Shown here: positions 1 to 64,000 of the stretch, piece by piece
Position numbering within the stretch: position 1 is the first letter of the stretch
Layout: each line of letters begins with the position of its first letter
NCBI GenBank assembly: GCA_026625625.1
Contig: CP113055.1
Coordinates: forward strand, 2,110,501-2,174,500
Direction of reading: 5' to 3'
From: Blastomonas sp. SL216
GTDB lineage: Bacteria; Pseudomonadota; Alphaproteobacteria; Sphingomonadales; Sphingomonadaceae
Length of the DNA stretch: 64,000 nt
The notes under the pieces: generated by a model
Database searches by the model: none
The model's input: the letters and a program-made list of their open reading frames with translations, nothing else
Told to the model about the DNA's origin: nothing
Position numbers and translations under genes: made by a program

Positions 1-1254
1 GACATCGCGCGACACCGCGCTGCCTGCCGCGACGATCGCATCGCGGCCGATCTTCACCGGCGCAATCAGCGCACTGTTCGATCCGATGAACGCGTTTTCG
101 CCGATCACGGTCTGATATTTGAAATAGCCATCGTAATTGCAGGTGATGGTGCCCGCGCCGATATTGGCATTCGCGCCGACCGTGGCATCGCCCAGATAGG
201 TCAGGTGGTTGGCCTTGGCGCCCGGACCCAGCACCGCCTTTTTCATCTCGACGAAATTGCCGACCTTGGCCCCTTCGCGCATGTCCGCGCCGGGGCGCAG
301 GCGGGCAAACGGGCCGACCGTACATCCGCTGGCAATGGTCGCGCCCTCGATATGGCTGAAGGCGTGGATGACGACATTGTTGGCGATGGTCACGCCGGGG
401 CCGAACATGACATTGGGCTCGATAACGACGTCGCGGCCGACCACGGTATCATGCGCGAACCAGACGGTCTCCGGCGCGATCAGCGAAGCGCCGTCGGCCA
501 TCACCTGCGCCCGGCGGCGCGCCTGCCAGATGCTTTCGGCTTCGGCCAGTTCGGCGCGGCTGTTGATGCCGATCAGTTCGTCGGGATCGGTTTCGACCAC
601 GACGGCGCGGTCACCATCCGCCAGAGCCAGCATCACGATATCGGGAAGATAATATTCTCCGGCGGCATTGTCGTTGCCCACCCGCTCGAGCAGCGGCCAC
701 AGGTCTGCAGTCCGCACCGCCGTGACGCCCGAGTTGCACAGCTTCACCGCGCGCTCGGCCTCGGACGCGTCCTTGAATTCGACCATCTTGGCGATCGAAC
801 CGGCCTCGTCGGCGATGATGCGGCCATAGGCCTTGGCATCATCGGGCACGAAACCCAGCACCGCGATGCGCGGCGCATCATCGGCGAGCAGCCGGTCTTT
901 CAGCCGCGCAATGGTATCGGGCCGCAGGAACGGGGTATCGCCGAAACAGACGATCGCAATGCCGTCAAATCCGGCAAGCGCCGCCCTGGCCTGCAGGGCT
1001 GCATGCGCCGTGCCGAGCTGTTCTGCCTGATGGGCGATATCCACCCCGTGCGGCGCGACAGAGGCCTCCACCTGTTCGCGCCTCGCCCCTACCACGACCA
1101 CCTGACGTGCGGCCCCCGCCGCCTTCAGGCTGTGCAGCAGATGATGCAGCATGGGCAGGCCCGCCACCGGATGAAGCACCTTGTGCAGGTCCGATTTCAT
1201 GCGCGTACCCTGGCCCGCTGCCAGAATGATTGCTGCCAGCGGCTGCTCAGCCAT
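1..1254 (-). CDS. glmU: Bifunctional N-acetylglucosamine-1-phosphate uridyltransferase / glucosamine-1-phosphate acetyltransferase GlmU (3' end outside window)
   Basis: Makes UDP-GlcNAc in the cytoplasm for peptidoglycan and lipopolysaccharide: acetyl transfer to GlcN-1-P, then uridylyl transfer. The translation starts MAEQPLAAIILAAGQGTRMK, which carries the nucleotidyltransferase signature (LAAGQGTRM) near residues 11-19; QAEQLGTAHA and GDTPFL follow. The C-terminal half is a left-handed beta-helix of hexapeptide repeats, with the GlmU-typical segments KVGNFVEMKKA, ANHLTYLGDA and NYDGYFK. The visible part is 418 codons, against about 450 for the family, so only the last 30 or so residues are missing beyond base 1. 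The start is ATG at 1254, 95 bp from the divergent phosphatase gene. Function is certain from motifs and length. Confidence 0.96.
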   Translation of the reverse strand, partial: MAEQPLAAIILAAGQGTRMKSDLHKVLHPVAGLPMLHHLLHSLKAAGAARQVVVVGARREQVEASVAPHGVDIAHQAEQLGTAHAALQARAALAGFDGIAIVCFGDTPFLRPDTIARLKDRLLADDAPRIAVLGFVPDDAKAYGRIIADEAGSIAKMVEFKDASEAERAVKLCNSGVTAVRTADLWPLLERVGNDNAAGEYYLPDIVMLALADGDRAVVVETDPDELIGINSRAELAEAESIWQARRRAQVMADGASLIAPETVWFAHDTVVGRDVVIEPNVMFGPGVTIANNVVIHAFSHIEGATIASGCTVGPFARLRPGADMREGAKVGNFVEMKKAVLGPGAKANHLTYLGDATVGANANIGAGTITCNYDGYFKYQTVIGENAFIGSNSALIAPVKIGRDAIVAAGSAVSRDV

Positions 1255-1349
1255 GTCGTAACGTTCTCCGCGTTTCCCAAAGCAGATCGTGTTTACCCTT
1301 GGCACGAACTGCTTGCATCCGCCACCTTTTTCGGGCGATGCCTTGCCCC

Positions 1350-2039
1350 ATGACAGACTTTCCCTACCAAATCATTGGCTTTGATCTCGATGGCACGCTG
1401 CTGGATACCAGCCCCGAACTGACCGTCTCGGTCAACCACACGCTGGCGCTGGCGGGATTGCCGCCGCTGGGCCAGGACGAGATCAAGCCGATGGTGGGCC
1501 TGGGCGCCAAGCACATGTTGCAGGTGGGGCTCGAGCGCGCGGGCAACAGCGACCCTGAGGCGCTGCGCGAATATCTGCCGATCCTGCTCGATCATTATGG
1601 CGAAAACCTGGGGACAGGATCGCCGCCCTATCCCGGCCTGCTCGACGCCATGGCACGCTTCGATGCGATGGGCGTGCAAATGGCGATCGTCACCAACAAG
1701 TACGAGCGGTTCGCGGTGAAGCTGCTGACCGAGGTCGGGCTGATCGACCGATTTGCCTGCGTCATAGGCGGGGATACCATGGGCAAGGGCAAGTCCAAGC
1801 CCGACCGCGCGCCGATCGACGAGATGATCCGCCGCTGCGGGGGTGAGCCGGACGCCACGCCAGCCGCGTTCATCGGCGACAGCATCTACGACGTGATGGC
1901 CGCGCACAATGCCGGCATTCCGTGCGTTGCGGTGAGCTTCGGCTTTCTGCACCAACCGGTGCACGAGCTGGGCGCGGACGCGATCATCGACCATTATGAC
2001 GAGTTCATCCCGGCGCTGGAGCAGCTGGCGTGCCGATAG
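1350..2039 (+). CDS. gph: HAD-superfamily phosphatase, phosphoglycolate phosphatase type
   Basis: Cytoplasmic HAD hydrolase of the phosphoglycolate phosphatase (Gph/PGP) type, which removes 2-phosphoglycolate formed by DNA repair or oxygenation reactions. Motif I is FDLDGTLLDT, with the catalytic aspartates at residues 12 and 14. Motif II is in VTNKY, the motif III lysine is in GKSKPD, and motif IV is FIGDSIYDV. At 229 aa it has the usual Gph length. The reading frame is open further upstream, but the start was put at ATG 1350 (MTDFPYQ) because family proteins begin about ten residues before motif I. ATG 1338 is an alternative. The acetyltransferase gene begins inside its last codons, so the two are probably co-transcribed. 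The exact substrate is inferred; other small phosphate esters are possible. Confidence 0.85.
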   Translation: MTDFPYQIIGFDLDGTLLDTSPELTVSVNHTLALAGLPPLGQDEIKPMVGLGAKHMLQVGLERAGNSDPEALREYLPILLDHYGENLGTGSPPYPGLLDAMARFDAMGVQMAIVTNKYERFAVKLLTEVGLIDRFACVIGGDTMGKGKSKPDRAPIDEMIRRCGGEPDATPAAFIGDSIYDVMAAHNAGIPCVAVSFGFLHQPVHELGADAIIDHYDEFIPALEQLACR

Positions 2040-2446
2040 CCATCAGGCGGTTCGATTCGGGCGATTTTGCCGGCGTCGAAGCGCTATGGAACGCCTGTTT
2101 TCCCGACGATCCGCCGCACAACCGGGCTGCCGTCGCCATCCCGCAAAAGCTGGCGTTCCAGCCTGACCTGTTCTGGGTCGCGCTGCTGGACGATCGCGTC
2201 GTCGGCAGCATAATGGCAGGCTATGACGGGCATCGCGGCTGGCTGTATTCGGTGGCGGTACTGCCGGGCGAGCAGCGCCACGGCCTGGGCACGCAGCTGG
2301 TGCGGACGGCGGAGGCGGCGCTGCAGTCGCTGGGCTGCAGCAAGGTGAACCTGCAGGTCCGCGATACCAACCGCGCGGTGGCAGCCTTTTACGCGCGGCT
2401 GGGCTATGCCGAAGAGCCCCGGATCAGCATGGGGCGCAGGCTCTAG
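2030..2446 (+). CDS. GNAT family N-acetyltransferase (YpeA-like)
   Basis: Predicted acetyl-CoA-dependent N-acetyltransferase of 138 aa, the size of small single-domain GNAT proteins. The acetyl-CoA-binding motif A is clear: SVAVLPGEQRHGLGTQLVRTA holds the V-x-P-x-x-R/Q-x-x-G-x-G/A pattern. The C-terminal beta-strand segment VNLQVRDTNRAVAAFYARLGY is typical of the YpeA/RimI-like branch. The start is GTG at 2030, overlapping the end of the upstream phosphatase gene by 10 bp, which suggests translational coupling. Its last bases overlap the convergent nucleotidyltransferase gene. The substrate cannot be read from the sequence. Confidence 0.82.
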   Translation: MPIAIRRFDSGDFAGVEALWNACFPDDPPHNRAAVAIPQKLAFQPDLFWVALLDDRVVGSIMAGYDGHRGWLYSVAVLPGEQRHGLGTQLVRTAEAALQSLGCSKVNLQVRDTNRAVAAFYARLGYAEEPRISMGRRL

Positions 2447-3468
2447 ACCTGGCTGCGATGCCCCTTGCGCCACTTGGTCCACAAATGGCGCGCGAGCATC
2501 GCCGGCGGCATGCGCAGCAGGTGCGACCGGATATAGAAGCCCTGGCGGGTGAGCTTGCGCGTCTTGCGACCCCAGCCATCGACGGCGGTGATCCGGCGCA
2601 GGAACAGGGCATCGGCCGTGCCCGGGCGGATCGGCCAGATCGCCGGCGTGCCGAACAGGCGATAGGCCAGCCGCAATGCGCGGGCGACCGCATCGTGCAG
2701 TTGATGCAGTTTCGCCCGCTCTTCCAGCTTCTGGGCGAAACCTGTGTCCTCTTCCACGAACTGGCGCACCAGCCGGTCAATGTCCCACAGGTTGCGCATG
2801 CCGCCAGAAAGGTCGCCATCGGCGATCAGATGCGCGGCGGCATGGCAGATCATGTCGGCGGGCGAGAGCGTGTACAGCCCGGACGGCAGCGCGCGCGCAT
2901 CCGCCAGCAGCGCCGCCGCATCGGGCCGAGGCCGCGCGGTCAGCGGCAATATGGTGTGATGGACGTCGATCATCCGATCCCGCTCGGCATGGATCAGCGG
3001 CGGCAGCTCGTGCATCCATTGGCGGTAATAGGCATCGTCATAGGGATCGGGCTTCACCCATTCCCACCCCGCCTGCAGCAGCAGCGCCTCGACCTGATCG
3101 AGCCCGTCGCGCGCGACCAATATGTCGAGATCGCCGATCGATCGGCCGCGCGCCGCGTCCAGCGCGGCAGCGGCAAAGGCGGTGCCCTTGAGCAGCACGA
3201 CCTTGCCCGGATAATCGGCGAGCGCCATGCGGGCGCATTCCGCCTCCCACAGGGCCTGGCGCAGCCCGGTCTGGTTGGAAAGCCGCACATCGGCCAGCAC
3301 GCGCGCGACATGATCGGGCAGCGGCTGGTCAGCCAGGATTTCCGCCAGCGTCCCGATCAGCGATAGCGCGCGCGCGGCGGCCAGCAGGCGCGTCCATTGG
3401 CCGGCATCCAGCCCGGCCACCGATGCCGGATCGGTCAGCGCACGCGCAACCGACCAGCCATCGGTCAT
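2443..3468 (-). CDS. Nucleotidyltransferase family protein of an HPr-rel-A type cassette
   Basis: A 341-aa protein resembling the uncharacterised nucleotidyltransferase family (NTP_transf_5 type) often found beside PqqD/HprK-like genes and in lasso-peptide-like loci. The visible core is VVLLKGTAF around residues 90-98, followed by GDLDILV around 112-118, whose two aspartates (113, 115) match the metal-binding DxD of the polymerase-beta nucleotidyltransferase fold. Residues 160-180 (DVHHTILPLTARPRP) fit the third strand. It is the last gene of a minus-strand cassette, overlapping the HprK-like kinase gene by 4 bp, so coupled expression is likely. No substrate is known for this family. A role in modifying the product of the same cassette is inference. 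Confidence 0.75.
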   Translation of the reverse strand: MTDGWSVARALTDPASVAGLDAGQWTRLLAAARALSLIGTLAEILADQPLPDHVARVLADVRLSNQTGLRQALWEAECARMALADYPGKVVLLKGTAFAAAALDAARGRSIGDLDILVARDGLDQVEALLLQAGWEWVKPDPYDDAYYRQWMHELPPLIHAERDRMIDVHHTILPLTARPRPDAAALLADARALPSGLYTLSPADMICHAAAHLIADGDLSGGMRNLWDIDRLVRQFVEEDTGFAQKLEERAKLHQLHDAVARALRLAYRLFGTPAIWPIRPGTADALFLRRITAVDGWGRKTRKLTRQGFYIRSHLLRMPPAMLARHLWTKWRKGHRSQV

Positions 3469-4346
3469 GCCGCAGCCGCCCTGACTCCCTGTTCGGACCA
3501 GAGCCGCTCGACCAGTTCCGCGCCTTCTTCGCCATCGGCATAGTCGATTGCGCAGGCCGGGACCGAACGCACGAAGCCGGTCAGCGCGTCAAAGCCGCGA
3601 TCCCCCAGCGCGACATAATTGGTCGAGGCCTGGGTCAGCCGAACGAAGCTTTCCGCCTCGTCCATCCGGCGCACGGCACGCGGATAGCCGAAGCGCGGGA
3701 ACAGTAGCAGCGCCGGTCGCGTCTCGCGCGCCATCTGCTCGACCCATTCGGCGCGCGGCCGCAGATGGCGGATCGTGCCCTTGGGCGTATCGCGCATCAC
3801 CGGACCGAAGCGCGCATCGTCATCGACCTCTTGTTCCATCGCGGCGATCGCCGCGTTCTTGAGGCTGATCGGGCGCGGGAACGGAGCGATATTGCCGGTA
3901 TCGGGATCGAGCAGCACGAATTCATCGCCCAGGAAGCGCCAGCCGCGCTCGGCGAGCAGCGCCGAAAGCGTCGACTTGCCCGCCCCCGACACCCCGGTCA
4001 TCACCACCGCGCGGCCATGGCGCGATACGGCACTGGCATGGAGCAGCAGGTGCCGACGCCAGCCCAGCGCCATCTGCAGGTTCATCGCCATTTCGGCTGC
4101 GAGCAGGCCCTGTTCCAGCGGCAGCGGCACCGCATCGGGCAGCATGAAATCGCCCGCGATGGCCACCTGCGGCCGGACATAGCGGCGCAGCGCCGACGTC
4201 GACTGCAGGCGCACGGTAAAATCGGGCACCACCTCGTCCATCGGATAATCGCTGTACAGCGCGCGCAGCTGATCGATCGGCGCACGCCAGTCGCTGCCGA
4301 TGCGGAATCGGGCCGGGCCTACAGTGATGAAACAGGCGTGACGCAT
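3465..4346 (-). CDS. HprK-related kinase A
   Basis: A 293-aa P-loop protein related to the C-terminal kinase domain of HPr kinase/phosphorylase. The Walker A sequence is GVSGAGKST at residues 118-126; FLGDEFVLLD about 20 residues later resembles the HprK Walker-B/dual-activity region. The HprK-rel-A family is known mainly by its neighbours: a PqqD-like chaperone and, often, a nucleotidyltransferase. Both are present here, and no phosphotransferase HPr or EI gene is nearby, so it is unlikely to phosphorylate HPr. The start was set at ATG 4346 (MRHACFIT); ATG 4358 (MARGM) is possible, and the longer open frame upstream overlaps the pqqD-like gene and is unlikely. The phosphoacceptor is unknown; the exported small protein of the cassette is one candidate (inference). 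Confidence 0.82.
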   Translation of the reverse strand: MRHACFITVGPARFRIGSDWRAPIDQLRALYSDYPMDEVVPDFTVRLQSTSALRRYVRPQVAIAGDFMLPDAVPLPLEQGLLAAEMAMNLQMALGWRRHLLLHASAVSRHGRAVVMTGVSGAGKSTLSALLAERGWRFLGDEFVLLDPDTGNIAPFPRPISLKNAAIAAMEQEVDDDARFGPVMRDTPKGTIRHLRPRAEWVEQMARETRPALLLFPRFGYPRAVRRMDEAESFVRLTQASTNYVALGDRGFDALTGFVRSVPACAIDYADGEEGAELVERLWSEQGVRAAAA

Positions 4347-4443
4347 GCCTCGCGCCATATCGCGTGGGCGGGCGCGGACAAAATGGAAACAGGGGCTTAA
4401 GCGAGCAACCGATGCCGATTTGCATCGCGCTGATGCAAGCGTG

Positions 4444-4755
4444 TCACGCCTGCCGCCGCGACTCCACCAGCCCCAGCGCGGCGAGTTCGGCCAGCCGCTC
4501 GCCCAGCACCAGCTCGGGCAGCTCTGCCGGGTCGTCGCCCTGGATGTCGAAATGCTCGGCCATAAGTTCAAGAAGCTCACGCGGCGTCGCGAAACGGCCA
4601 GCGCCGATGGTGCCCAGCGCATCGAGCAAATCGGGCACGGGCTCTGCCAGCAGATGCGTGATGCCCGACGGCACGTGATAGATCGCCTCCAGCCCGCCCA
4701 GCCGCACGCGCTTGAGCGCAAGGTCGGGCAAGGCGGCGAAGGACAATTCGGCCAT
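4444..4755 (-). CDS. HPr-rel-A system PqqD-family peptide chaperone
   Basis: A 103-aa protein of the PqqD fold, related to the peptide chaperones that present ribosomal precursor peptides to modifying enzymes. The pattern fits the family: an N-terminal half with VHLGGLEAIYHVPSG-like strands (here residues 18-31), then TPRELLELMAEHF and a C-terminal helix ending LAALGLVESRRQA. It lies 17 bp after the exported small-protein gene and about 97 bp before the HprK-related kinase gene, the arrangement expected of the HPr-rel-A system. Its role as chaperone for the neighbouring small protein is inference; the family assignment rests on similarity in size, fold pattern and context. Confidence 0.78.
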   Translation of the reverse strand: MAELSFAALPDLALKRVRLGGLEAIYHVPSGITHLLAEPVPDLLDALGTIGAGRFATPRELLELMAEHFDIQGDDPAELPELVLGERLAELAALGLVESRRQA

Positions 4756-4772
4756 GAAATGGGTGCGCGCGC

Positions 4773-5204
4773 TCAGCGGCGCGGCATCTGCAGCGATGCG
4801 TAGCAGGTAAAGCCGCTCTGCCCGTTCTGCAGCTTGCGGATATAGTTGAGATAGGCCTGCGACTGTTCGCGCGTCGTGCCGGGCAGGTTACGGCCCTGCA
4901 GCGCCTGGCGCACCTCTTCTCCGGTGAAATCGCGCGGCGACGGCGGGAAGGCGCCGGGCGTATCGGGGGTTACCAGCTTGCCGGCCGGGTCGATGAACAT
5001 GCCCTTGCCGCGCTCTGGCACGGGAATTTTGCAGTTGAGCACCGAGCCTGCCGTCTGCGCCAGCGCCGGGCGGATGCTGACCACCGCAGAGGTGGCGACC
5101 GCGCCGATCAGCAGCGTACGGCGCGCCGCGCTGGCGGGCGCGCTGGCTTCAGCCGATTCGGCGGGTTTCGGGCCATCCATCTTGCTGTCGTCTGCGTCCA
5201 TCAT
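4773..5204 (-). CDS. Small exported protein with Tat-type signal, possible substrate of the PqqD/HprK-rel-A cassette
   Basis: No recognised family. The start was put at one of two tandem ATGs (5204/5201), giving about 143 aa. The first 28 residues are polar; then comes a twin arginine followed by a hydrophobic stretch (SAARRTLLIGAVATSAVV) ending ALAQ, consistent with a Tat signal peptide and signal peptidase I cleavage after ALA. The mature part is about 88 residues with two cysteines (VLNCKIP near the start, FTCYASLQ near the end) and proline-rich middle. It is the first gene of the minus-strand cassette, 17 bp before the PqqD-like gene. If the cassette modifies a protein, this is the best candidate in the neighbourhood, but nothing in the sequence proves it. 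Confidence 0.7.
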   Translation of the reverse strand: MMDADDSKMDGPKPAESAEASAPASAARRTLLIGAVATSAVVSIRPALAQTAGSVLNCKIPVPERGKGMFIDPAGKLVTPDTPGAFPPSPRDFTGEEVRQALQGRNLPGTTREQSQAYLNYIRKLQNGQSGFTCYASLQMPRR

Positions 5205-5395
5205 CGTCCGTCCCAGGCGCGCGCAAGTGCGGCGCAAATATCCGTGGCCAAGACTAAAGACCCGTCAATTGGTCAAAGGCAAGGCATTTGATCGCCTGTC
5301 CTTCTGCGGGACAGCAGCGGACAATGCCGTGAATCTGCGCCTGCAGGCGATCATCGATAGCGCACCCCCATCAACGCTGGTATAGCGCGCAGCCG

Positions 5396-6694
5396 ATGGG
5401 ACAGGCCAGCGGAACGGGACTGAATGGCGGCCGCTTTCTCCTCGCGACGGCCTTGCTCGGCGCGGGAGTGGTGATCAGCCAGTTCGGCAGCAACGGCATT
5501 GAGCAGGCGATGATCTGCTTTGCCGCAGGCATTGTCGCGATCGTGACGATGGCCGACCTGTCCAGCCCGGCCAAGCACAACCCCCAGGCCGCCGCCCCCA
5601 TTCGCGAGCCAGAGGTCAAGCCGATCAGCCAGCATCGCGATTTTACCAGTTTCATCGACGGGCTGGCCGATCCGGTGCTGGTGCTGACCGGCACCAATGT
5701 CCGCCGCGCCAACAGCGCCGCGCGCAAGCTGCTGGGCGAATATTGCGTGGGCGAGGATATCCGCCTGGTCATCCGCCACCCCGCCGCTGCCGATCTGCTG
5801 GCAGAAGGCACGCTGGCCAATGAGGGGCCGATCCAGCTGGTCGGCATCGGCAGCCGCGATCAGCGCTGGGAAATGCTGGTGCGCGACATGCCCGGTGGCG
5901 AGCGCATCCTGCACCTGTGGGATCGCTCGGGCGTCTACGCGGTCGAGCGGATGCGCACCGATTTCGTCGCCAATGCCAGCCACGAACTGCGCACGCCGCT
6001 GGCGTCGATCAAGGGCTTTATCGAGACGCTGGAGGACAAGGAGGCAGGCGACGATCCGGAAATCCGCGCGCGCTTCCTCAATGTCATGTTCCGCGAAGCC
6101 AACCGGATGCAGAAGCTGATCGACGACCTGATCTCGCTCTCGCGCATCGAGGCGGAGAAGTTCCGCGTGCCCGATACGCCGGTCGACCTTCCCGATCTGA
6201 TGCGCGAGGTGCAATCGGTTCTGCGCCAGAGCCAACCCGAACGGGGTGCCGATATCGTGGTCGATGTCGGCCCGGAGCTGCCCCCCTTGCGCGGCGACCG
6301 CGCGCAGCTTTCGCAGCTTCTGCACAATCTGGTGTCGAACAGCATGAAATATGGCGAGGCAGGAACACCGGTGACCATGCGGCTGCGCGCCTCGCGCAAC
6401 GCGGCGCTCGTCCGGCTGTCGGTCAGCGATTGCGGCGAAGGCATTGCGCCGGAACATCTGCCGCGGCTGACCGAACGCTTCTATCGCGTCGATTCGAGCC
6501 GCAGCCGCGCGATCGGAGGCACGGGCCTGGGCCTGTCGATCGTCAAGCACATCGTCGAGCGGCATCGCGGACGGCTGGAAATCGACAGCGAGGTGCAGAA
6601 AGGCACCACGATCACCATCACCCTGCCCGCCGATCCGCGCGGCCCGCAGGGCGATGCCGGCAGCCCTGCCAGCGAACCAGCACTGCCCGCCTGA
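5396..6694 (+). CDS. phoR: Phosphate regulon sensor histidine kinase PhoR
   Basis: Membrane sensor kinase of 432 aa that phosphorylates PhoB when phosphate is low. Two hydrophobic segments span about residues 14-30 and 37-53; a PAS-like region covers about 80-175 (DFTSFIDGLADPVLVLTG). The HisKA domain carries the phosphoacceptor His196 in NASHELRTPLASIKGF. The ATPase domain shows the N box (HNLVSNSMKYGE), G1 (DCGEGIAPEHLPRLTERFYR) and G2 (GGTGLGLSIVKH). It heads the phosphate locus, 201 bp before pstS, while phoB sits at the far end after phoU. The short periplasmic loop is normal for PhoR, which senses through the Pst/PhoU complex. Confidence 0.94.
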   Translation: MGQASGTGLNGGRFLLATALLGAGVVISQFGSNGIEQAMICFAAGIVAIVTMADLSSPAKHNPQAAAPIREPEVKPISQHRDFTSFIDGLADPVLVLTGTNVRRANSAARKLLGEYCVGEDIRLVIRHPAAADLLAEGTLANEGPIQLVGIGSRDQRWEMLVRDMPGGERILHLWDRSGVYAVERMRTDFVANASHELRTPLASIKGFIETLEDKEAGDDPEIRARFLNVMFREANRMQKLIDDLISLSRIEAEKFRVPDTPVDLPDLMREVQSVLRQSQPERGADIVVDVGPELPPLRGDRAQLSQLLHNLVSNSMKYGEAGTPVTMRLRASRNAALVRLSVSDCGEGIAPEHLPRLTERFYRVDSSRSRAIGGTGLGLSIVKHIVERHRGRLEIDSEVQKGTTITITLPADPRGPQGDAGSPASEPALPA

Positions 6695-6721
6695 TCCAGC
6701 CTGCCGGGTTGTCCGGACAGG

Positions 6722-6750
6722 CTGTCACAAAACCGTCACGGCATTGTCAT
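6722..6750 (+). promoter_or_regulatory. Pho box (three PhoB half-sites)
   Basis: Three seven-base half-sites on an 11-bp repeat: CTGTCAC at 6722-6728, CCGTCAC at 6733-6739 and TTGTCAT at 6744-6750, separated by AAAA and GGCA. This matches the PhoB consensus of CTGTCAT-type direct repeats with 4-bp AT-rich linkers. It lies 28 bp after phoR and 145 bp before the pstS start, so PhoB probably activates pstSCAB-phoU-phoB here. Confidence 0.88.
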
Positions 6751-6895
6751 GTTCGGGCAACGGCCTCTGCCTAACGGCCTCAATCAAGGGGGCCGATCAC
6801 GGGCATGAACAGCTGCATGCGATTCTGCCGTGTCCACTGCCGCCGCCATTCCGGCCGGACGTGCGGCTGCTGTTATTGCCCAGAGAGGGGTAGAC

Positions 6896-7948
6896 GTGTT
6901 GATCAGGAAGCTCGCCTTTGCCTGCCTTCCGGCACTTTTGCTGGCCGGATGCAAGGACCCGGCGTCGACGAATGAGGGCAGCAGCCGCAGCGAGATTCGC
7001 ATTGTCGGTTCGTCCACCGTCTTCCCCTTCGCCAAGAAGGTGGCGGAAGAGTTCGTCAATTTCGACCCCGAGCGGCGCTCGCCGATCCTCGAATCGACCG
7101 GGACCGGCGGCGGGGTTGAGCTGTTCTGCGCCGGTGTCGGCGCCAACACGCCCGATATCGTCAACGCCTCGCGCCGGATGAAGAGGAGCGAGTTCGAACG
7201 CTGCAAGGCCAATGGCGTCGATGGCGTGATCGAGATCGTCATCGGCTTTGACGGCATTGCGCTGGCGCAATCGACCAAGGGCCCCAGGCTGTCGCTGACG
7301 GTCGAGGAATTCTACACCGCGCTCGCTGCCCAGCCTTTCGGCAAGGGTCCCAACAAGGCGATGCGCTGGCCGGAGATCAACCCGGCGCTGCCCGACACCC
7401 GGATCAACATTTTCGGCCCGCCTGCAACCTCCGGCACGCGCGACGCGCTGGAAGAGATCATCATGGAAAAGGGCTGCAAGGCCGATCCGGCGGTCAAGGC
7501 ATTGTCCGATACCGACAAGGACAAATTCGAGGAAATCTGCCATTCGGTCCGCACCGACCAGGCCTATACCGACACCGGCGAGAACGATAACCTGATCGTC
7601 CAGAAGCTGTCGACCAACCCCGATGCGGTCGGCATCTTCAGCTACAGCTATCTGGCCGACAATGCCGATACCGTGCGCGGCGTGCCGATCGGCGGGGTGG
7701 AGCCGAGCTACAAGACGATCGAGAACGGCGAATATCCGGGTGCGCGCACGCTCTACATCTATGTGAAGAAGAAGCATGTCGACGTGATCCCGGGCCTGCG
7801 CGAGTATGTCGCGGAGTTCCTGCGCGGCGGCGAGCATGAGGGCTATCTCACCCGCATCGGCCTGATCGCCGCGCCCGACAAGGTGCGCACACAGATGCAG
7901 GGCCGCATCCAATCGCTGACCGCGCTCGACGGCGCGGACCTGAAGTAA
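6896..7948 (+). CDS. pstS: Phosphate ABC transporter substrate-binding lipoprotein PstS
   Basis: Periplasmic phosphate-binding protein of the Pst importer, 350 aa. The start is GTG at 6896, with a strong AGAGGGG ribosome site 6 bases before it; the frame is open further upstream, but that region has no such signal. The N terminus MLIRKLAFACLPALLLAGCK is a lipoprotein signal with lipobox LAGC. Phosphate-contact segments are visible: IVGSSTVFPFAKKV, STGTGGGVELF and PATSGTRDALEE. The following pstC, pstA and pstB complete the transporter. Induction by PhoB through the upstream three-repeat Pho box is expected. The lipid anchor is a difference from soluble enterobacterial PstS but common in this type. 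Confidence 0.94.
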   Translation: MLIRKLAFACLPALLLAGCKDPASTNEGSSRSEIRIVGSSTVFPFAKKVAEEFVNFDPERRSPILESTGTGGGVELFCAGVGANTPDIVNASRRMKRSEFERCKANGVDGVIEIVIGFDGIALAQSTKGPRLSLTVEEFYTALAAQPFGKGPNKAMRWPEINPALPDTRINIFGPPATSGTRDALEEIIMEKGCKADPAVKALSDTDKDKFEEICHSVRTDQAYTDTGENDNLIVQKLSTNPDAVGIFSYSYLADNADTVRGVPIGGVEPSYKTIENGEYPGARTLYIYVKKKHVDVIPGLREYVAEFLRGGEHEGYLTRIGLIAAPDKVRTQMQGRIQSLTALDGADLK

Positions 7949-7956
7949 GCAGCGCC

Positions 7957-9333
7957 ATGACCACAACCGCCATTTTCTTCCTGATCGCAGGGCTTGGCCT
8001 CATCACCTGGGTGTTCGCGCGTGCCCGCGCCGGACGCTTCATCCAGCAGGGCGCGGCCAGCGTGCATTCGCTGCCCAGCTATCATGGCTGGTACGCCGCG
8101 ATGTGGGCGATCGTGCCTGCCATCCTGTTCGTGCTGGTCTGGAGCACCATCGCCCCTGCCCTGGGCAGCTATCAGGTCCTGGAAAGCCCGCTTGCCGCGC
8201 AGCTGCCGAACGACGCGTTCGAGCGTGCGGCCATCCTGTCCGAAGCGCGCGCGCTGTCGCACAATCCCGATCTCAAGGTGTTCAACGACGCTGCGACCCA
8301 GCTGGCGCCGCTTTATGCCGCCGCCGACCGCAAATATGCGCTGATCGGCGCGCTCGCCGCGTTCCTGCTGTGCTTTGCCGGCGGGGCCTATGCCTTCACC
8401 CGCATCCGCCCCGATTTTCGCGCGCGCACCCAGGTGGAGCGCACGGTGATGCTGGGCCTGCTGCTCGCCTCGCTGATCGCGATCCTGGCGACACTGGGCA
8501 TCGTCGCGTCGCTGATCTTCGAGACGGTGCGCTTTTTCGGCATGGTCTCGCCGTTCGAATTCCTGTTCGGGCTGGATTGGAACCCGTCGGACAAGCTGGT
8601 CGATGGCCAGGCGACCGGGTTCGGCGCGGTGCCGCTGTTCTGGGGCACGGTGTTTATCGGTGCGATCATCGCCATGCTGGTCGCCATCCCGCTCGGGCTG
8701 ATGAGCGCGGTCTACCTTACCCAATATGCCAGCAGCACGGTGCGCAAGTGGATGAAGCCGATCCTCGAGATCCTCGCCGGCGTTCCGACAGTGGTCTATG
8801 GCTATTTCGCCGCGCTGACCGTCGCACCCGCGCTGCGCAGCTTTGCCGTGGCGATCGGCATCACCGATGCCTCATCCGAATCCGCACTGGCTGCAGGCCT
8901 GGTGATGGGCGTGATGATCATCCCGTTCGTCTCCTCGATGGCCGATGACAGCATCGCCGCCGTGCCCGCCAGCATGCGCGACGGATCGCTGGCCATGGGT
9001 GCGACCAAGAGCGAGACGATCAAGCAGGTGCTAATCCCCGCAGCGCTGCCCGGCGTGGTCGGCGGCGTGCTGCTCGCGGTCAGCCGCGCGATCGGCGAGA
9101 CGATGATCGTGGTGATGGCTGCAGGCCTGGCCGCGAACCTGACCGCCAATCCGTTCGCCAGTGTCACCACCGTGACCACCCAGATCGTGCAGCTGCTGAC
9201 CGGCGATACCGATTTCGACAGCCCGATGACGCTGGCCGCCTTTGCGCTGGGCCTGACGCTGTTCGTGGTCACGCTGCTGCTCAACATCGTCGCGCTGCAG
9301 ATCGTCAAGAGATACCGGGAAGCTTATGACTGA
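7957..9333 (+). CDS. pstC: Phosphate ABC transporter permease PstC
   Basis: Inner-membrane permease of the Pst system, 458 aa, longer than the roughly 320-aa E. coli protein because of an N-terminal extension with extra hydrophobic segments (about residues 1-25, 50-70 and 128-150). The conserved permease core is C-terminal: FWGTVFIGAIIAMLVAIPLGLMSAVY, then EILAGVPTVVYGYF and the EAA loop with GATKSETIKQVLIPAALPGVVGG. It starts 8 bp after pstS and its end overlaps pstA by 8 bp, so it is translated from the same mRNA. The extended form is typical of alphaproteobacterial PstC. Confidence 0.93.
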   Translation: MTTTAIFFLIAGLGLITWVFARARAGRFIQQGAASVHSLPSYHGWYAAMWAIVPAILFVLVWSTIAPALGSYQVLESPLAAQLPNDAFERAAILSEARALSHNPDLKVFNDAATQLAPLYAAADRKYALIGALAAFLLCFAGGAYAFTRIRPDFRARTQVERTVMLGLLLASLIAILATLGIVASLIFETVRFFGMVSPFEFLFGLDWNPSDKLVDGQATGFGAVPLFWGTVFIGAIIAMLVAIPLGLMSAVYLTQYASSTVRKWMKPILEILAGVPTVVYGYFAALTVAPALRSFAVAIGITDASSESALAAGLVMGVMIIPFVSSMADDSIAAVPASMRDGSLAMGATKSETIKQVLIPAALPGVVGGVLLAVSRAIGETMIVVMAAGLAANLTANPFASVTTVTTQIVQLLTGDTDFDSPMTLAAFALGLTLFVVTLLLNIVALQIVKRYREAYD

Positions 9334-10621
9334 GGCCGCCATCATGTCCGCAACGCACCAGCCCCCCGCATCGTCGTCGCGCAAGACCGACTGGATGGGC
9401 GATGTGATGCAGAAGCGCATCGCGCGTCGCTATGCCGCCGAACGCCGGTTCAAGTTCATGGGCCTGGCCGCCGTCGCGCTGTCGTCGCTGTTCCTCGCCT
9501 TCCTGCTGGTCGTCATGATCGGCAACGGGGCCAAGGGCTTTATCAGCACCGAGGCGACGCTGACCGTCGATCTGCCCGCCGCCACCGGCAGCATCTCGCC
9601 CGACCAGCTGACCCAGCCGCGGCTGTCTGCGACCATGGCCTCGATCGACGTCCGCCGCATTTTCGACAATGCCGTGCAGGCCCAATATGGCGAGGATGGC
9701 GCGCGCTATTTCGCCAGCACCGCCTGGACCGCGCTGCGCGACCAGCTGGTCGAGAATCCCAATCTGGTGATGGGCAAGACCAGCTTCTGGCTGCCCACGT
9801 CCAGCGATATCGACCGCGCCGCCAAGGACCGCTCGACGCCCGAGGCAGAGGCCGATTATGCCATGCTGACCAAGGCAGGCGAGGTGCGCCAGAGCTTCAA
9901 CTGGCAGTTCCTGACCGGATCCGACGGCACCGATCCGGCGCGCGTCGGCATCTGGGGTGCGCTGAAAGGCTCGCTCATCACGATGGTGGTGACGCTGTTC
10001 CTCGCCTTCCCGGTCGGCGTGCTGTCGGCAGTGTATCTTGAGGAATATGCCCCCAAGAACCGCTTCACCGATCTGATCGAGGTGTCGATCAACAACCTGG
10101 CGGCTGTCCCGTCGATCATCTTCGGCCTGCTGGGTCTGGCGGTGTTCCTGCAGTTCTTCTCGATGCCGCGCTCGGCAGCGCTGGTCGGCGGCCTGACGCT
10201 GGCGCTGATGACCATGCCGGTGATCGTGATCGCTGCCCGCAATGCCATCAAGGCGGTGCCGCCCTCGATCCGCGAGGCTGCGATGGGCGTGGGGGCCAGC
10301 CCGATCCAGGTGGTGTTCCACCATGTTCTGCCGCTCGCCATTCCCGGCATCATGACCGGAACGATCATCGGCATGGCGCGCGCGCTGGGCGAAACCGCGC
10401 CGCTGCTGATGATCGGCATGCGCGCCTTCACCACCACCCCGCCCGATGGCCTGACCGATCCGGCCACGGTGCTGCCGGTGCAGATCTTCCTGTGGTCGGA
10501 CGAGGTCAATCGCGGCTTTGTGGAGAAGACCTCCGCCGCGATCATCGTTCTGCTCGTCTTCCTGCTCACCATGAATGCGATTGCCGTCTATCTGCGCAAC
10601 CGCTTCGAAACGCGATGGTAA
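9326..10621 (+). CDS. pstA: Phosphate ABC transporter permease PstA (with DUF3333-type N-terminal region)
   Basis: Second inner-membrane permease of the Pst importer, 431 aa. A hydrophobic segment near residues 45-65 is followed by a soluble region of about 150 residues ([32 protein letters not shown]) that matches the DUF3333 extension found in many alphaproteobacterial PstA proteins. The permease core follows, with [48 protein letters not shown] and the EAA loop [21 protein letters not shown]. The start at 9326 overlaps pstC; ATG 9344 (MSATHQ) is an alternative start. Confidence 0.93.
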
Positions 10622-10629
10622 CCCGATCC

Positions 10630-11415
10630 ATGCTCGACAATATGGCCACCACCAGCACCAAGCCGAAGATGTCCGCGCGCGACGTCAAGGTGTTCTATGG
10701 CGAAAAGCAGGCGATCAAGGGCGTGTCGATCGATATCGACATGGACAATGTGGTCGCGTTCATCGGTCCTTCGGGCTGCGGCAAGTCGACCTTCCTGCGA
10801 ACGCTGAACCGCATGAACGACACCATCCCCATCGCGCGGGTGGAAGGCGACATCACGCTGGACGGAGAGAATATCTATTCGAGCAGCATGGACGTGGTGC
10901 AGCTGCGCGCCCGCGTCGGCATGGTGTTCCAGAAGCCCAACCCCTTCCCCAAATCGATCTATGACAATGTCGCCTATGGCCCGCGCATCCATGGCCTGGC
11001 CCCCAACAAGGCGGAGCTCGACCAGATTGTCGAGAATTCGCTGGTGCGCGCAGGCCTGTGGAGCGAGGTGAAGGACCGGCTCGCCGATAGCGGCACCGCG
11101 CTTTCTGGCGGCCAGCAGCAGCGGCTGTGCATCGCCCGCGCCATCGCGGTCGATCCCGAGGTCATCCTGATGGACGAGCCCTGCTCGGCGCTCGACCCGA
11201 TTGCCACCGCCAAGATCGAGGAACTGATCCACGAGCTGCGTGGCCGCTATGCCATCGTCATCGTCACGCACAACATGCAGCAGGCCGCGCGCGTCTCGCA
11301 AAAGACCGCGTTCTTCCACCTGGGAACAATGGTGGAATATGGCGACACTTCGGATATCTTCACCAACCCGCGCGAGGAACGGACGCGGGATTATATCACT
11401 GGCCGTTATGGCTGA
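10630..11415 (+). CDS. pstB: Phosphate ABC transporter ATP-binding protein PstB
   Basis: ATPase of the Pst importer, 261 aa, the usual PstB length. Walker A is GPSGCGKST, the Q-loop is in [17 protein letters not shown], the ABC signature is LSGGQQQRL, Walker B is [13 protein letters not shown] and the switch histidine is in [10 protein letters not shown]. The family-specific segment [16 protein letters not shown] is present. The start is ATG 10630, 8 bp after the pstA stop. An imperfectly spaced longer frame runs into pstA and was not used. A hairpin follows the gene before phoU, which may set the relative amounts of transporter and PhoU. Confidence 0.96.
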
Positions 11416-11437
11416 CGCACCACATGCTTAAGCGACG

Positions 11438-11478
11438 GGGCCTGGCACCACGGGGATAAGGGCAGCCCCGCCAGGCCC
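11438..11478 (+). other. Intergenic hairpin between pstB and phoU
   Basis: A perfect 9-bp stem (GGGCCTGGC at 11438-11446, GCCAGGCCC at 11470-11478) closes a 23-base loop. No run of T follows, so it is not a usual intrinsic terminator. It could act in mRNA processing or stability, protecting the upstream pst message. phoU begins 26 bases later. Confidence 0.45.
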
Positions 11479-11504
11479 GGCATCGCGATGAACTGGAAAA
11501 CTTG

Positions 11505-12215
11505 ATGAACCATAGCCTCAACGAACACACTCTGAAGGCCTTTGACGGCGACCTGATCACTCTGCGCGGCCTCATCGCGGAGATCGGCGGGCGCGCGGAA
11601 AAGGCGGTGGAAGGCGCGATGGCGGCGCTGGCCAATAACGATCACGATCTCGCGCGCCAGGTGATCGAGGGCGACAAGCGCATCGATGCGCTGGAAGAGC
11701 AGATCGACCGCATGGTGATCCAGACCATCGCGCTGCGCGCGCCGATGGCCGATGATCTGCGCGAACTGGTCGCGGCGCTCAAGATCTCGGGCGTGGTCGA
11801 GCGCATCGGCGATTATGCCAAGAACATCGCCAAGCGCGTGCTGCTGATCGACCCTTCGCAACAGATCGATGCCGCGCGGCTGCTACCCGCCATGGCCGAT
11901 GCGACGCGCCAGCTGGTCGACGATGCCTTTACCGCCTTTGCCAAGCGCGATGCGGACCTGGCAGTCGCGGTGTGCGCGCAGGACAAGACCGTTGACGATT
12001 TCTACAACAGCATCTTCCGCGCGCTGATCGCGCACATGATCGCCAATCCCGAACATGTCGGCGCGGGCACGCACCTGCTGTTCATCGCCAAGAATCTGGA
12101 GCGCATCGGCGACCACGCCACCAATGTCTCCGAAATGGTTTACTTCGCCGTCACGGGTCATTCGATGAACGAGCGCGAGCGCGGCGATGACGCGCTGGCG
12201 CCCGGCAGCGATTGA
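11505..12215 (+). CDS. phoU: Phosphate signalling complex protein PhoU
   Basis: Cytoplasmic regulator of 236 aa that links the Pst transporter to PhoR and keeps the regulon off in phosphate excess. The two PhoU helical repeats are visible, each with an E/DxxxD metal-binding motif: the first around ALEEQIDRMVIQTIALRAPMADDLR, the second around ERIGDHATNVSEMVYF near the C terminus. The segment LVAALKISGVVERIGDYAKNIAKR is characteristic. The start is ATG 11505 with GGAA seven bases upstream; an in-frame TTG lies directly before it. It sits between pstB and phoB in the same direction. Confidence 0.95.
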   Translation: MNHSLNEHTLKAFDGDLITLRGLIAEIGGRAEKAVEGAMAALANNDHDLARQVIEGDKRIDALEEQIDRMVIQTIALRAPMADDLRELVAALKISGVVERIGDYAKNIAKRVLLIDPSQQIDAARLLPAMADATRQLVDDAFTAFAKRDADLAVAVCAQDKTVDDFYNSIFRALIAHMIANPEHVGAGTHLLFIAKNLERIGDHATNVSEMVYFAVTGHSMNERERGDDALAPGSD

Positions 12216-12248
12216 TCCGGACGTTTTTTTGGAACGGAAAGCACGACG

Positions 12249-12944
12249 ATGACCACCCCGCATCTGCTTCTGGTTGAGGACGACATGGCACTGGCCGAGC
12301 TGGTGTCCTGGCATTTCGACAAACAGGGCTTCCGCGTCAGCCAGACCGCCGATGGCGAGGAAGCGATGCTGATCGCGCGCGAGGAACGGCCCGATATCGT
12401 GCTGCTCGACTGGATGATCGAGAACCTGTCGGGCATCGAGGTCTGCCGCCGCCTGCGCCGCGACAACGATACCTCGAACATCCCGATCATCATGATGTCG
12501 GCGCGCGGCGAAGAGGAAGACCGCGTGCGCGGGCTCGACATCGGCGCCGACGATTATGTCACCAAGCCGTTTTCCCCGCGCGAACTGATCGCGCGGGTCA
12601 ACGCGGTGCTGCGCCGCGTGCGCCCGGCGCTGGCAGGCGAGGCGCTGAGCTTTGCCGATATCGAGATGGATACCGTGGGCTACAAGGTGAAGCGCGCCGG
12701 GCAGACCATTCCGCTCGGCCCCACCGAATTCCGCCTGCTGCGCCATTTCCTCGAGCATCCCGGCTGGGTGTTCTCGCGCGAGCGGCTGCTCGACAGTGTC
12801 TGGGGGCATGACAGCGATATCGAGATTCGCACCGTCGATGTGCATATCCGCAGGCTTCGCAAGGCGCTCAACGCCAATGGCCAGCCCGATATCATCCGCA
12901 CCGTGCGCTCTGCCGGATATGCGCTGGACAGCGAACTGGCCTGA
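12249..12944 (+). CDS. phoB: Phosphate regulon response regulator PhoB
   Basis: OmpR/PhoB-class transcription activator, 231 aa. The receiver domain has the acidic pair (VEDDMAL, residues 9-12), phosphorylation site Asp54 in VLLDWMIENLSG and Lys106 in DYVTKPFSPREL. The winged-helix domain occupies about 130-231, with the recognition region IEIRTVDVHIRRLRKALN. The closing GYALDSELA is typical of the family. It lies 33 bp after phoU. The expected targets are Pho boxes like the one before pstS, giving positive autoregulation of the cluster. Confidence 0.95.
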   Translation: MTTPHLLLVEDDMALAELVSWHFDKQGFRVSQTADGEEAMLIAREERPDIVLLDWMIENLSGIEVCRRLRRDNDTSNIPIIMMSARGEEEDRVRGLDIGADDYVTKPFSPRELIARVNAVLRRVRPALAGEALSFADIEMDTVGYKVKRAGQTIPLGPTEFRLLRHFLEHPGWVFSRERLLDSVWGHDSDIEIRTVDVHIRRLRKALNANGQPDIIRTVRSAGYALDSELA

Positions 12945-12964
12945 TCGCCGTAACGTCACCCGTG

Positions 12965-13013
12965 CTTTACGGGCGCGTAAAGGCAGACGGCATCAGCTTG
13001 GCGCTTGCCAAGC
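12965..13013 (+). other. Two short hairpins after phoB
   Basis: CTTTACG/CGTAAAG (12965-12971 with 12976-12982) and GCTTGGC/GCCAAGC (12996-13002 with 13007-13013, loop GCTT) are perfect 7-bp stems in the 139-bp gap between phoB and the SDR gene. Neither is followed by a T run. They may slow or end transcription of the pho operon, but the evidence is weak. Confidence 0.3.
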
Positions 13014-13083
13014 GCTTCAACATGGCTAAAACCCGCGCCATTCCGGGCGCGTTTGCCGCGCCATCAGCGAGAGGATGCTTGCC

Positions 13084-13980
13084 ATGACCATCAGTTTCAA
13101 GGACCGCGTTGCCATCGTGACCGGCGCAGGCGGAGGCCTGGGCCGTGCCTATGCGCTTGACCTTGCCGCCCGCGGCGCGAAGGTCGTCGTCAACGATCTG
13201 GGTGGTGCCCGCGACGGCACCGGCACATCGGACGCCGCCGCTCAGGTGGTCGAAGAGATCAAGGCTGCTGGCGGCGAAGCCATGGCCAATGGCGGATCGG
13301 TCACCGAGTATGAGCAGATGGTCGAAATGGTCGCCAAGGCCAAGGAAGCCTGGGGCGGCGTGCACGTGCTCATCAACAATGCCGGCATCCTGCGCGACAA
13401 GAGCTTCGCCAAGATGGACCCGGCCGATTTCGATCTGGTGGTCAAGGTTCACCTGCTGGGCTCGGCCAACTGCACCAAGGCGGTGTGGGAAACGATGCGC
13501 GAGCAGAATTACGGCCGCATCCTGATGACCGCGTCGTCGACAGGCCTGTACGGCAATTTCGGCCAGGCCAATTATGGCGCGGCCAAGCTGGGCCTCGCCG
13601 GCCTCACCAAGACGCTGTACCTCGAAGGCGCGAAGAACAACATCAAGGTCAACACGCTGGCACCCGTTGCCGGCACGCGCATGACCGAAGACATCTTCCC
13701 GCCTGAAGCCTTCGCGCAGTTCAAGCCCGAGAATGTCGTGCCTGCTGCCATCTATCTGGTTTCGGAAGACGCACCGACCAACATGATCATCGGCGCAGGC
13801 GCAGGCGCGTTCCACGCAGCCTATGTCACGATGACCCAGGGCGCGGCCCTGCCCGAGGGCGAGCGTACCGCCGAAGGCGTGGCGCGCATCTTCGACAAGA
13901 TCACCGACCGCACCGGCGAGACCGTTCCCCAGTCGGGCAGCGAACAGGCGATGACGATCATGCGCCTGCTGCAGGGCTGA
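13084..13980 (+). CDS. SDR family oxidoreductase, multifunctional-enzyme (HSD17B4-like) type
   Basis: Short-chain dehydrogenase of 298 aa. The Rossmann motif is TGAGGGLGRAYAL (about residues 11-23), the second signature NNAGILRDKSF follows, and the catalytic Ser-Tyr-Lys set is in TASSTGLYGNFGQANYGAAK. The long loop VVNDLGGARDGTGTS and the pattern DPADFDLVVKVHLLG resemble the 3-hydroxyacyl-CoA dehydrogenase domain of peroxisomal-type multifunctional enzymes, so a role in beta-oxidation of acyl-CoA or sterol side chains is plausible. The start was put at ATG 13084 because GAGAGG lies 9-10 bases before it; ATG 13075 overlaps that site. Its substrate is not determined. Confidence 0.85.
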   Translation: MTISFKDRVAIVTGAGGGLGRAYALDLAARGAKVVVNDLGGARDGTGTSDAAAQVVEEIKAAGGEAMANGGSVTEYEQMVEMVAKAKEAWGGVHVLINNAGILRDKSFAKMDPADFDLVVKVHLLGSANCTKAVWETMREQNYGRILMTASSTGLYGNFGQANYGAAKLGLAGLTKTLYLEGAKNNIKVNTLAPVAGTRMTEDIFPPEAFAQFKPENVVPAAIYLVSEDAPTNMIIGAGAGAFHAAYVTMTQGAALPEGERTAEGVARIFDKITDRTGETVPQSGSEQAMTIMRLLQG

Positions 13981-14019
13981 TCTTCGGTCCGATCCAAGGG
14001 CTCTGGACGAAAAGGTTAT

Positions 14020-14106
14020 TTCGTCACCCCCGCGCAGGCGGGGGTCCCGCTTCTGATCGGGCTTGAGCTGCGGCAGCGGGATTCCTGCCTTCGCGGGAAT
14101 GACGAA
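14020..14106. repeat. Palindromic intergenic repeat (type C, TTCGTCA...TGACGAA)
   Basis: An 87-bp inverted-repeat unit between two convergent genes. The ends are TTCGTCA (14020-14026) and TGACGAA (14100-14106). Inside are a CCCCCGC/GCGGGGG hairpin with a 4-base loop, TCCCGCT paired with AGCGGGA, and a TTCC...GGGAA hairpin. This structure is like the widespread short extragenic palindromes with a TCATTCCCGC core. It probably also serves as a transcription barrier between the SDR and serB genes. Confidence 0.8.
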
Positions 14107-14152
14107 GAATAGGGGCGCAGCGAGCGATCGCCGCGCCCTTTTTCGTGAGCGC

Positions 14153-15037
14153 CTATTCGCTCCAATCGCCCCGCGCGATGCCCAGCGCGTGGAGCAGCGC
14201 GGTCCAGTCGCCATGCGCGATATGCGCGTCGGCGGCGGCGATCGCGGCGGGCTTGGCGTGATAGGCGACCCCCGTGCCCGCAGCTTTCAGCATCGGGATG
14301 TCGTTGGCGCCATCGCCCAGCGCGATGACCTGGCTCGCTTCCAGGCCCTGCCCCACCGCCTGTTCCATCAGGATCGTCGCCTTGCGCGCGGCATCGACGA
14401 TCCCGCCTTCGAGCGCGCCGGTCATATGGCCGTGCTCGATCACCAGACGGTTGGCGAACACCGCATTGAAGCCCAGCTCCGCGCCGATCACGTCGGCAAA
14501 GGAATGAAACCCGCCCGACACCAGCACGCAATCCACCCCGCGCGAACGCAGCGTGCGCACCAGCGTGCGCGCGCCGGGCATCGGCTGGATGCGATGGCCC
14601 AGGCAATCACCGATGACATGCTCGCTCAGGCCCTTGAGCAGCGCCACGCGCTCGCGCAACGCCGCCTCGAAATCGAGCTCGCCCTGCATCGCGCGTTCGG
14701 TAATCTCGGCGACCTGCGGCTTGACCCCGGCATAATCGGCCAGTTCGTCGATGCACTCGTTGATGATCATCGTGCTGTCCATGTCGGACACCAGCAGCCG
14801 CGCGGCGCGGGCGGCCTCGTCCAGCACCAGCACATCGGCCTGGCGGCGATAGACGGCCAGCGCGGCATCGCCCGCCGCGCGATCTCCGGCAAAGTGCAGC
14901 TCGCCCACCAGCCCCGGCTCGATCCAGCGCACGGACCCTGGAACCAGCCCTGCCTGATGCAATCTGTCGGCGGCGGCGTTTAGCTCTCCCGCTGGCAAGG
15001 TTTCTGCTGCTATCAGCGTGGCGATGGGCACGAACAT
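14153..15037 (-). CDS. serB: Phosphoserine phosphatase SerB
   Basis: Last step of serine synthesis: hydrolysis of O-phosphoserine. The 294-aa protein has a C-terminal HAD domain with motif [10 protein letters not shown] (catalytic Asp85 and Asp87), [12 protein letters not shown] with the family-specific Glu, motif II in [11 protein letters not shown] and motif III/IV in [14 protein letters not shown]. The region before residue 80 resembles the degenerate ACT-like domain of bacterial SerB. The start is ATG 15037. That codon lies inside the 5' end of the divergent miaA gene, so the two genes overlap head to head by 14 bp or more; no later start would keep the domain intact. Confidence 0.94.
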
Positions 15038-15989
15038 TTCCCCTGAGACCACCGGAGACATCCGCCCGGCGCTGGCGCTTATTGCCGGACCTACCGCCAG
15101 CGGCAAGAGCGGATTGGCGGTGCGCTATGCCCAGGGCCTGGCAAGGCGCGGGCAAGAGGCGGTTATCATCAATGCCGACAGCGCGCAGGTCTATGCCGAT
15201 CTTTCGGTCCTTTCCGCCCGTCCGGACGCTGAAGAGATGGGCGAGATCGCGCATCGGCTATTCGGCACGTTCGATGGCGCCCATGCCTGTTCCGCTGCGG
15301 ACTGGGCACAGCAGGCAAAGGCGGAGATTGCCGCAGCGCATGAAGCGGGCGCGCTGCCGATCCTGGTGGGTGGCACAGGCCTGTACCTGCGCACGCTGCT
15401 GGACGGGATTGCGCCGGTCCCGCCGATCGATCCGGATATTCGCGAAACGGTGCGCGCGCTTCCCGTCGCCGAGGCTTATGCGGCACTGCAGAGCGAGGAC
15501 CCGGCGGCAGCAGCGCGGCTCAATGCCGCTGACACCACCCGCGTCGCCCGCGCGCTGGAGGTCGTGCGCTCGACCGGCAAGCCGCTGGGCGAGTGGCAGG
15601 CGCAAAAGCAGGGCGGTATAGGCGAGCACGTGACGCTGCACCCGTTGATCCTGCAGCCTCCGCGCGACTGGCTGCTGGAGCGGTGCGACCGAAGATTCGC
15701 GCAGATGCTGGATCGCGGCGCGGTTGCCGAGGTCGAGGCGCTGCTCACGCGCGGGCTGAACCCCGACCTGCCGGTGATGCGCGCGATCGGCGTGCCCGAA
15801 ATCGCGCGCTGGCTGGGCGGTGCGATCGATCGCGATCAATGCCTGGCCGAAGGGCAGCTGGCGACGCGGCAATATGCCAAGCGGCAATATACCTGGTTCC
15901 GCAACCAGCCGCCGCCGGGCTGGAAACGGTATACGGAAGCATATTCCGATAGCATTGACATAGATTTTGATATTTTATTTCACATTTAG
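15024..15989 (+). CDS. miaA: tRNA dimethylallyltransferase MiaA
   Basis: Transfers a dimethylallyl group to A37 of tRNAs that read UNN codons. The P-loop is [10 protein letters not shown] (residues 21-30), followed by [19 protein letters not shown] with the DSxQ-type catalytic/substrate Asp, [12 protein letters not shown], and the C-terminal [15 protein letters not shown] segment that binds tRNA. It is 321 aa, a normal length. The start is ATG 15024 (GTG 15018 possible), 22 residues before the P-loop. Its first bases overlap serB on the other strand, so each promoter must lie inside the other coding region. Note that position 37 modification also affects translation of Leu, Phe, Ser and Trp codons, of interest given the leader-peptide attenuator of leuA downstream. 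Confidence 0.95.
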
Positions 15990-16076
15990 CTGTTGACACG
16001 GCATTTTGTGTCCCATAGAGCGGCCTCGTCAGGCGTTGCTGCCAGCGCCCATGTGACACGTCGCATATTCACCCTG

Positions 16077-16109
16077 CCCGGCGCGGCCAGTCTGCGCCGG
16101 GTGTTTTTT
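16077..16109 (+). terminator. Intrinsic terminator between miaA and ilvB
   Basis: A perfect 8-bp GC-rich stem (CCCGGCGC 16077-16084, GCGCCGGG 16094-16101) with a 9-base loop is followed by TGTTTTTT. It lies 88 bp after the miaA stop and 104 bp before ilvB. It could simply end the miaA transcript, or act as an attenuator for ilvB if transcription starts upstream of it. No branched-chain-amino-acid-rich leader peptide was found in front of it. Confidence 0.8.
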
Positions 16110-16151
16110 CGCCCCGGGCGAAGCATGCGACACCCCCGGCAGCATATGGTT

Positions 16152-16180
16152 TTGCAACATCGGTCCGCTTTGTCTAATCG
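16152..16180 (+). promoter_or_regulatory. Possible promoter of the ilvBNC-bioFDA genes
   Basis: TTGCAA at 16152-16157 and TAATCG at 16175-16180 are separated by 17 bp, as in a vegetative promoter. They lie after the terminator and 32 bp before the ilvB start, whose ribosome site is AGATAAGG around 16197-16204. The match is partial, so the call is tentative. Confidence 0.35.
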
Positions 16181-16212
16181 GGCTCACATTCAATCGAGAT
16201 AAGGCTTTCATC

Positions 16213-17961
16213 ATGGCCGAATTGAGCGGCGCGCAGATATTGGTTGAAACGCTGGTCGAGCAGGGCGTCGAAGTGATTTTCGGCTATCCCGGCGGCGCGG
16301 TACTGCCGATTTACGACGCGATCTTCGGCCACCCGTCGCTGCGCCATATTCTCGTCCGCCACGAACAGGCCGCCGCGCATGCTGCAGAGGGCTATGCCCG
16401 CGCCACCGGCAAGCCGGGCGTCGTGCTCGTCACCTCGGGCCCCGGCGCGACCAATGCGGTCACCGGCATCACCGATGCGCTGATGGATTCGATCCCGATG
16501 GTCGTCATCACCGGCCAGGTCGCGACCACGCTGATCGGCACCGATGCGTTCCAGGAAGCCGACACCATCGGGATTACCCGCCACTGCACCAAGCACAATT
16601 ATCTGGTGAAGGACCCCGCGCGGCTGGCCACGACCGTCCGCGAAGCCTTTCATATCGCCACGCAAGGCCGCCCCGGCCCGGTTCTGATCGACATTCCCAA
16701 GGACGTCCAGGTCGCCACTGCTGCCCATGACGCCGAAGCCCCTGCCCGGCCTAACCAGCGCTATGCGCCGGTCAAGCAGGGCACGGCCGACGATATCGCC
16801 ACCGCCGCAAGGATGATCGCGGACGCCGAGTGTCCGGTCATCTATTCGGGTGGCGGCGTCATCAATTCGGGACCAGAGGCCAGCGCGCTGCTGCGCCGGT
16901 TGCAGGCGGTGACCGGTGCGCCCGTCACCTCGACGCTGATGGGCCTGGGCGCCTTCCCCTCCGAGCATCCCGATTGGCTGGGCATGCTGGGCATGCACGG
17001 CACCTATGAAGCGAACATGACGATGAACCGCGCGGATCTCATCATCTGCGTCGGCGCGCGCTTCGATGACCGCGTCACCGGCAGGCTCGACGCTTTTGCG
17101 CCCAATTCGAAGAAGATCCATATCGATATCGACCGTTCGTCCATCAACAAGACGGTGCGCGTGGACCTGGGCATCATCGGCGATTGCGGCACCGTGCTCC
17201 AGCAGATCATCGACCAGCTGGACGCCATCGGCCATATCCCGCGCGACCTCACCGAATGGAAGGCACGGATCACCGGCTGGCGCACCCGCGATTGCCTGGC
17301 CTATCCGGGCAACAAGAGCGAGATCATGCCGCAGCTGGCGATCGAGCGGCTCTATGCGCTGACCAAGGACAAGAGCCCGATCATCTCGACCGAGGTCGGC
17401 CAGCACCAGATGTGGGCCGCGCAATATTTCCGCTTTGAAGAGCCGAACAAATGGCTGACTTCCGGCGGCCTTGGCACGATGGGCTATGGCCTGCCCGCGG
17501 CGATCGGCGCGCAGCTGGGCCATCCGGACACGCTGTGCATCGACATTGCGGGCGAAGCCTCGATCCAGATGAACATCCAGGAACTGGGCACCGCCACGCA
17601 ATACCGGCTGCCGGTCAAGATCTTCATCCTCAACAACGAATATATGGGCATGGTGCGCCAGTGGCAGCAGCTGACCTATGAAAGCCGCTATTCGGAAAGC
17701 TATTCCGACGCGCTGCCCGATTTCGTTGCCTTAGCGGAGGCCTATGGCTGGAAGGGCATCCGCATTTCGGATGAAAGCGAGCTCGACAGCGGCATCCAGG
17801 CGATGATCGATCATCCCGGCCCCGTGATGGTCGACTGCCGCGTCGCGAAACTCGCCAACTGCCTGCCGATGATCCCTTCGGGCGCGGCGCATACCGACAT
17901 GATCCTCTACGGCGATGAAGTCGCCGGTACGATGGAAGACGAAGCGAAAGCCCTGGTCTGA
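16213..17961 (+). CDS. ilvB: Acetolactate synthase large subunit
   Basis: Thiamine-diphosphate enzyme that makes acetolactate or acetohydroxybutyrate, the first common step of valine, leucine and isoleucine synthesis. The 582-aa protein has the catalytic glutamate (Glu51) in [19 protein letters not shown], the FAD-domain segment [18 protein letters not shown], and the ThDP/Mg motif [16 protein letters not shown] followed by [25 protein letters not shown] split over two helices. GEAS instead of GDGS is usual in alphaproteobacteria. It starts 8 bases after AGATAAGG. The small subunit gene overlaps its stop codon by one base, so the two are produced together. Confidence 0.96.
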
Positions 17962-18476
17962 TGCATATCCAGCAAGCCGCGTCCGAGCGGCACGTCCTGA
18001 CCGTCACGGTCGATAACGAGGCGGGCATCCTCGCCAAGATCGCGGGCATGTTCACCGCGCGCGGCTATAATATCGAAAGCCTGACGGTGGCCGATATCAG
18101 CGAGGACCATGCCACCAGCCGCATCACCATCGTGACGGTGAGCCCGCCTGCGGTGATCGACCAGATCATTGCCCAGCTGGACCGGCTGGTCGCCGTGCAC
18201 CGGGTCGCCGACCTCACCGAGCTCGGGCCGCATGTCGAGCGCGAGCTGGCGCTGGTCAAGGTGGCCGGCACCGGCGAACATCGCATCGAGGCGCTGCGCC
18301 TCGCGGACATCTTCCGCGCGCGCCCGGTCGATACCAGCACCAACAGCTTCGTTTTCGAGATTTCCGGATCGGTCGAGAAGATCAACCAGTTCATCGCGCT
18401 GATGCGTGAGGTCGGGCTGGTCGAGGTCGCCCGTACCGGCGTGGTCGCCATGACCCGGGGGGCCGTGGCGGGCTGA
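17961..18476 (+). CDS. ilvN: Acetolactate synthase small (regulatory) subunit
   Basis: Regulatory subunit that confers valine feedback inhibition and full activity on the large subunit. The N-terminal ACT domain is clear: LTVTVDNEAGILAKIAGMF followed by RGYNIESLTVADISEDHATSRIT. The C-terminal domain has ELALVKVAGTGEHRIEALRLADIFRA. At 171 aa it is the longer IlvH-like form. Its ATG shares one base with the TGA of the large-subunit gene (TGATG). A 123-bp palindromic repeat separates it from ilvC, which otherwise appears to be in the same transcript. The symbol ilvH would be equally valid. Confidence 0.95.
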   Translation: MHIQQAASERHVLTVTVDNEAGILAKIAGMFTARGYNIESLTVADISEDHATSRITIVTVSPPAVIDQIIAQLDRLVAVHRVADLTELGPHVERELALVKVAGTGEHRIEALRLADIFRARPVDTSTNSFVFEISGSVEKINQFIALMREVGLVEVARTGVVAMTRGAVAG

Positions 18477-18479
18477 ATT

Positions 18480-19643
<1,164 letters not shown>

Positions 19644-19650
19644 CCCTTCG

Positions 19651-20790
19651 TTGACCACGCCCTTTTTCGAGGACCATGCAGCGCAGCTCGAATCCCTGAA
19701 AAGGGGTTCGAGATTGCGCGCGCTGGCGCCCCGCGTGGGCAAGGATTTCGCCTCGAACGACTATCTGGGGCTGGCCGGATCCACCCTGCTGCACGATGCC
19801 CTGCGCGAAGGCATGGCGCTGGGACTGCCGGCAGGATCGGGCGGATCGCGGTTGCTGCGCGGCAATCATGCGGCGCACGAGGCGCTGGAGGCCGATGCCG
19901 CCGCGCATTACGGCACGCAATCCGCCCTGTTCATGCCGACCGGCTTTGCCGCCAATGCCGCGATCTTCGCTACCCTGCCCCAGCGCGGCGACCTGGTGGT
20001 GCACGACGCGCTGATCCACGCATCCGCGCATGACGGCATGCGGCTGGGCCGCGCCGAGACGCGCGCTGCCGGGCACAATGATCCCCAGGCGTTCGAAGAT
20101 GCCATCACCGCCTGGCGCGCTTCCGGCGGCACCGGCCGCGCGTGGATCGCGGTCGAAAGCCTGTACAGCATGGACGGCGACCGCGCGCCGCTGGCTGATC
20201 TGGCCAGCGTTGCCGCGCGGCATGACGCTGTGCTGATCGTTGACGAAGCGCACGCGACCGGGGTGTTCGGCACCGAGGGACGCGGACTTGCCGAGGCGCT
20301 GGCAGGCCAGCCGAACGTCATCACGCTGCATACCTGCGGCAAGGCGCTGGGCTGTGAAGGGGCGCTGGTCTGCGGCCCGAAAACCGTCACCGATTTTCTG
20401 GTGAACCGCGCGCGGCCGTTCATCTTCTCGACCGCGCCCTCGCCGCTGATCGCGCATATGGTGCGCAAGGCATTGGCGCTGGTCGCCGCGCATGACGACT
20501 GGCGCGACGACCTGTTCGCACGGGTGGCCGAGGCGCGCAGCCTGCTCGCCCCCCGGCTGGGTGCAGAACCCTCCGACACGCAGATCCTGCCGGTCATCAT
20601 CGGCGAGGATGCCCGCACGATGCGCATTGCATCGGCGCTGCAGCGCCAGGGCTTCGACATTCGCGGCATCCGCCCGCCGACGGTGCCGCAGGGCACCGCA
20701 CGGCTGCGCATTTCGATTACCCGCAACGTGACAAAGGGTGATATCGGCGCGCTCTCCGAATCACTCGACAGGATCATGATCCCCGCATGA
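19651..20790 (+). CDS. bioF: 8-amino-7-oxononanoate synthase
   Basis: PLP enzyme that joins alanine to pimeloyl-ACP, the first committed step of the biotin ring pathway. The fold-type-I features are FASNDYLGLAG, the substrate/PLP segment GSGGSRLLRGNH, IVDEAHATGVFG with the PLP aspartate, and the Schiff-base lysine in LHTCGKALGCEGAL. The start was set at TTG 19651 (MTTPFFED), 7 bases after ilvC, giving 379 aa, close to the family's 380-385. No ATG is available near this point and no clear ribosome site was seen, so translation may depend on ilvC. The frame is open into ilvC but that part is an overlap artefact. Confidence 0.9.
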   Translation: MTTPFFEDHAAQLESLKRGSRLRALAPRVGKDFASNDYLGLAGSTLLHDALREGMALGLPAGSGGSRLLRGNHAAHEALEADAAAHYGTQSALFMPTGFAANAAIFATLPQRGDLVVHDALIHASAHDGMRLGRAETRAAGHNDPQAFEDAITAWRASGGTGRAWIAVESLYSMDGDRAPLADLASVAARHDAVLIVDEAHATGVFGTEGRGLAEALAGQPNVITLHTCGKALGCEGALVCGPKTVTDFLVNRARPFIFSTAPSPLIAHMVRKALALVAAHDDWRDDLFARVAEARSLLAPRLGAEPSDTQILPVIIGEDARTMRIASALQRQGFDIRGIRPPTVPQGTARLRISITRNVTKGDIGALSESLDRIMIPA

Positions 20791-21404
20791 AACCCCGCTT
20801 TGTTGTGACAGGCACCGACACCGGAATCGGCAAGTCGGTGTTCAGTGCTGCGCTGACCCAGGCGCTTTCCGCCCGTTACTGGAAGCCCGTGCAGTCGGGC
20901 ATCGAGGACGAAACCGATACCCAGTTCGTCGAGCGCATGGCCCCCGGCTCCACCCTGCCCGAGGCATGGCGGCTGGTGACCCCGCTTTCCCCGCACCGTT
21001 CGGCCGAGATCGACGGCGTCGAGATCGACACCGCGGCGCTCAACCCTCCGCAGGTCGATGCGCCGCTGGTGATCGAAGGCGCAGGCGGCGCGCTGGTGCC
21101 GGTGACAAGGGCAGTGCTCTATGCCGATGTGTTCGCGCGCTGGCAGATCCCGGTGATCGTCTGCGCGCGCACCGCCTTGGGCACGATCAACCACAGCCTG
21201 ATGACGATCGAAGTGCTGAAGGCGCGCGGCGTGCCGATCCATGGCATCGCGTTTATCGGTGAAGCCATGCCCGACAGCGAAGAGACCATCGCGCAAATCT
21301 CCGGTATCCGCCGCCTGGGAAGGCTGGACATGCTGCCCGAGATCACGCCCGACACCCTGCGCACCGCGTTTACCGCCGGGTTCGACCTCGCCGATTTCGC
21401 GTGA
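20787..21404 (+). CDS. bioD: Dethiobiotin synthetase
   Basis: Carboxylates diaminopelargonate with CO2 and ATP to dethiobiotin. The 205-aa protein has the P-loop TGTDTGIGKSVFSAAL, the substrate lysine in YWKPVQSGIEDETD, the acidic residue in IEGAGGALVPV and CARTALGTINHSL for nucleotide binding, all in the right order. It overlaps bioF by 4 bp (ATGA) and bioA by 4 bp (GTGA), indicating translational coupling. The pathway's last gene, bioB, is not in this window. Confidence 0.94.
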   Translation: MKPRFVVTGTDTGIGKSVFSAALTQALSARYWKPVQSGIEDETDTQFVERMAPGSTLPEAWRLVTPLSPHRSAEIDGVEIDTAALNPPQVDAPLVIEGAGGALVPVTRAVLYADVFARWQIPVIVCARTALGTINHSLMTIEVLKARGVPIHGIAFIGEAMPDSEETIAQISGIRRLGRLDMLPEITPDTLRTAFTAGFDLADFA

Positions 21405-22654
21405 GGAGCTCTCCGGTCTGGCACCCCTTTACCCAGCACGGCCTGGGCGAAGACATCCCGCTGATCGCGCGCGGGCAAGGCGCGGTGCTGCATGGCGCCG
21501 ATGGCCGGGAGTGGATCGATGCGATCTCGAGCTGGTGGGTGACCACGCACGGCCATGCCCATCCGCGCATCATGGCCGCAATCCGCGAGCAGGCGGACAG
21601 GCTCGACCAGATCATCTTCGCCGGATGGACGCACGAGCCTGCCGAAACGCTGGCGCGCGGGCTGGTCGAGATCATGCCCAAGGCGCTGACCCGCGTGTTC
21701 TTCAGCGATTCGGGCTCCACCGCGGTCGAGGTCGCGCTGAAAATGGCGCTCGGCTATTTCCACAACCGCAAGCAGCCGCGCCAGGGCATCGTCGTGATGG
21801 AGCACAGCTATCATGGCGACACCATCGGCGCGATGTCGGTGGGTGCACGCGGCGTGTTCAACCGGCCCTATGCGCCCTTGCTGTTCGATGTGACGAGCAT
21901 CCCCTTCCCCGCTGCCGGTGCCGAGCAGGCGACGCTCGATGCGCTGGAGGCTGCGTGCCGTGCGGGCGCGGCGGCGTTCATCGTCGAGCCTTTGGTGCTC
22001 GGCGCAGGCGGCATGCTGTTCTATCCGCCCAGCGTGCTCGCCGAGATGGCAGCCATCTGCGCTGCCCATGATGTGCTGTTCATCGCCGACGAGGTCATGA
22101 CCGGCTGGGGCCGCACCGGCACGATGCTGGCCTGCGAACAGGCAGGCGTGGTGCCCGACATCCTGTGCCTGTCCAAGGGGCTGACCGGGGGATCGGTGCC
22201 GCTCGCCGTGACCATGGCGCGCGAGGAGATTTTCATGGCGCATTGGTCGCAGGACCGCGCCGACTGCTTCTTCCATTCGAGCAGCTACACCGCCAATCCG
22301 ATCGCCTGTGCCGCGGCGGTCGCCAATCTCGCCATCTGGCGCGACGAACCGGTCCAGGCGCGGATCGATGGCCTGGCCGCGATGCAGGCGACCGAACTCT
22401 TAGCGATGGCGACGCATCCCAAGGTCGCCAGCACCCGCCAATGCGGCACCATCGCCGCGTTCGATCTGCACGCCGATGCCAGCGGATACCTGTCCAACTG
22501 GGCAGTGCATCTGAACGCGCACGGCAAGGCCCATGGTGTCCTGATCCGACCGCTGGGCAATACCGTCTATGTGATGCCGCCCTATTGCATCACTGCAGAG
22601 CAGCTGGCCCATGTCTATGCCGTGGTGCAGGCCGGACTGGATCGCGAAACGTAA
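21401..22654 (+). CDS. bioA: Adenosylmethionine-8-amino-7-oxononanoate aminotransferase
   Basis: Converts 7-keto-8-aminopelargonate to 7,8-diaminopelargonate with S-adenosylmethionine as amino donor. Class III aminotransferase of 417 aa. The BioA-type N terminus VWHPFTQHG is diagnostic, as are ISSWWVTTHGHAHP, FFSDSGSTAVEVALKMAL, HSYHGDTIGAMSVG, FIADEVMTGWGRTG with the PLP aspartate, and the lysine in LCLSKGLTGGSVPLA. It starts at GTG 21401 inside the bioD stop. The gene ends the ilv-bio run; an 86-bp gap precedes the yceI-like gene. Confidence 0.94.
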   Translation: MRSSPVWHPFTQHGLGEDIPLIARGQGAVLHGADGREWIDAISSWWVTTHGHAHPRIMAAIREQADRLDQIIFAGWTHEPAETLARGLVEIMPKALTRVFFSDSGSTAVEVALKMALGYFHNRKQPRQGIVVMEHSYHGDTIGAMSVGARGVFNRPYAPLLFDVTSIPFPAAGAEQATLDALEAACRAGAAAFIVEPLVLGAGGMLFYPPSVLAEMAAICAAHDVLFIADEVMTGWGRTGTMLACEQAGVVPDILCLSKGLTGGSVPLAVTMAREEIFMAHWSQDRADCFFHSSSYTANPIACAAAVANLAIWRDEPVQARIDGLAAMQATELLAMATHPKVASTRQCGTIAAFDLHADASGYLSNWAVHLNAHGKAHGVLIRPLGNTVYVMPPYCITAEQLAHVYAVVQAGLDRET

Positions 22655-22740
22655 ACGGTGCGTTGCATTTATGAGCAATTGACTTGCGGCGGCGTGGAAC
22701 CCAGTTTCCCGGTTCCTACCCCCCTCCCAAGGAGTTCGTC

Positions 22741-23364
22741 ATGCGCAAGACTCTCGCTATTCTCGCTCTCGTCGCCGCCACGCCGCTGATCGGCCAGGGC
22801 ATGCAGCTGCCCGGCCAGAAGGACGCTGCCCGCGTCACCGCCGGCACCTACAAGACCGACCCCGGTCACTCGCTGATCGGTTGGGAAGTCAACCATTTCG
22901 GCTTCAACGACTATTTCGGCATTTTCGGTGATGTCGCCGGCACGCTGACCATCGATCCGGCCAATCCCAATGCCGCCAAGGTCGATGTGACCATTCCGGT
23001 GGCCAAGGTGACCACCGCGAGCGCGGGCCTCACCAGCCATCTGCTGCGCGCCGGCAAGGATGGCGGCAAGCCCGACTTCTTCGGCCCCGCTCCGGCAGAC
23101 GCCCGCTTCGTCTCGACCAAGGTCGTGGCCAGCGGCATGACCGCCAAGATCACCGGCAACCTGACGCTGAACGGCGTGACCAAGGAAGTGACCCTGGACG
23201 CAGAGTTCACCGGCGCGGGCGCCAACCCCTTCAACAAGAAGGAAACCATCGGCTTTGAAGCCGATACCACCATCAAGCGCAGCGATTTCGGCATCGCCTA
23301 TGGCCTGCCGGTGGTGAGCGACGAGGTCGAACTCGACATCAGCGTGGCGTTCGAAAAGCAGTAA
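22741..23364 (+). CDS. YceI family periplasmic protein
   Basis: Predicted periplasmic lipocalin-like beta-barrel that binds a polyisoprenoid-type lipid. The start is ATG 22741 with AAGGAG six bases upstream; the frame is open earlier but without such a signal. Residues 1-18 (MRKTLAILALVAATPLIG) are a probable signal peptide. YceI features follow: TYKTDPGHSLIGWEVNHFGFNDYFGIFGDVAGTL split over the first two strands, LTLNGVTKEVTLDAEF in the middle, and IGFEADTTIKRSDFGIAYGLPVVSDEVELDIS at the end. It is followed by a strong terminator. Its physiological ligand is unknown. Confidence 0.88.
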   Translation: MRKTLAILALVAATPLIGQGMQLPGQKDAARVTAGTYKTDPGHSLIGWEVNHFGFNDYFGIFGDVAGTLTIDPANPNAAKVDVTIPVAKVTTASAGLTSHLLRAGKDGGKPDFFGPAPADARFVSTKVVASGMTAKITGNLTLNGVTKEVTLDAEFTGAGANPFNKKETIGFEADTTIKRSDFGIAYGLPVVSDEVELDISVAFEKQ

Positions 23365-23374
23365 GCGGCATTTC

Positions 23375-23405
23375 CCCTCCCCGGCATTGTGTCGGGGAGG
23401 GTTTT
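23375..23405 (+). terminator. Intrinsic terminator after the yceI-like gene
   Basis: CCCTCCCCG at 23375-23383 pairs perfectly with CGGGGAGGG at 23393-23401 (9 bp, 9-base loop), followed by TTTT. It begins 10 bases after the stop codon. Confidence 0.88.
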
Positions 23406-23520
23406 GCACCGAACCGACCCCGCTCAGCCTGAGCGGACGTGGATATTCTCCGTCGCACATTTGCCGTCATCCATTTTTTTGTTGCGCATTTCCGCCCGTT
23501 CACGCAATGACGCTTCCATC

Positions 23521-23568
23521 ATGACCGGATCGGCCCTCCTTCTTGGACTGCGACTTACACGCCCTTAG
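23521..23568 (+). CDS. Leucine-rich leader peptide of leuA
   Basis: A 15-residue reading frame, MTGSALLLGLRLTRP, with five leucines, three of them consecutive (CTC CTT CTT) and then CTG and CTT. It lies in the 348-bp gap between the yceI terminator and leuA, and its last codons and TAG stop form part of two alternative RNA hairpins. This is the layout of a transcription-attenuation leader, in which ribosome pausing at leucine codons reports charged tRNA-Leu. No strong ribosome site precedes the ATG; a five-codon frame (ATG 23507) ends in a TGA that overlaps the leader ATG and may couple initiation. It is too short to be a protein-coding gene by size alone; the call rests on composition and context. 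Confidence 0.72.
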   Translation: MTGSALLLGLRLTRP

Positions 23569-23620
23569 GCGTGTACCGACCGTGTGCGCCGATGCGGCGC
23601 GCCACGCCTAAGGGCTTTTT
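23556..23620 (+). terminator. Attenuator of leuA: terminator and competing hairpin
   Basis: Terminator: GCCCTTAGGCGTG (23561-23573) pairs over 13 bp with CACGCCTAAGGGC (23603-23615) and is followed by TTTTT (23616-23620). Its loop holds a smaller GCGCCG/CGGCGC hairpin (23586-23591 with 23595-23600). Competing structure: TACACGCC (23556-23563) pairs with GGCGTGTA (23568-23575) in a perfect 8-bp hairpin that uses up the terminator's left arm. The two cannot form together. The leader stop codon is inside the shared segment, so the ribosome position can decide which forms. Confidence 0.78.
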
Positions 23621-23712
23621 CACCTGCCAGCACCCCAAGCGCCCATCACCGGTTGCGCTGATCGCTGGCCACCCTTATCGCATCTTCAAATAATCAAAGG
23701 CGCCTTTCAGCC

Positions 23713-25377
23713 ATGCCGATGCTCACCGATCCTTCGCAAAAATACCGACCGTTTCCGCGCGTCGACCTGCCGAACCGCACCTGGCCCGATGCGGTCATCA
23801 CCGCGCCGCCACGCTGGCTTTCCACCGACATGCGCGACGGCAACCAGGCGCTGATCGATCCGATGGACGGCGCGAAGAAACAGCGGTTCTTCGACCTGCT
23901 GGTCAAGATCGGCCTCAAGGAGATCGAGGTCGGCTTTCCCTCGGCGGGCGAAACCGAATTCAACTTCATTCGCGGGCTGGTCAATGGCGGCAAGATCCCC
24001 AAGGACGTGACCGTGCAGGTGCTCACCCAGTCGCGCCGCGACCTGATCGAGCGCAGCTTCGAGAGCCTGGCCGGGGTTCACCGTGCGATCGTCCACCTGT
24101 ACAACGCCGTCTCGCCCGCCTGGCGCGAGATCGTGTTCGGGCTGGACCGCGCCGGCGTGAAGGCGATCGCGGTCGAGGGCGCGAACATCCTCAAGGAACA
24201 GGCGGCAAAGTACCCCGAGACCGACTGGCATTTCGAATATTCGCCGGAAACCTTCTCCACTGCAGAGCTCGATTTCAGCCTGGAGGTGTGCGAGGCGGTG
24301 ATGGAGGTGCTGCAGCCGACCCCGGACAAGCCGCTGATCCTCAATCTGCCCGCGACGGTCGAGGCTGCCGGGCCGCATATCTATGCCGACCAGATCGAAT
24401 GGATGTGCCGCCATATCAGCAAGCGCGATTGCGTGGTCATCAGCCTGCATCCGCACAACGATCGCGGATCGGGCATCGCTGCGGCCGAACTCGGCCTGAT
24501 GGCGGGCGCGGACCGGATCGAGGGCTGTCTGTTCGGCAATGGCGAACGCACCGGCAATGTCGATCTCGTGGCTCTGGGCCTCAATATGTACACGCAAGGC
24601 ATGCACCCCGGGCTCGACTTTTCGGACATGGACGAGATCGTCAAGACGGTCGAATATTGCAACCAGCTGAAAGTGCCCGAGCGGCACCCTTATGCGGGCG
24701 AGCTTGTGTTCACCGCGTTTTCCGGCAGCCATCAGGACGCGATCAAGAAGGGCTTTGCCGCACAGGAAAAGCGCAACGACCAGATCTGGACCGTGCCTTA
24801 CCTTCCGCTCGACCCGGCGGATATCGGACGCAGCTACGAAGCGGTGATCCGCGTCAATTCGCAGTCGGGCAAAGGCGGCGTTGCCTGGGTGCTCGAACAG
24901 GACCAGGGGCTCAAACTGCCCAAGCGCCTGCAGGCTGATTTCAGCAAGACCGTGCAGGCGCTGGCCGATGCCAGGAGCATGGAGCTGTCCTCGTCCGATA
25001 TCTGGCAGGCCTTCCAGACGCGCTATCGGCTGGATGGCGAAGGCAAATACCGGCTGGTCGATTATGAAGAGCGCAAGGCGGGTGCCGACCGGCTGTTCGT
25101 CGGGCGCATCCTGGCAGACGGCAAGGAAATCCCGGTGAGCGGGCGCGGCAACGGCCTGATTTCGGGCGTCGTCGACGCGCTGTCCTCGGCGCTCGGCATC
25201 GCCATCGACATTGCCGATTATCGCGAGCATGCGATCGGATCGGGCTCCAAGGCGCGCGCGGCGGCCTATGTCGAATGCGCGATCGACGGCCGTTCGCCCT
25301 GCTTTGGCGTCGGCGTGGACGAGGACGTCGCCACCGCCTCGATCAAGGCCGTGCTGAGCGCGCTGGAAGAAATCTGA
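23713..25377 (+). CDS. leuA: 2-isopropylmalate synthase (long form)
   Basis: First committed step of leucine synthesis: condensation of acetyl-CoA with 2-oxoisovalerate. At 554 aa it belongs to the longer LeuA type (about 550-570 aa). The metal and substrate residues are in STDMRDGNQALIDPMDGAKK split at the first barrel strand, and ISLHPHNDRGSGIAAAELGLMAGADRIEGCLFGNGERTGN contains the HxH metal ligands and glycine loop. The C-terminal LeuA dimer domain runs from about residue 435 and provides leucine feedback. The start is ATG 23713. Expression is probably controlled by the leucine leader and attenuator ending 93 bp upstream, independently of the ilv-bio genes. Confidence 0.95.
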   Translation: MPMLTDPSQKYRPFPRVDLPNRTWPDAVITAPPRWLSTDMRDGNQALIDPMDGAKKQRFFDLLVKIGLKEIEVGFPSAGETEFNFIRGLVNGGKIPKDVTVQVLTQSRRDLIERSFESLAGVHRAIVHLYNAVSPAWREIVFGLDRAGVKAIAVEGANILKEQAAKYPETDWHFEYSPETFSTAELDFSLEVCEAVMEVLQPTPDKPLILNLPATVEAAGPHIYADQIEWMCRHISKRDCVVISLHPHNDRGSGIAAAELGLMAGADRIEGCLFGNGERTGNVDLVALGLNMYTQGMHPGLDFSDMDEIVKTVEYCNQLKVPERHPYAGELVFTAFSGSHQDAIKKGFAAQEKRNDQIWTVPYLPLDPADIGRSYEAVIRVNSQSGKGGVAWVLEQDQGLKLPKRLQADFSKTVQALADARSMELSSSDIWQAFQTRYRLDGEGKYRLVDYEERKAGADRLFVGRILADGKEIPVSGRGNGLISGVVDALSSALGIAIDIADYREHAIGSGSKARAAAYVECAIDGRSPCFGVGVDEDVATASIKAVLSALEEI

Positions 25378-25385
25378 GGAACTTC

Positions 25386-25524
25386 AAATCCTCCCCCAGC
25401 TCGCCTGGGGGAGGGGGACCATCCGCAGGATGGTGGAGGGGCTTTTCCTCACCGGTAGCGCATCCCCCCTCCACCATTCGCTGCGCGAACGGTCCCCCTG
25501 CCCGAGCAAGCTCGGGGAGGATTT
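25386..25524. repeat. Palindromic intergenic repeat (type B) after leuA
   Basis: A 139-bp element with inverted ends AAATCCTCCCC (25386-25396) and GGGGAGGATTT (25514-25524). Inside are a CTCCCCCAG...CTGGGGGAG hairpin, ACCATCC...GGATGGT and a CCATTCGCTGCGCGAA region. It starts 8 bases after the leuA stop, so it may also terminate that transcript. Organisation is similar to the element at 18480-18602. Confidence 0.8.
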
Positions 25525-25614
25525 AAGTGGCCCCTAGCCGTTTTCTTTCAAAACTTAATCGTCTGGTTAAGAATGTCTCTGGACAGCCATAGAACGATGG
25601 CTAATGTCGCGGCC

Positions 25615-26589
25615 ATGACCATGCCATCTCCGCTTTGCGATAGCCTGCGCCTGCCCGTCATCGGGTCGCCGCTGTTCATCATTTCCGGCCCGGAGCTCGT
25701 GATTGCCCAGTGCAAGGCGGGCATTATCGGCTCGTTCCCGGCGCTCAATGCGCGGCCGCAAAGCCAGCTCGACGAATGGCTGCACCAGATCACCGAGGAA
25801 CTGGCCGAGTATAACCGCGCCAATCCCGATGCGCCCGCCGCGCCTTATGCGGTCAACCAGATCGTCCACAAGTCGAACGACCGGCTGGAAGCCGATATTG
25901 CCACCTGCGCCAAATGGCAGGTGCCGATGGTGATTACCTCGCTGGGCGCGCGCGAAGACCTGAACAAGGCGGTGCACGACTGGGGCGGCATCACCATGCA
26001 CGACGTGATCGACGACCGCTTTGCACGCAAGGCGATCGAAAAGGGCGCGGACGGCCTGATCCCAGTCGCGGCCGGCGCTGGCGGCCATGCCGGCACCATC
26101 TCGCCCTTCGCGCTGATGCAGGAAATCCGCAGCTGGTTCACCGGCCCCGTCGCACTCTCGGGCTCGATTGCCTGCGGTGCCTCGATCCTGGCGGCCCAGG
26201 CCATGGGCGCGGACTTCGCCTATATCGGATCGGCCTTCATCGCGACCGCAGAAGCGCGCGCGGACGACGGCTACAAGAACGGCATCGTCGAGGGCAAGGC
26301 AGCCGATATCGTCTATTCCGACCTGTTCACCGGCGTGTCGGGCAACTATCTGCGCCAGTCGATCGTGAATGCCGGGCTCGACCCCGACAACCTGCCCAAG
26401 GGCGATTACAGCACGATGAACTTCGGCTCGGGCGGCAATACCGAAGCCAAGGCCTGGCGCGACATCTGGGGCAGCGGGCAGGGCATCGGCGCGGTCGACA
26501 AGGTGGATACCGTCGCCGACATGGTCGCACGCCTCACCCGCGAATATCAGGCCGCCAAGGCCTCACTGCTGGCGCGTTCGAATTATTGA
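25615..26589 (+). CDS. NAD(P)H-dependent flavin oxidoreductase, nitronate monooxygenase-like
   Basis: FMN TIM-barrel protein of 324 aa from the chosen start. The opening LRLPVIGSPLFIISGPELVIAQCKAGIIGSFPALNAR (interrupted here only by reading) is typical of bacterial 2-nitropropane dioxygenase-like enzymes, as are GAGGHAGTISPFALMQEI for phosphate binding of FMN and SGSIACGASILAAQAMGADFAYIGSAF. Such enzymes oxidise alkyl nitronates or reduce enoyl substrates; the true substrate here is open. Possible starts in the same frame are ATG 25573, 25597, 25615 and 25621; 25615 was chosen because homologous proteins begin about 10 residues before LRLPVIGSP. None has a strong ribosome site. A terminator follows. 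Confidence 0.83.
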   Translation: MTMPSPLCDSLRLPVIGSPLFIISGPELVIAQCKAGIIGSFPALNARPQSQLDEWLHQITEELAEYNRANPDAPAAPYAVNQIVHKSNDRLEADIATCAKWQVPMVITSLGAREDLNKAVHDWGGITMHDVIDDRFARKAIEKGADGLIPVAAGAGGHAGTISPFALMQEIRSWFTGPVALSGSIACGASILAAQAMGADFAYIGSAFIATAEARADDGYKNGIVEGKAADIVYSDLFTGVSGNYLRQSIVNAGLDPDNLPKGDYSTMNFGSGGNTEAKAWRDIWGSGQGIGAVDKVDTVADMVARLTREYQAAKASLLARSNY

Positions 26590-26640
26590 CCGAAACGCGC
26601 GTCAGTTCATCCGCCGGACAGCATCTGCGATATTAGAATA

Positions 26641-26676
26641 GCTCCCGTGGTGTTCATTCAGCACGGGAGCTTTTTT
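26641..26676 (+). terminator. Intrinsic terminator that also covers the next gene's ribosome site
   Basis: GCTCCCGTG (26641-26649) pairs with CACGGGAGC (26662-26670) over 9 bp, followed by TTTTTT (26671-26676). It ends the flavin oxidoreductase transcript. The next start codon is at 26678, and its GGAG ribosome site (26666-26669) is inside the right arm of the stem. Confidence 0.87.
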
Positions 26677-26677
26677 C

Positions 26678-27589
26678 ATGCGGGTCGCTTGCAGTTTCAC
26701 CATTCTGACGATGGTTCTTGCGTCTCCGGCCTTGGGCAAGGCCAGACCTGGTTTGCCGGACGAGCTGGTTCTTTCGGGCAGCAATATCATCGACGTCACG
26801 ATCAACGGTCAGCCGCTGCGGCTGGAGGTGCGGCCCGAAGCGGCCGAAGCGCCGACGCTCAACGCCGATGTCGCAGCGAAACTTGGCCTCAAGCCCGGCA
26901 TGATCGCGTTTCGCAGCATGGTCGGCCCCGAAAAGATTAACGGCAACTCGTCTGTACACCGGGTCGATTATGGCGCGGGCGAGAAGAAGCAGCGGATCTT
27001 CTGGACTGATCGGCAGAGCTCGACCATCGCCGACGGCACGATCAGCCCTGCTTCGCTCCCTTACAAGAAGGTCACCTTCCGGCTCGGCGAGGTTAGCGCC
27101 GCAGCACGCGAGATCAGCCTGCCACTCGACAATTTCGGCTTTCTCGGCCGGTTGGGGGTCGGCACCACGTTGAGCCTTGGCGACGAGAAGGTGCGGTTCC
27201 AGTTCAGCCTGGCCCGCGACGAAACCCTGGTCAGCGCGCCGACCGGGAACTGGCTGGCGCAGTATCGCGGCGGCAAGTTCTCCGGCCAGCCCCGCCAGAC
27301 GCTGATCTTTTACGGCATCCAGCGCCCCACCCGCGAAATGACGCTGGCCGAGCCTATTGCGCTGGGCCAGCGCCAGTTGGTCACCGCCGATGTCCGTTAC
27401 AGCGATTATGGCGATGCCAGCGGCATTGCTGCGGCTGATGCGGCGGCAGCGGATTCGGACGAAATCGTCGTCGTCGGCGACAAGAAAAAGGATGTCGACC
27501 TGCGCATCGTCGCTGGACGCGCGTTCCTTAAGGGATGCGCCAGCCTGACCTATGACATGCAGAAGCGGACGCTGGGGCTTCGCTGCTAG
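26678..27589 (+). CDS. Exported protein of unknown function, possibly pepsin/retropepsin-like fold
   Basis: No family recognised with certainty. It is 303 aa with a likely signal peptide (MRVACSFTILTMVLASPALG) cleaved near residue 20. The segment SGSNIIDVTINGQPLRLEVRPEA resembles the opening strands of retroviral-type aspartyl protease domains, but the catalytic D-[ST]-G is not present at the expected place, so any such fold would be inactive. A low-complexity alanine/aspartate stretch near residues 250-262 precedes EIVVVGDKKKDVDLRIVAGRAFLKGCASLTYD, which again resembles the second half of such a domain (FLKG.. strand). The start lies one base after the T run of a terminator. The stop codon shares CTAG with the convergent gene. 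Confidence 0.62.
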   Translation: MRVACSFTILTMVLASPALGKARPGLPDELVLSGSNIIDVTINGQPLRLEVRPEAAEAPTLNADVAAKLGLKPGMIAFRSMVGPEKINGNSSVHRVDYGAGEKKQRIFWTDRQSSTIADGTISPASLPYKKVTFRLGEVSAAAREISLPLDNFGFLGRLGVGTTLSLGDEKVRFQFSLARDETLVSAPTGNWLAQYRGGKFSGQPRQTLIFYGIQRPTREMTLAEPIALGQRQLVTADVRYSDYGDASGIAAADAAAADSDEIVVVGDKKKDVDLRIVAGRAFLKGCASLTYDMQKRTLGLRC

Positions 27590-27885
27590 AGCGTCCGAGA
27601 CCCTGTCACCTCATAGGCGGTGATCGTACGGTCGTGGATGCCGTGCGCGGCGCTAGCGGCGCGCCATTCGGCCATATGTGCGCTGGCGGCGTGCGCCTTG
27701 AGTGCATCCTCGTCCGCCCAGCTCTCGCTCACGCGCACCATGCCGGGTTCGACGACATCGAACGAAAAGGCGTAATGGCCGCATCCCGCTTCTGATCGGC
27801 TCAGCTCGATCATCTTGGCCATCGCGGGCTTCACCGCCTCGATCTGGTCGAGCGGGAAACGATAATATCCGGCAATGACGATCAT
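27586..27885 (-). CDS. Antibiotic biosynthesis monooxygenase (ABM) domain protein, putative quinol monooxygenase
   Basis: A 99-aa single-domain dimeric alpha-beta barrel protein of the ABM/YgiN type, from start ATG 27885 (MIVIAGYYRFP) with AAAGG seven bases upstream. The pattern VKPAMAKMIELSRSEAGCGHYAFSFDVVEPGMVRVSESWADEDALKAHAASAHMAEWR (read in two parts) is the usual one, with the conserved E-x-W and the H-x-x-S-x-H/HM. Some relatives oxidise quinols or flavonoid-type compounds; others have no known activity. It follows kup by 11 bases on the same strand and is probably in its operon. The longer frame upstream overlaps kup and is not expected to be translated. Confidence 0.8.
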   Translation of the reverse strand: MIVIAGYYRFPLDQIEAVKPAMAKMIELSRSEAGCGHYAFSFDVVEPGMVRVSESWADEDALKAHAASAHMAEWRAASAAHGIHDRTITAYEVTGSRTL

Positions 27886-27896
27886 CGGCGCGCCTT

Positions 27897-29870
27897 TCAG
27901 ATTTCGAGCTGGCTGCCCAGTTCCACCACGCGGTTGGACGGCAGGTTGAAGAATTCCATCGGGCTCGCCGAATTGCGCAGCATCCAGGCGAAGATCTTCT
28001 CGCGCCAGACCGGCATGCCGGGCCGCTCGGCGGTCAGCAGCGTCTGGCGCGACAGGAAGAAGCTGGTCTGCAGCATCTCGAACTTGCCGCCGCACAGCTC
28101 CTTCACGTCCTTGAGCGCGGCGGGCACATCGGTCGACTGCATGAAACCATAGCGCAGCACCATGCGGTAGAAGCCATGGCCCAGATCCTCGACATGGAAG
28201 CGGTTGGCATCGGTGACATAGGGCACTTCCATGATCTGCACGGTCAGGATGACCACGCGCTCATGAATGACCTTGTTGTGCTTCATGTTGTGCAGCAGCG
28301 CGGTGGGTACGCCGGTGGTCGCCGATGCCATGAAGATCGCGGTGCCCTTGACCCGGGTCGCCGAGCCCTGCGCGGACTTGACGAACACCTCGATCGGCAG
28401 CGCGCTTTCGATCATCGTCTCGCGCATCAGCTTGCGCCCCCGCGCCCAGGTGGTGAGCAGCGTGAAGGTGAACGCACCGATGACCAGCGGGAACCAGCCG
28501 CCATCGGGAATCTTGGTCGCGTTGGCGAGGAAATAGGCGCCGTCGACCACCACGAAGGTGACGATGATCGGGATGGCCAGCCATAGCTTCCATTTCCACA
28601 TCGCGATCAGCAGCACCGCCATCAGGCAGGTGTCGATCAGCATCGCACCGGTCACCGCGATGCCATAAGCTGCGGCGAGATTGGTCGAGCTCTGGAAGGT
28701 CAGCACCAGCAGGATCACCGCGACCATCAGCACCCAGTTGATCAGCGGAATGTAGATCTGGCCGCTTTCCGACGCGCTGGTGTGCTTGATCGATAGACGC
28801 GGGATATAGCCCAGCTGGATCGCCTGATGCGTGATCGAAAACGCGCCCGAGATGACCGCCTGGCTGGCGATGAACGTCGCGCAGGTCGCCAGCAGCACCA
28901 GGGGCAGGCGCAGCGCATCGGGGGCGAGCAGGAAGAACGGGTTCTTGATCGTCTCCGCTGCCACTTCAGGGCTCATGCCGATGATCATCGCACCCTGGCC
29001 GAAATAGTTGATCAGCAGTGCAGGCATGACAAACGCAAACCAGGACAGGCGAAGCGGTCCGCGCCCGAAATGGCCCATGTCCGAATAAAGCGCCTCTGCC
29101 CCGGTCACCGCGAGCACGACCGAGCCCAATGCCAGGAAGGCAAACCAGCCGTCGTTGATGAAGAAGCGCACGGCGTACCACGGGTTCAGCGCCAGCAGGA
29201 TCTGCGGGTTGAACACGATCTGATAGACGCCGAGCACCGCGATGGTGGCAAAATACAGCACCATGATCGGCGCGAACAACGTCCCGATCTTCGCGGTTCC
29301 GCGCGACTGGATGAAGAACAGGAAGACCAGCAGGCCGACCGCGATCGGGACGACCAGCGGTTGCAGCCCGGGATTGACGACGGTCAACCCCTCCACCGCC
29401 GATAGCACCGAGATCGCCGGGGTGATCATGCTGTCGCCATAGAATAGCGCGGTGGCGAACACCCCCAGCAGGATCAGCAGCCAGCCATAGCTGGTCTTGC
29501 CGATGCTGCGCGAGATCAGCGCGACGAGTGCAAGACTGCCGCCCTGCCCCTTGTTGTCGGCGCGCATCAGGATGCTGACATATTGCACGCCGACGACCAG
29601 GGTCATCGACCAGAAGATCAGGCTGACGACGCCGAAAATATGTTCACGATCCGGCGTGAGCGGATGATGGCCGGCAAAGGTCTCGCGAAAGGCGTAGAGC
29701 GGGCTGGTACCGATATCGCCGAACACGATGCCGATCGCCCCGAACGCCAGCAAGGCGACCGAACTGCTCTGCGCATGGGCATGGCCAGCCTGCTCTGCGG
29801 TCTGACCTCCGGCAACCGAACCGGCGGTTGGCTGCGCTGCGGGCGCGTCTGATGGTGAATCGCTGATCAT
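27897..29870 (-). CDS. kup: Low-affinity potassium transporter Kup
   Basis: K+/H+ symporter of the KUP/HAK/KT family in the inner membrane, 657 aa. After a polar N terminus of about 40 residues come twelve predicted membrane segments. The first carries the conserved [17 protein letters not shown]; further on are [24 protein letters not shown]-like and [20 protein letters not shown] motifs, both diagnostic. The C-terminal cytoplasmic domain (from about residue 465) contains [20 protein letters not shown]. The start is ATG 29870 (MISDSPSD); the frame is open 12 codons further. The ABM-domain gene lies downstream in the same direction. Confidence 0.95.
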
Positions 29871-29986
29871 CGGGCAATATGCGAGGGCTGCGGACCTTGC
29901 GATCAAACAGCGCTCATCGTCCCCTTTCGCCTATCGCCACTCCGGCAACGGCATGGCGATTAGCATGGCACATGATGCGGTGCAAT

Positions 29987-30008
29987 ATAATCGCAATAGA
30001 GCGATTAT
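29987..30008 (-). terminator. Possible weak terminator at the end of ccmI
   Basis: ATAATCG (29987-29993) and CGATTAT (30002-30008) form a 7-bp stem with an 8-base loop across the ccmI stop codon. Read on the minus strand it is followed by ATTGC rather than a T run. It may end the ccm transcript, but could equally be chance. Confidence 0.3.
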
Positions 30009-30706
30009 GGTTTGTTTTCAGGAGCTTGCGCTGCTGGAGGCGCGGGCGGGACTGATCCGGGCATGCCCGGCGCGGGCGCACCGCTCTGCTGGGCGATCAA
30101 CGCGTCGATCCGCGCGAGTCGTGCGGTCAGGTCCTCGCGCCATTCCGCGTCGGGCGGAGAGCGCTCAAGCAGCTCTGCCCAGATGGCCCGCGCCTGCTGC
30201 AACTGGCCCGATGTCGCGAGCGCAAGGCCCAGGAAGAACGGCGGTGCGGGGTGATCGGGCGAGAGGGTCGCGGCCTTCTGATAGGCATATTGCGAGGCCG
30301 GGGTCAGCAGGCCATTGCTGTGGCCGACCAGCGCATTGCCCAGCGCCACCCACAGGTCGGCATCTTCGGGAAAGGTCTCCAGCCCCTTGCTGAGCGCGGT
30401 GGCGGCGGTAGCGAACTTGCCCTGACGGCTCTGCGCATCGGCCAGCACCAGCCAGGCGCGGGCATCGCCGAAATTGCCGCCCATCTCGTCGCGCTGCTTG
30501 GCAAGGTCCTCGTCGAACATGCCGAGCTTCTCGACCGGCTCCTTGGGCGATCCGGCGAGCGAAGGCTGGCCCTGCCAGGCATAGCCGGCGATGCCGACGA
30601 ACAGTGCAGCCCCGGCCAGTTCCCAGGCCTTGCGCGGCATCCTGCCCAGCCAGATCAGCCCGGCCATGATCAGCACGGCGAGCAGTCCCACGACGATCCA
30701 GGCCAT
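30005..30706 (-). CDS. ccmI: Cytochrome c maturation protein CcmI (TPR domain)
   Basis: Apocytochrome chaperone of the Ccm (system I) pathway, 233 aa. Two membrane segments lie at about residues 2-20 and 27-45 (WIVVGLLAVLIMAGLIWL, ELAGAALFVGIAGYAW). A periplasmic TPR region follows, with repeats such as NFGDARAWLVLADAQSRQGKFATAATALSKGL (two halves of TPR helices) and AYQKAATLSPDHPAPPFFLGLALATSGQ. The end is rich in proline and alanine. Its ATG overlaps the ccmH stop by one base (ATGA type). It is the last gene of the ccm run. The protein may be annotated as CycH or as a TPR protein in other genomes. Confidence 0.88.
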   Translation of the reverse strand: MAWIVVGLLAVLIMAGLIWLGRMPRKAWELAGAALFVGIAGYAWQGQPSLAGSPKEPVEKLGMFDEDLAKQRDEMGGNFGDARAWLVLADAQSRQGKFATAATALSKGLETFPEDADLWVALGNALVGHSNGLLTPASQYAYQKAATLSPDHPAPPFFLGLALATSGQLQQARAIWAELLERSPPDAEWREDLTARLARIDALIAQQSGAPAPGMPGSVPPAPPAAQAPENKP

Positions 30707-31131
30707 CAGCTCTTCTTTCCTTGCGCCTTGGCGCGGGTAAATCGCTTGCGGACAATCACCGCGGCGAGCAGCAGCAGCACGACCGGCGCGGCGAACAGCG
30801 GCCAGGTCATGGCCGTCACCTGCGGCTGATAGGACACCCAGTCGCCATAGCGTTCGATCAGCCATGCACGAATGGCCTCGGGATCCTCGCCGGCAGCGAT
30901 CCGCTGGCGCACCTGGTTGCGCATGTCGCCCGCCATCGGCGCGTCGGAATCCGCGATCGACTGGCTCTGGCAGGTCAGGCAGCGCAGCGTCATCATCAGG
31001 TCCTGCGCGGCCTTTTCCTTGGCCGGGTCGTCCAGCTGCTTATAGGCATAAGGCGCGGGCGGCAGCGAATCCTGCGCCGCCACCGGCCCGGCCAGCGCGA
31101 GCGCAAGCATGAGGATCAGGGCGCGGATCAC
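30706..31131 (-). CDS. ccmH: Cytochrome c maturation protein CcmH
   Basis: Thiol oxidoreductase that keeps apocytochrome c cysteines reduced for haem attachment. The 141-aa protein has a signal peptide (MIRALILMLALALAGPVAAQ), the LRCLTCQSQS active site (Cys51, Cys54), the family segment IADSDAPMAGDMRNQVRQRI and AWLIERYGDWVSYQP, then one membrane segment at about 110-127 and a basic tail. It overlaps ccmG by 4 bp and ccmI by 1 bp. Confidence 0.95.
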   Translation of the reverse strand: MIRALILMLALALAGPVAAQDSLPPAPYAYKQLDDPAKEKAAQDLMMTLRCLTCQSQSIADSDAPMAGDMRNQVRQRIAAGEDPEAIRAWLIERYGDWVSYQPQVTAMTWPLFAAPVVLLLLAAVIVRKRFTRAKAQGKKS

Positions 31132-31655
31132 TGCGCTTCCTTCAGCTTCTGCAGGATCATCGGCACCTGATCCGCCCGGATTTCACCGATATGCTGATAG
31201 GTGATGATGCCCTTGCCGTTGATGACGAAGGTCTCAGGCACGCCGGACGATCCCAGATCGAACTGGATCTTGCTGACATCATCGCGCCCGATCCGCGCAT
31301 AGGGATTGCCGTTGCGGGCGAGGAACGCCTGCACATCGGGGGTACGATCGCGAATGGCGACGCCGTTGATCTCGACACCCGAATTGGCGAGCTGCTGCAG
31401 GATCGGCGCTTCGGCGATGCACGGCACGCACCAGCTGGCAAAGACATTGAGCAGCTTGGGCTTGCCATCGGCGAAATTGGCCTTGGCCAGCGCCGGGCGA
31501 TCCGGCACCGCCTGAGGCAGGTCGAAATCGGGCAGCGGCTTGCCGATCATCTGCGACGCGATGGTGCGATCGCCGGGCGAAAGCAGCCCCGACGCAAAGA
31601 CAGCAAACAGCAGGCCGAACAGGGCCAGCGGCAGCCAGATGGCCCAGTGTTTCAT
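31128..31655 (-). CDS. ccmG: Thiol:disulfide interchange protein CcmG/DsbE
   Basis: Membrane-anchored periplasmic thioredoxin-like protein, 175 aa, that reduces CcmH or the apocytochrome haem-binding cysteines. A membrane anchor occupies residues 5-24 (AIWLPLALFGLLFAVFASGL). The thioredoxin domain has the DsbE active site ASWCVPCIAEAPIL (Cys76, Cys79) and the cis-proline loop SGVPETFVINGKG. The start is ATG 31655 (MKHWAIWL); the longer open frame overlaps ccmF. It is 13 bp after ccmF and overlaps ccmH. Confidence 0.94.
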   Translation of the reverse strand: MKHWAIWLPLALFGLLFAVFASGLLSPGDRTIASQMIGKPLPDFDLPQAVPDRPALAKANFADGKPKLLNVFASWCVPCIAEAPILQQLANSGVEINGVAIRDRTPDVQAFLARNGNPYARIGRDDVSKIQFDLGSSGVPETFVINGKGIITYQHIGEIRADQVPMILQKLKEAQ

Positions 31656-31668
31656 GACTTTACGCGTT

Positions 31669-33651
31669 TCATGCGAGCGCTTCCTGGCCTCCGGCAGCGG
31701 GCTTGGGCGCAGCCGGTTCGGACACCGGCTCCAGCTCGGGCTCGCCCTTGCGGCGCAGGTCGCGCGCGGTACGGCCGACCAGCGACAGCACGCCGCCCAG
31801 GCCGACGAGCAGGCCGCCATACCAGATCAATGGCACGAAGGGCTTCCACCAGAGGCGCAGCTGCCAGCGGCCATCGTCACCCTCTTCGCCCAGCACGGCA
31901 TAAAGCTGGCCGTTCCAGCGGGTCAGCAAGGCTGCCTCGCTGGTCGCGGTCGGTGGCGATGCGAACATGCGCGCCTGGGGGTTGAGCACAGTCTGGACGT
32001 TGCTGTCGCCATAGCGCGCCACCAGCCGCGCCTCGAGCGCGGTCCAGTTGGCACCGGCAATGGGTTTCACGCCCTGCAGCTCGATGGTCCAGGGGCCGAC
32101 GGTGTGGCTCTGCCCGATCTCGCTCGCCACCAGCCTTTCGGTGTTAAACGCGCTTTCCGAGGCCATTCCGGCGAGCGCGACGGCAATGCCGAAATGCGCG
32201 ATCACCATGCCCCAGATATGCGCGGGCGTGCGGCGCAGGTTGCGCTTCCACAGCGGCAACAGGCTGGCCACGGCCAGGCCTGCAGCAAAGACCAGACCCA
32301 GCAGCGGCAATATGCCGATATCGCCGCCGAACACGACGACCAGCGCCAGCGCCACCGCTGCCACCACCGCAGGTACGGCGAGCAGGTTGGCGAGCTTGCG
32401 GCCATTGTCCTGCCGCCAGCGCATCAGCGGGCCAGCGGCCATGATGACCAGCATCGGGAAGACGAAAATGGCGCTGACCGGATTGAAATAGGGCGGGCCG
32501 ACCGAAACCTTGGTGCCAAAGGCTTCGGTCACCAAGGGATAGAGCGTCCCCATCAGCACGATGCCCAGCACGCCGACCAGCAGCACATTGTTCATCACCA
32601 GCGAGCCTTCGCGGCTGAACAGGTGGAATTTCGCGCCCTCGGTCACGGTCGATGCGCGCAGCCCGAACAGCGCGAGTGCGCCGCCGATATAGATGGCCAG
32701 CAGCGTCAGGATGAAGCTGCCGCGTTCCGGATCGACCGCAAAGGCATGGACGCTGGTGAGAATGCCCGAGCGGACCAGGAACGTGCCGACCATCGACATC
32801 GAGAACGCGACCACTGCGAGCATCACCGTCCAGGCCTTGAGGGCATTGCGCGTCGCCAGCACGCTGACCGAATGCAGCAAAGCGGTCGCGGCGAGCCAGG
32901 GCATCAGCGAGGCGTTCTCGACCGGATCCCAGAACCACCAGCCACCCCAGCCGAGCTCGTAATAGGCCCACCACGAGCCTGCCGTGATGCCGAGCGTCAG
33001 GAAGATCCACGCGCCCATCACCCAGGGCCGCATGGCGCGGGCAAAGGCAGGGCCGACATCGCGCGTGATCAGCGCGCCGACCGCGAAGGAAAAGGCGATC
33101 GAGAGGCCGACATAGCCGATGTACAAGGTCGGCGGATGGAAGGCGAGACCGGGGTCCTGCAGCAGCGGGTTGAGACCGTTGCCTTCGACCGGTGCGGGGT
33201 TGAGCCGCTCGAACGGGTTGGAGGAAAACAGCATGAACGCATAGAAGCCCAGGCTGACAAAGGCCTGGCCCGCCAGCGTCGCCACCATGGTCCGCTCATT
33301 GAGCCGCCGTTCGAGCAGCGCCACGAAACCGCCGGCCAGGCCCATGACGGTGACCCAGAGCAGCATCGAGCCCTCATGATTCCCCCAGGCTCCGGCGATC
33401 TTGTAGATCAGCGGCTTGAGCGAATGGCTGTTCGCCGCGACCAGCTTGACCGACAGGTCGGTGCGCAGGAACAGCACGATCAGCAATGCGAACGCAGTGG
33501 CCACGAGCAGCCCCTGAACGACGGCGATCGGCCGAACGGCGCGCAGGAACTCGGCCCCGCGCGCGGTCAGCGCATAGCTGCCCAGGCCCAGCTGGAGGAC
33601 AGCCAGCGCGGCGGCGAGCCACAGGATCGCAAGCGCGATTTCGGCAATCAT
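31669..33651 (-). CDS. ccmF: Haem lyase subunit CcmF
   Basis: Large inner-membrane component of the cytochrome c haem lyase, 660 aa with about 15 hydrophobic segments. The tryptophan-rich WWD haem-handling motif is complete in WGGWWFWDPVENASLMPW (about residues 245-262). GNHEGSMLLWVTVMGL around residue 90 is another CcmF signature. Histidines flanking the WWD domain are present in the first third (ANSHSLKPL) and in the later part. It overlaps ccmE by 4 bp. The C-terminal 20 residues are rich in Pro, Glu and Ala. Confidence 0.95.
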   Translation of the reverse strand: MIAEIALAILWLAAALAVLQLGLGSYALTARGAEFLRAVRPIAVVQGLLVATAFALLIVLFLRTDLSVKLVAANSHSLKPLIYKIAGAWGNHEGSMLLWVTVMGLAGGFVALLERRLNERTMVATLAGQAFVSLGFYAFMLFSSNPFERLNPAPVEGNGLNPLLQDPGLAFHPPTLYIGYVGLSIAFSFAVGALITRDVGPAFARAMRPWVMGAWIFLTLGITAGSWWAYYELGWGGWWFWDPVENASLMPWLAATALLHSVSVLATRNALKAWTVMLAVVAFSMSMVGTFLVRSGILTSVHAFAVDPERGSFILTLLAIYIGGALALFGLRASTVTEGAKFHLFSREGSLVMNNVLLVGVLGIVLMGTLYPLVTEAFGTKVSVGPPYFNPVSAIFVFPMLVIMAAGPLMRWRQDNGRKLANLLAVPAVVAAVALALVVVFGGDIGILPLLGLVFAAGLAVASLLPLWKRNLRRTPAHIWGMVIAHFGIAVALAGMASESAFNTERLVASEIGQSHTVGPWTIELQGVKPIAGANWTALEARLVARYGDSNVQTVLNPQARMFASPPTATSEAALLTRWNGQLYAVLGEEGDDGRWQLRLWWKPFVPLIWYGGLLVGLGGVLSLVGRTARDLRRKGEPELEPVSEPAAPKPAAGGQEALA

Positions 33652-34100
33652 GGCTGCTGCACCGTCCCGCCGAGCTTTTTGACATCGGCCTTGGTCATGT
33701 CGCGCATCTCGCGCGGCACGTAGTTTTCATCATGCTTGGCCAGCAGGTTGTCGGCGACGAAATGACCGGCCTTGTCCATCCGGCCTTCAGCAACCACGCC
33801 CGATCCTTCCACGAACAGGTCCGGGGTGATGCCGGTAAAGCGCACCGGTACGGTGCCCTTGCCGTCCTCGACGATGAAGTCGATCGTCACGCCATCGGCC
33901 TGGGTCTTGATCGAGCCCTTCTGCACCATGCCGCCCAGGCGGATGGCGCGGCCGGGCTCCACGCCCTTTTCGGCAATGTCACCGGGGGTGTAGAAATAGC
34001 TCGCCTGGTCGCGCAGCGCATAGGCCGCGATCAGCCCGGCGGCGATCAGGCCGACAAAGGCGATGCAGATCAGGACGAGACGCTGGTGCTTGGCTTTCAT
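33648..34100 (-). CDS. ccmE: Haem chaperone CcmE
   Basis: Periplasmic haem shuttle anchored in the inner membrane, 150 aa. The anchor is residues 8-28. The OB-fold domain carries IRLGGMVQKGSI and the covalent haem-binding histidine His123 with the axial Tyr127 in LLAKHDENYVPREM, the H-x-x-x-Y form. The start is ATG 34100; the open frame continues 12 codons into ccmD and was not used. Order ccmC-ccmD-ccmE-ccmF is standard. Confidence 0.95.
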   Translation of the reverse strand: MKAKHQRLVLICIAFVGLIAAGLIAAYALRDQASYFYTPGDIAEKGVEPGRAIRLGGMVQKGSIKTQADGVTIDFIVEDGKGTVPVRFTGITPDLFVEGSGVVAEGRMDKAGHFVADNLLAKHDENYVPREMRDMTKADVKKLGGTVQQP

Positions 34101-34116
34101 GGGGTATGTGTCCGGT

Positions 34117-34245
34117 TCACTTGCGCTTGAGCGCATCGAGCCGCGCTTCTGCGCGCCTCAGCGCCATCCAGCAATAGCCGACCAGCCCGGCTGTTCCGGC
34201 GATGCCCAGCCCATAGGCCATGATGACATAATGCCACTGGGTCAT
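34117..34245 (-). CDS. ccmD: Haem exporter protein CcmD
   Basis: A 42-residue single-pass membrane protein that releases holo-CcmE from the CcmABCD complex. It reads MTQWHYVIMAYGLGIAGTAG at its N terminus, a membrane helix, then a charged tail RRAEARLDALKRK. Position (between ccmC and ccmE), size and topology fit CcmD. Its ATG overlaps the ccmC stop by 4 bp (ATGA). Confidence 0.88.
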   Translation of the reverse strand: MTQWHYVIMAYGLGIAGTAGLVGYCWMALRRAEARLDALKRK

Positions 34246-34973
34246 GCGGCAGCCAGACGGCGCATGCGCGCCTCGATACGGATATCGGCGAGCAGCGTGC
34301 GCATGCGCATCAGCACGATCGCGCCGAAGATCAGCGAGAAACCGATGACCGCCATGCCCAGCGGCCACAGGAAGGCCGGGTCGATGGCAGACTTGCCCAT
34401 CGAGATGCTGGCCGGCTGGTGCAGGCTGTTCCACCACACCACCGAGCGGTTGATGATCGGCACGTTGACCGCGCCGACCAGGCCGAAGATCGCAGCCACC
34501 CGGGCCGTGCCGGTGCGGCCTGCCGCAGCATCCTTCTGGCTGGCATCAGCCAGCGCGATATAACCCAGATACAGGAAGAACAGCACCAGCATCGAGGTCA
34601 GCCGTCCGTCCCAAACCCACCAGGTGCCCCAGGTCGGCCGCGCCCAGATCGATCCGGTCGCAAGGCACAGTGCGCAAAAGAATGCGCCGGGAACGGCCGA
34701 GGCACGCGCGGCGATTCCCGCCAGGGGATGCCGCCAGACCAGCTCGACCAGGCTGGCAATGGCAATGCTGGTCCAGCCTGCCATGCCCAGCCAAGCGGCA
34801 GGTACGTGAATATACAGGATGCGCACCGTCTCGCCCATCAGGCGGTCGGCGGGCGCGTTGAAGACGCCCAGGAAAAGCGCAATGGCGACCATGATCAGGC
34901 CGGTGACCATCAGCGCCGGGGTCAACGGCCGGGCGATGGACAGGAACCGCGTGGGATTGGCAAAACCGTGCAT
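34242..34973 (-). CDS. ccmC: Haem exporter/handling protein CcmC
   Basis: Inner-membrane protein that loads haem onto CcmE, 243 aa with six membrane segments. The WWD-type motif is WGTWWVWDGRLTSMLVLFFLYLGY, read across the third periplasmic loop, with flanking histidines in YIHVPAAWLGM and SLHQPAS. The start is ATG 34973 (MHGFANPTRF); an in-frame TTG lies two codons earlier. It is the first ccm gene here. ccmA and ccmB, which usually come directly before ccmC, are not in this window: the gap upstream holds a palindromic repeat. Confidence 0.95.
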   Translation of the reverse strand: MHGFANPTRFLSIARPLTPALMVTGLIMVAIALFLGVFNAPADRLMGETVRILYIHVPAAWLGMAGWTSIAIASLVELVWRHPLAGIAARASAVPGAFFCALCLATGSIWARPTWGTWWVWDGRLTSMLVLFFLYLGYIALADASQKDAAAGRTGTARVAAIFGLVGAVNVPIINRSVVWWNSLHQPASISMGKSAIDPAFLWPLGMAVIGFSLIFGAIVLMRMRTLLADIRIEARMRRLAAA

Positions 34974-35090
34974 GAGCAAAAGCGCGTCAGCTTCCTAGCG
35001 CCGAGGCATATCGGCGTCGCTCCTTGTTGCCACGATGCCGCGACAGCCTCAAGGGAATTTGCGTTCTCGCCACCGCTGATCTGCACCTCT

Positions 35091-35214
35091 CCCCTCCCGC
35101 CTGCGGGAGGGGCAGGTTCAGCTTGCTGAACCGGGGTGGGCCGGAACGGTGGCGAGGTCGCCCCCACCCCGTCTTCGCCTTTGGCTCAGACACCCCTCCC
35201 GCAAGCGGGAGGGG
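35091..35214. repeat. Palindromic repeat (type A), copy 1
   Basis: A 124-bp element between ccmC and the leucine dehydrogenase-like gene. It begins CCCCTCCCGCCTGCGGGAGG and ends GCGGGAGGGG; internal GGTTCAGCTTGCTGAACC and CCCCACCC/GGGTGGG pairs make further hairpins. The first 50 bp and the last 25 bp match the element at 49184-49300 closely, while the middle differs. The two copies have the same orientation. Confidence 0.85.
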
Positions 35215-35227
35215 AAAACAACAAGGC

Positions 35228-36295
35228 TCAACCCCGACCGATCAGCTTCTGCGCCATGCGATCGGCCACCGTGGCGGGCGATTCGCCGGTGGTGCGGCTT
35301 TCCTGCCAGATGCCGGTGAGGCGCTGAGGGATGCCGGTAAGGCGCGCGTGCACCTCTTCGACCTGCGCTGCGCGGCCTTCGGCCTGGGCGAAATATTCCA
35401 GCGCAACCGAGATGATGCCGCCTGCGTTGATCACATAATCGGGCGCATAGAGAATGCCGCGGTCGATCAGCATGTCGCCATGGTGCGGCCGTGCGAGCTG
35501 GTTGTTCGCGCCGCCGGCAACGATGCCGACATTGAGCTTCTCGATGCTTTCCGAATCGAGGATGGCGCCCAGCGCATTGGGGCTGAACACATCCGCCTCG
35601 ACCTGCATGATGCGGTCCGCGCTCACGGTTTCGGCGCCCAGCTCGTCGGCAAGCTTCTGCGCGCGATCGGCGTTCACATCGGCCAGCGTCAGCTTCGCGC
35701 CCTCGGCGGCGAGCAGACGGGCAAGGCCGCCACCGACGCTGCCGGTACCCTGGACCGCGATGCGCACGTCCTTGAGCTGGTCGGTGCCCAGCTTGAACGC
35801 GACCGCCGCCTTGACGCCCAGGAAGATGCCCTTGGCGGTGAACGGCCCGGGATCACCCCCGGCCGAGCCTGCGTCCTGCACCGGAAGACCAGACACGAAC
35901 CTGGTGCGCTTCGAGATCGCAACCATGTCGGCATCGGACATGCCGATATCTTCCGCCGTCACATAACGGCCGCCGAGCGCATCGATGGCATCGCCAAAGG
36001 CCGCCAGCATTTCGGGCGTCTTGCGATTGTCGGCATCGGCAAGGATCACCGCCTTGCCACCGCCCATCGGCAGACCGGCCATGGCGTTCTTGTAGCTCAT
36101 GCCGCGCGACAGGCGCAGCGCATCGGTGATGGCGCGGCCCTTGTCGGCATAATGCCAGAAGCGCGTGCCGCCGCCTGCAGGGCCAAGCTTGGTCGAGTGA
36201 ATCGCAATGATCGCCGATAGCCCGGAGGCGCGGTCGTGCACATATTGCACCGCCTCATGCTCGTCAAAGTCCGGCAGATCCCAATAGCTTTGCAC
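35228..36295 (-). CDS. Leucine dehydrogenase-type amino acid dehydrogenase (Glu/Leu/Phe/Val family)
   Basis: NAD-dependent oxidative deaminase of 355 aa, probably acting on branched-chain or aromatic amino acids. The catalytic lysine region is GLPMGGGKAVIL, preceded by the substrate glycine-rich PAGGGTRFWHY and YKNAMA with another lysine. The dinucleotide domain has VQGTGSVGGGLARLLAAEGAKLTLADVN (two parts). YVTAEDIGMSDADM and NNQLARPHHGDMLIDRGILYAPDYVINAGG are characteristic of leucine and phenylalanine dehydrogenases; glutamate specificity is unlikely given the length. It starts at ATG 36295, 65 bp from the tRNA gene, and stands alone in direction with ccm genes downstream beyond a repeat. 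Confidence 0.88.
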   Translation of the reverse strand: MQSYWDLPDFDEHEAVQYVHDRASGLSAIIAIHSTKLGPAGGGTRFWHYADKGRAITDALRLSRGMSYKNAMAGLPMGGGKAVILADADNRKTPEMLAAFGDAIDALGGRYVTAEDIGMSDADMVAISKRTRFVSGLPVQDAGSAGGDPGPFTAKGIFLGVKAAVAFKLGTDQLKDVRIAVQGTGSVGGGLARLLAAEGAKLTLADVNADRAQKLADELGAETVSADRIMQVEADVFSPNALGAILDSESIEKLNVGIVAGGANNQLARPHHGDMLIDRGILYAPDYVINAGGIISVALEYFAQAEGRAAQVEEVHARLTGIPQRLTGIWQESRTTGESPATVADRMAQKLIGRG

Positions 36296-36360
36296 GCGCC
36301 CGTCTCCCCAAGGCTGGTCGCGCGGCAGAGCCTGAAAAATGTCGTCATTTCAAGAGCAGA

Positions 36361-36437
36361 TGGGGCGACCGAGGGGTCTCGAACCCCCGACCTCCGGTAC
36401 CACAAACCGGCGCTCTAACCAACTGAGCTACGGTCGC
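36361..36437 (-). tRNA. tRNA-His (anticodon GTG)
   Basis: A complete cloverleaf. The acceptor stem is GCGACCG paired with CGGTCGC, followed by C73 and encoded CCA (TGG at 36361-36363 on the plus strand). The D arm is AGCTCAGTTGGTTAGAGC, the anticodon stem-loop is CCGGT-TTGTGGT-ACCGG with GTG as anticodon, and the T arm has GGGGGTTCGAGACCCC. The base before position 1 is G (36438), which can pair with C73, giving the G-1:C73 identity pair special to tRNA-His. Confidence 0.97.
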
Positions 36438-36467
36438 CACACACTGCGTACGCCACGCGGAGCGGTC

Positions 36468-36496
36468 CCTTAGGGGCGCGCGGGCGATATCGTCAA
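36468..36496 (-). promoter_or_regulatory. Possible promoter of tRNA-His
   Basis: On the minus strand TTGACG (36496-36491) and CTAAGG (36473-36468) are spaced by 17 bp, followed by a GC-rich discriminator. The expected start is about 20-25 bases before the mature tRNA. The -10 match is moderate. Confidence 0.42.
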
Positions 36497-36598
36497 GCGA
36501 CGAAATCAAGGCGGTCGCTATCTTACAAACCATGGCCCCATTGCAAGGGAAAATGCGGCAAAAAAGCGGTCCTGCGAAATTAAATTAGCCAGACATTG

Positions 36599-37597
36599 TC
36601 AAGGCTCGCCAATGCGGCGGCTGATCACGCGTGCGGGTGTCAATTGCGCATCGAGCAGGCTGGTCTGCCGCCAGCGACTCTCGCCCTGCTCGATCACCAG
36701 ATCGAGTTCGAACCAGCGCGTGACGATCTGCGGCTGCGATTCGATCTCGGGGCCGAAGGTCTGCGATTGCAGCGCCAGCGGCCGCCAGAAATCGGCGATC
36801 CGCGCATAGCCCAAGGCCGGGCGCTGCGCGATCAGGCCGCGCGCACGGTCGAGCGGGATCTTGCCCGGCGCAAGCATCATGATCAGCGGAGCCTGTTCGG
36901 GCAGCAGCGTGTTGACGTTGATCGGCGACAGGATCGCATCGGGCAGCGCGCAGATCCACGGCTCAAGCCGCGCATAGATTTGCGGCGTCATCCCGCGCAG
37001 CGCCTGCACCTCGCCCTTGTCGCCCAGCAGCCGCCCGGCGGTGCGATAGGGCTGGTCGAGCTGCTGGTAGAACTGATCCTCAGCCCCGGCAGGCAGGGCG
37101 ACCTGGTCGCTATCGATCCAGTCGGCCAGCGCATCGGCCAGCCCGCTTGCCTCGTCCGACCCGATCCCCAGCGCCTGCATCAACCCGGCAAACTGGCCGA
37201 TGCCCAACGGCCGCGCGGCAAAATCGCCCGGCTGGCCTTCCACTACCGAATTGAGGTTGAAGCAGTTGCCGCCATCGTTGACGGTCGCGGTCACCACAGC
37301 GCCAGAGCCATCGTCGATCGGCAGCACATTGGGCTTGCCGATCCAGCCGCCGACATTGACCGTGCGCGCAGGACTCAGATCGAGCTGGCGCTTGATCTCG
37401 CGCGCGGCATAGCGCTCCGCGCCCAGCGCGGCAAAACGCGCCCTGTCGGCTGCACCGGCATTGGCGGCCAGGCGCACTGCCAGATTGACGCGGTCGAGGA
37501 TCAGGGTGGTGACGATGGCCATCACCGCGACCAGCAACAGGACGCTGAGCAGCGCGATGCCGCGCTCCGAAGGCCGGGGAACGCGACGCCCGCTCAT
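36599..37597 (-). CDS. gspK: Type II secretion system minor pseudopilin GspK
   Basis: Tip subunit of the type II secretion pseudopilus, 332 aa. The N terminus has a prepilin-like leader: SERG followed by IALLSVLLLVAVMAIVTTLILDRV, but with Ile-Ala at the cleavage site and no Glu at +5, which is the usual GspK exception. The family domain contains DALADWIDSDQ, the calcium-binding-type aspartates, and the SPINVNTLLPE segment that is diagnostic for GspK. The start is ATG 37597, which overlaps the gspJ stop. Three pseudopilin genes I-J-K form a unit; no other gsp gene is present in the window. Confidence 0.9.
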   Translation of the reverse strand: MSGRRVPRPSERGIALLSVLLLVAVMAIVTTLILDRVNLAVRLAANAGAADRARFAALGAERYAAREIKRQLDLSPARTVNVGGWIGKPNVLPIDDGSGAVVTATVNDGGNCFNLNSVVEGQPGDFAARPLGIGQFAGLMQALGIGSDEASGLADALADWIDSDQVALPAGAEDQFYQQLDQPYRTAGRLLGDKGEVQALRGMTPQIYARLEPWICALPDAILSPINVNTLLPEQAPLIMMLAPGKIPLDRARGLIAQRPALGYARIADFWRPLALQSQTFGPEIESQPQIVTRWFELDLVIEQGESRWRQTSLLDAQLTPARVISRRIGEP

Positions 37598-38205
37598 CCG
37601 CCGCCACCTGCGACCAGAAACTCCAGCGTCAGCGCCTGGGACGGGTTGTCCCGCTGAGCCAGGGTCAGTTCGATGGCGATCGGCAGCTCGTCGGTACGCT
37701 GCGGTCGCCAATCGGTCTGCCAGACGCCCTGCTTGTCACGAAAGCGGAGCGTGGCGCTTTCCACCCCCTCCAGGATTGCCACTGGCGCGCCGGTCTTTGC
37801 ACCATCGGCCTTGGCGGCGACCGCGCGGGTCAGTTGCCCGCCCTCCAGCGCCCATTCGATCCGCTGCAGGCTGGAACTGCCAGGCTGCGGATCGATCTGC
37901 GGTATCTGGCGCGAAAAGCCGAGCAGCAGACCATCGCCAGTCATCAGCGCCACCCGGTCGCCCCCCAGTGCATCGCGCGACGGACGCGGCAGCATCAGCG
38001 TCATGTCCTGCGCCATGATCGCCGAGAAACGGCGCAGATCGCCCATCTCCTCCAGCCGCACCGCGCTGCGCGCCTCGGCCTCGACGCTCTGGCGTAACAG
38101 AACGACCGATGCGGTGGCGATCATCCCGAAGATGAACAGGGCGACCAACATTTCGACCAGGGTGAAGCCGGCGGCCCTGCGCCCGCCCCTGTTCTGCGCG
38201 TCCAT
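37594..38205 (-). CDS. gspJ: Type II secretion system minor pseudopilin GspJ
   Basis: Minor pseudopilin, 203 aa. The prepilin peptidase site is AAG/FTLVEMLVALFIFGMIA with Glu at +5, directly typical. The C-terminal part (VALMTGDGLLLGFSR, LQRIEWALEGGQLTR, TLRFRDKQGVWQTDW) has the GspJ pattern. The start ATG 38205 shares its A with the gspI stop (TGATG); GTG 38208 is an alternative. GspJ, GspI and GspK form the trimeric tip that starts pseudopilus assembly. Confidence 0.9.
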   Translation of the reverse strand: MDAQNRGGRRAAGFTLVEMLVALFIFGMIATASVVLLRQSVEAEARSAVRLEEMGDLRRFSAIMAQDMTLMLPRPSRDALGGDRVALMTGDGLLLGFSRQIPQIDPQPGSSSLQRIEWALEGGQLTRAVAAKADGAKTGAPVAILEGVESATLRFRDKQGVWQTDWRPQRTDELPIAIELTLAQRDNPSQALTLEFLVAGGGG

Positions 38206-38582
38206 CACGACACCGGTCTCAGCACGATGAGCGTCACCTCAGGCCCGGCACCCTGTTTCACCGCCAGATCGACCTTGAGCAGTTCGCCGCCCTCCAGCGC
38301 GGTGGTGGTGCGCCGCCAGGTGAAATTGCGCCCGGCATTGGTGGCGGCACCTTGCGTGTCGCCCAGCGCGGGCGGGTTGGGGTCGGTCAGCGCCTCGACC
38401 GCCAGATTGCGCACCGTGATCTCGCTGTAGAGCCGACTGTCGAGTTCCGCCGTCTGCATCAGGCTGGCCCCCTGCAGCTTGATCAGCGCCAGCGCCGCGA
38501 TCGAGAATACGGCTAGCGCCACCAGCATTTCCAGCAGGCTGAAACCCATGTCTTGGCGGGGGTGGCGGGCGCGGCGCGGCAT
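38205..38582 (-). CDS. gspI: Type II secretion system minor pseudopilin GspI
   Basis: Minor pseudopilin, 125 aa. The leader MPRRARHPRQDMG is basic and is followed by the prepilin peptidase site G/FSLLEMLVALAVFSIAALAL with Glu at +5. The segment SRLYSEITVRNLAVEALTD is typical for GspI, and the C-terminal part ends VTLIVLRPVS. The start is ATG 38582; an upstream open frame has no supporting signal. It is the first gene of the I-J-K set and is divergent from the oxygenase operon (gap 38583-38695). Confidence 0.88.
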   Translation of the reverse strand: MPRRARHPRQDMGFSLLEMLVALAVFSIAALALIKLQGASLMQTAELDSRLYSEITVRNLAVEALTDPNPPALGDTQGAATNAGRNFTWRRTTTALEGGELLKVDLAVKQGAGPEVTLIVLRPVS

Positions 38583-38695
38583 GGGCTGCCATTTAGCCGC
38601 CAATGCTGGCCTGCGCCAGCCGTTTGCGCCTTGAAACGCACCCCGATTGGTGGCTATTCGCATTGCAGGGCTAGGCCGCAGCGCGGATGGGAACG

Positions 38696-39355
38696 ATGAG
38701 CGACAGCGAGAGCATGATCGAGCCTGGCAGCAACCAGTGCGACACAGCCGCGCTGATCAAGGTGCCGGGCGTCCAGAAGGTGCCGACCCCGCGGATGGAG
38801 CTTTTCATCCTGCGCAATTTCCTGTCAGCAGAGGAATGCGCGCGGTTCATCGCCAAGATCGATGCCGACCGACGGCCATCGACCATCGCCGACCCCAATG
38901 GCGACAGCTATTTCCGCACCTCTGAAACCTGCGACATGCGCGCCGACGATCCCGATGTCATCGCGCTCGACCAGCGGCTGAGCGCGCTTTCGGGCATCGA
39001 TCTGCAGTATGGCGAGACGATGCAGGGCCAGCGCTATGCCGTGGGCCAGGAATTCAAGGCGCATACCGACTATTTCGAGCCCGGCGGCGAGGATTTCGCG
39101 CGCTTTACCAGCGTGGCCGGGCAGCGCACCTGGACCTTCATGCTCTATCTGAACGAGCCGGAAGCCGGGGGCGCGACGCGGTTCAAGACGATCGGCAAGT
39201 CGATCCAGCCCGAAGCCGGCAAGCTGCTCGCCTGGAACAACCGCCGCCCCGATGGCAGCGTGAACCCGGCGACCATCCACCATGGCATGAAGGTGCGCGA
39301 AGGCACGAAGTACATCATCACCAAATGGTATCGCGAGAGGCCCTGGGGCTGGTGA
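38696..39355 (+). CDS. 2-oxoglutarate/Fe(II)-dependent oxygenase, prolyl 4-hydroxylase type
   Basis: Double-stranded beta-helix oxygenase, 219 aa. The iron triad is His123 and Asp125 in FKAHTDYFEPGG and His195/196 in TIHHGMKV; a basic residue a few positions later (Lys199 or Arg201) can bind 2-oxoglutarate. MLYLNEPEAGGATRF matches the prolyl 4-hydroxylase alpha-subunit family. The start is ATG 38696, with GGGA upstream; ATG 38687 is also possible. It is the first gene of a tightly overlapping operon with an Nramp-like transporter and 5-oxoprolinase genes. Its target may be a free proline-type amino acid or a peptidyl proline; the context favours a small-molecule or peptide link but does not prove it. 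Confidence 0.86.
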   Translation: MSDSESMIEPGSNQCDTAALIKVPGVQKVPTPRMELFILRNFLSAEECARFIAKIDADRRPSTIADPNGDSYFRTSETCDMRADDPDVIALDQRLSALSGIDLQYGETMQGQRYAVGQEFKAHTDYFEPGGEDFARFTSVAGQRTWTFMLYLNEPEAGGATRFKTIGKSIQPEAGKLLAWNNRRPDGSVNPATIHHGMKVREGTKYIITKWYRERPWGW

Positions 39356-40575
39356 GGCTCACCGCCTATCGCCCTGGGCCCGCGATGCTGGTGACTGCGG
39401 CCTTTATCGGCCCCGGCACCGTCACCGCGTGCGCCAGCGCCGGGATCGGCTTTGGCTATGCGCTGCTTTGGGCGCTGGTCTTTGCAACCATCGCCACCAT
39501 CCTGCTGCAGAACATGGCGGCGCGCGTCGCCATCGTGACCGGGCAGGGGCTGGCCGAGGCGATCCTTGCGGCGGCGGCCAACCCGGCGCTGCGCTGGGCG
39601 ATGGCGGCGCTGATCTTTGCATCGCTGGCCATCGGCAATTCGGCCTATCAGGCGGGCAATGTCAGCGGAACGGCGGCGGGCCTGAAGCTGCTGGGCGTAA
39701 CCGGGGTGTCCCCTGCCCTGCTCGCGCTGGCCATAGGGACGGTGGCGGCCGCGCTGGTGATCATCGGCAAGCCCGCCTGGCTGGAAAAGCTGCTGATCGC
39801 GCTGGTGCTGGCGATGTCGCTCGCGTTTATCGGGGGGCTGGCGGTGATCGAGGTCGACTGGGCGGCCGCCGCGCGCGGCCTTGTCCCCAGCCTGCCCAGC
39901 GACAGCCTGTTCACCGCGATTGCGCTCATCGGCACCACGGTGGTGCCGTATAACCTGTTCCTGCATGCAGCATCGGTGCGCGGCAAGTTCAGCGCCGACA
40001 ACGAAGGGCTGGCGGCATCAAATCTTGATACGGCCATTTCGGTGACGCTGGGCGGACTGCTCTCCATGGCGATCGTCATCATGGGCGCGGCGACGGCGGC
40101 GATGGCGGCGAGCGGCGCGGGGCCGCTCGATGACACCGCGCTGCGGCTGGAGAGCCTGTTCGGGCTGCCCGCACGCATCGTCTTTGCCTCGGGCCTGATC
40201 GGTGCGGGATTCAGCTCGGCACTGACCGCGCCGGTGGCGACCGGCTATGTGCTCGCCGAGATGATGGGCGGCGCGGGCGATCCGGCCAGGCGTGCGCGCA
40301 TCTTCAAGGGTACCGCGCTCGCGGTGGTGATCATCGGCACGCTGTTTGCCGTGTTCGCGGTGAACCCGGTCGAACTCATCCTGATCGCCCAGTCCGCCAA
40401 TGGCCTCTTGCTGCCGATCCTCGCCGCGTTTCTGCTCTGGGTCGCCTCGCGCCGGGCGAGCCTGGGCAGCTTTGCCAATGGCCCGGTCGCCAATGCGGCA
40501 GGTGTCGTCGTGGTGCTGATGTGCGCTGGCCTTGGCATGCGGCTGATCCTGCGGTCGATCGGCATCTGGCCGTGA
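39352..40575 (+). CDS. Nramp-fold transporter lacking the divalent-metal ligands
   Basis: Inner-membrane protein of 407 aa with eleven predicted helices of the Nramp/SLC11 pattern. The helix-1 motif, DPGN in metal transporters, is GPGT here (residues 20-23). The helix-6 motif, ATVMPHN in metal transporters, is TTVVPYN (195-201). Thus the Asp, Asn and Met that coordinate Mn or Fe are all replaced. It is not expected to be a normal manganese transporter. The start is GTG 39352 inside the stop of the oxygenase gene and its own stop overlaps pxpA, so it is coupled to 5-oxoproline metabolism. Related genes (the ycsG type) are found with pxpA homologues in other bacteria. A non-metal substrate such as 5-oxoproline is an inference. 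Confidence 0.85.
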   Translation: MRLTAYRPGPAMLVTAAFIGPGTVTACASAGIGFGYALLWALVFATIATILLQNMAARVAIVTGQGLAEAILAAAANPALRWAMAALIFASLAIGNSAYQAGNVSGTAAGLKLLGVTGVSPALLALAIGTVAAALVIIGKPAWLEKLLIALVLAMSLAFIGGLAVIEVDWAAAARGLVPSLPSDSLFTAIALIGTTVVPYNLFLHAASVRGKFSADNEGLAASNLDTAISVTLGGLLSMAIVIMGAATAAMAASGAGPLDDTALRLESLFGLPARIVFASGLIGAGFSSALTAPVATGYVLAEMMGGAGDPARRARIFKGTALAVVIIGTLFAVFAVNPVELILIAQSANGLLLPILAAFLLWVASRRASLGSFANGPVANAAGVVVVLMCAGLGMRLILRSIGIWP

Positions 40576-41360
40576 CCCGATCGATCGATCTCAATGCCGA
40601 TCTGGGCGAAGAGCCCGACCAGCAGCCGCGCGACATCGCGCTGATGCAGGTCCTATCCAGCTGTAATATCGCCTGTGGCGGCCATGCCGGGGACGAGGCG
40701 AGCATGACGACGATGCTGCGCGCGGCAAGCGCCGCCGGCGTCGCGCCAGGTGCGCATCCCAGCTATCCTGATCGCGCAGGGTTCGGGCGGGTATCGCTTG
40801 CCATGCCGCTGCCCGAGCTGATCAATTCGCTGCTGGATCAGGTGCGCGCGCTGGACGCCGTGGCTGCGCGCGAAGGCATTGCGCTCACCCATATCAAGCC
40901 GCACGGCATGCTGTACAACGACCTCGCCAACCGGCCCGACATGGCGCTGGCGGTGGCGACCGCGCTGTACCAGGCCTTTCCGCATCTCGCACAGGTAGGG
41001 CTGGCGCATTCGGCCAGCGCGCACGCCGCACAGGCGGCCGGCGCCCGCTTCATCGCCGAGGGCTTTGTCGACCGGGGCTATACGCCTGCGCGGCGGCTGA
41101 TCCCGCGCAGCCAGCCTGGCGCGCTGATCGCCAGCGACGCCGATCGCGCCGCACAAGCCGTCGCGATCGCCACCGGCCAGCCGCTAACCGCCAGTGACGG
41201 CAGCCTGATCGCGGTTGAGGCGCAAAGCCTGTGCATCCATTCCGACAGTCCGGGCGCGGAACAAACCGCTTTGCGGATAGCAGACGAGATGGCACTCTTG
41301 GGGATAACGATAAAGGCCCCTGGAGAGCTGCCCGATGACCCAGCCGATCTATTGCGCTGA
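40572..41360 (+). CDS. pxpA: 5-oxoprolinase subunit A (LamB/YcsF family)
   Basis: Subunit of the ATP-dependent 5-oxoprolinase PxpABC, which opens 5-oxo-L-proline to glutamate. The 262-aa protein starts SIDLNADLGE and has SCNIACGGHAGDEASM, APGAHPSYPDRAGFGR and HIKPHGMLYNDL, the four signature regions of the LamB/YcsF family. The start is GTG 40572, overlapping the transporter stop; the frame upstream is not used. pxpB overlaps its 3' end by 26 bp. Confidence 0.93.
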   Translation: MTRSIDLNADLGEEPDQQPRDIALMQVLSSCNIACGGHAGDEASMTTMLRAASAAGVAPGAHPSYPDRAGFGRVSLAMPLPELINSLLDQVRALDAVAAREGIALTHIKPHGMLYNDLANRPDMALAVATALYQAFPHLAQVGLAHSASAHAAQAAGARFIAEGFVDRGYTPARRLIPRSQPGALIASDADRAAQAVAIATGQPLTASDGSLIAVEAQSLCIHSDSPGAEQTALRIADEMALLGITIKAPGELPDDPADLLR

Positions 41361-41994
41361 CGACTGGTTGATGATTCGAGGTCTGCCGCCCGAACGCGTA
41401 GCGGCCTTGGCCACGGCAGCAGAAGCGCAAGGCTGGGACGATATCGTGCCTGGGCTGGACAGCCTGTCGCTGGGCTGGAACCCGGCCGAGCGCGGAATCG
41501 AGGCAGCACAGGCGCTCGCCCGGGCCCTGACCGACGGCGATGCCACAGCGCCCGACATCGCATCCGCGCCGTTGGCGACGCTGCACATCTGCTACGAAGC
41601 GCCCTGGGCGCATGATGCGGACATTGTCGCCGAACTGCTCGGCATGGCCACCGATGCGCTGCCGCAATGGCATGCCGCGCAGGACTGGAGCGTTGCCATG
41701 CTGGGTTTCCAGCCGGGCTTTGCGTACCTGACCTGCGACGCGCGCATCCCTGACATCCCCCGCCTTTCCGATCCGCGTGCGCGGGTCGAGGGTGGGTCGG
41801 TCGGGTTGCTCGGCCAGATTTGCGGGCTCTATCCGCATGCCGGGCCCGGTGGCTGGCCGATCATCGGCCGCATTGCCGAAACCCTGTTCGATCCGCATGC
41901 CGCATCCCCCGCCTTGCTTCAGGCCGGGCAGAAGGTGCGCTTCGCGCGGATCAGCGCCGACGATCTCGCGGCACGGACGGGAGGCAGCGCATGA
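41335..41994 (+). CDS. pxpB: 5-oxoprolinase subunit B (KipI/allophanate hydrolase subunit 1 type)
   Basis: Carboxyltransferase-domain (C/D) protein of 219 aa. The diagnostic segment is VAMLGFQPGFAYLTCDARI, followed by PRLSDPRARVEGGSVGLLGQICGLYPHAGPGGWPIIGR (strand-turn repeats typical of KipI). The start ATG 41335 lies within pxpA. With PxpC it forms the part that couples ATP to ring activation. KipI homologues inhibit sporulation kinase in Bacillus, but here the three-gene set argues for oxoprolinase. Confidence 0.9.
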   Translation: MTQPIYCADDWLMIRGLPPERVAALATAAEAQGWDDIVPGLDSLSLGWNPAERGIEAAQALARALTDGDATAPDIASAPLATLHICYEAPWAHDADIVAELLGMATDALPQWHAAQDWSVAMLGFQPGFAYLTCDARIPDIPRLSDPRARVEGGSVGLLGQICGLYPHAGPGGWPIIGRIAETLFDPHAASPALLQAGQKVRFARISADDLAARTGGSA

Positions 41995-42932
41995 GCCTTA
42001 CCGTCCTCAAGGCCGGGCTGCAGTCGAGCATCCAGGCCGGCCCCTTCCGATCCTTGCGCAAGCTGGCGGTGCCGTCGGGCGGCGCGGCCGATACGCTGAG
42101 CCTGGCGCTCGCCAACCGGCTGGTCGGCCAGCCGCTCGATGCAGCCGGAATTGAAATCACGCTGGGTCCGGCGGAGTTCCGCGCGGAGCGGGCGCTGAGC
42201 GTCGCAGTCACCGGGGCACCGTGCCAGATCCAGATCAACGGCGATGAGGCCGAACCGCACCACACGCTGCACCTGAAGGCGGGCGACACGCTCAGCATCG
42301 GGCGCGTCTGGGCGGGATGCCGCGTGTACCTTGCGCTGTCGGCGCAGATCGATGTCCCCGAATTGCTGGGCACACGCTCGACGCTGATCGGGGCGGGCTT
42401 TGGCGGGCTGGACGGTCGCGCGCTGGCCGATGGCGATGTCATCGCGCTCGGCAGCGGCGGTGCGGATTCTCCATCGCTCGTCACCCCTCCCGAGTTGCAG
42501 CCGTTTTTCGGCCATGGCTTCGTGCTGCGCATCGTTGCCGGGCCGGAAAGCGAGCGGCTGGCGCTGGGGATGGCGGCCTTGGCGCGCAAACGCTGGCGCG
42601 TTTCCTCCAGATCGAGCCGCATGGGCCTGAAATTGCAGGGGACCGCGATCGACCTCAACTCTGCCGCACCGATCCGCAGCGGCGCGGTCTTCCCCGGAAT
42701 CATCCAGTGCCCGCCCGACGGGATGCCCTATCTGATCGGCTGCGAAGGCCAGACCACCGGCGGCTATCCGCGCATCGGCCAGGTCGTTCGCGCCGACCGG
42801 CACCTGATCGGCCAGCTCGCGCCCAATGCGACGATGCTGCTGGTGCCGGTCCAGCCCGAACAGGCCGAACAGATCCACGCCGAAAAGCTGGCGCTCTGGA
42901 CGGACTGGCTGCCCGGTCTGGCGCTCGCCTGA
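41991..42932 (+). CDS. pxpC: 5-oxoprolinase subunit C (KipA/allophanate hydrolase subunit 2 type)
   Basis: Biotin-dependent carboxyltransferase-like protein of 313 aa. Typical segments are LQSSIQAGPFRSL near the N terminus, VPSGGAADTLSLALANRLVG, EITLGPAEFRAE, and SSRSSRMGLKLQG and GIIQCPPDGMPYLIGCEGQTTGGYPRIGQVV late in the chain. The start is ATG 41991, overlapping pxpB by 4 bp. It is the last gene of the operon; a hairpin whose arms contain its stop and that of the convergent GST gene follows. Confidence 0.9.
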   Translation: MSLTVLKAGLQSSIQAGPFRSLRKLAVPSGGAADTLSLALANRLVGQPLDAAGIEITLGPAEFRAERALSVAVTGAPCQIQINGDEAEPHHTLHLKAGDTLSIGRVWAGCRVYLALSAQIDVPELLGTRSTLIGAGFGGLDGRALADGDVIALGSGGADSPSLVTPPELQPFFGHGFVLRIVAGPESERLALGMAALARKRWRVSSRSSRMGLKLQGTAIDLNSAAPIRSGAVFPGIIQCPPDGMPYLIGCEGQTTGGYPRIGQVVRADRHLIGQLAPNATMLLVPVQPEQAEQIHAEKLALWTDWLPGLALA

Positions 42933-42951
42933 CCGGGCGCGCGGTCAGGCG
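42926..42951. terminator. Hairpin spanning two convergent stop codons
   Basis: CGCCTGACC (42926-42934) and GGTCAGGCG (42943-42951) form a perfect 9-bp stem with an 8-base loop. The TGA of pxpC is in the left arm and the TGA of the convergent GST gene is in the right arm. There is no T run. It may work as a two-way end point. Confidence 0.5.
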
Positions 42952-43580
42952 CTGATCGCGGCAAAGATCATCGGGCCGCCAAGCTCGATCGACTTCTTGT
43001 ACGCCGGGCGATCGCGCAGGCGGTCGAGATAGGCGATCAGATTGGGCCGATCGCCAATCTGCTTGCTCGCCGTTGCGACCTCGAGCAGATAGGCCATGTT
43101 GATGTCCGCGCCGCTTAGCCGATCGCCAACGAGATAGTCATGGCCGGTCACCGCGCGTTCGACATGGTCGAGCAGCTTGGTCACTTCCGCGCCCATGAAG
43201 CCGCCGAGCATCGGGCCCAGGCCGCCGAAGCGCGGACCCAGCGCGGTGAAGATAATCGGGCTCGACATGGTGCCTTCGGCAAAATGCAGCCATTCGAGAT
43301 AGGCCGGACGGTCCTTGGCATTGGACGGTGCCAGCGTCTCGCTGCCGAAACGCTCGATCAGATATTCGATGATCGCACCCGATTCGACCATCACATGGCC
43401 ATCGACGACCACCGTCGGGGCCTTGGCCAGCGGATGCACCTCGCCCAGCGCAGGCGGCGCGCGGAAGGTCTGCGGATCGCGCTGGTGCCGCACCATCTCG
43501 TATGGCGTGCCCATTTCCTCCAGCAGCCAGATGACCCGGGTGGACCGCGAATATTCCAGGTGATGCAGCACGATGCTCAT
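42945..43580 (-). CDS. Glutathione S-transferase family protein
   Basis: Cytosolic GST of 211 aa. The thioredoxin-like N-terminal domain (residues 1-80) has LEYSRSTRVIWLLEEMG, the catalytic Ser position, and GKAPTVV-type cis-proline context in LAKAPTVVVDGHVMVESGAIIEYL. The C-terminal helical domain contains YLVGDRLSGADINMAYLLE, the N-capping box of GSTs. The start is ATG 43580. It is not in an operon. The substrate is unknown. Confidence 0.88.
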   Translation of the reverse strand: MSIVLHHLEYSRSTRVIWLLEEMGTPYEMVRHQRDPQTFRAPPALGEVHPLAKAPTVVVDGHVMVESGAIIEYLIERFGSETLAPSNAKDRPAYLEWLHFAEGTMSSPIIFTALGPRFGGLGPMLGGFMGAEVTKLLDHVERAVTGHDYLVGDRLSGADINMAYLLEVATASKQIGDRPNLIAYLDRLRDRPAYKKSIELGGPMIFAAISA

Positions 43581-43623
43581 TGAAGGTCTCTCCATTTCTG
43601 TTCTGTTTATGGAATAGCTGCGG

Positions 43624-44943
43624 TCAATCGGCCGAGGTCATCGTCTCCGGTGCGCCGGTGTCCGGCAGGCTCGCCGGGCCGTTCAGCGCGGGGTCGTTGT
43701 CCATCTCGGTCCAGTCGCTGAACGGACGGCCATAGATCTGGTCGAAAAATTCGTAAGGCAGGCGGAAGGGCCGGGTCGAACCGCTGTTCCACAGCATGAC
43801 GATGCCGGTGCGCAGCTCCGGATCGAACCACAGCACCGCGCGATAGCCGTTCACCGCGCCGCCATGGCCGACCAGCCAATGGCCGTCATAGATATGGCTG
43901 CGCCAGCCCTGGCCATAGCCATGGCTGATGATCAGCGCTTCGGGTCCGCTGCGACCACCCTTGTAGGTAGCAACGCGCGGGCGGTGGATCTCAGCCAGCA
44001 CGCCGGGCGTGATCACCTGGGGCGCCTGGCCCATCTGCGCCTGCATCCAGCGCGCCAGATCGACAATGTTCGAGCTGACCCCTGCCGCAGCGGGCACACG
44101 AAAATAGGCATCGGACAGCGTCTGGACATGACGGTGGCGATAGGGCCGCGCCCAGTTGGCCGCGCCGGTGAGGTTGGCCATCCCCAGCCCTGCGCTCTTC
44201 ATCCCCAGCGGGCCGAACAGCATCTGCTCTGCCGCCTTGTCGTACGGCGTCCGGGTCGCGTTGGCGACGATCTCGCTGAACGCATCATAGGCAACATTCT
44301 GATAGCTGTGGCAATCGCCCGGCATGCACTGCTGCGGGACGGTGGAGAGCATGTTGCGCAGCATGGGCGCAGGGTCGCCCGATTCCAGCTTGCCGTCATA
44401 GGCGTTGCGCGCCAGGCCCAGCCGGTGCGCGAGCAGATCGGGGATCGCCAGCCGGGTTTCCGCGCCGCCCGCAAGCTTCAGCGTGGTGTTGAAAGAAGAG
44501 AGCGGCGCCGACAGGCTGAGCTTGCCCTGCTGCGCGAGCTGATAGGCCAGCGTCCCCGCCACGCCCTTGGACACCGAGGCCCAGCGGAACACGGTTTGCG
44601 GCGTCACTGGCATGCCAGCCTCGCGATCGGCAAAGCCATAGCCGTTCACAAAGGTCAGCCGTCCGTTCTCGACTGCGGCGACAGCCAGCCCGACCATTTC
44701 AGGATCACGCATCAGCCTGGTGATACGGGCATCGAGCGCGGCATAATCGACCTTGCCCTGCCAGCGGTCGGGCGTCAGCGGCAGATTGGCATCGTCGATC
44801 AGCGCCGTGCTGGCCTGGGCCGCGATCGCCGGCGTACCAGTGACGACACCGCCCCCGCGCGACACGCTCATGCCAATGAGCAAGGCTCCTGCGGCAATGC
44901 CGCCCGCGGTCCAGAATAACGGACTACGCAGCCAGTGCTTCAT
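43624..44943 (-). CDS. Serine hydrolase of the beta-lactamase/penicillin-binding family (class C-like)
   Basis: A 439-aa protein with an N-terminal membrane anchor or uncleaved signal (residues 8-26). The catalytic S-x-x-K is Ser123-Val-Ser-Lys126 in FRWASVSKGVAG; Tyr214-Gln-Asn216 in CHSYQNVAYDAFSE is the Y-x-N element, and HGGAVNGYRAVLWF near residue 385 replaces the KTG box as in many class C-related esterases and D-amino acid peptidases. It could be a beta-lactamase, a DD-peptidase or an esterase; the anchor and the HGG box make a peptidase or esterase more likely than a resistance enzyme. The start is ATG 44943 (MKHWLRSP). Confidence 0.85.
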   Translation of the reverse strand: MKHWLRSPLFWTAGGIAAGALLIGMSVSRGGGVVTGTPAIAAQASTALIDDANLPLTPDRWQGKVDYAALDARITRLMRDPEMVGLAVAAVENGRLTFVNGYGFADREAGMPVTPQTVFRWASVSKGVAGTLAYQLAQQGKLSLSAPLSSFNTTLKLAGGAETRLAIPDLLAHRLGLARNAYDGKLESGDPAPMLRNMLSTVPQQCMPGDCHSYQNVAYDAFSEIVANATRTPYDKAAEQMLFGPLGMKSAGLGMANLTGAANWARPYRHRHVQTLSDAYFRVPAAAGVSSNIVDLARWMQAQMGQAPQVITPGVLAEIHRPRVATYKGGRSGPEALIISHGYGQGWRSHIYDGHWLVGHGGAVNGYRAVLWFDPELRTGIVMLWNSGSTRPFRLPYEFFDQIYGRPFSDWTEMDNDPALNGPASLPDTGAPETMTSAD

Positions 44944-45219
44944 GCTGTCTCCGAATGGTAAATTGCGCCCCGGCTGCAATGCCTTATCGCCTGCATTTCA
45001 GCCAATATGCACGTAATGCCCTGTAAAATGCTTAAGCACAAGTGAGGCGCGATTCGGTTAGTCGCCCACCCGGTCCGGATCATCGGCTCTTGGCGTCTGT
45101 CCCTCCGTTCGGGAGCCAGAGCACTCCCGGTGTGGCTGTGGTCACAAGCCTGCCGCCGATGGCTGGTAGAAGGCGCGCAAACCTATCGCAAAACCTTGAT
45201 CGAGCAGGAGAGCCCCCTC
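44944..45219. other. Intergenic region, 276 bp
   Basis: This divergent gap between the serine hydrolase and the small secreted protein shows no convincing gene, repeat or hairpin. An AT-rich part around 44995-45045 may hold the promoters. AGGAG at about 45206-45210 is the ribosome site of the following gene. Confidence 0.4.
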
Positions 45220-45612
45220 ATGACCTTCGCCCGCAACACACTTGCTGCGCTCGCTTTGCTGAGCTTGCCCGCCCTTGCCGCTGCCGCGCAAACTCCCGGC
45301 CCGCTGACCGGCACATGGACCAGCGATTTTGGCACCCTGACGTTGCTCGACCGGCAGGGCGAGATCACGGGATCCTATGACACCGATGACGGCCGGATCA
45401 CGGGCACCTTCGATGGCAAGGTCCTGCAGGGCTATTGGATCGAGTCCATATCGGATTATACCTGCGACACACCACGGATGGGCAGCCGCCACTGGGGACG
45501 CATCCGCTTCGAGTTGAACAGCGCCGGGACCGGATGGACCGGCACCTGGTCCTATTGCGACTATGAATATCTCGAAGGCAATGTCTGGAACGGTCGCCGC
45601 GCACCGCGCTGA
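45220..45612 (+). CDS. Small secreted protein of unknown function
   Basis: A 130-aa protein starting at ATG 45220, with AGGAG eight bases upstream. The signal peptide is MTFARNTLAALALLSLPALA, with cleavage likely after AAA near residue 23. The mature protein begins GPLTGTWTSDFGTLTLLDRQG, followed by ITGSYDTDDGRITGTFDGKVLQGYW: short beta strands of the pattern G-x-Y/F-x-x-x-D-G-x-I-x-G, as in small beta-barrel domains of the type found in membrane-associated lipocalin-like proteins. Two cysteines (YTCDTP, WSYCDYE) could form a disulfide. No family name can be given. It is convergent with the GST gene at 45623. Confidence 0.72.
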   Translation: MTFARNTLAALALLSLPALAAAAQTPGPLTGTWTSDFGTLTLLDRQGEITGSYDTDDGRITGTFDGKVLQGYWIESISDYTCDTPRMGSRHWGRIRFELNSAGTGWTGTWSYCDYEYLEGNVWNGRRAPR

Positions 45613-45622
45613 CCGGGCGGTA

Positions 45623-46306
45623 TCAGGCGCGATAGTCGGCCGTGATCGTGGCAACCCCGGCGATCTCGTCCTCATGCGCGGGATCGCGCCAGGTTTCGGC
45701 AAGCGCTGCGGCCTCCCAGTCGAGCATTGCCGGATGGGCGAGCATCCGGTCGACCCAGGCCTGGCCCTTCTCGCCAATGGCCAGGCCAAAGCTGCGCACG
45801 CGATAGGCGACGGGGGCGAAGAACGCGTCGACTGCGGTGAAGCGCTCGCCCGCCAGCCAGGGGCCGCCGAACCGGTCGAGCCCTTGCGCGAACAGCGCGC
45901 CGATGCGGTCGATATCGTTCTGCAGCGCGGGCGGCACCGCGATCAGTTCCGCGCACACACCGACGCTCATCGGGCAGATGTTGCGCAAGGGCGAAAAGCC
46001 CGAATGCATCTCTGCCGCCGCGCACCGCGCCCAGGCGCGCGCGACCGGATCGGCCGGCCACACGCCATCATGCCGCTCCGCCAGATATTCGACGATCGCC
46101 AGCGAATCCCAGACGACGATATCGCCATCGTGCAGGCACGGCACCTTGCCATTGGGCGCGAAGCTGCGGAATTCCTCCGAATTGTCGGGCCCGGCAAAGG
46201 GCACCAGCCGGTCGTCGAACGGGATTTCCAACGCACGCATCAGCAGCCAGGGGCGCAGCGACCAGCTCGAATAATTGCGGTTGGCGGTGAAAAGCGCATA
46301 GCCCAT
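45623..46306 (-). CDS. Glutathione S-transferase family protein (zeta/maleylacetoacetate isomerase-like)
   Basis: GST of 227 aa. The N-terminal domain has NRNYSSWSLRPWLLMRAL with the catalytic Ser pair, GKVPCLHDGDIVVWDSLAIVEYLAERH with the cis-proline and glutathione-binding residues. The C-terminal helical domain includes GPWLAGERFTAVDAFFAPVAYRV. The Ser-Ser-Trp-Ser motif resembles zeta-class enzymes. The start ATG 46306 shares one base with the stop of the esterase gene, so it is the last gene of the six-gene minus-strand run from scoA. Confidence 0.87.
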   Translation of the reverse strand: MGYALFTANRNYSSWSLRPWLLMRALEIPFDDRLVPFAGPDNSEEFRSFAPNGKVPCLHDGDIVVWDSLAIVEYLAERHDGVWPADPVARAWARCAAAEMHSGFSPLRNICPMSVGVCAELIAVPPALQNDIDRIGALFAQGLDRFGGPWLAGERFTAVDAFFAPVAYRVRSFGLAIGEKGQAWVDRMLAHPAMLDWEAAALAETWRDPAHEDEIAGVATITADYRA

Positions 46307-47217
46307 CAATCTTGTACCCCCGTCTTGCCCAGATGCCGGTTGAGGAACGCGGTGCTGTCGGCGAGCACCGGCCCCTTGCTGCGGAACGGAACCGACAGCG
46401 CCATCACCACCTCTTCATGGTCCAGCCCGCGATAGTTGATCAGCTCAGCCGGTGCGCCGAGCGCCGTCAGCCGCCGGGACAGGTTGATCGCGTTGCGCGG
46501 ACGAACGGTCTCGTCCCTGGTGCTCGTCACCAGCAGCATCGGCGGCGCATCGGCGCGGGCCTGGTCGATCGGCTGGGTGACCTTGGGATCAGCATATTGG
46601 CCCATCGCGTCGATCGAACGCTTGGTGGTGAACGGGTAGAAATCATAGGGTCCGCTGAGGCCCACCACCGCCTTGACGATGCCGGGATCGACATCCGCCG
46701 CCTTCAGCCAGCGCGGATCGAGCGCCAGTAGCACGGCGGTATGCGCGCCCGCCGAATGGCCCGAAAACGCGATGCGCTGCGGATCGCCGCCAAAGCGGTC
46801 GATATTGTCGCGCACCCAGGCGACGGCTTGCGCGCCATCCTGGACAAAGGCCGGGAAGTGCACTTCGGGCACCTTGCGGTAATCGGGGATGACGACGACG
46901 AACCCTTCGCGGGCCAGCGCACGCCCGGCAAAGGCATAATCCTGACGCGCACCCTTTACCCAGCCGCCGCCATGCCAGAAGATCAGCACCGGGCGCTTGT
47001 CACCGGCCGAGGCACCTTCGGCGCGCCACACGTCGAGCGTCTGGCCATGGCTGCCGAAGCGCACCGCCTCGGCGACCAGCCTGGCCCCCTTGCCGCCCCC
47101 CATCGCCGCATCGAGCTGGCTCAGCAACAGCGGCGGCGATGTGGTCGCGGCATAGAGGCCGAACCCGCCCAGCAGCGCGGCAAAGGCCGCCATGCCCAGC
47201 TTGGTCGAACGCTTCAT
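46306..47217 (-). CDS. Alpha/beta-hydrolase, HSL/BD-FAE-type esterase
   Basis: Predicted esterase of 303 aa with an N-terminal signal or anchor (residues 10-30). The oxyanion-hole motif is WHGGGWVKG (82-89), the nucleophile Ser155 is in FSGHSAGAHT, and the acid Asp235 and His267 are in VTSTRDETVRP and GLDHEEVV, so the triad is complete. These enzymes cleave short acyl or carbohydrate esters. It follows scoB by 8 bp and precedes the GST gene with one-base overlap. A role in ester use feeding the CoA-transferase is possible but only inferred. Confidence 0.87.
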   Translation of the reverse strand: MKRSTKLGMAAFAALLGGFGLYAATTSPPLLLSQLDAAMGGGKGARLVAEAVRFGSHGQTLDVWRAEGASAGDKRPVLIFWHGGGWVKGARQDYAFAGRALAREGFVVVIPDYRKVPEVHFPAFVQDGAQAVAWVRDNIDRFGGDPQRIAFSGHSAGAHTAVLLALDPRWLKAADVDPGIVKAVVGLSGPYDFYPFTTKRSIDAMGQYADPKVTQPIDQARADAPPMLLVTSTRDETVRPRNAINLSRRLTALGAPAELINYRGLDHEEVVMALSVPFRSKGPVLADSTAFLNRHLGKTGVQD

Positions 47218-47225
47218 GGCCCGGT

Positions 47226-47876
47226 TCAGCTGACGTAATGGGCGGTGGTCTTGGCCGCGACCTCGTCCGCCGTGACACCGGGCGCCAGTTCGATCAGCTT
47301 GAACGGGCTGTCATGGTCGGGGCGCTGGAACACCGCCAGATCGGTGATGATCATGTCGACCACGTTCTTGCCGGTCAGCGGCAGCGTGCACGAAGGGATG
47401 AACTTGGGGTCGTCGTTCTTTGAGGTGTGCTCCATCACCACGATGATCTTCTTGACGCCCGCGACCAGATCCATCGCGCCGCCCATGCCCTTGATCATCT
47501 TGCCCGGGATCATCCAGTTGGCGATGTCGCCATTCTCCGCGATTTCCATCGCGCCCAGCACGGTCAAGTCGATATGCCCGCCGCGGATCATCGCGAAGCT
47601 GTCGGACGAGCTGAAATAGCTCGACGAGGCAAGCTCGCTGATCGTCTGCTTGCCCGCGTTGATCAGATCGGCGTCCTCGTCGCCATCGAACGGGAACGGG
47701 CCGATGCCGAGCATGCCGTTTTCCGACTGCAGCGTCACCTCGATGCCTTCGGGCACATGGTTGGCGACCAGCGTCGGGATGCCGATGCCGAGATTGACGT
47801 AATAGCCGTCCTTGAGTTCCTTCGCGGCGCGCGCCGCCATGTCGTCACGGGTCCAGCCTTTGGTTTCCTGGGGCAT
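47226..47876 (-). CDS. scoB: 3-oxoacid CoA-transferase subunit B
   Basis: Beta subunit of succinyl-CoA:3-ketoacid (acetoacetate) CoA-transferase, 216 aa. The start ATG 47876 ([20 protein letters not shown], as family members) shares its A with the stop of the membrane protein gene. The active-site Glu is in [14 protein letters not shown], and [14 protein letters not shown] and [18 protein letters not shown] follow, all diagnostic. Together with subunit A at 49317-50024 it makes the enzyme for ketone-body or acetoacetate use. Two unrelated genes separate the subunits, which is unusual since the subunits are normally adjacent. Confidence 0.93.
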
Positions 47877-48328
47877 TACAATGCTTCCTTCTTTGAAAGA
47901 GCTGGCCATGCCGCCCAGGTACCGACGGCATAGACAAGGCCGTAGACCAGCACGATGAGCGAGGACCAGATGTTAAAGGGGGTACGCGCGGGCGGTTCGA
48001 TGAGGATCGGAATGATCAACAGCCCCCGCGCCAGATAGATCGCGCTGATCAGCACCAGGGCGGTGCGCATCAGCGGCAGTTTCGGCAGGCGCCCTGCCCC
48101 GGCAAAGGCGTACCAGGCCCAGATCGCAAGGACGACGGCAATCCCGACAGTGAGCAGCGCAGGCTGCCACAGTCCGCGCTCCGCCATGCGTGCCATGTCC
48201 TCGCCCGCGCCGAAAAAGCGGTACCAGTCGGGCCCACCTGCAATGACGGCCAGGTGCAGCACAGCTGCGCACAGGCTGAGGCAGCCGCCGATCACGAGCC
48301 AGCGATTGCCCCGCCCGTTCCGGATCAC
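47876..48328 (-). CDS. Four-helix membrane protein of unknown function
   Basis: A 150-aa inner-membrane protein with four hydrophobic segments, at about residues 11-30, 56-76, 86-107 and 119-140. The N terminus is basic (MIRNGRGNR). [22 protein letters not shown] between helices 1 and 2 is acidic and aromatic. The family was not recognised. The start is GTG 48328 inside the phosphatase gene stop (GTGA overlap), and its TAA overlaps scoB, so it lies inside the CoA-transferase operon. Confidence 0.72.
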
Positions 48329-49317
48329 GGCTGCGGCTGCCAGTGCGTTTCGGGCGGGAAGATGTCGTCAAAGCCGCCGCGGATGGATGGGCCGTAGACC
48401 GGGTTGGCGAACAGGAACCAGCCATTGCCCCACAGCCGGTCATAAGGTGCGGCGGTGGCCAGCGCGCGGCGCTGCAGCGGCGGCAGCTCGGGCTTGTTGA
48501 AGCCGTTGCGGAAATCGCCGAGCTGGTCGCCGGCCATGGCAATGACGCACCAGCGCGCGGCGATGGTGGCGCGGCGCTGATCCTTGCTCGATCCGGTCGC
48601 ATCGTCGCCCATCAGGAACAAGGTCTCGCCATGCCTGAAATCGCCCAGGCCCGCAGCGGCGAGCGTCTGTTCGCTGCCCTTGGCATTGGCGGAGGAGCGG
48701 TTGGTGTTGGCAATCGGCGTGATGCCCGCTGCCCGCAGCGCCTGCATCGCATCGAGCGCGCCGGGCATGGCCACGGCCTTGCCGATGCCGGTGCGTTCCC
48801 ACTGCTCCCAGGTCTTGGCGTCGAATTCCTTGCCGGTCAGCGCGAACCAGCGCATCGGGCCGATATTCCAGATCAGCGTTTCATCGGCATCGAACACGGC
48901 CGCAAGCGGCTTGTTGCCGCAGGCGAATGGCTTGCCGGTCGTCTCGTCGATGATCACGCTGTCGGCGGGCCGCGCCTTGGCCTTTGCGAGCGCATAAGCC
49001 GTCAGCGCGCCATAGGTCTGCCGCACCGAGATCGCACCTTCGGCCGAACCGTAGAGCCATTGCTGGCCCATCGGGACGGCTGGTACCGTGGCAGCGGCAG
49101 GCGCTGCCGGAGCGGCAGGCGCTTCGATAATGGTCGTGGTGCACGCCGTAAGTGCCAAGGCAGCGACCGCTGCGACGAGCTTTCCCCTCCCGCTTGCGGG
49201 AGGGGCAGGTTCAGCTTGCTGAACCAGGGTGGGCTGGGAGCACAAAGGTTGGCACATCCCCACCCCGGCCTGCGGCCACCCCTCCCGCCTGCGGGAGGGG
49301 AAAGGGGTCGCATTCAT
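48325..49317 (-). CDS. Acid phosphatase/5'-nucleotidase lipoprotein, e(P4) type, with repeat-derived N-terminal extension
   Basis: HAD-type outer-membrane phosphatase of 330 aa. The catalytic motif is VFDADETLIWN, followed by the third-strand WEQWERTG, motif II in PIANTNRSS and motif III/IV in FLMGDDATGSSKDQRR. The lipoprotein signal LVAAVAALALTAC has its Cys at residue 59, far too deep for a normal start: residues 3-45 are encoded by a palindromic repeat in frame. The likely start is ATG 49317, overlapping the scoA stop; an internal ATG at 49257 is also inside the repeat. No start codon exists directly before the signal peptide. The lipoprotein signal may therefore work from a long cytoplasmic-side extension, or the gene may be impaired in export. 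Confidence 0.82.
   Translation of the reverse strand: MNATPFPSRRREGWPQAGVGMCQPLCSQPTLVQQAEPAPPASGRGKLVAAVAALALTACTTTIIEAPAAPAAPAAATVPAVPMGQQWLYGSAEGAISVRQTYGALTAYALAKAKARPADSVIIDETTGKPFACGNKPLAAVFDADETLIWNIGPMRWFALTGKEFDAKTWEQWERTGIGKAVAMPGALDAMQALRAAGITPIANTNRSSANAKGSEQTLAAAGLGDFRHGETLFLMGDDATGSSKDQRRATIAARWCVIAMAGDQLGDFRNGFNKPELPPLQRRALATAAPYDRLWGNGWFLFANPVYGPSIRGGFDDIFPPETHWQPQP
49184..49300. repeat. Palindromic repeat (type A), copy 2, within the phosphatase coding sequence
   Basis: A 117-bp element, a multiple of three, with ends CCCCTCCCGC (49184-49193) and GCGGGAGGGG (49291-49300); with flanking bases the inverted ends are CTTTCCCCTCCCGC and GCGGGAGGGGAAAG. It shares GGTTCAGCTTGCTGAACC and the GGGTGGGC...CCCCACCC pair with copy 1 at 35091-35214. 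It lies inside the reading frame of the e(P4)-type phosphatase between codon 2-3 and the signal peptide, without introducing a stop. Confidence 0.88.
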
Positions 49318-50024
49318 CACGCGTCGGCCCGTTCGCGGACGGTGCGGAATTCGATCTTCTTGTCATAGGGTGCGCCGCAGATCAGGCGCTTCACATAGAT
49401 GCCGGGCAGGTGGATGGCGTCCGGATCGAGGCTGCCGGTCTCGACAATCTCCTCGACCTCGGCAACGCAGATCTTGCCCGCAGTCGCCATCGGCTGGTTG
49501 AAGTTGCGCGCGGTCTTGCGGAAGATCAGGTTGCCCGACTTGTCGGCCTTCCAGCCCTTGATGATGCACAGATCGGCATAGATGCCGCGCTCCAGGATAT
49601 AGGTCTGGCCGTCGAAATCCTTGTGCTCCTTGCCCTCGGCAACCTGGGTGCCGACACCGGTCTTGGTGTAGAAGCCCGGAATGCCCGCGCCGCCAGAGCG
49701 GCAGCGTTCGGCAAGCGTGCCCTGGGGGCAGAATTCCACTTCGAGCTCACCTGCCAGATACTGCCGCTCGAACTCCTTGTTCTCGCCGACATAGCTGGAG
49801 ATCATCTTCTTCACCTGGCGCGTGCGCAGCAGCTTGCCGAGGCCCTCGCCGTCGATCCCGGCGTTGTTCGAGGCGATGGTCAGGTCCTTGACACCCGAGT
49901 CGCGGATCGCATCGATCAGGCGTTCGGGAATACCGCACAGCCCGAAACCGCCGGCGCAGATCTGCATCCCGTCGAACAGCAGACCTTCCAGAGCGGATGC
50001 GGCATCGGGATAGATTTTCTGCAT
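49317..50024 (-). CDS. scoA: 3-oxoacid CoA-transferase subunit A
   Basis: Alpha subunit of succinyl-CoA:3-ketoacid CoA-transferase, 235 aa. The signature GGFGLCGIPERLIDAI (residues 25-40) and SGVKDLTIASNNAGIDGEGLGKLL are typical, as are GFYTKTGVGTQVAEGKEHKDFDGQTYILE (two parts) and NFNQPMATAGKICVAEVEEIVE. The start is ATG 50024. It is the first gene of a minus-strand run in which the phosphatase, membrane protein, scoB, esterase and GST genes follow with short or negative gaps. It is divergent from the universal stress gene. Confidence 0.94.
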   Translation of the reverse strand: MQKIYPDAASALEGLLFDGMQICAGGFGLCGIPERLIDAIRDSGVKDLTIASNNAGIDGEGLGKLLRTRQVKKMISSYVGENKEFERQYLAGELEVEFCPQGTLAERCRSGGAGIPGFYTKTGVGTQVAEGKEHKDFDGQTYILERGIYADLCIIKGWKADKSGNLIFRKTARNFNQPMATAGKICVAEVEEIVETGSLDPDAIHLPGIYVKRLICGAPYDKKIEFRTVRERADA

Positions 50025-50137
50025 GACGGATGTCTCCCAGTCAAAAGGGTCAGGAACGGCGGCAAAGCGGCAGGATTCCGTGATTCGCGCACCCTGCCCT
50101 GCCCTAGCGGCAAGCCTGCGCTTTTTCCAGCGCCCGG

Positions 50138-50151
50138 TTGATATGAATCAA
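50138..50151 (+). promoter_or_regulatory. FNR/FixK/Anr-type operator
   Basis: TTGATATGAATCAA is a perfect 14-bp palindrome of the form TTGAT-N4-ATCAA, the consensus of FNR, FixK and Anr regulators. It lies 55 bases before the start codon of the universal stress protein and 113 bases from scoA on the other strand. Activation of the stress protein gene under low oxygen is the simplest reading. Confidence 0.8.
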
Positions 50152-50206
50152 TGCGCTTGGCCGGGTTAAGGCGCAAGGTGCACGCACCAAAAGAGGAGAG
50201 CGTGTG

Positions 50207-51025
50207 ATGAAATCCATTCTGGTTTACGCCGATGGCGGCAAGGCCTTTGAATCCCGATTGCAGGTGGCGCTGGACCTTGCTCGCAGCCAGGGGGGGCATA
50301 TCACCTTTCTGCAGGCGACGCCCTTGTCCGGCTTCATCGTGATGGACCCGATGGGCGGCAGCTATGTGCCCAGCGCCATTCTGGAACAGCTGCGCGTGGA
50401 CGAGGACAAGTTGCGTGCAATCGTCGAAGCGCAGATGGGCATCGAAGGGCTGCCCTGGGACTGGACCGCCTATGACGGCGACGTCACCCAGGCGGTGATC
50501 AGCGCCTCGCGGCTTGCCGATGTGATCGTGCTGTCGCTCGACAATGCCGAGCGCAATGTGCGGCCCCACCCGCTGCTGTCGATTGCCGATGTCGCGGTGG
50601 AAACGCTCTGCCCGGTGCTGGCGGTGCCGACGACGCACAAGTCGCTCTATACCGGCGGCAAGATCCTGATCGCCTGGGATGGCAGCCACGAGGCGGCCAA
50701 TGCGGTGCGCCAGGCGCTGCCGCTGCTCAAGTCTGCAGGATCGGTGCATCTGGTGACGGTGGTCGAACCCAAAAAGGCAGGCGGTTTCCCGTCGACCGAA
50801 GCATGCGAATATCTCTCACGCCACGGCGTGCACAGCGAACTGATCGAACGCGAACGCGGGCTGATGTCGATCGAGGAGATCATCGAGAATGTTGCGGGCG
50901 AGATCGGCGCGGACATGCTGGTCATGGGCGCGTTCGGCCACAGCCGGCTGCGCGAGGTGCTGCTCGGCGGGGTGACGCGCTATTTCCTCAAGGACTCGAA
51001 CATCCCGCTTTTGCTGGCGCACTGA
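50207..51025 (+). CDS. Universal stress protein (tandem UspA domains)
   Basis: A 272-aa cytoplasmic protein with two UspA-type domains, residues 1-140 and 147-272. The second ends in the ATP-binding signature MGAFGHSRLREVLLGGVTRYFLKDSNIPLLLAH, of which G-x2-G-x9-G-S/T is partly changed (GHSRLREVLLGGVTRY). The first domain lacks a full glycine signature. The start ATG 50207 follows AAGAGGAGAG by eight bases; an in-frame GTG lies directly before it. Expression is probably under a FNR/FixK-type regulator given the perfect palindrome upstream. Tandem Usp proteins in proteobacteria are commonly linked to anaerobic or stationary survival. Confidence 0.88.
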   Translation: MKSILVYADGGKAFESRLQVALDLARSQGGHITFLQATPLSGFIVMDPMGGSYVPSAILEQLRVDEDKLRAIVEAQMGIEGLPWDWTAYDGDVTQAVISASRLADVIVLSLDNAERNVRPHPLLSIADVAVETLCPVLAVPTTHKSLYTGGKILIAWDGSHEAANAVRQALPLLKSAGSVHLVTVVEPKKAGGFPSTEACEYLSRHGVHSELIERERGLMSIEEIIENVAGEIGADMLVMGAFGHSRLREVLLGGVTRYFLKDSNIPLLLAH

Positions 51026-51053
51026 TCCGCACCAGCGCCAACGGCCGCGCGCG

Positions 51054-53195
51054 TCAGAAGCGCGCGCGGACCGTGAAGCGGGCGTTGATCGGTTCGCCCG
51101 TGGTGATGTTGTTGTCGTTGTGCGAGGCCGGGAAATAGCGGGTGTCGAACAGGTTCTCGACATTGACCTGCGCCTCGATCTGGTCCGTCAGCTTGAAGAA
51201 CAGAGCGGCATCGACGCGGGTGAAGGCGGGCAACCGCACGGTGTTCGATATGCTGGCGAACTGGCTTGCCTGGTGCGTGACGCCCAGACCAAAGCCGAGG
51301 CGCTCGTTCACGTCATAGCGGTTCCACAGGCTCGCCATATGGCGCGGCACCTGGCCGATCGCGCGGTTGGCGAGAGCGCCTGCGACCACGCGGCCGCGTT
51401 CGTCGGCGTCGAGATAGCTATAGCCTGCATTGACCTGCCAGCCGGGCAGGATCTGGCCGGTAAACTGCGCCTCGAACCCGCGTGTGCGGCTGCCGGTGAG
51501 GATCGAATTGGCGGGGTTGGCGGGATCGACCACCACGCCGTTCTCGCGATCGAGCTGGAAGATCGCTGCCGATACGCGCAGATTGTCGGCAATGTCCCAT
51601 TTCGCGCCGATCTCGTAATTGTCGAACGATTCAGGTGCCAGCGTCGCCTGGGCGGGGGTGAGCGACAGGAACTGGTCGCCCGAGCGCGGCAGGAACGTCT
51701 TGGTGTAGCTGGCGTAGAACGACATCTGCTCCATCGGCTTGAAGATCAGCCCCAGGCGCGGCGACCATTCGGTATCGGTGCGCGCAAGCAGCCGTCCGGC
51801 CTGGATGTCGTTCACATCGATCTCGAACCGGTCGTGGCGCGCGCCGAGCACGATGTCGAAATGGTCGCCGATGCCGATCTGGTCCTGCAGATAGACCGAG
51901 GTGAAATTGACCTGCGAACGGGTGTTGCGGTTGTTCACCGGGAAGGTGATCGCAGGGATGACCAGCGGGTCGGTAAAGGCAAAGGTCGCAACATTGGTGC
52001 CGCTAGTGGCAAAGCGGCCATTCTGCCGCGCGTTGGCCGATTGCTGGTCGCCATATTCGAACCCGGCCAGCAGCGTGTGGCTGAGCGGTCCGGTCTGGCC
52101 GGTCCACACCAGATTGCCTTGCACGAAAAAATTCTCGCGCTGGGTCGTATCGCGATAGGAATCGAGCGTGACGCGGCCGGCGGCCAGATTGCTCGCTGCT
52201 GCGAACAGGTTGGTATAGGCCTTGTCATAATCGGCATATTGCACGGTCATGTCGAAGCGCAGCGTATCGGTGAAGCTGTGCTCCAGCCGCCCACGCAGGA
52301 TATGCGCTTCCAGCGAAGTGGTGTTGAGCTCCGGCGATCCGAAAAAGGTGCGGTAGACACCGCGCACCGGGCCTGCCGGATTGGCGATGGTACCGCCGGT
52401 GGTCGACGGAATGCCGCGATCGACGATCCGGTCGTCATCGATGAATTCATAGGAGAAGAGCAGCCGGGTCTTTTCACCCAGGGCCGCGCCGATGGTCGGG
52501 TTGATCGCGATGCGGTTGCCACCAAAGGCATCGCGATGGTTGTCGAACTCCTCGTACATCGTGTTGATGCGCAGGCCCGCGCTATCGCCCAGCGCCGCAT
52601 TGACGTCGCTGGTCAGCGCGAACGCCCCGAAGGTGTCGACCGAGGCCGAGCCGCCGTAAAAGGTTTCGCCCAGCACCGGTGTCTTGGTGACGCGGTTGAC
52701 CACCCCGCCACCGCCGCCGCGACCGAAGAGCAGCGCGTTCGATCCCTTGAGGATCTCGACCCGCTCCAGATTGTAGAGCGGGCGGTAATATTGCACGTCA
52801 TCGCGCACGCCATCGACAAAGAAGTCGGCAGTGGTGTCCTGGCCGCGAATGGAAATCTGGTCGCGGTGCCCTTCGCCCTGGTTCGACGAGACGCCGGGGG
52901 TGTAACGCAGCACATCGGCCAGGTCCTGCAGCGCCTGGTCCTCGATCTGCTCGCGCGTGTAGACCGAGATTGCCTGAGGAATATCGACCAGCGGGGTCGG
53001 CGTCTTGGCTGCGCGCACGATGTCGAGCGCCAGATAGCCTTCGCTGCGTCCAGTCACGATGATCTCGCGCTGGTCCTCTGCGGCAGTGTCTTCGTCTTGC
53101 GCAGCATCGCCGGCCGTTTGTGCAAAAACCGGTGCAGCAAAGCCCAGGACCGATACCGCGCTGACGGCAACCAGCAGACGTGACTTGAACAGCAT
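51054..53195 (-). CDS. TonB-dependent siderophore receptor
   Basis: Outer-membrane ferric siderophore receptor, 713 aa, most like catecholate-type receptors. The signal peptide is MLFKSRLLVAVSAVSVLGFA with cleavage after AQ; a TonB box-like EIIVTG lies near residue 47. The plug domain includes ALQDLADVLRYTPGVSSNQGEGHRDQISIRG (two parts) and VEILKGSNALLFGRGGGGGVVNRVTK. The barrel ends with an aromatic residue (TVRARF). The start is ATG 53195; a longer open frame runs through the promoter and Fur box region and is artefactual. Fur regulation is indicated by the upstream box. It is divergent from the hydrolase gene at 53401. Confidence 0.93.
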   Translation of the reverse strand: MLFKSRLLVAVSAVSVLGFAAPVFAQTAGDAAQDEDTAAEDQREIIVTGRSEGYLALDIVRAAKTPTPLVDIPQAISVYTREQIEDQALQDLADVLRYTPGVSSNQGEGHRDQISIRGQDTTADFFVDGVRDDVQYYRPLYNLERVEILKGSNALLFGRGGGGGVVNRVTKTPVLGETFYGGSASVDTFGAFALTSDVNAALGDSAGLRINTMYEEFDNHRDAFGGNRIAINPTIGAALGEKTRLLFSYEFIDDDRIVDRGIPSTTGGTIANPAGPVRGVYRTFFGSPELNTTSLEAHILRGRLEHSFTDTLRFDMTVQYADYDKAYTNLFAAASNLAAGRVTLDSYRDTTQRENFFVQGNLVWTGQTGPLSHTLLAGFEYGDQQSANARQNGRFATSGTNVATFAFTDPLVIPAITFPVNNRNTRSQVNFTSVYLQDQIGIGDHFDIVLGARHDRFEIDVNDIQAGRLLARTDTEWSPRLGLIFKPMEQMSFYASYTKTFLPRSGDQFLSLTPAQATLAPESFDNYEIGAKWDIADNLRVSAAIFQLDRENGVVVDPANPANSILTGSRTRGFEAQFTGQILPGWQVNAGYSYLDADERGRVVAGALANRAIGQVPRHMASLWNRYDVNERLGFGLGVTHQASQFASISNTVRLPAFTRVDAALFFKLTDQIEAQVNVENLFDTRYFPASHNDNNITTGEPINARFTVRARF

Positions 53196-53258
53196 AAATG
53201 AACCATCCCATCGGCGCGGCCATGGCGTGGCAGCGATTCTCGTTCTCAAGGTCGCCGC

Positions 53259-53277
53259 ACTAATGATAAGCATTCTT
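53259..53277 (-). promoter_or_regulatory. Fur box upstream of the siderophore receptor
   Basis: ACTAATGATAAGCATTCTT (plus-strand reading) matches 14 of 19 positions of the classical Fur consensus GATAATGATAATCATTATC, including the central AATGATAA-CATT. It is 64 bp upstream of the receptor start codon and 124 bp before the divergent hydrolase gene, so both could respond to iron. Confidence 0.75.
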
Positions 53278-53400
53278 AACTGCAACACAAAACAGCGCGC
53301 CGAGGCTTGACAGAGATGCGCGCTGCAAGGTGCTGGAAGTGCAGCGATATTGCCACTAGCATGCGCACGAGGCACTGCTGTCGCGAGGAACCCTGACCCG

Positions 53401-54435
53401 ATGATCAAATTGCTGAAATGGCTGGCTATCCTGCTGATCGTCGCAGTCATCGGCCTGGGCATCTGGGGCTTTGCACCGAATATCGAGCCAAGCGAACTGC
53501 AGGCGCAATATGGCCAGCCGCCCTCGCGCTTTGTCGAACTGCCCAATGGCCAGAGCGTCCATATTCGCGACGAGGGTCCGCGCGACGCGCCGGCCATCCT
53601 GCTGATCCATGGCTCCAACGCGTCGCTGCACACCTGGCAGGGCTGGGTCGATGATCTGAAGAAGGATTATCGCGTGGTGCGCTATGACCAGCCGGGCCAT
53701 GGCCTCACTGGCGCACAGATCAAGGGCGACTACAGCACCGAGGCGTTCCGCGACACCGGGGCAGAGGTGATGAACGCGCTCGGCATCAACCGCTATGTCG
53801 TGGCGGGCAATTCGATGGGCGGCTGGGTCGCGTGGAACATCGCGCTCAAATATCCGAAGCGCGTCACAGGGCTGGTGCTGGTCGACAGCTCGGGTGCGCC
53901 CGAGGCCAAGCCGACCAGGATTCCGATCGGCTTCCGGCTGGCGCAAAGCGCGGCGGTCCGGCCGATCCTGAAGGTCTTCACGCCGCGCAGCATCATCGAA
54001 CAGAGCCTGCAGCAAAGCGTCGGCGATCCATCCAAGGTCACGCCCGCAATGGTCGATCTCTACTGGAAGCTGCTGCGCCATCCCGGCAATCGCGAGGCGA
54101 CGGTGGCGCGCGGCGATTTCCCCCGCAAACCCGCCGATGCGATGGAATTTGCCGGGCTGACCATGCCCTCGCTGATCCTGTGGGGAAAGAAGGACACGCT
54201 GATCCCGCTGGCCAATGCCATCTGGTTCTCGCGCCAGCTGCCCAACGACACGCTCGTCACCTATGACGATCTGGGTCATATCCCGATGGAGGAAGACCCC
54301 AGGCGCACCGTCGCCGATTTGCGCGCCTGGCTGGAAAAGACCGGACTCAATCGCACTGCAACAGCCACGACACAATCAGGCTCTAGCCCTGCCGCTGCGC
54401 CTGCCGCCGCAGATGCGGTGCAGCAGGGAGGCTGA
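53401..54435 (+). CDS. Alpha/beta-hydrolase, membrane-anchored
   Basis: Predicted hydrolase of 344 aa with an N-terminal membrane anchor (residues 5-23, KLLKWLAILLIVAVIGLGIWG). The oxyanion region is LIHGSNASLHTW, the nucleophile Ser138 is in VAGNSMGGWVAW, and the acid and histidine are in LWGKKDTLIPL and YDDLGHIPMEEDP, making a full triad. A low-complexity Ala/Pro/Thr tail occupies the last 30 residues. The start ATG 53401 is the first residue of MIKLLKW. The orphan ParA gene starts one base after its stop. Substrate unknown. Confidence 0.86.
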   Translation: MIKLLKWLAILLIVAVIGLGIWGFAPNIEPSELQAQYGQPPSRFVELPNGQSVHIRDEGPRDAPAILLIHGSNASLHTWQGWVDDLKKDYRVVRYDQPGHGLTGAQIKGDYSTEAFRDTGAEVMNALGINRYVVAGNSMGGWVAWNIALKYPKRVTGLVLVDSSGAPEAKPTRIPIGFRLAQSAAVRPILKVFTPRSIIEQSLQQSVGDPSKVTPAMVDLYWKLLRHPGNREATVARGDFPRKPADAMEFAGLTMPSLILWGKKDTLIPLANAIWFSRQLPNDTLVTYDDLGHIPMEEDPRRTVADLRAWLEKTGLNRTATATTQSGSSPAAAPAAADAVQQGG

Positions 54436-54436
54436 T

Positions 54437-55192
54437 ATGGGGGACCGGATGCACAGCATTGCCGTCTACAATCTGAAAGGCGGCGTGGGTAAAACCACCA
54501 GCGCGGTCAATCTGGCATGGTGCTCTGCGGTCCTCTCCTCGCGTCGTACGCTGTTATGGGATCTCGATCCGCAAGGCGCGGCGAGCCATCTGATCGGCGA
54601 TGACAAGGCGGTGAAGGACGAGGCGCGGTCGATCTTCGCGCGCGACGTGTCGCCCGAAAAGCTGGTGCGCCCCTCGCGCATCCCGGGGCTCGATCTGCTG
54701 GCGGCGGACCACTCGCTGCGCGGGCTGGACCGGATGCTGTTCGAGATCGGCAAGGCCAAGCGGCTGAAGAAGCTGATCGACGGGCTGGGCAAGCATTATG
54801 ACCGCATCGTGCTCGATTGCCCGCCGGGCCTCAGCGAAACATCGGACCAGGTGCTGCGCGCGGCCGATCTGGTGATCGTGCCGATCATCCCTTCGCCGCT
54901 GTCGCAGCGCGCCTTTGTCGAGGTGCAGAACTATCTGGACGGCAAATCGGGTCGGCATGCCCCGATGCTGCCGGTGTTCGTGATGGTCGACCGCAGGCGT
55001 GCGCTGCACAAGCAGGCGCTGGAGACCTATCCAGACTGGCCGGTCATCCCGATGGCCAGCGCGGTCGAGCGGATTGCGGAAGAGCGGCTGCCGGTGGGCG
55101 CGTTCGACGCAAAAAGCCCGGCGGCCCAGGCTTATGCGAAATTGTGGCAGGGGATCGAGCGCAAGCTCGCCGTTCAGAAGGGCAGCGGATAA
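54437..55192 (+). CDS. ParA-family ATPase (orphan)
   Basis: Deviant Walker ATPase of 251 aa. The Walker A sequence is LKGGVGKTTSAVNLA (K14-GGVGKTT), the Walker A' Asp is in LLWDLDPQGAASHLIG, and Walker B is in DRIVLDCPPGLSETSDQVLRAADLVIVPIIPSPLSQRAF, read in two parts. The start is ATG 54437, one base after the hydrolase stop, with GGAGG upstream. No parB gene or centromere-like repeat is nearby, so it is not a plasmid partition set. Such orphan ParA proteins place protein arrays, cellulose or chemotaxis machinery, or regulate division; which one applies cannot be told here. Confidence 0.87.
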   Translation: MGDRMHSIAVYNLKGGVGKTTSAVNLAWCSAVLSSRRTLLWDLDPQGAASHLIGDDKAVKDEARSIFARDVSPEKLVRPSRIPGLDLLAADHSLRGLDRMLFEIGKAKRLKKLIDGLGKHYDRIVLDCPPGLSETSDQVLRAADLVIVPIIPSPLSQRAFVEVQNYLDGKSGRHAPMLPVFVMVDRRRALHKQALETYPDWPVIPMASAVERIAEERLPVGAFDAKSPAAQAYAKLWQGIERKLAVQKGSG

Positions 55193-55302
55193 CGCGCCAG
55201 GATCAGCGCGCTGGCGCATCCAGAAACGAGCACGAAACGCAGCACCACGGTCCAGGCGGCATCTGTTTGGGCGCGGGCGGAGATGGCGATGGCTTTGCTC
55301 AT
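55174..55302 (-). CDS. Possible small membrane protein, 42 aa
   Basis: A short frame, MSKAIAISARAQTDAAWTVV at its N terminus followed by LRFVLVSGCASALILARYPL, PF: one predicted membrane helix with a basic-polar head. It overlaps the 3' end of the ParA gene on the other strand by 19 bp. The ribosome site is weak. No family known. It is the only reading frame in this gap with a plausible protein-like composition. Confidence 0.35.
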   Translation of the reverse strand: MSKAIAISARAQTDAAWTVVLRFVLVSGCASALILARYPLPF

Positions 55303-55354
55303 GCCGCCAAGGGTCACGCAAAGGCACTAAGATCGCGTTAACGCGCCAAGCCAG

Positions 55355-55735
55355 TCATCGAATCAGGCGGATTTCCACGCCCACATCCAGCCCTTGCCAT
55401 TGCCTGTCGGCGGTGATTACCGGCACGCCTTCCTGGCGAGCCAGTGCCAGGCAGGCCCGATCACCGAGTGAAAGACCGCGATGGCGAGTGGGCTCACGCA
55501 AACCTGCTGTCACTCGAGCATGAACCGCACCGAATGGCACAACCGCGATATTGAGTCGCGCCACTTGGCGCTCTGCAAAATCCGAATTCATGCCGCGATC
55601 GAGGCACCTGGTCAGGATTTCGCTATAGTTGACGCTCGATAGCAATCCGTCGAGCAATTCGCCGACATCCAGATTTCCGATTGGCTCCTCAAAGAGGACA
55701 GCCAGAACCACTGAAGCGTCTAGAACGAAAGCCAT
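55355..55735 (-). CDS. PIN-domain RNase, VapC-type toxin
   Basis: A 126-aa PIN-domain protein from ATG 55735 (MAFVLDASVVLA). The acidic residues of the metal site are visible: Asp in VLDASV (residue 6), Glu in SSVNYSEIL, Asp in LSLGDRACLALA and Asp in ITADRQW. VapC proteins cleave tRNA or rRNA when freed from their antitoxin. Its ATG shares a base with the antitoxin stop (TGATG), as usual for this pair. The sequence is slightly less GC-rich than its neighbours. Confidence 0.85.
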   Translation of the reverse strand: MAFVLDASVVLAVLFEEPIGNLDVGELLDGLLSSVNYSEILTRCLDRGMNSDFAERQVARLNIAVVPFGAVHARVTAGLREPTRHRGLSLGDRACLALARQEGVPVITADRQWQGLDVGVEIRLIR

Positions 55736-56022
55736 CACCGTCTATCGCGCGGGACTGAGGCGGCTGCTTCATCATCCTCCTGCTGAGCTTCCCGACGGCG
55801 CTCTGCTATGAGGTCGTCGACCATGCTGCGCCCATCCTGAGGCTGGTATGGGCGAAACACCTCCTGAACCTCTCGCACCACCTGCCGATAGCTCTTTACC
55901 ACCAGCGCCTCGCCCTCGCGCTCCAGAACCAGGCGGTCACCATCAGCAAAACCGAGCTCACGGCGCAGCTCTGCCGGAATGACGATCTTGCCGCCCTTGA
56001 TCACCTTGGCCGAATAGGTCAT
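55735..56022 (-). CDS. AbrB/MazE/SpoVT-fold antitoxin, VapB-type
   Basis: A 95-aa protein whose N-terminal 45 residues make the swapped-hairpin DNA-binding fold: AKVIKGGKIVIPAELRRELGFADGDRLVLEREGEALVVKS, read as strands around the KIVIPAELR core. The C-terminal 45 residues are charged, unfolded-looking and include DDLIAERRREAQQEDDEAAA, the part that would bind the toxin. It is first in the operon, with the PIN-domain toxin directly after it, so self-repression is expected. No operator palindrome was identified. Confidence 0.85.
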   Translation of the reverse strand: MTYSAKVIKGGKIVIPAELRRELGFADGDRLVLEREGEALVVKSYRQVVREVQEVFRPYQPQDGRSMVDDLIAERRREAQQEDDEAAASVPRDRR

Positions 56023-56078
56023 GCGTGCCTCCTTGGGTCCTGCCTTGTACCACAGGACCCAAGGGCACTCAACGAAGC

Positions 56079-56828
56079 TTACTGGCCGATAGCGGCCAAG
56101 CTGCCATCCGGCCCCTTGGCGACGATGGTCAGCGAACCGGGATCGATCTCTGCCAGGTCCTGGCCGAAATCGAAGAACCAGGCATAGCCCTGGGCGGCGC
56201 GCCAGAAGCGGAAGCCTTCATCGAAATAGCCAAGGTCGCCGCACACCGCGACAGGACTGCCATCTGCCGTAGTCGATCCGTTGGGGTCGGCATCGACCAC
56301 CATTGCATCCTTAGGCCAGCCTTGCTGATTGGCCGGTCGGGCCTTGCACTTGGCCGCTTCGGCCTGGTCTTCGATCACCGAACGCGCGCGCTGGGTGATC
56401 GCCTCGGCGGGATCGCCCTCTGCGGTGTACATATAGCCGATGGTCAGCGGCTCGCCCAGTTCGCCCAGCATCGCGGCCTTGGTCATCTGCAACTCGGCGC
56501 GCTCGGCCCCGCCGGCCACTTCGATCTGCACCGCCTTGTCGCCGCAGACGAGGCCGCGATAGAGCAGCACTTCATCGGCAGGAAGCGCGGCTTCCATCAC
56601 CTGCCATTCGCAGCCATCGGGTGCCTCTGGCGAAGCGCTGGCATCCATGTTCATGTAATTGACCGCCCGGCCCTTGCACAGGCCGGTCAGCTTCAGCTTC
56701 TCGCCATCATCGGCGCAGCTGGCATCAGCGGCCTTGTCCGCCCCTTCTGGAGCCTTGTCATCGGCTCCGCCGCCGCACCCCATGAGTGAAAGGCTGAGCA
56801 CGCCAGCCAGCATCCATTTGCCACGCAT
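56079..56828 (-). CDS. Lipoprotein of unknown function (DUF-like, cysteine-rich)
   Basis: A 249-aa putative lipoprotein from ATG 56828 with GAGAGG six bases upstream. The lipobox is LSLMGC (Cys18). After an acidic, alanine-rich linker come Cys-containing segments (ASCADDG, GLCKGRAVNYMNMD, DGCEWQV, VCGDKAVQ, KCKARP, VCGDLGYFDEGFRFWRAAQGY). Six or more cysteines suggest disulfides in the periplasm. No known domain is recognised. It is followed by another lipoprotein gene upstream on the same strand (56907-57422), so they may form a pair. Confidence 0.68.
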   Translation of the reverse strand: MRGKWMLAGVLSLSLMGCGGGADDKAPEGADKAADASCADDGEKLKLTGLCKGRAVNYMNMDASASPEAPDGCEWQVMEAALPADEVLLYRGLVCGDKAVQIEVAGGAERAELQMTKAAMLGELGEPLTIGYMYTAEGDPAEAITQRARSVIEDQAEAAKCKARPANQQGWPKDAMVVDADPNGSTTADGSPVAVCGDLGYFDEGFRFWRAAQGYAWFFDFGQDLAEIDPGSLTIVAKGPDGSLAAIGQ

Positions 56829-56906
56829 TCCGGACCTCTCTTTCGTCAAAAGACAGGTCCGGGCGCTGCGCCCCCCGCAAATAGCGACCGGACCTGCCAG
56901 AAAATG

Positions 56907-57422
56907 TCAGCCTTCGCTTTCGCCCTGCGTGCAGAAGGTGACAAACGTGTCGGCTTCGCCCTCGGCAGGCGCGTCGACATTGATCGTGTTCATGCCGAAC
57001 GACAGCACCTGCTTGCCGGCAAAGGCGCTCTTGAAATTGTCAGGCAGCGGCGCGCTGCCGCTGGCAAAGCCGTCACCCCCTGCGGGCACCATGATGCTGA
57101 GCGCCGGTTCGCCGCCATCGGGGGCAAGAGTCAGCGCGATCTCTTCGGGAATGCGTGCAAAGCCCGGCACTTCCATCTCCACCGTCTTGCTGCCGTTGGC
57201 GCATTTCAGCGTGGCAAGCGGTGCATCCGCGCCATTGGCCAGCGACATCACGGTCTTGCCGTCTTCGGCCGAGATCGACCAGATCGGGCCGGAAGCAGCG
57301 GGTGCGGCTTCAGTCGCCGCCTCTCCCTCGGCAGTGGCCTCGGCGGCCTTTTCCCCGCCGCACGCGGCCAGCACAGACACCATCATCGTCACGCCCAGAA
57401 GGCGCAGCTTGGTCAGTTTCAT
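56907..57422 (-). CDS. Lipoprotein of unknown function
   Basis: A 171-aa putative lipoprotein from ATG 57422. The signal MKLTKLRLLGVTMMVSVLAAC ends with a lipobox VLAAC at Cys21. A low-complexity Ala/Glu linker (residues 22-45) precedes a domain with PIWSISAEDGKTVMSLANG and LATLKCANGSKTVEMEVPGF, then TFVTFCTQGESEG at the end; two cysteines may form a disulfide. The open frame upstream of this start overlaps no ribosome site and was not used. It lies 78 bp from the second lipoprotein gene and has the same style of signal peptide plus acidic linker. Confidence 0.7.
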   Translation of the reverse strand: MKLTKLRLLGVTMMVSVLAACGGEKAAEATAEGEAATEAAPAASGPIWSISAEDGKTVMSLANGADAPLATLKCANGSKTVEMEVPGFARIPEEIALTLAPDGGEPALSIMVPAGGDGFASGSAPLPDNFKSAFAGKQVLSFGMNTINVDAPAEGEADTFVTFCTQGESEG

Positions 57423-57550
57423 CGCATATTCCCCATCTCGATCCGGTCCGCAGGCCCTCCCCTGCGATCCTCGCGCGAAACTAGGGGGACGCGCGCCTGG
57501 GGCAAGCGCAATCCGGGGTGCCTGTACGGCTGTACAGGGCAGCTGCCCGC

Positions 57551-58030
57551 CTAGCTGGCGGCAAGCCGATCCAGCGCCTCGCCCTCGATCCGCCAGGGCT
57601 CCCAGCCCTTCGAATGATGCGCGCCGATATGGGTATAGAATTCCCGCGCCTTCTCGTTCCAGTCGAGCACGGCCCAGTCCATTCGCGCGCACCCGCGCGC
57701 CTTGGCCTCGCGCGCCAAAGCCGTCAGCAGCGCCCGCCCGGTGCCGGTGCCGCGCGCCGTGTCCGCGACGAACAGATCTTCCAGATAGAGCGATGGCGCG
57801 CCGGTCCAGGTCGAATAGGTGAGGAACCACAGGGCCAGCCCGACGATCTCGCCCTCGATCTCGGCCAAATGCGCGAACACCTGTGGGTTCTCGCCGAACA
57901 AGGTGGCGCGCAGCGACGCTTCGGTTGCCTTGACCGCATCGGGCTCGCGCTCATAGACCGCCAACGCGATGACCATGCGCAGAATAGCAGCCTCGTCGCC
58001 GGGCACTGCCGACCGGATTGTTACAGTCAT
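57551..58030 (-). CDS. GNAT acetyltransferase, diamine/thialysine acetyltransferase-like
   Basis: A 159-aa GNAT protein. YLEDLFVADTARGTGTGRALLTALAREAKARGCARMDWAVLDWNEKAREFYTHIGA (read in two parts) is typical of the spermidine/spermine or thialysine acetyltransferase branch, where the R/Q-x-x-G-x-G/A motif is RGTGTG. The substrate may be a polyamine, thialysine or another primary amine. It follows sugE by 11 bp, so it may be part of the ispG-sugE transcript. Confidence 0.84.
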   Translation of the reverse strand: MTVTIRSAVPGDEAAILRMVIALAVYEREPDAVKATEASLRATLFGENPQVFAHLAEIEGEIVGLALWFLTYSTWTGAPSLYLEDLFVADTARGTGTGRALLTALAREAKARGCARMDWAVLDWNEKAREFYTHIGAHHSKGWEPWRIEGEALDRLAAS

Positions 58031-58041
58031 TTTTCGTGTTC

Positions 58042-58365
58042 CTAATGCTGCCCGGCAAATTTAAGACCGATGACGCAGCCGATTAGCCCGATGATCAGCG
58101 CAAGCCGCACAATGCCCAGCGTCTCATCACCGGTCGCAACGCCCACTGCCAGGGTACCGACGGCACCAATGCCCACCCATACTGCATAGGCGGTTCCCAG
58201 CGGAATTACCTTGGCTGCCTTGTCGAGCAGGGTGAAGCTCAGAAATGCGCAGAGGATAAAGCCCGCCGTCCAGCCAATCTCGCGAAAGCCGTTTGCATAG
58301 CGCATGCAGGTAGTGAACCCGACCTCGAACAGGCCGGCACCCAGCAGCAAAAGCCATGGCCCCAT
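58042..58365 (-). CDS. sugE: SMR family exporter, SugE/Gdx-like (guanidinium or quaternary ammonium)
   Basis: Four-helix small multidrug resistance protein, 107 aa. The essential glutamate is Glu14 in LLGAGLFEVGFTTCMRYANGF, and IPLGTAYAVWVGIGAVGTLAVGV is the SugE/Gdx form of helix 3 (KSLPVGTAYAVWTGIGAVG in E. coli). The KLSTH-type end is GLKFAGQH. Gdx proteins export guanidinium; some close relatives export quaternary ammonium compounds. No guanidine riboswitch was seen upstream since the gene lies 3 bp after ispG. Assignment to the Gdx subtype is based on the helix 1 and 3 motifs. Confidence 0.86.
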   Translation of the reverse strand: MGPWLLLLGAGLFEVGFTTCMRYANGFREIGWTAGFILCAFLSFTLLDKAAKVIPLGTAYAVWVGIGAVGTLAVGVATGDETLGIVRLALIIGLIGCVIGLKFAGQH

Positions 58366-58368
58366 GGA

Positions 58369-59520
58369 CTATTCCGCCGCGACCGGCTCGGCATTCCCGG
58401 CGTCGCTGGCTTCCGCCTCGATCTCGGCGGCCTTGGCCTCGACCAGCCTGACGATATGCTCGACCATGCCTTCATCCTCGACCGTATGGTCGGTGATGCC
58501 GGACAGGTACACCATATGCTTGCCCTTGCCGCCGCCGGTCAGGCCGATGTCGGTCTCGCGCGCTTCGCCCGGGCCGTTGACGACACAGCCAAGCACCGAG
58601 AGCGAGATAGGCGTATTGATATGCTGCAGCCGCTCTTCCAGCTTCTGCACCGTGCGGATCACGTCAAAGCCCTGGCGCGCGCAGCTGGGGCAGCTGACGA
58701 TGCGGACACCGCGGGTGCGGATGCCCAGCGATTTCAGGATCTCGTATCCGACACGCACCTCTTCCTCGGGCTCTGCCGAGAGCGAGACGCGGATGGTATC
58801 GCCAATCCCCGCCCAGAGCAGGTTGCCGATGCCGATCGCGCTCTTCACCGTGCCGCCGATCAGCCCGCCTGCTTCGGTAATGCCGAGGTGCAGCGGGCAA
58901 TCGACCGCATCGGCAAGCTGCTGATAGGCCGCGACCGCCAAGAACACGTCGCTCGCCTTTACCGCGACCTTGAACTCGTGGAAATCATGGTCCTGCAGCA
59001 GCTTGATATGGTCGAGCGCGCTTTCGACCAGCGCCTCGGGACAGGGCTCGCCATATTTTTCGAGCAGGTCCTTCTCGAGCGAACCGGCGTTGACGCCGAT
59101 GCGGATCGCGCAGCCATTGGCCTTCGCCGCGTTGACGACCTCTCGCACGCGGTCGGACGAACCGATATTGCCGGGGTTGATGCGCAGGCACGCAGCGCCT
59201 GCATCGGCAGCTTCCAGCGCGCGCTTGTAGTGGAAATGGATGTCCGCGACGATCGGCACCTTGGCGGCGCGGGTGATCTGCTTCATCGCGGCGGTGGATT
59301 CGACATCGGGGCACGAGACGCGGATGATGTCGACGCCGGCATCCTCGCAGCGGCGGATCTGATCGATCGTCGCCCTGGCATCGGATGTCAGCGTGTTGGT
59401 CATGGTCTGCACGCTGACCGGCGCATCGCCGCCCACCGGAACCTTGCCGACCATGATCTGGCGGCACTTGCGCCGATCGATATCGCGCCAGGGTCGCAAA
59501 GAGGGGTTGTGGGCCGACAT
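58369..59520 (-). CDS. ispG: (E)-4-Hydroxy-3-methylbut-2-enyl-diphosphate synthase
   Basis: Next-to-last step of the MEP isoprenoid pathway. The 383-aa protein has the TIM barrel ([49 protein letters not shown]) and the C-terminal 4Fe-4S domain with [12 protein letters not shown] and [22 protein letters not shown], holding the three cysteines and catalytic glutamate. The start is ATG 59520, the gene being divergent from the M20 peptidase gene. sugE begins 3 bp after its stop. The C-terminal tail of about 15 acidic-alanine residues is longer than in E. coli. Confidence 0.96.
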
Positions 59521-59611
59521 GAATTGTTCTCCAAGAGTGTGACGCAGCTATAGTCGCTTCGACCGGCTTTGGCGAGATGTGCGGGTGATAGAAAAGGGGA
59601 CGCCGAATACC

Positions 59612-61051
59612 ATGAAAACCGTGTTGAGACTGGCGCTGGCCACGGGCCTTGCATCGATGGCTCTCGCCGCAGCCCTGCCCGCCCAGGCCCAGGCCCAGGC
59701 TGACGGCCAGCAGCGCAACGCCAACGAACAGGCCGCGCGTCAGCTTTACAGCGACATTGTCAGCATCCGCACCGCGCGCGGTCACAAGCAGATGGGCGTG
59801 ATGACCAGCTACCTCAAGGACCAGTTGCTGAAGGCCGGCTTTGCCGAGAACGACATCACGATCACCGATTATGACAGCGACGGCGAGCCGACCCAGGGAC
59901 TGGTGGTGCGCTATGCCGCCAAGGGCAAGCCCAAGGCCGGACCGATCGTGTTTCTGGGCCATATGGATGTGGTCGAAGCGCTGCCCGAGGATTGGGAGCG
60001 CCCTCCGTTCAAGCTGACGGAAGAGAACGGCTATTTCTTCGGTCGCGGTTCGCTCGACAACAAATATGGCGTCGCGACGCTGGCGCACAATTTCATCAGG
60101 CTGAAAAAGGAAGGCTGGGCCCCCAAGCGCGACTTGTACCTGGTTTTTTCGGGCGATGAGGAAACGGGGATGATCTCGACCCGTGCCCAGGCGAAGATGG
60201 TGGCAGAAACGATCAAACCCGCCTTGGTGCTGAACGGCGATGCCGGCGGCGTTGCCATGACCAACGAGTTCAAGCCGGTGATGTACCAGGTCCAGGCGGG
60301 CGAAAAGACCTTCGCCACATTCGAGCTGACCGTCACCAATCCCGGCGGCCACAGCTCGCGCCCGCGCGCCGACAATGCGATCTATGAACTGGCCAGGGCG
60401 CTGGGCAAGATCGAAGGCTATCGCTTCCCGGTCAATGCCAGCCCGCTGGTGCGCAGCTATTTCAGCGAAATGGGCAAGCTGACCCCGGGCGAAATCGGCA
60501 AGGCGATGCAGGCCTTTGGCGCCAATCCGGACGATCAGGCCGCGCGTGCGACGCTGCTCGCCGATCCGGGCATCGCCACGCAGATGATGACCACCTGCGT
60601 CACCACCATGCTGCGCGGCGGGCATGCCGAAAACGCATTGCCGCAATCGGCCACCGCCACCGTCAATTGCCGGATCATGCCGGGCGAAGGCGGCGCGGCG
60701 GCCACCCAGGCGGCGCTGCAAAAGGTCATCGGCAATGACGGGGTGAAGTTCAAGCTGCTGACCAATGTGGTGGAAAGCCCCGAATCCTCGCTGACGCCCG
60801 AGGTGCGCGATGCCGTCACCGCCAGCCTGAAGACGCGCTATCCCGGCCTGCCGATCGTGCCCGAACTGTCCTCTGGCGGCACCGATGGCATGCACTATCG
60901 CGCGCTGGGGATGAACACCGTCGGCATCGGTAACGCCGCGATGCGCAGCGCGGACATTTTCGCGCATGGGCTGAACGAACGCATCCGGGTGGCGGACTTT
61001 TACGGCGGGCTGGACCACTGGTATCTGGTGATGAAAAAGCTGGCGGACTAA
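59612..61051 (+). CDS. M20-family metallopeptidase, exported
   Basis: Predicted periplasmic zinc aminoacyl or dipeptide hydrolase of 479 aa with signal MKTVLRLALATGLASMALAA. The metal ligands of the M20 family are in order: His in LGHMDVVE, Asp in RGSLDNKYGVA, Glu-Glu in SGDEETGM (general base and bridging), Asp in LNGDAGGVAM, and the last His in FYGGLDHWYLV; the dimerisation domain carries TVTNPGGHSSRPRADNA. The start ATG 59612 follows AAAGGGGA; an upstream in-frame start at 59579 lacks a signal-peptide-like beginning. Peptide or amidohydrolase specificity is open. Confidence 0.88.
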   Translation: MKTVLRLALATGLASMALAAALPAQAQAQADGQQRNANEQAARQLYSDIVSIRTARGHKQMGVMTSYLKDQLLKAGFAENDITITDYDSDGEPTQGLVVRYAAKGKPKAGPIVFLGHMDVVEALPEDWERPPFKLTEENGYFFGRGSLDNKYGVATLAHNFIRLKKEGWAPKRDLYLVFSGDEETGMISTRAQAKMVAETIKPALVLNGDAGGVAMTNEFKPVMYQVQAGEKTFATFELTVTNPGGHSSRPRADNAIYELARALGKIEGYRFPVNASPLVRSYFSEMGKLTPGEIGKAMQAFGANPDDQAARATLLADPGIATQMMTTCVTTMLRGGHAENALPQSATATVNCRIMPGEGGAAATQAALQKVIGNDGVKFKLLTNVVESPESSLTPEVRDAVTASLKTRYPGLPIVPELSSGGTDGMHYRALGMNTVGIGNAAMRSADIFAHGLNERIRVADFYGGLDHWYLVMKKLAD

Positions 61052-61138
61052 GCGGCCTGGTCCCGAAACAGGGGGAAATTTTTAAGATTTCCCGCTAGGC
61101 TTGGCTCCTCTGCCGCGTTGCGCGGGCAGCAGCGGAAC

Positions 61139-62359
61139 ATGAGCAGGCTTTTGGGGCAGATGGCATCGCCGACCGGGATCGACCGGCATATCGGGCTGGA
61201 CTGGCTGCGCATTGGAGCGTTCGGCCTGCTGATTCTGTTCCATATCGGCCTGTATTTCGCGCCTGGCCCCTGGCTGGTGAAATGGCCGGATACGATCAGC
61301 TGGATCGCCTATCCCATCGCCGCCATCGCACCCTGGCGGCTGATGGTGCTGTTCGCCGTCTCCGGCTATGCCAGCGCTGCGATGCTGTCGCGCGCCAGCG
61401 GAACGGCGGCGTTTTTCCGCGACCGCACCCTCCGCCTGCTGATCCCGCTGGTGTTCGGCACCCTGCTGATTGTCGCACCGCAGGACTGGGTGCGGATGCA
61501 GGTGAGCGGCGATTATCGGGGCGGGCTGCTGTGGTTCTGGACGCATCAGGAACTGTCGTTCCGCTTCTTCCATGAAGCGTTCCTGCCTAACTGGGAGCAT
61601 CTGTGGTTTCTCGCCTATCTATGGGCTTATACCGCTCTGCTCGCGGCGACCTGGGCCTGGTGGCCAGGGTTTCGCGACTGGCTGGGCAAGACGGCGGACT
61701 GGCTGGCGCAAGGCAGCCGGCTGATCACGGTGCCGCTGGTGGCGATCATCCTGACCCGCGCGGCGATCCACCATGCCGGGCTGGAGGAGGTGCAGCGCTA
61801 CAATGACCTGGAAGGCGATGTGCATTTCCTGCCCGCCTTCCTGTTCGGGTTCATGCTGGCGCAGCACCCTGCAATCTGGGCAGCGATGGCACGCACATGG
61901 CGCGTCGCGCTGACAGGATCGCTGCTGTGCCTCGTATCAATCTGGCTCAACGTCGGCGCGGACGAGGCGCGGGCATCATCGCTGCAGACCCTTTCGGCGC
62001 TGGTGGCGGAAACCGCCATGGCGTGGCTGATGCTGCCGGTGATGTTCCATGCAGCCGCCCGGTTGTTGCAGCGCGATCATCGCTGGCGTGCACCGATCGC
62101 GCGCGCGGTCTTCCCCTTCTATATCGTGCACCAGACGGTCATCGTGCTGGCAGGCTATGCGTTACGCGACAGCGGCTTGGGGGCGCCTGTGGTATCTGGA
62201 GTGATGCTGGCCGCGACAGTGCTGACCGGGCTGATCGCCTATCAGGCCGCAGCCCGTTTCGGCTGGATCGGCTGGCTGCTCGGCGTACCACCCCGCTCTG
62301 CCACCAGCCGCCCGGGCATCATGGCGCGGTCTGGAACGGTTTTGCCTCGGCAAGGATAA
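61139..62359 (+). CDS. Acyltransferase 3-family membrane protein
   Basis: Integral membrane acyltransferase of 406 aa with about ten hydrophobic helices. The family opening IGLDWLRIGAFGLLILFHIG has the conserved Asp, Arg and His (D-W-L-R, H) near residues 20-35; RDRTLRLLIPLVFG, HLWFLAYLWAY and VFPFYIVHQTVIVL are the other landmarks of OafA/OpgC-like enzymes, which O-acylate cell-surface sugars or lipids. The start is ATG 61139 after GCGGAA; ATG 61160 is an alternative. Its 3' end overlaps egtD by 41 bp convergently. The target glycan is unknown. Confidence 0.85.
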   Translation: MSRLLGQMASPTGIDRHIGLDWLRIGAFGLLILFHIGLYFAPGPWLVKWPDTISWIAYPIAAIAPWRLMVLFAVSGYASAAMLSRASGTAAFFRDRTLRLLIPLVFGTLLIVAPQDWVRMQVSGDYRGGLLWFWTHQELSFRFFHEAFLPNWEHLWFLAYLWAYTALLAATWAWWPGFRDWLGKTADWLAQGSRLITVPLVAIILTRAAIHHAGLEEVQRYNDLEGDVHFLPAFLFGFMLAQHPAIWAAMARTWRVALTGSLLCLVSIWLNVGADEARASSLQTLSALVAETAMAWLMLPVMFHAAARLLQRDHRWRAPIARAVFPFYIVHQTVIVLAGYALRDSGLGAPVVSGVMLAATVLTGLIAYQAAARFGWIGWLLGVPPRSATSRPGIMARSGTVLPRQG

Positions 62360-63311
62360 GCGCGAACCAGTCGTCCGGATCTGTCCATTCGTGCAGCGTC
62401 GTCCAGCCGCCCGCGCGCAGCAGCAGCCGGGCATCGCGGGGGCCATATTTGTGGCTGTTCTCGGTATGGATGGTCTCGCTCTTCGCCATGCTGAAGCGCT
62501 CGCCCAGCACCGTGAAATCGATATCCTCCAGCGCTTCGAGATGCATCTCGATCCGGGCGTAATTGTCATTCCAGCGCGCGACATGGCGGAAGCGCTCGAC
62601 CGGGATGGTCGCATCGAGCTCGCGGTTGATGCGGTGGAGCAGGTTGAGGTTGAACCGCGCCGTCACGCCCTGCGCATCATCATAAGCCGGGACGAGAATA
62701 TCGGGCGACTTGATCCGGTCCATCCCGATCAGCAGCAGCGAGCCGACGCCCAGCGTCTCGCGCATCGAGCGGAGCAGGTCGAGCGAGGTGCGCGCGACCA
62801 TGTTCCCGATGGTCGAGCCAGGGAAGAAACCGAGCTTGGGCGTGCCTGCGACAGCATCGGGCAGCTGCAGCGGGCGCATGAAATCGCCTTCGAGCGGATG
62901 CACCGCAAGGCCCGGGAAATCCGCCGCCAGCGCAGCGGCGGATTCGCGCAGGAAATCGCCGGAAATGTCGATCGGCACATAATGCTGCCCCTGCACCGCG
63001 CGCAGCAGATGCGGGGTCTTGACCGACGAGCCCGATCCGAATTCCACGACCGCCCGGCCGCGTCCGCCCATCTCGGTCACCTCGCCGCAATAGCGTTTCA
63101 GCAGGCCGGTTTCGGTGCGGGTCGGGTAATATTCGGGCAGATCGGTGATCGCCTCGAACAGCTCGGAGCCGGTCTTGTCATAGAACCAGCGCGCCGGGAT
63201 CGCGCGGCGGCTGTCGCGGAAACAGGCGAGCACATCGGCACGAAAGGCAGGATCGGGATCACCCGTGGCGGCTGCGGACTGGGCTTCGGGAGTCTTGATC
63301 AGGGTCGCCAA
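62319..63311 (-). CDS. egtD: L-histidine N-alpha-methyltransferase EgtD
   Basis: Trimethylates histidine to hercynine, the first step of ergothioneine synthesis. The 330-aa protein has the SAM-binding segment AVVEFGSGSSVKTPHLLRA, YVPIDISGDFL, FFPGSTIGNM and the histidine-binding region LLHRINRELDATIPVERFRHVARWNDNYARIEMHLEA, split in the middle, with the conserved Asn and Tyr. The MTases of this family use the YxPTRTE motif (EYYPTRTETGLL here). Gene egtB precedes it by 20 bp on the same strand. The convergent overlap with the acyltransferase is 41 bp. Confidence 0.94.
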   Translation of the reverse strand: MATLIKTPEAQSAAATGDPDPAFRADVLACFRDSRRAIPARWFYDKTGSELFEAITDLPEYYPTRTETGLLKRYCGEVTEMGGRGRAVVEFGSGSSVKTPHLLRAVQGQHYVPIDISGDFLRESAAALAADFPGLAVHPLEGDFMRPLQLPDAVAGTPKLGFFPGSTIGNMVARTSLDLLRSMRETLGVGSLLLIGMDRIKSPDILVPAYDDAQGVTARFNLNLLHRINRELDATIPVERFRHVARWNDNYARIEMHLEALEDIDFTVLGERFSMAKSETIHTENSHKYGPRDARLLLRAGGWTTLHEWTDPDDWFALILAEAKPFQTAP

Positions 63312-63331
63312 GGGTCGGTCTCCGGTGCGGG

Positions 63332-64000
63332 TCAGCTCAGGTCTTTGGCCAGCCTGAGGCCTGTGAACTGCCAGCGTTGATGGGGATAGAAGAAGTTGCG
63401 ATAACTGGGACGCACGGAGCCGCGCGGGGTTGCACAGCTTGATCCGCGCAGCACGAACTGGCCGGACATGAACTTGCCGTTATACTCGCCGACTGCGCCC
63501 TCTGCCGCCTTGAAGCCGGGATAGGGGCGATAGGCGCTGCCGGTCCATTGCCAGACATTGCCGAACAACGCGTCCGCCGCATCGGCGCGCGGGCGTACCG
63601 CACCGGCGCGGTCGAGCTGGTTGCCGGATGCGGGATCCTGAAATGCGGCGATCGCCTCCCACTCCTGCTCGGTCGGCAGGCGCGCGCCGGCCCAGCTGGC
63701 ATAGGCATCGGCCTCGTACAGGCTGATATGGCAGACCGGTGCTGCCGGATCGACGCTGCGCAGCCCGTCCAGCCCGAACTGCATCCAGCCGCCATCCTCG
63801 CCCTGCTGCCAGTAAAGCGGCGCGGTGATGGTTTCCGCATTCACCCAGGCCCAGCCATCGGACAGCCAGTGACGCGGATCGGCATAACCGCCATCGGCGA
63901 TGAACGCCGCCCATTCGCCATTGGTCACCGGGCGCCTGGCAAGCGCATAGGGGGTCAGCAGCACAGCATGCCGCGGCCCTTCGCAATCGAACGCGAAGCC
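63332..64000 (-). CDS. egtB: Hercynine oxygenase EgtB, C-terminal part (5' end outside window)
   Basis: Non-haem iron sulfoxide synthase that couples hercynine with a thiol in ergothioneine synthesis. The visible 222 residues are the formylglycine-generating-enzyme-like sulfatase-modifying domain: FAFDCEGPRHAVLLTP, RPVTNGEWAAFIADGGY, WAWVNAETITAPLYW, ARLPTEQEWEAIAAF, LFGNVWQWTGSAYRPYPGF, FVLRGSSCATP, SVRPSYRNFFYP and WQFTGLRLAKDLS. The DinB-like iron-binding half lies beyond base 64000. The frame continues without a start to the edge. It is co-transcribed with egtD. Confidence 0.93.
   Translation of the reverse strand, partial: GFAFDCEGPRHAVLLTPYALARRPVTNGEWAAFIADGGYADPRHWLSDGWAWVNAETITAPLYWQQGEDGGWMQFGLDGLRSVDPAAPVCHISLYEADAYASWAGARLPTEQEWEAIAAFQDPASGNQLDRAGAVRPRADAADALFGNVWQWTGSAYRPYPGFKAAEGAVGEYNGKFMSGQFVLRGSSCATPRGSVRPSYRNFFYPHQRWQFTGLRLAKDLS

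Follow-up and report, generated by a model that had tools for sequence, protein, structure and literature searches.

Transporters of the Nramp fold have already been tied to the use of 5-oxoproline, a compound that arises spontaneously from glutamate and glutamine (PMC13274462). PxpT of C. glutamicum (cg1142) is needed for growth on 5-oxoproline, as complementation in trans confirmed (PMC13274462), and so is YcsG of Bacillus, according to the part of that paper that cites Niehaus 2017. The literature on the branch that holds YcsG, MumT and PxpT is nevertheless in conflict, as two papers describe Mn importers and two others 5-oxoproline importers. Cells that overexpress YcsG contain more Mn, and no strain mutated in mntH, mntA and ycsG together could be obtained (PMC10448178), and deletion of mumT in A. 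baumannii leads to lower Mn and to Mn resistance (PMC5050338). A 2026 preprint by Ray, Berry and Gaudet (PMC12873925) states, where it treats these relatives, that YcsG's group is without the metal motif, and the same passages call the G-motif groups, with the exception of NRMT and G-motif 3, entirely uncharacterised.

The gene considered here lies in a 64,000-nucleotide window (the whole stretch of DNA analysed) from Blastomonas sp. SL216, in a probable operon that begins with an oxygenase gene (Table 1). The 4-bp overlaps with the genes on either side, pointed out in the initial annotation, are borne out by the coordinates: the oxygenase gene ends at 39355 and the transporter GTG is at 39352, the transporter stop is at 40575 and the pxpA GTG at 40572, and both overlaps read GTGA. 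A longer transporter frame is also open, from an ATG at 39325. As the gene order and the 4-bp overlap of the Nramp gene with pxpA recur among relatives with 81-86% identity and also in other genera, where identity is 41-49%, the arrangement is not due to chance. PxpABC is complete at this locus, with all three subunits matched by Pfam; among the NCBIfam models, pxpA passes NF003814 (239 bits, cut-off 226), and pxpB and pxpC score under the cut-offs of TIGR00370 (104.6 versus 145.6 bits) and NF045499 (202 versus 500 bits), respectively. The known substrate of PxpABC is 5-oxoproline.

Table 1. Genes and transporter motifs of the locus, in window coordinates.
Feature	Coordinates	Strand	Basis
2OG-Fe(II) oxygenase similar to prolyl 4-hydroxylases; opens the probable operon	38687..39355	+	Pfam PF13640, 62.6 bits
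Nramp-fold transporter, GPGT clade, 407 aa, GTG start	39352..40575	+	Pfam PF01566, 252.5 bits
TM1 motif GPGT (residues 20-23), DPGN in canonical Nramps	39409..39420	+	alignment
TM3 Q100..N103, canonical D131/E134	39649..39660	+	alignment
TM6 motif TTVVPYN (residues 195-201), ATVMPHN in canonical Nramps	39934..39954	+	alignment
pxpA, 5-oxoprolinase subunit A (LamB/YcsF family), GTG start	40572..41360	+	Pfam PF03746, 253 bits
pxpB, 5-oxoprolinase subunit B (CT_C_D)	41335..41994	+	Pfam PF02682, 136 bits
pxpC, 5-oxoprolinase subunit C (CT_A_B)	41991..42932	+	Pfam PF02626, 247 bits

The membership of the transporter in the Nramp family is clear, as its Pfam match covers residues 25-377 (cut-off 29.8 bits) and its best sequence match in the PDB is BfraNramp (10ky, E 2.7e-35). 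Canonical SLC11/MntH proteins such as DraNramp and BfraNramp are of the same fold family but differ from it at 7/7 substrate and proton positions: D56, N59, D131, E134, A227, M230 and H232 of the canonical proteins correspond to G20, T23, Q100, N103, T195, V198 and Y200. The canonical reference comprised 29 aligned sequences, in which D56, N59, E134, M230 and H232 are invariant, and against these the unusual TM1 and TM6 motifs read in the initial annotation are confirmed. The TM3 acidic residues are absent too, a point that annotation had missed. GPGT is found in 31/31 members of the clade to which the protein belongs, and at TM3 position 100 most other members have Glu where the window protein has Gln. 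The earlier statement that the metal ligands had been removed is thus right about their absence, but the tree described below leaves the direction of change between Gly and Asp/Glu open, so that a loss does not follow. Neither the TM1 DPGN nor the TM6 AxxMPH of canonical SLC11/MntH proteins is present, nor are their proton residues D131, E134 and H232, and the MntH subfamily models NF001923 (145.6 versus 430 bits) and TIGR01197 (82.4 versus 272.5 bits) are not passed. The only NCBIfam model that the transporter passes, NF037982 'Nramp family divalent metal transporter' (68.9 versus 50 bits), is passed although no ligand is present, and the usual metal-transporter label is probably wrong here, as had been proposed; a simple motif rule could stop it from spreading to such genes. 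An AlphaFold2 model of the transporter, made from 7 close sequences only, had a pLDDT of 36 and a pTM of 0.24, and a scan of viral contigs found no further relatives.

Might the protein still import Mn or Mg through an unusual site, supplying metal for the 5-oxoprolinase or for cell nitrogen metabolism? The NRMT Mg transporters demonstrate that the Nramp fold can carry Mg through an altered site (PMC8806188) and, like the window protein, they (EleNRMT) have Thr at the A227 position, no Met and no canonical proton pathway. The window protein is also the sole Nramp-family member in its genome, where no ZIP transporter was found, and the reported Mn phenotypes of YcsG and MumT could be read in the same way. 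However, NRMTs retain Asp in TM1 and Glu in TM3, and their DxxG - TxxA/T site with its TM1 Asp is not seen in the window protein, which has Gly20 at this position and Gln100 and Asn103 in TM3. According to the part of the preprint that deals with BfraNramp, D38A or E116A singly is enough to nearly abolish Mn transport (PMC12873925), and both Mn reports concern whole-cell effects and proteins of the other branch. As acidic-motif genes were, in addition, never found beside 5-oxoprolinase genes (see below), we consider metal import very unlikely. The same genome encodes CorA and MgtE for Mg, which was counted in favour of an organic substrate.

The neighbourhoods were compared in a sample of Nramp-seeded genomes, a neighbour being a gene within about 5 kb. 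Genes of the 5-oxoprolinase family (pxp or OPLAH-type) neighbour 10/20 GPGT genes but 0/53 genes with the acidic metal motif (Fisher 3e-7), and they adjoin 13 of the 17 GPGF genes, which are of the YcsG type; the remaining 10/20 GPGT genes have no 5-oxoprolinase-type neighbour within that distance. The partner varies by genus, being either PxpABC or an unrelated, fused hydantoinase/oxoprolinase of 1194-1216 aa (OPLAH-type), and a 4-bp overlap, ATGA or GTGA, is often found with either kind. On the tree, the partner state has changed at least four times. What the GPGT loci probably have in common is the substrate rather than the enzyme. All of the 20 GPGT genomes have, at one locus or another, either pxpA or a gene for a fused OPLAH-type enzyme, but this is only mildly informative since the baseline for an oxoprolinase is 64% of 357 genomes and 8/20 of the GPGT genomes come from one family; in an overlapping sample the count was 17/17 (p = 0.0004). 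We found no paper joining Nramp proteins to hydantoinase and oxoprolinase clusters.

These loci also bear on whether another organic substrate, such as hydantoin, some other lactam or a prolyl compound tied to the adjacent oxygenase, comes first and 5-oxoproline second. Haloarchaeal members adjoin split HyuA/HyuB proteins that are nearest to caprolactamase, one of them together with an Asp/Glu racemase-family gene, so that the substrate may be another lactam; moreover, the nearest solved structure to the fused enzymes bears the name N-methylhydantoinase. The oxygenase, whose closest solved structures are prolyl 4-hydroxylases, occupies the equivalent position in the relatives from Blastomonas and, outside that group, in a single further genus (L047), but although it is fixed within the Blastomonas group it is absent from most GPGT loci. 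Given that the window locus encodes a complete PxpABC, a different primary substrate seems unlikely in this case.

The phylogeny and residue mapping that the initial annotation had called for place the window protein in a distinct GPGT clade (GPGT...GTTxVPYN; support 100/99). Proteins of the YcsG type, sampled beside pxpA (the sample did not include B. subtilis YcsG and C. glutamicum PxpT themselves), have the motif GPGF...GGTVGGY, form a separate clade and share 15-20% identity with the window protein. Judged by sequence, the window protein belongs to a clade separate from the YcsG type, and the earlier label 'ycsG-type' has to be abandoned. A single change between Gly and Asp/Glu at the TM1 position suffices on the tree (support 99/97), in an order that the tree does not give, and the branch splitting the GPGT clade from NRMT has support of 99/97. 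Independent recruitment of GPGT and GPGF proteins was considered but is not demonstrated, as a topology with both groups on the same side of a branch is not rejected by the AU test (p 0.24). A connection between GPGF proteins and MumT is suggested by P. mirabilis, which has most of the mum operon (PMC5050338) and in one record of which (L123) a GPGF gene adjoins pxpA. The GPGF gene of three genomes (G046, G300 and G382) was considered as an Acinetobacter mumT, but plasmid matches gave this no support and the idea was dropped. A GPGS-type Nramp in L062/L063 was set aside as a mumT candidate, its neighbours being GST, GGDEF, OmpW and SSF genes.

The absence of metal-holding residues from a transporter encoded in an operon for 5-oxoproline breakdown leads us to propose that the window gene probably encodes a secondary importer of the Nramp (LeuT-type) fold that provides PxpABC with 5-oxoproline or closely related lactam acids, and not a divalent-metal transporter. 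As the initial annotation suggested, 5-oxoproline or a related organic acid is a more likely substrate than a metal, but the idea had already been published for the PxpT/YcsG branch. Imported 5-oxoproline would be opened to glutamate by the enzyme encoded directly downstream. In AdiC and GkApcT, the substrate carboxylate is bound by backbone amides of the unwound TM1 (PMC5803215), and the GPGT stretch, likewise unwound, would by inference hold a carboxylate through its backbone amides and Thr23, as in these APC amino-acid transporters, T195, T196, Y200 and N201 of TM6 and Q100 and N103 of TM3 lining the rest of the pocket and H+ or Na+ driving import. The direction of transport is not given by genome analysis, and the spontaneous formation of 5-oxoproline could call for its export or exchange, as detoxification or osmolyte traffic. 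Yet internal 5-oxoproline would be removed by the downstream enzyme, making export unnecessary, and deletion of PxpT blocks the use of external 5-oxoproline (PMC13274462); we regard export as highly improbable. Weighed against import of 5-oxoproline were the identity of only about 18% to the PxpT/YcsG precedent, the reported rise in cell Mn due to YcsG and MumT, which belong to the other branch (PMC10448178, PMC5050338), and the GPGT genes that lack such a neighbour or have caprolactamase-like partners.

The idea of a 5-oxoproline substrate is well supported but in outline not new. What appears new, from sequence comparison, is a separate, strongly supported clade that is partnered with PxpABC or with a fused OPLAH-type enzyme. 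Nramp relatives that lack the acidic TM1 residue are tied to lactam hydrolysis and the sampled metal-motif genes never are, which bears on the origin of metal binding in the family. It is conceivable, if rather doubtful, that the GPGT clade is a second Nramp-fold lineage dedicated to 5-oxoproline or lactam acids together with two unrelated oxoprolinases, and that in TM1 the Gly-x-Gly form came first, as an organic-acid-binding state that later gave rise to the metal-binding Asp; the Mn import reported for YcsG/MntG and MumT would then be an indirect effect. Taken together, residue map and neighbourhood make the dispute over Mn and 5-oxoproline directly testable, and the GPGT branch, on which we found no experiment in the literature, offers a second place to do so.

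Among known systems, the DctP6/DctP7 TRAP transporters of Bordetella, as cited in one part of PMC13274462, likely share the substrate and are encoded near an oxoprolinase gene but are of an unrelated type. The 'Nramp-related' G-motif groups, in the preprint's account of them, resemble the window protein in having no DPGN, no MPH and no proton pathway; that account names G-motif 3, with MntG, and in it 5-oxoproline and 5-oxoprolinase go unmentioned (PMC12873925). A close parallel is the PxpT/YcsG type (YcsG being MntG in B. subtilis), which like the window protein is an Nramp-family transporter encoded in a 5-oxoprolinase operon, the metal motif being reportedly absent in YcsG's group as well; in the window the operon shows a 4-bp overlap with pxpA followed by pxpB and pxpC. 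It differs in its GPGF...GGTVGGY motif and its separate clade, and in the YcsI/D-glutamate cyclase and biotin carboxylase genes that often accompany YcsG-type loci and are absent from the window locus.

The Nramp-family gene belongs to five tightly packed plus-strand genes at 38687-42932, in which a GTGA is common to the oxygenase stop and the Nramp start, and another to the Nramp stop and the pxpA start; an alternative, longer Nramp frame is possible from the ATG at 39325, at the cost of a larger overlap. Its nearest named relatives are from Blastomonas and Sphingomonas ursincola (81-86% identity). It is the sole PF01566 match in the whole genome (3.86 Mb, one contig), which also encodes CorA and MgtE, both of which can serve Mg, and in which no ZIP transporter was found. 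The oxygenase is the operon's first gene in all Blastomonas-group loci, and a gene of the same type is found immediately upstream in one further genus (locus L047, 6601-7323).

Genes of the 5-oxoprolinase operon (window positions)
Gene	Position	Strand	Start codon
2OG-Fe(II) oxygenase, prolyl-4-hydroxylase-like	38687-39355	+	
Nramp-family gene	39352-40575	+	GTG
pxpA	40572-41360	+	GTG
pxpB	41335-41994	+	
pxpC	41991-42932	+	

When the window protein was aligned with 29 canonical sequences (DraNramp and BfraNramp among these), EleNRMT and the other groups, every canonical substrate and proton position proved to be changed: D56>G20 and N59>T23 in TM1, D131>Q100 and E134>N103 in TM3, and A227>T195, M230>V198 and H232>Y200 in TM6. 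The initial annotation had correctly reported the TM1 and TM6 changes, and those in TM3 go beyond it. As the D131 position is Glu in most relatives and Gln in the Blastomonas group, the latter retains no acid at any of these positions. Replacing D38 (TM1) or E116 (TM3) of BfraNramp by Ala nearly eliminates Mn and Cd transport (PMC12873925). With all canonical positions changed and pxpABC downstream, a metal-ligand-free Nramp in a 5-oxoprolinase operon is real. Nevertheless, the NCBIfam equivalog model NF037982, 'Nramp family divalent metal transporter', accepts the protein (68.9 bits, cut-off 50), which would thus receive that name, as its relatives in plasmid records do; the model is a likely source of misannotation.

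Among 115 Nramp-family loci with flanks, drawn mostly from 397 evenly sampled genomes of the same phylum with plasmid records added, TM1/TM6 motifs define discrete groups: DPGN...MPH (canonical), DPSG...TTISPY, DAGx (NRMT-like), GPGT...GTTxVPYN (the window protein), GPGF/GPAF...GGTVGGY and a few others. In a maximum-likelihood tree of 79 sequences, GPGT and canonical proteins each form a separate one-sided group (support 100/99 and 100/100), and one branch divides all Gly-type from all Asp/Glu-type TM1 motifs (99/97), although the order of Gly and Asp cannot be read from this tree, which has no outgroup. An AU test did not reject a placement of GPGT and GPGF together on one side of a branch (p 0.24). 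GPGF proteins correspond to the YcsG type: their gene adjoins pxpA in Proteus mirabilis, and on Lactobacillaceae plasmids it is found next to pxpA and a YcsI-family (D-glutamate cyclase) gene, together with pxpBC. Since GPGF proteins form a separate group with only 15-20% identity to the window protein, the latter is not YcsG-type; the phylogeny with residue mapping upheld the reported absence of ligands and not the proposed branch.

The genomic neighbourhoods separate along the same motifs. A pxp or hydantoinase/oxoprolinase gene within about 5 kb accompanies 19/31 GPGT and 20/24 GPGF/GPAF loci, versus 0/27 canonical, 0/23 DPSG and 0/3 DAGx loci. Restricting the set to genes found in the genome sample by Nramp similarity alone, with acidic-motif genes chosen by hand from lists, blind to neighbours, gives 10/20, 13/17 and 0/53 (GPGT, GPGF/GPAF and acidic-motif); Fisher p against the acidic-motif genes, ignoring relatedness, is 4e-12 for both Gly groups and 3e-7 for GPGT alone. 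Such a neighbour is absent at the other 10 of the 20 GPGT genes, and pxpA or a fused OPLAH-type gene occurs somewhere in all 20 genomes; in the overlapping sample this holds for 17/17 GPGT genomes versus 64% of sampled genomes overall (p 0.0004, relatedness ignored). Gammaproteobacterial GPGT genes (L052-L059, L009) lie apart from pxp genes, with pxpA elsewhere in 8/8 sampled whole genomes (L052-L059). Another Nramp-related type, with TM1 motif EVGS (L079, 7407-8624), is followed on its own strand by HyuA- and HyuB-like genes at a distance of about 3 kb (11748-15773). A GPGF sub-branch with GGAVGGY (L144-L147) has no pxp neighbour within 5 kb and possibly a different substrate.

Two kinds of partner enzyme occur within the GPGT clade. 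PxpABC accompanies the transporter in the window and in G295, G075, G377, G342 and G326 (six sampled genomes, four genera); in G087, G269, G255 and G322, which represent three genera, its place is taken by one protein of 1194-1216 aa. This protein combines Hydant_A_N, Hydantoinase_A and Hydantoinase_B domains, the architecture of OPLAH-type 5-oxoprolinase; the solved structure that it matches best, a chain of 1288 residues, bears the name N-methylhydantoinase, so 5-oxoproline is a putative substrate of this enzyme. Overlaps of 4 bp between the transporter's stop and the start of the enzyme gene that follows are found with either kind, and the tree requires at least four changes of partner state. 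That one transporter clade accompanies two non-homologous enzymes is most simply explained by a common substrate. On two haloarchaeal plasmids (L010, 4971-9826; L011, 4971-10596) the GPGT gene is followed directly by split HyuA/HyuB nearest caprolactamase, with an additional Asp/Glu racemase-family gene on L011, which suggests hydantoin or another lactam as substrate there.

In LeuT-fold amino-acid transporters the unwound middle of TM1 holds the substrate carboxylate, through the Ser26 side chain and Gly27 amide in AdiC and the Thr43 and Gly44 amides in GkApcT (PMC5803215). By analogy, the segment Gly20-Pro-Gly-Thr23 resembles an unwound stretch of this kind and not a metal site. 5-Oxoproline being a carboxylate with a lactam ring, TM1 could hold the former while T195/T196/Y200/N201 (TM6) and Q100/N103 (TM3) would face the ring.

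For the distant YcsG branch the published reports stand against one another. Without PxpT (50% identity to YcsG), Corynebacterium glutamicum fails to grow on 5-oxoproline, a defect that a plasmid-borne copy complements, and deletion of ycsG blocked use of 5-oxoproline as nitrogen source in B. subtilis (PMC13274462). On the side of Mn import, YcsG received the new name MntG on the grounds that cell Mn rises when it is overexpressed and that a triple transporter mutant proved impossible to construct; the same paper raises a possible polar effect in the earlier ycsG deletion (PMC10448178); deletion of Acinetobacter baumannii MumT, from an operon said to be common to P. mirabilis, lowers Mn (PMC5050338). 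In a 2026 preprint MntG falls into a group without the metal motif, 'G-motif 3', and Nramp-related groups other than NRMT and G-motif 3 are called entirely uncharacterised (PMC12873925). The open literature searched yielded no publication on GPGT-clade function or the two-enzyme pairing. In GPGF operons (L125, L149-L152 and many more) pxpA usually has a gene of the YcsI (D-glutamate cyclase) family beside it, and biotin carboxylase genes are often present; the sampled GPGT operons have neither. The 5-oxoproline reading of the window protein appears right in direction, and the idea is already published for the distant PxpT/YcsG branch; the new elements here are the GPGT clade as a separate group, the contrast in gene neighbourhood between motif groups and the exchange of one partner enzyme for another.
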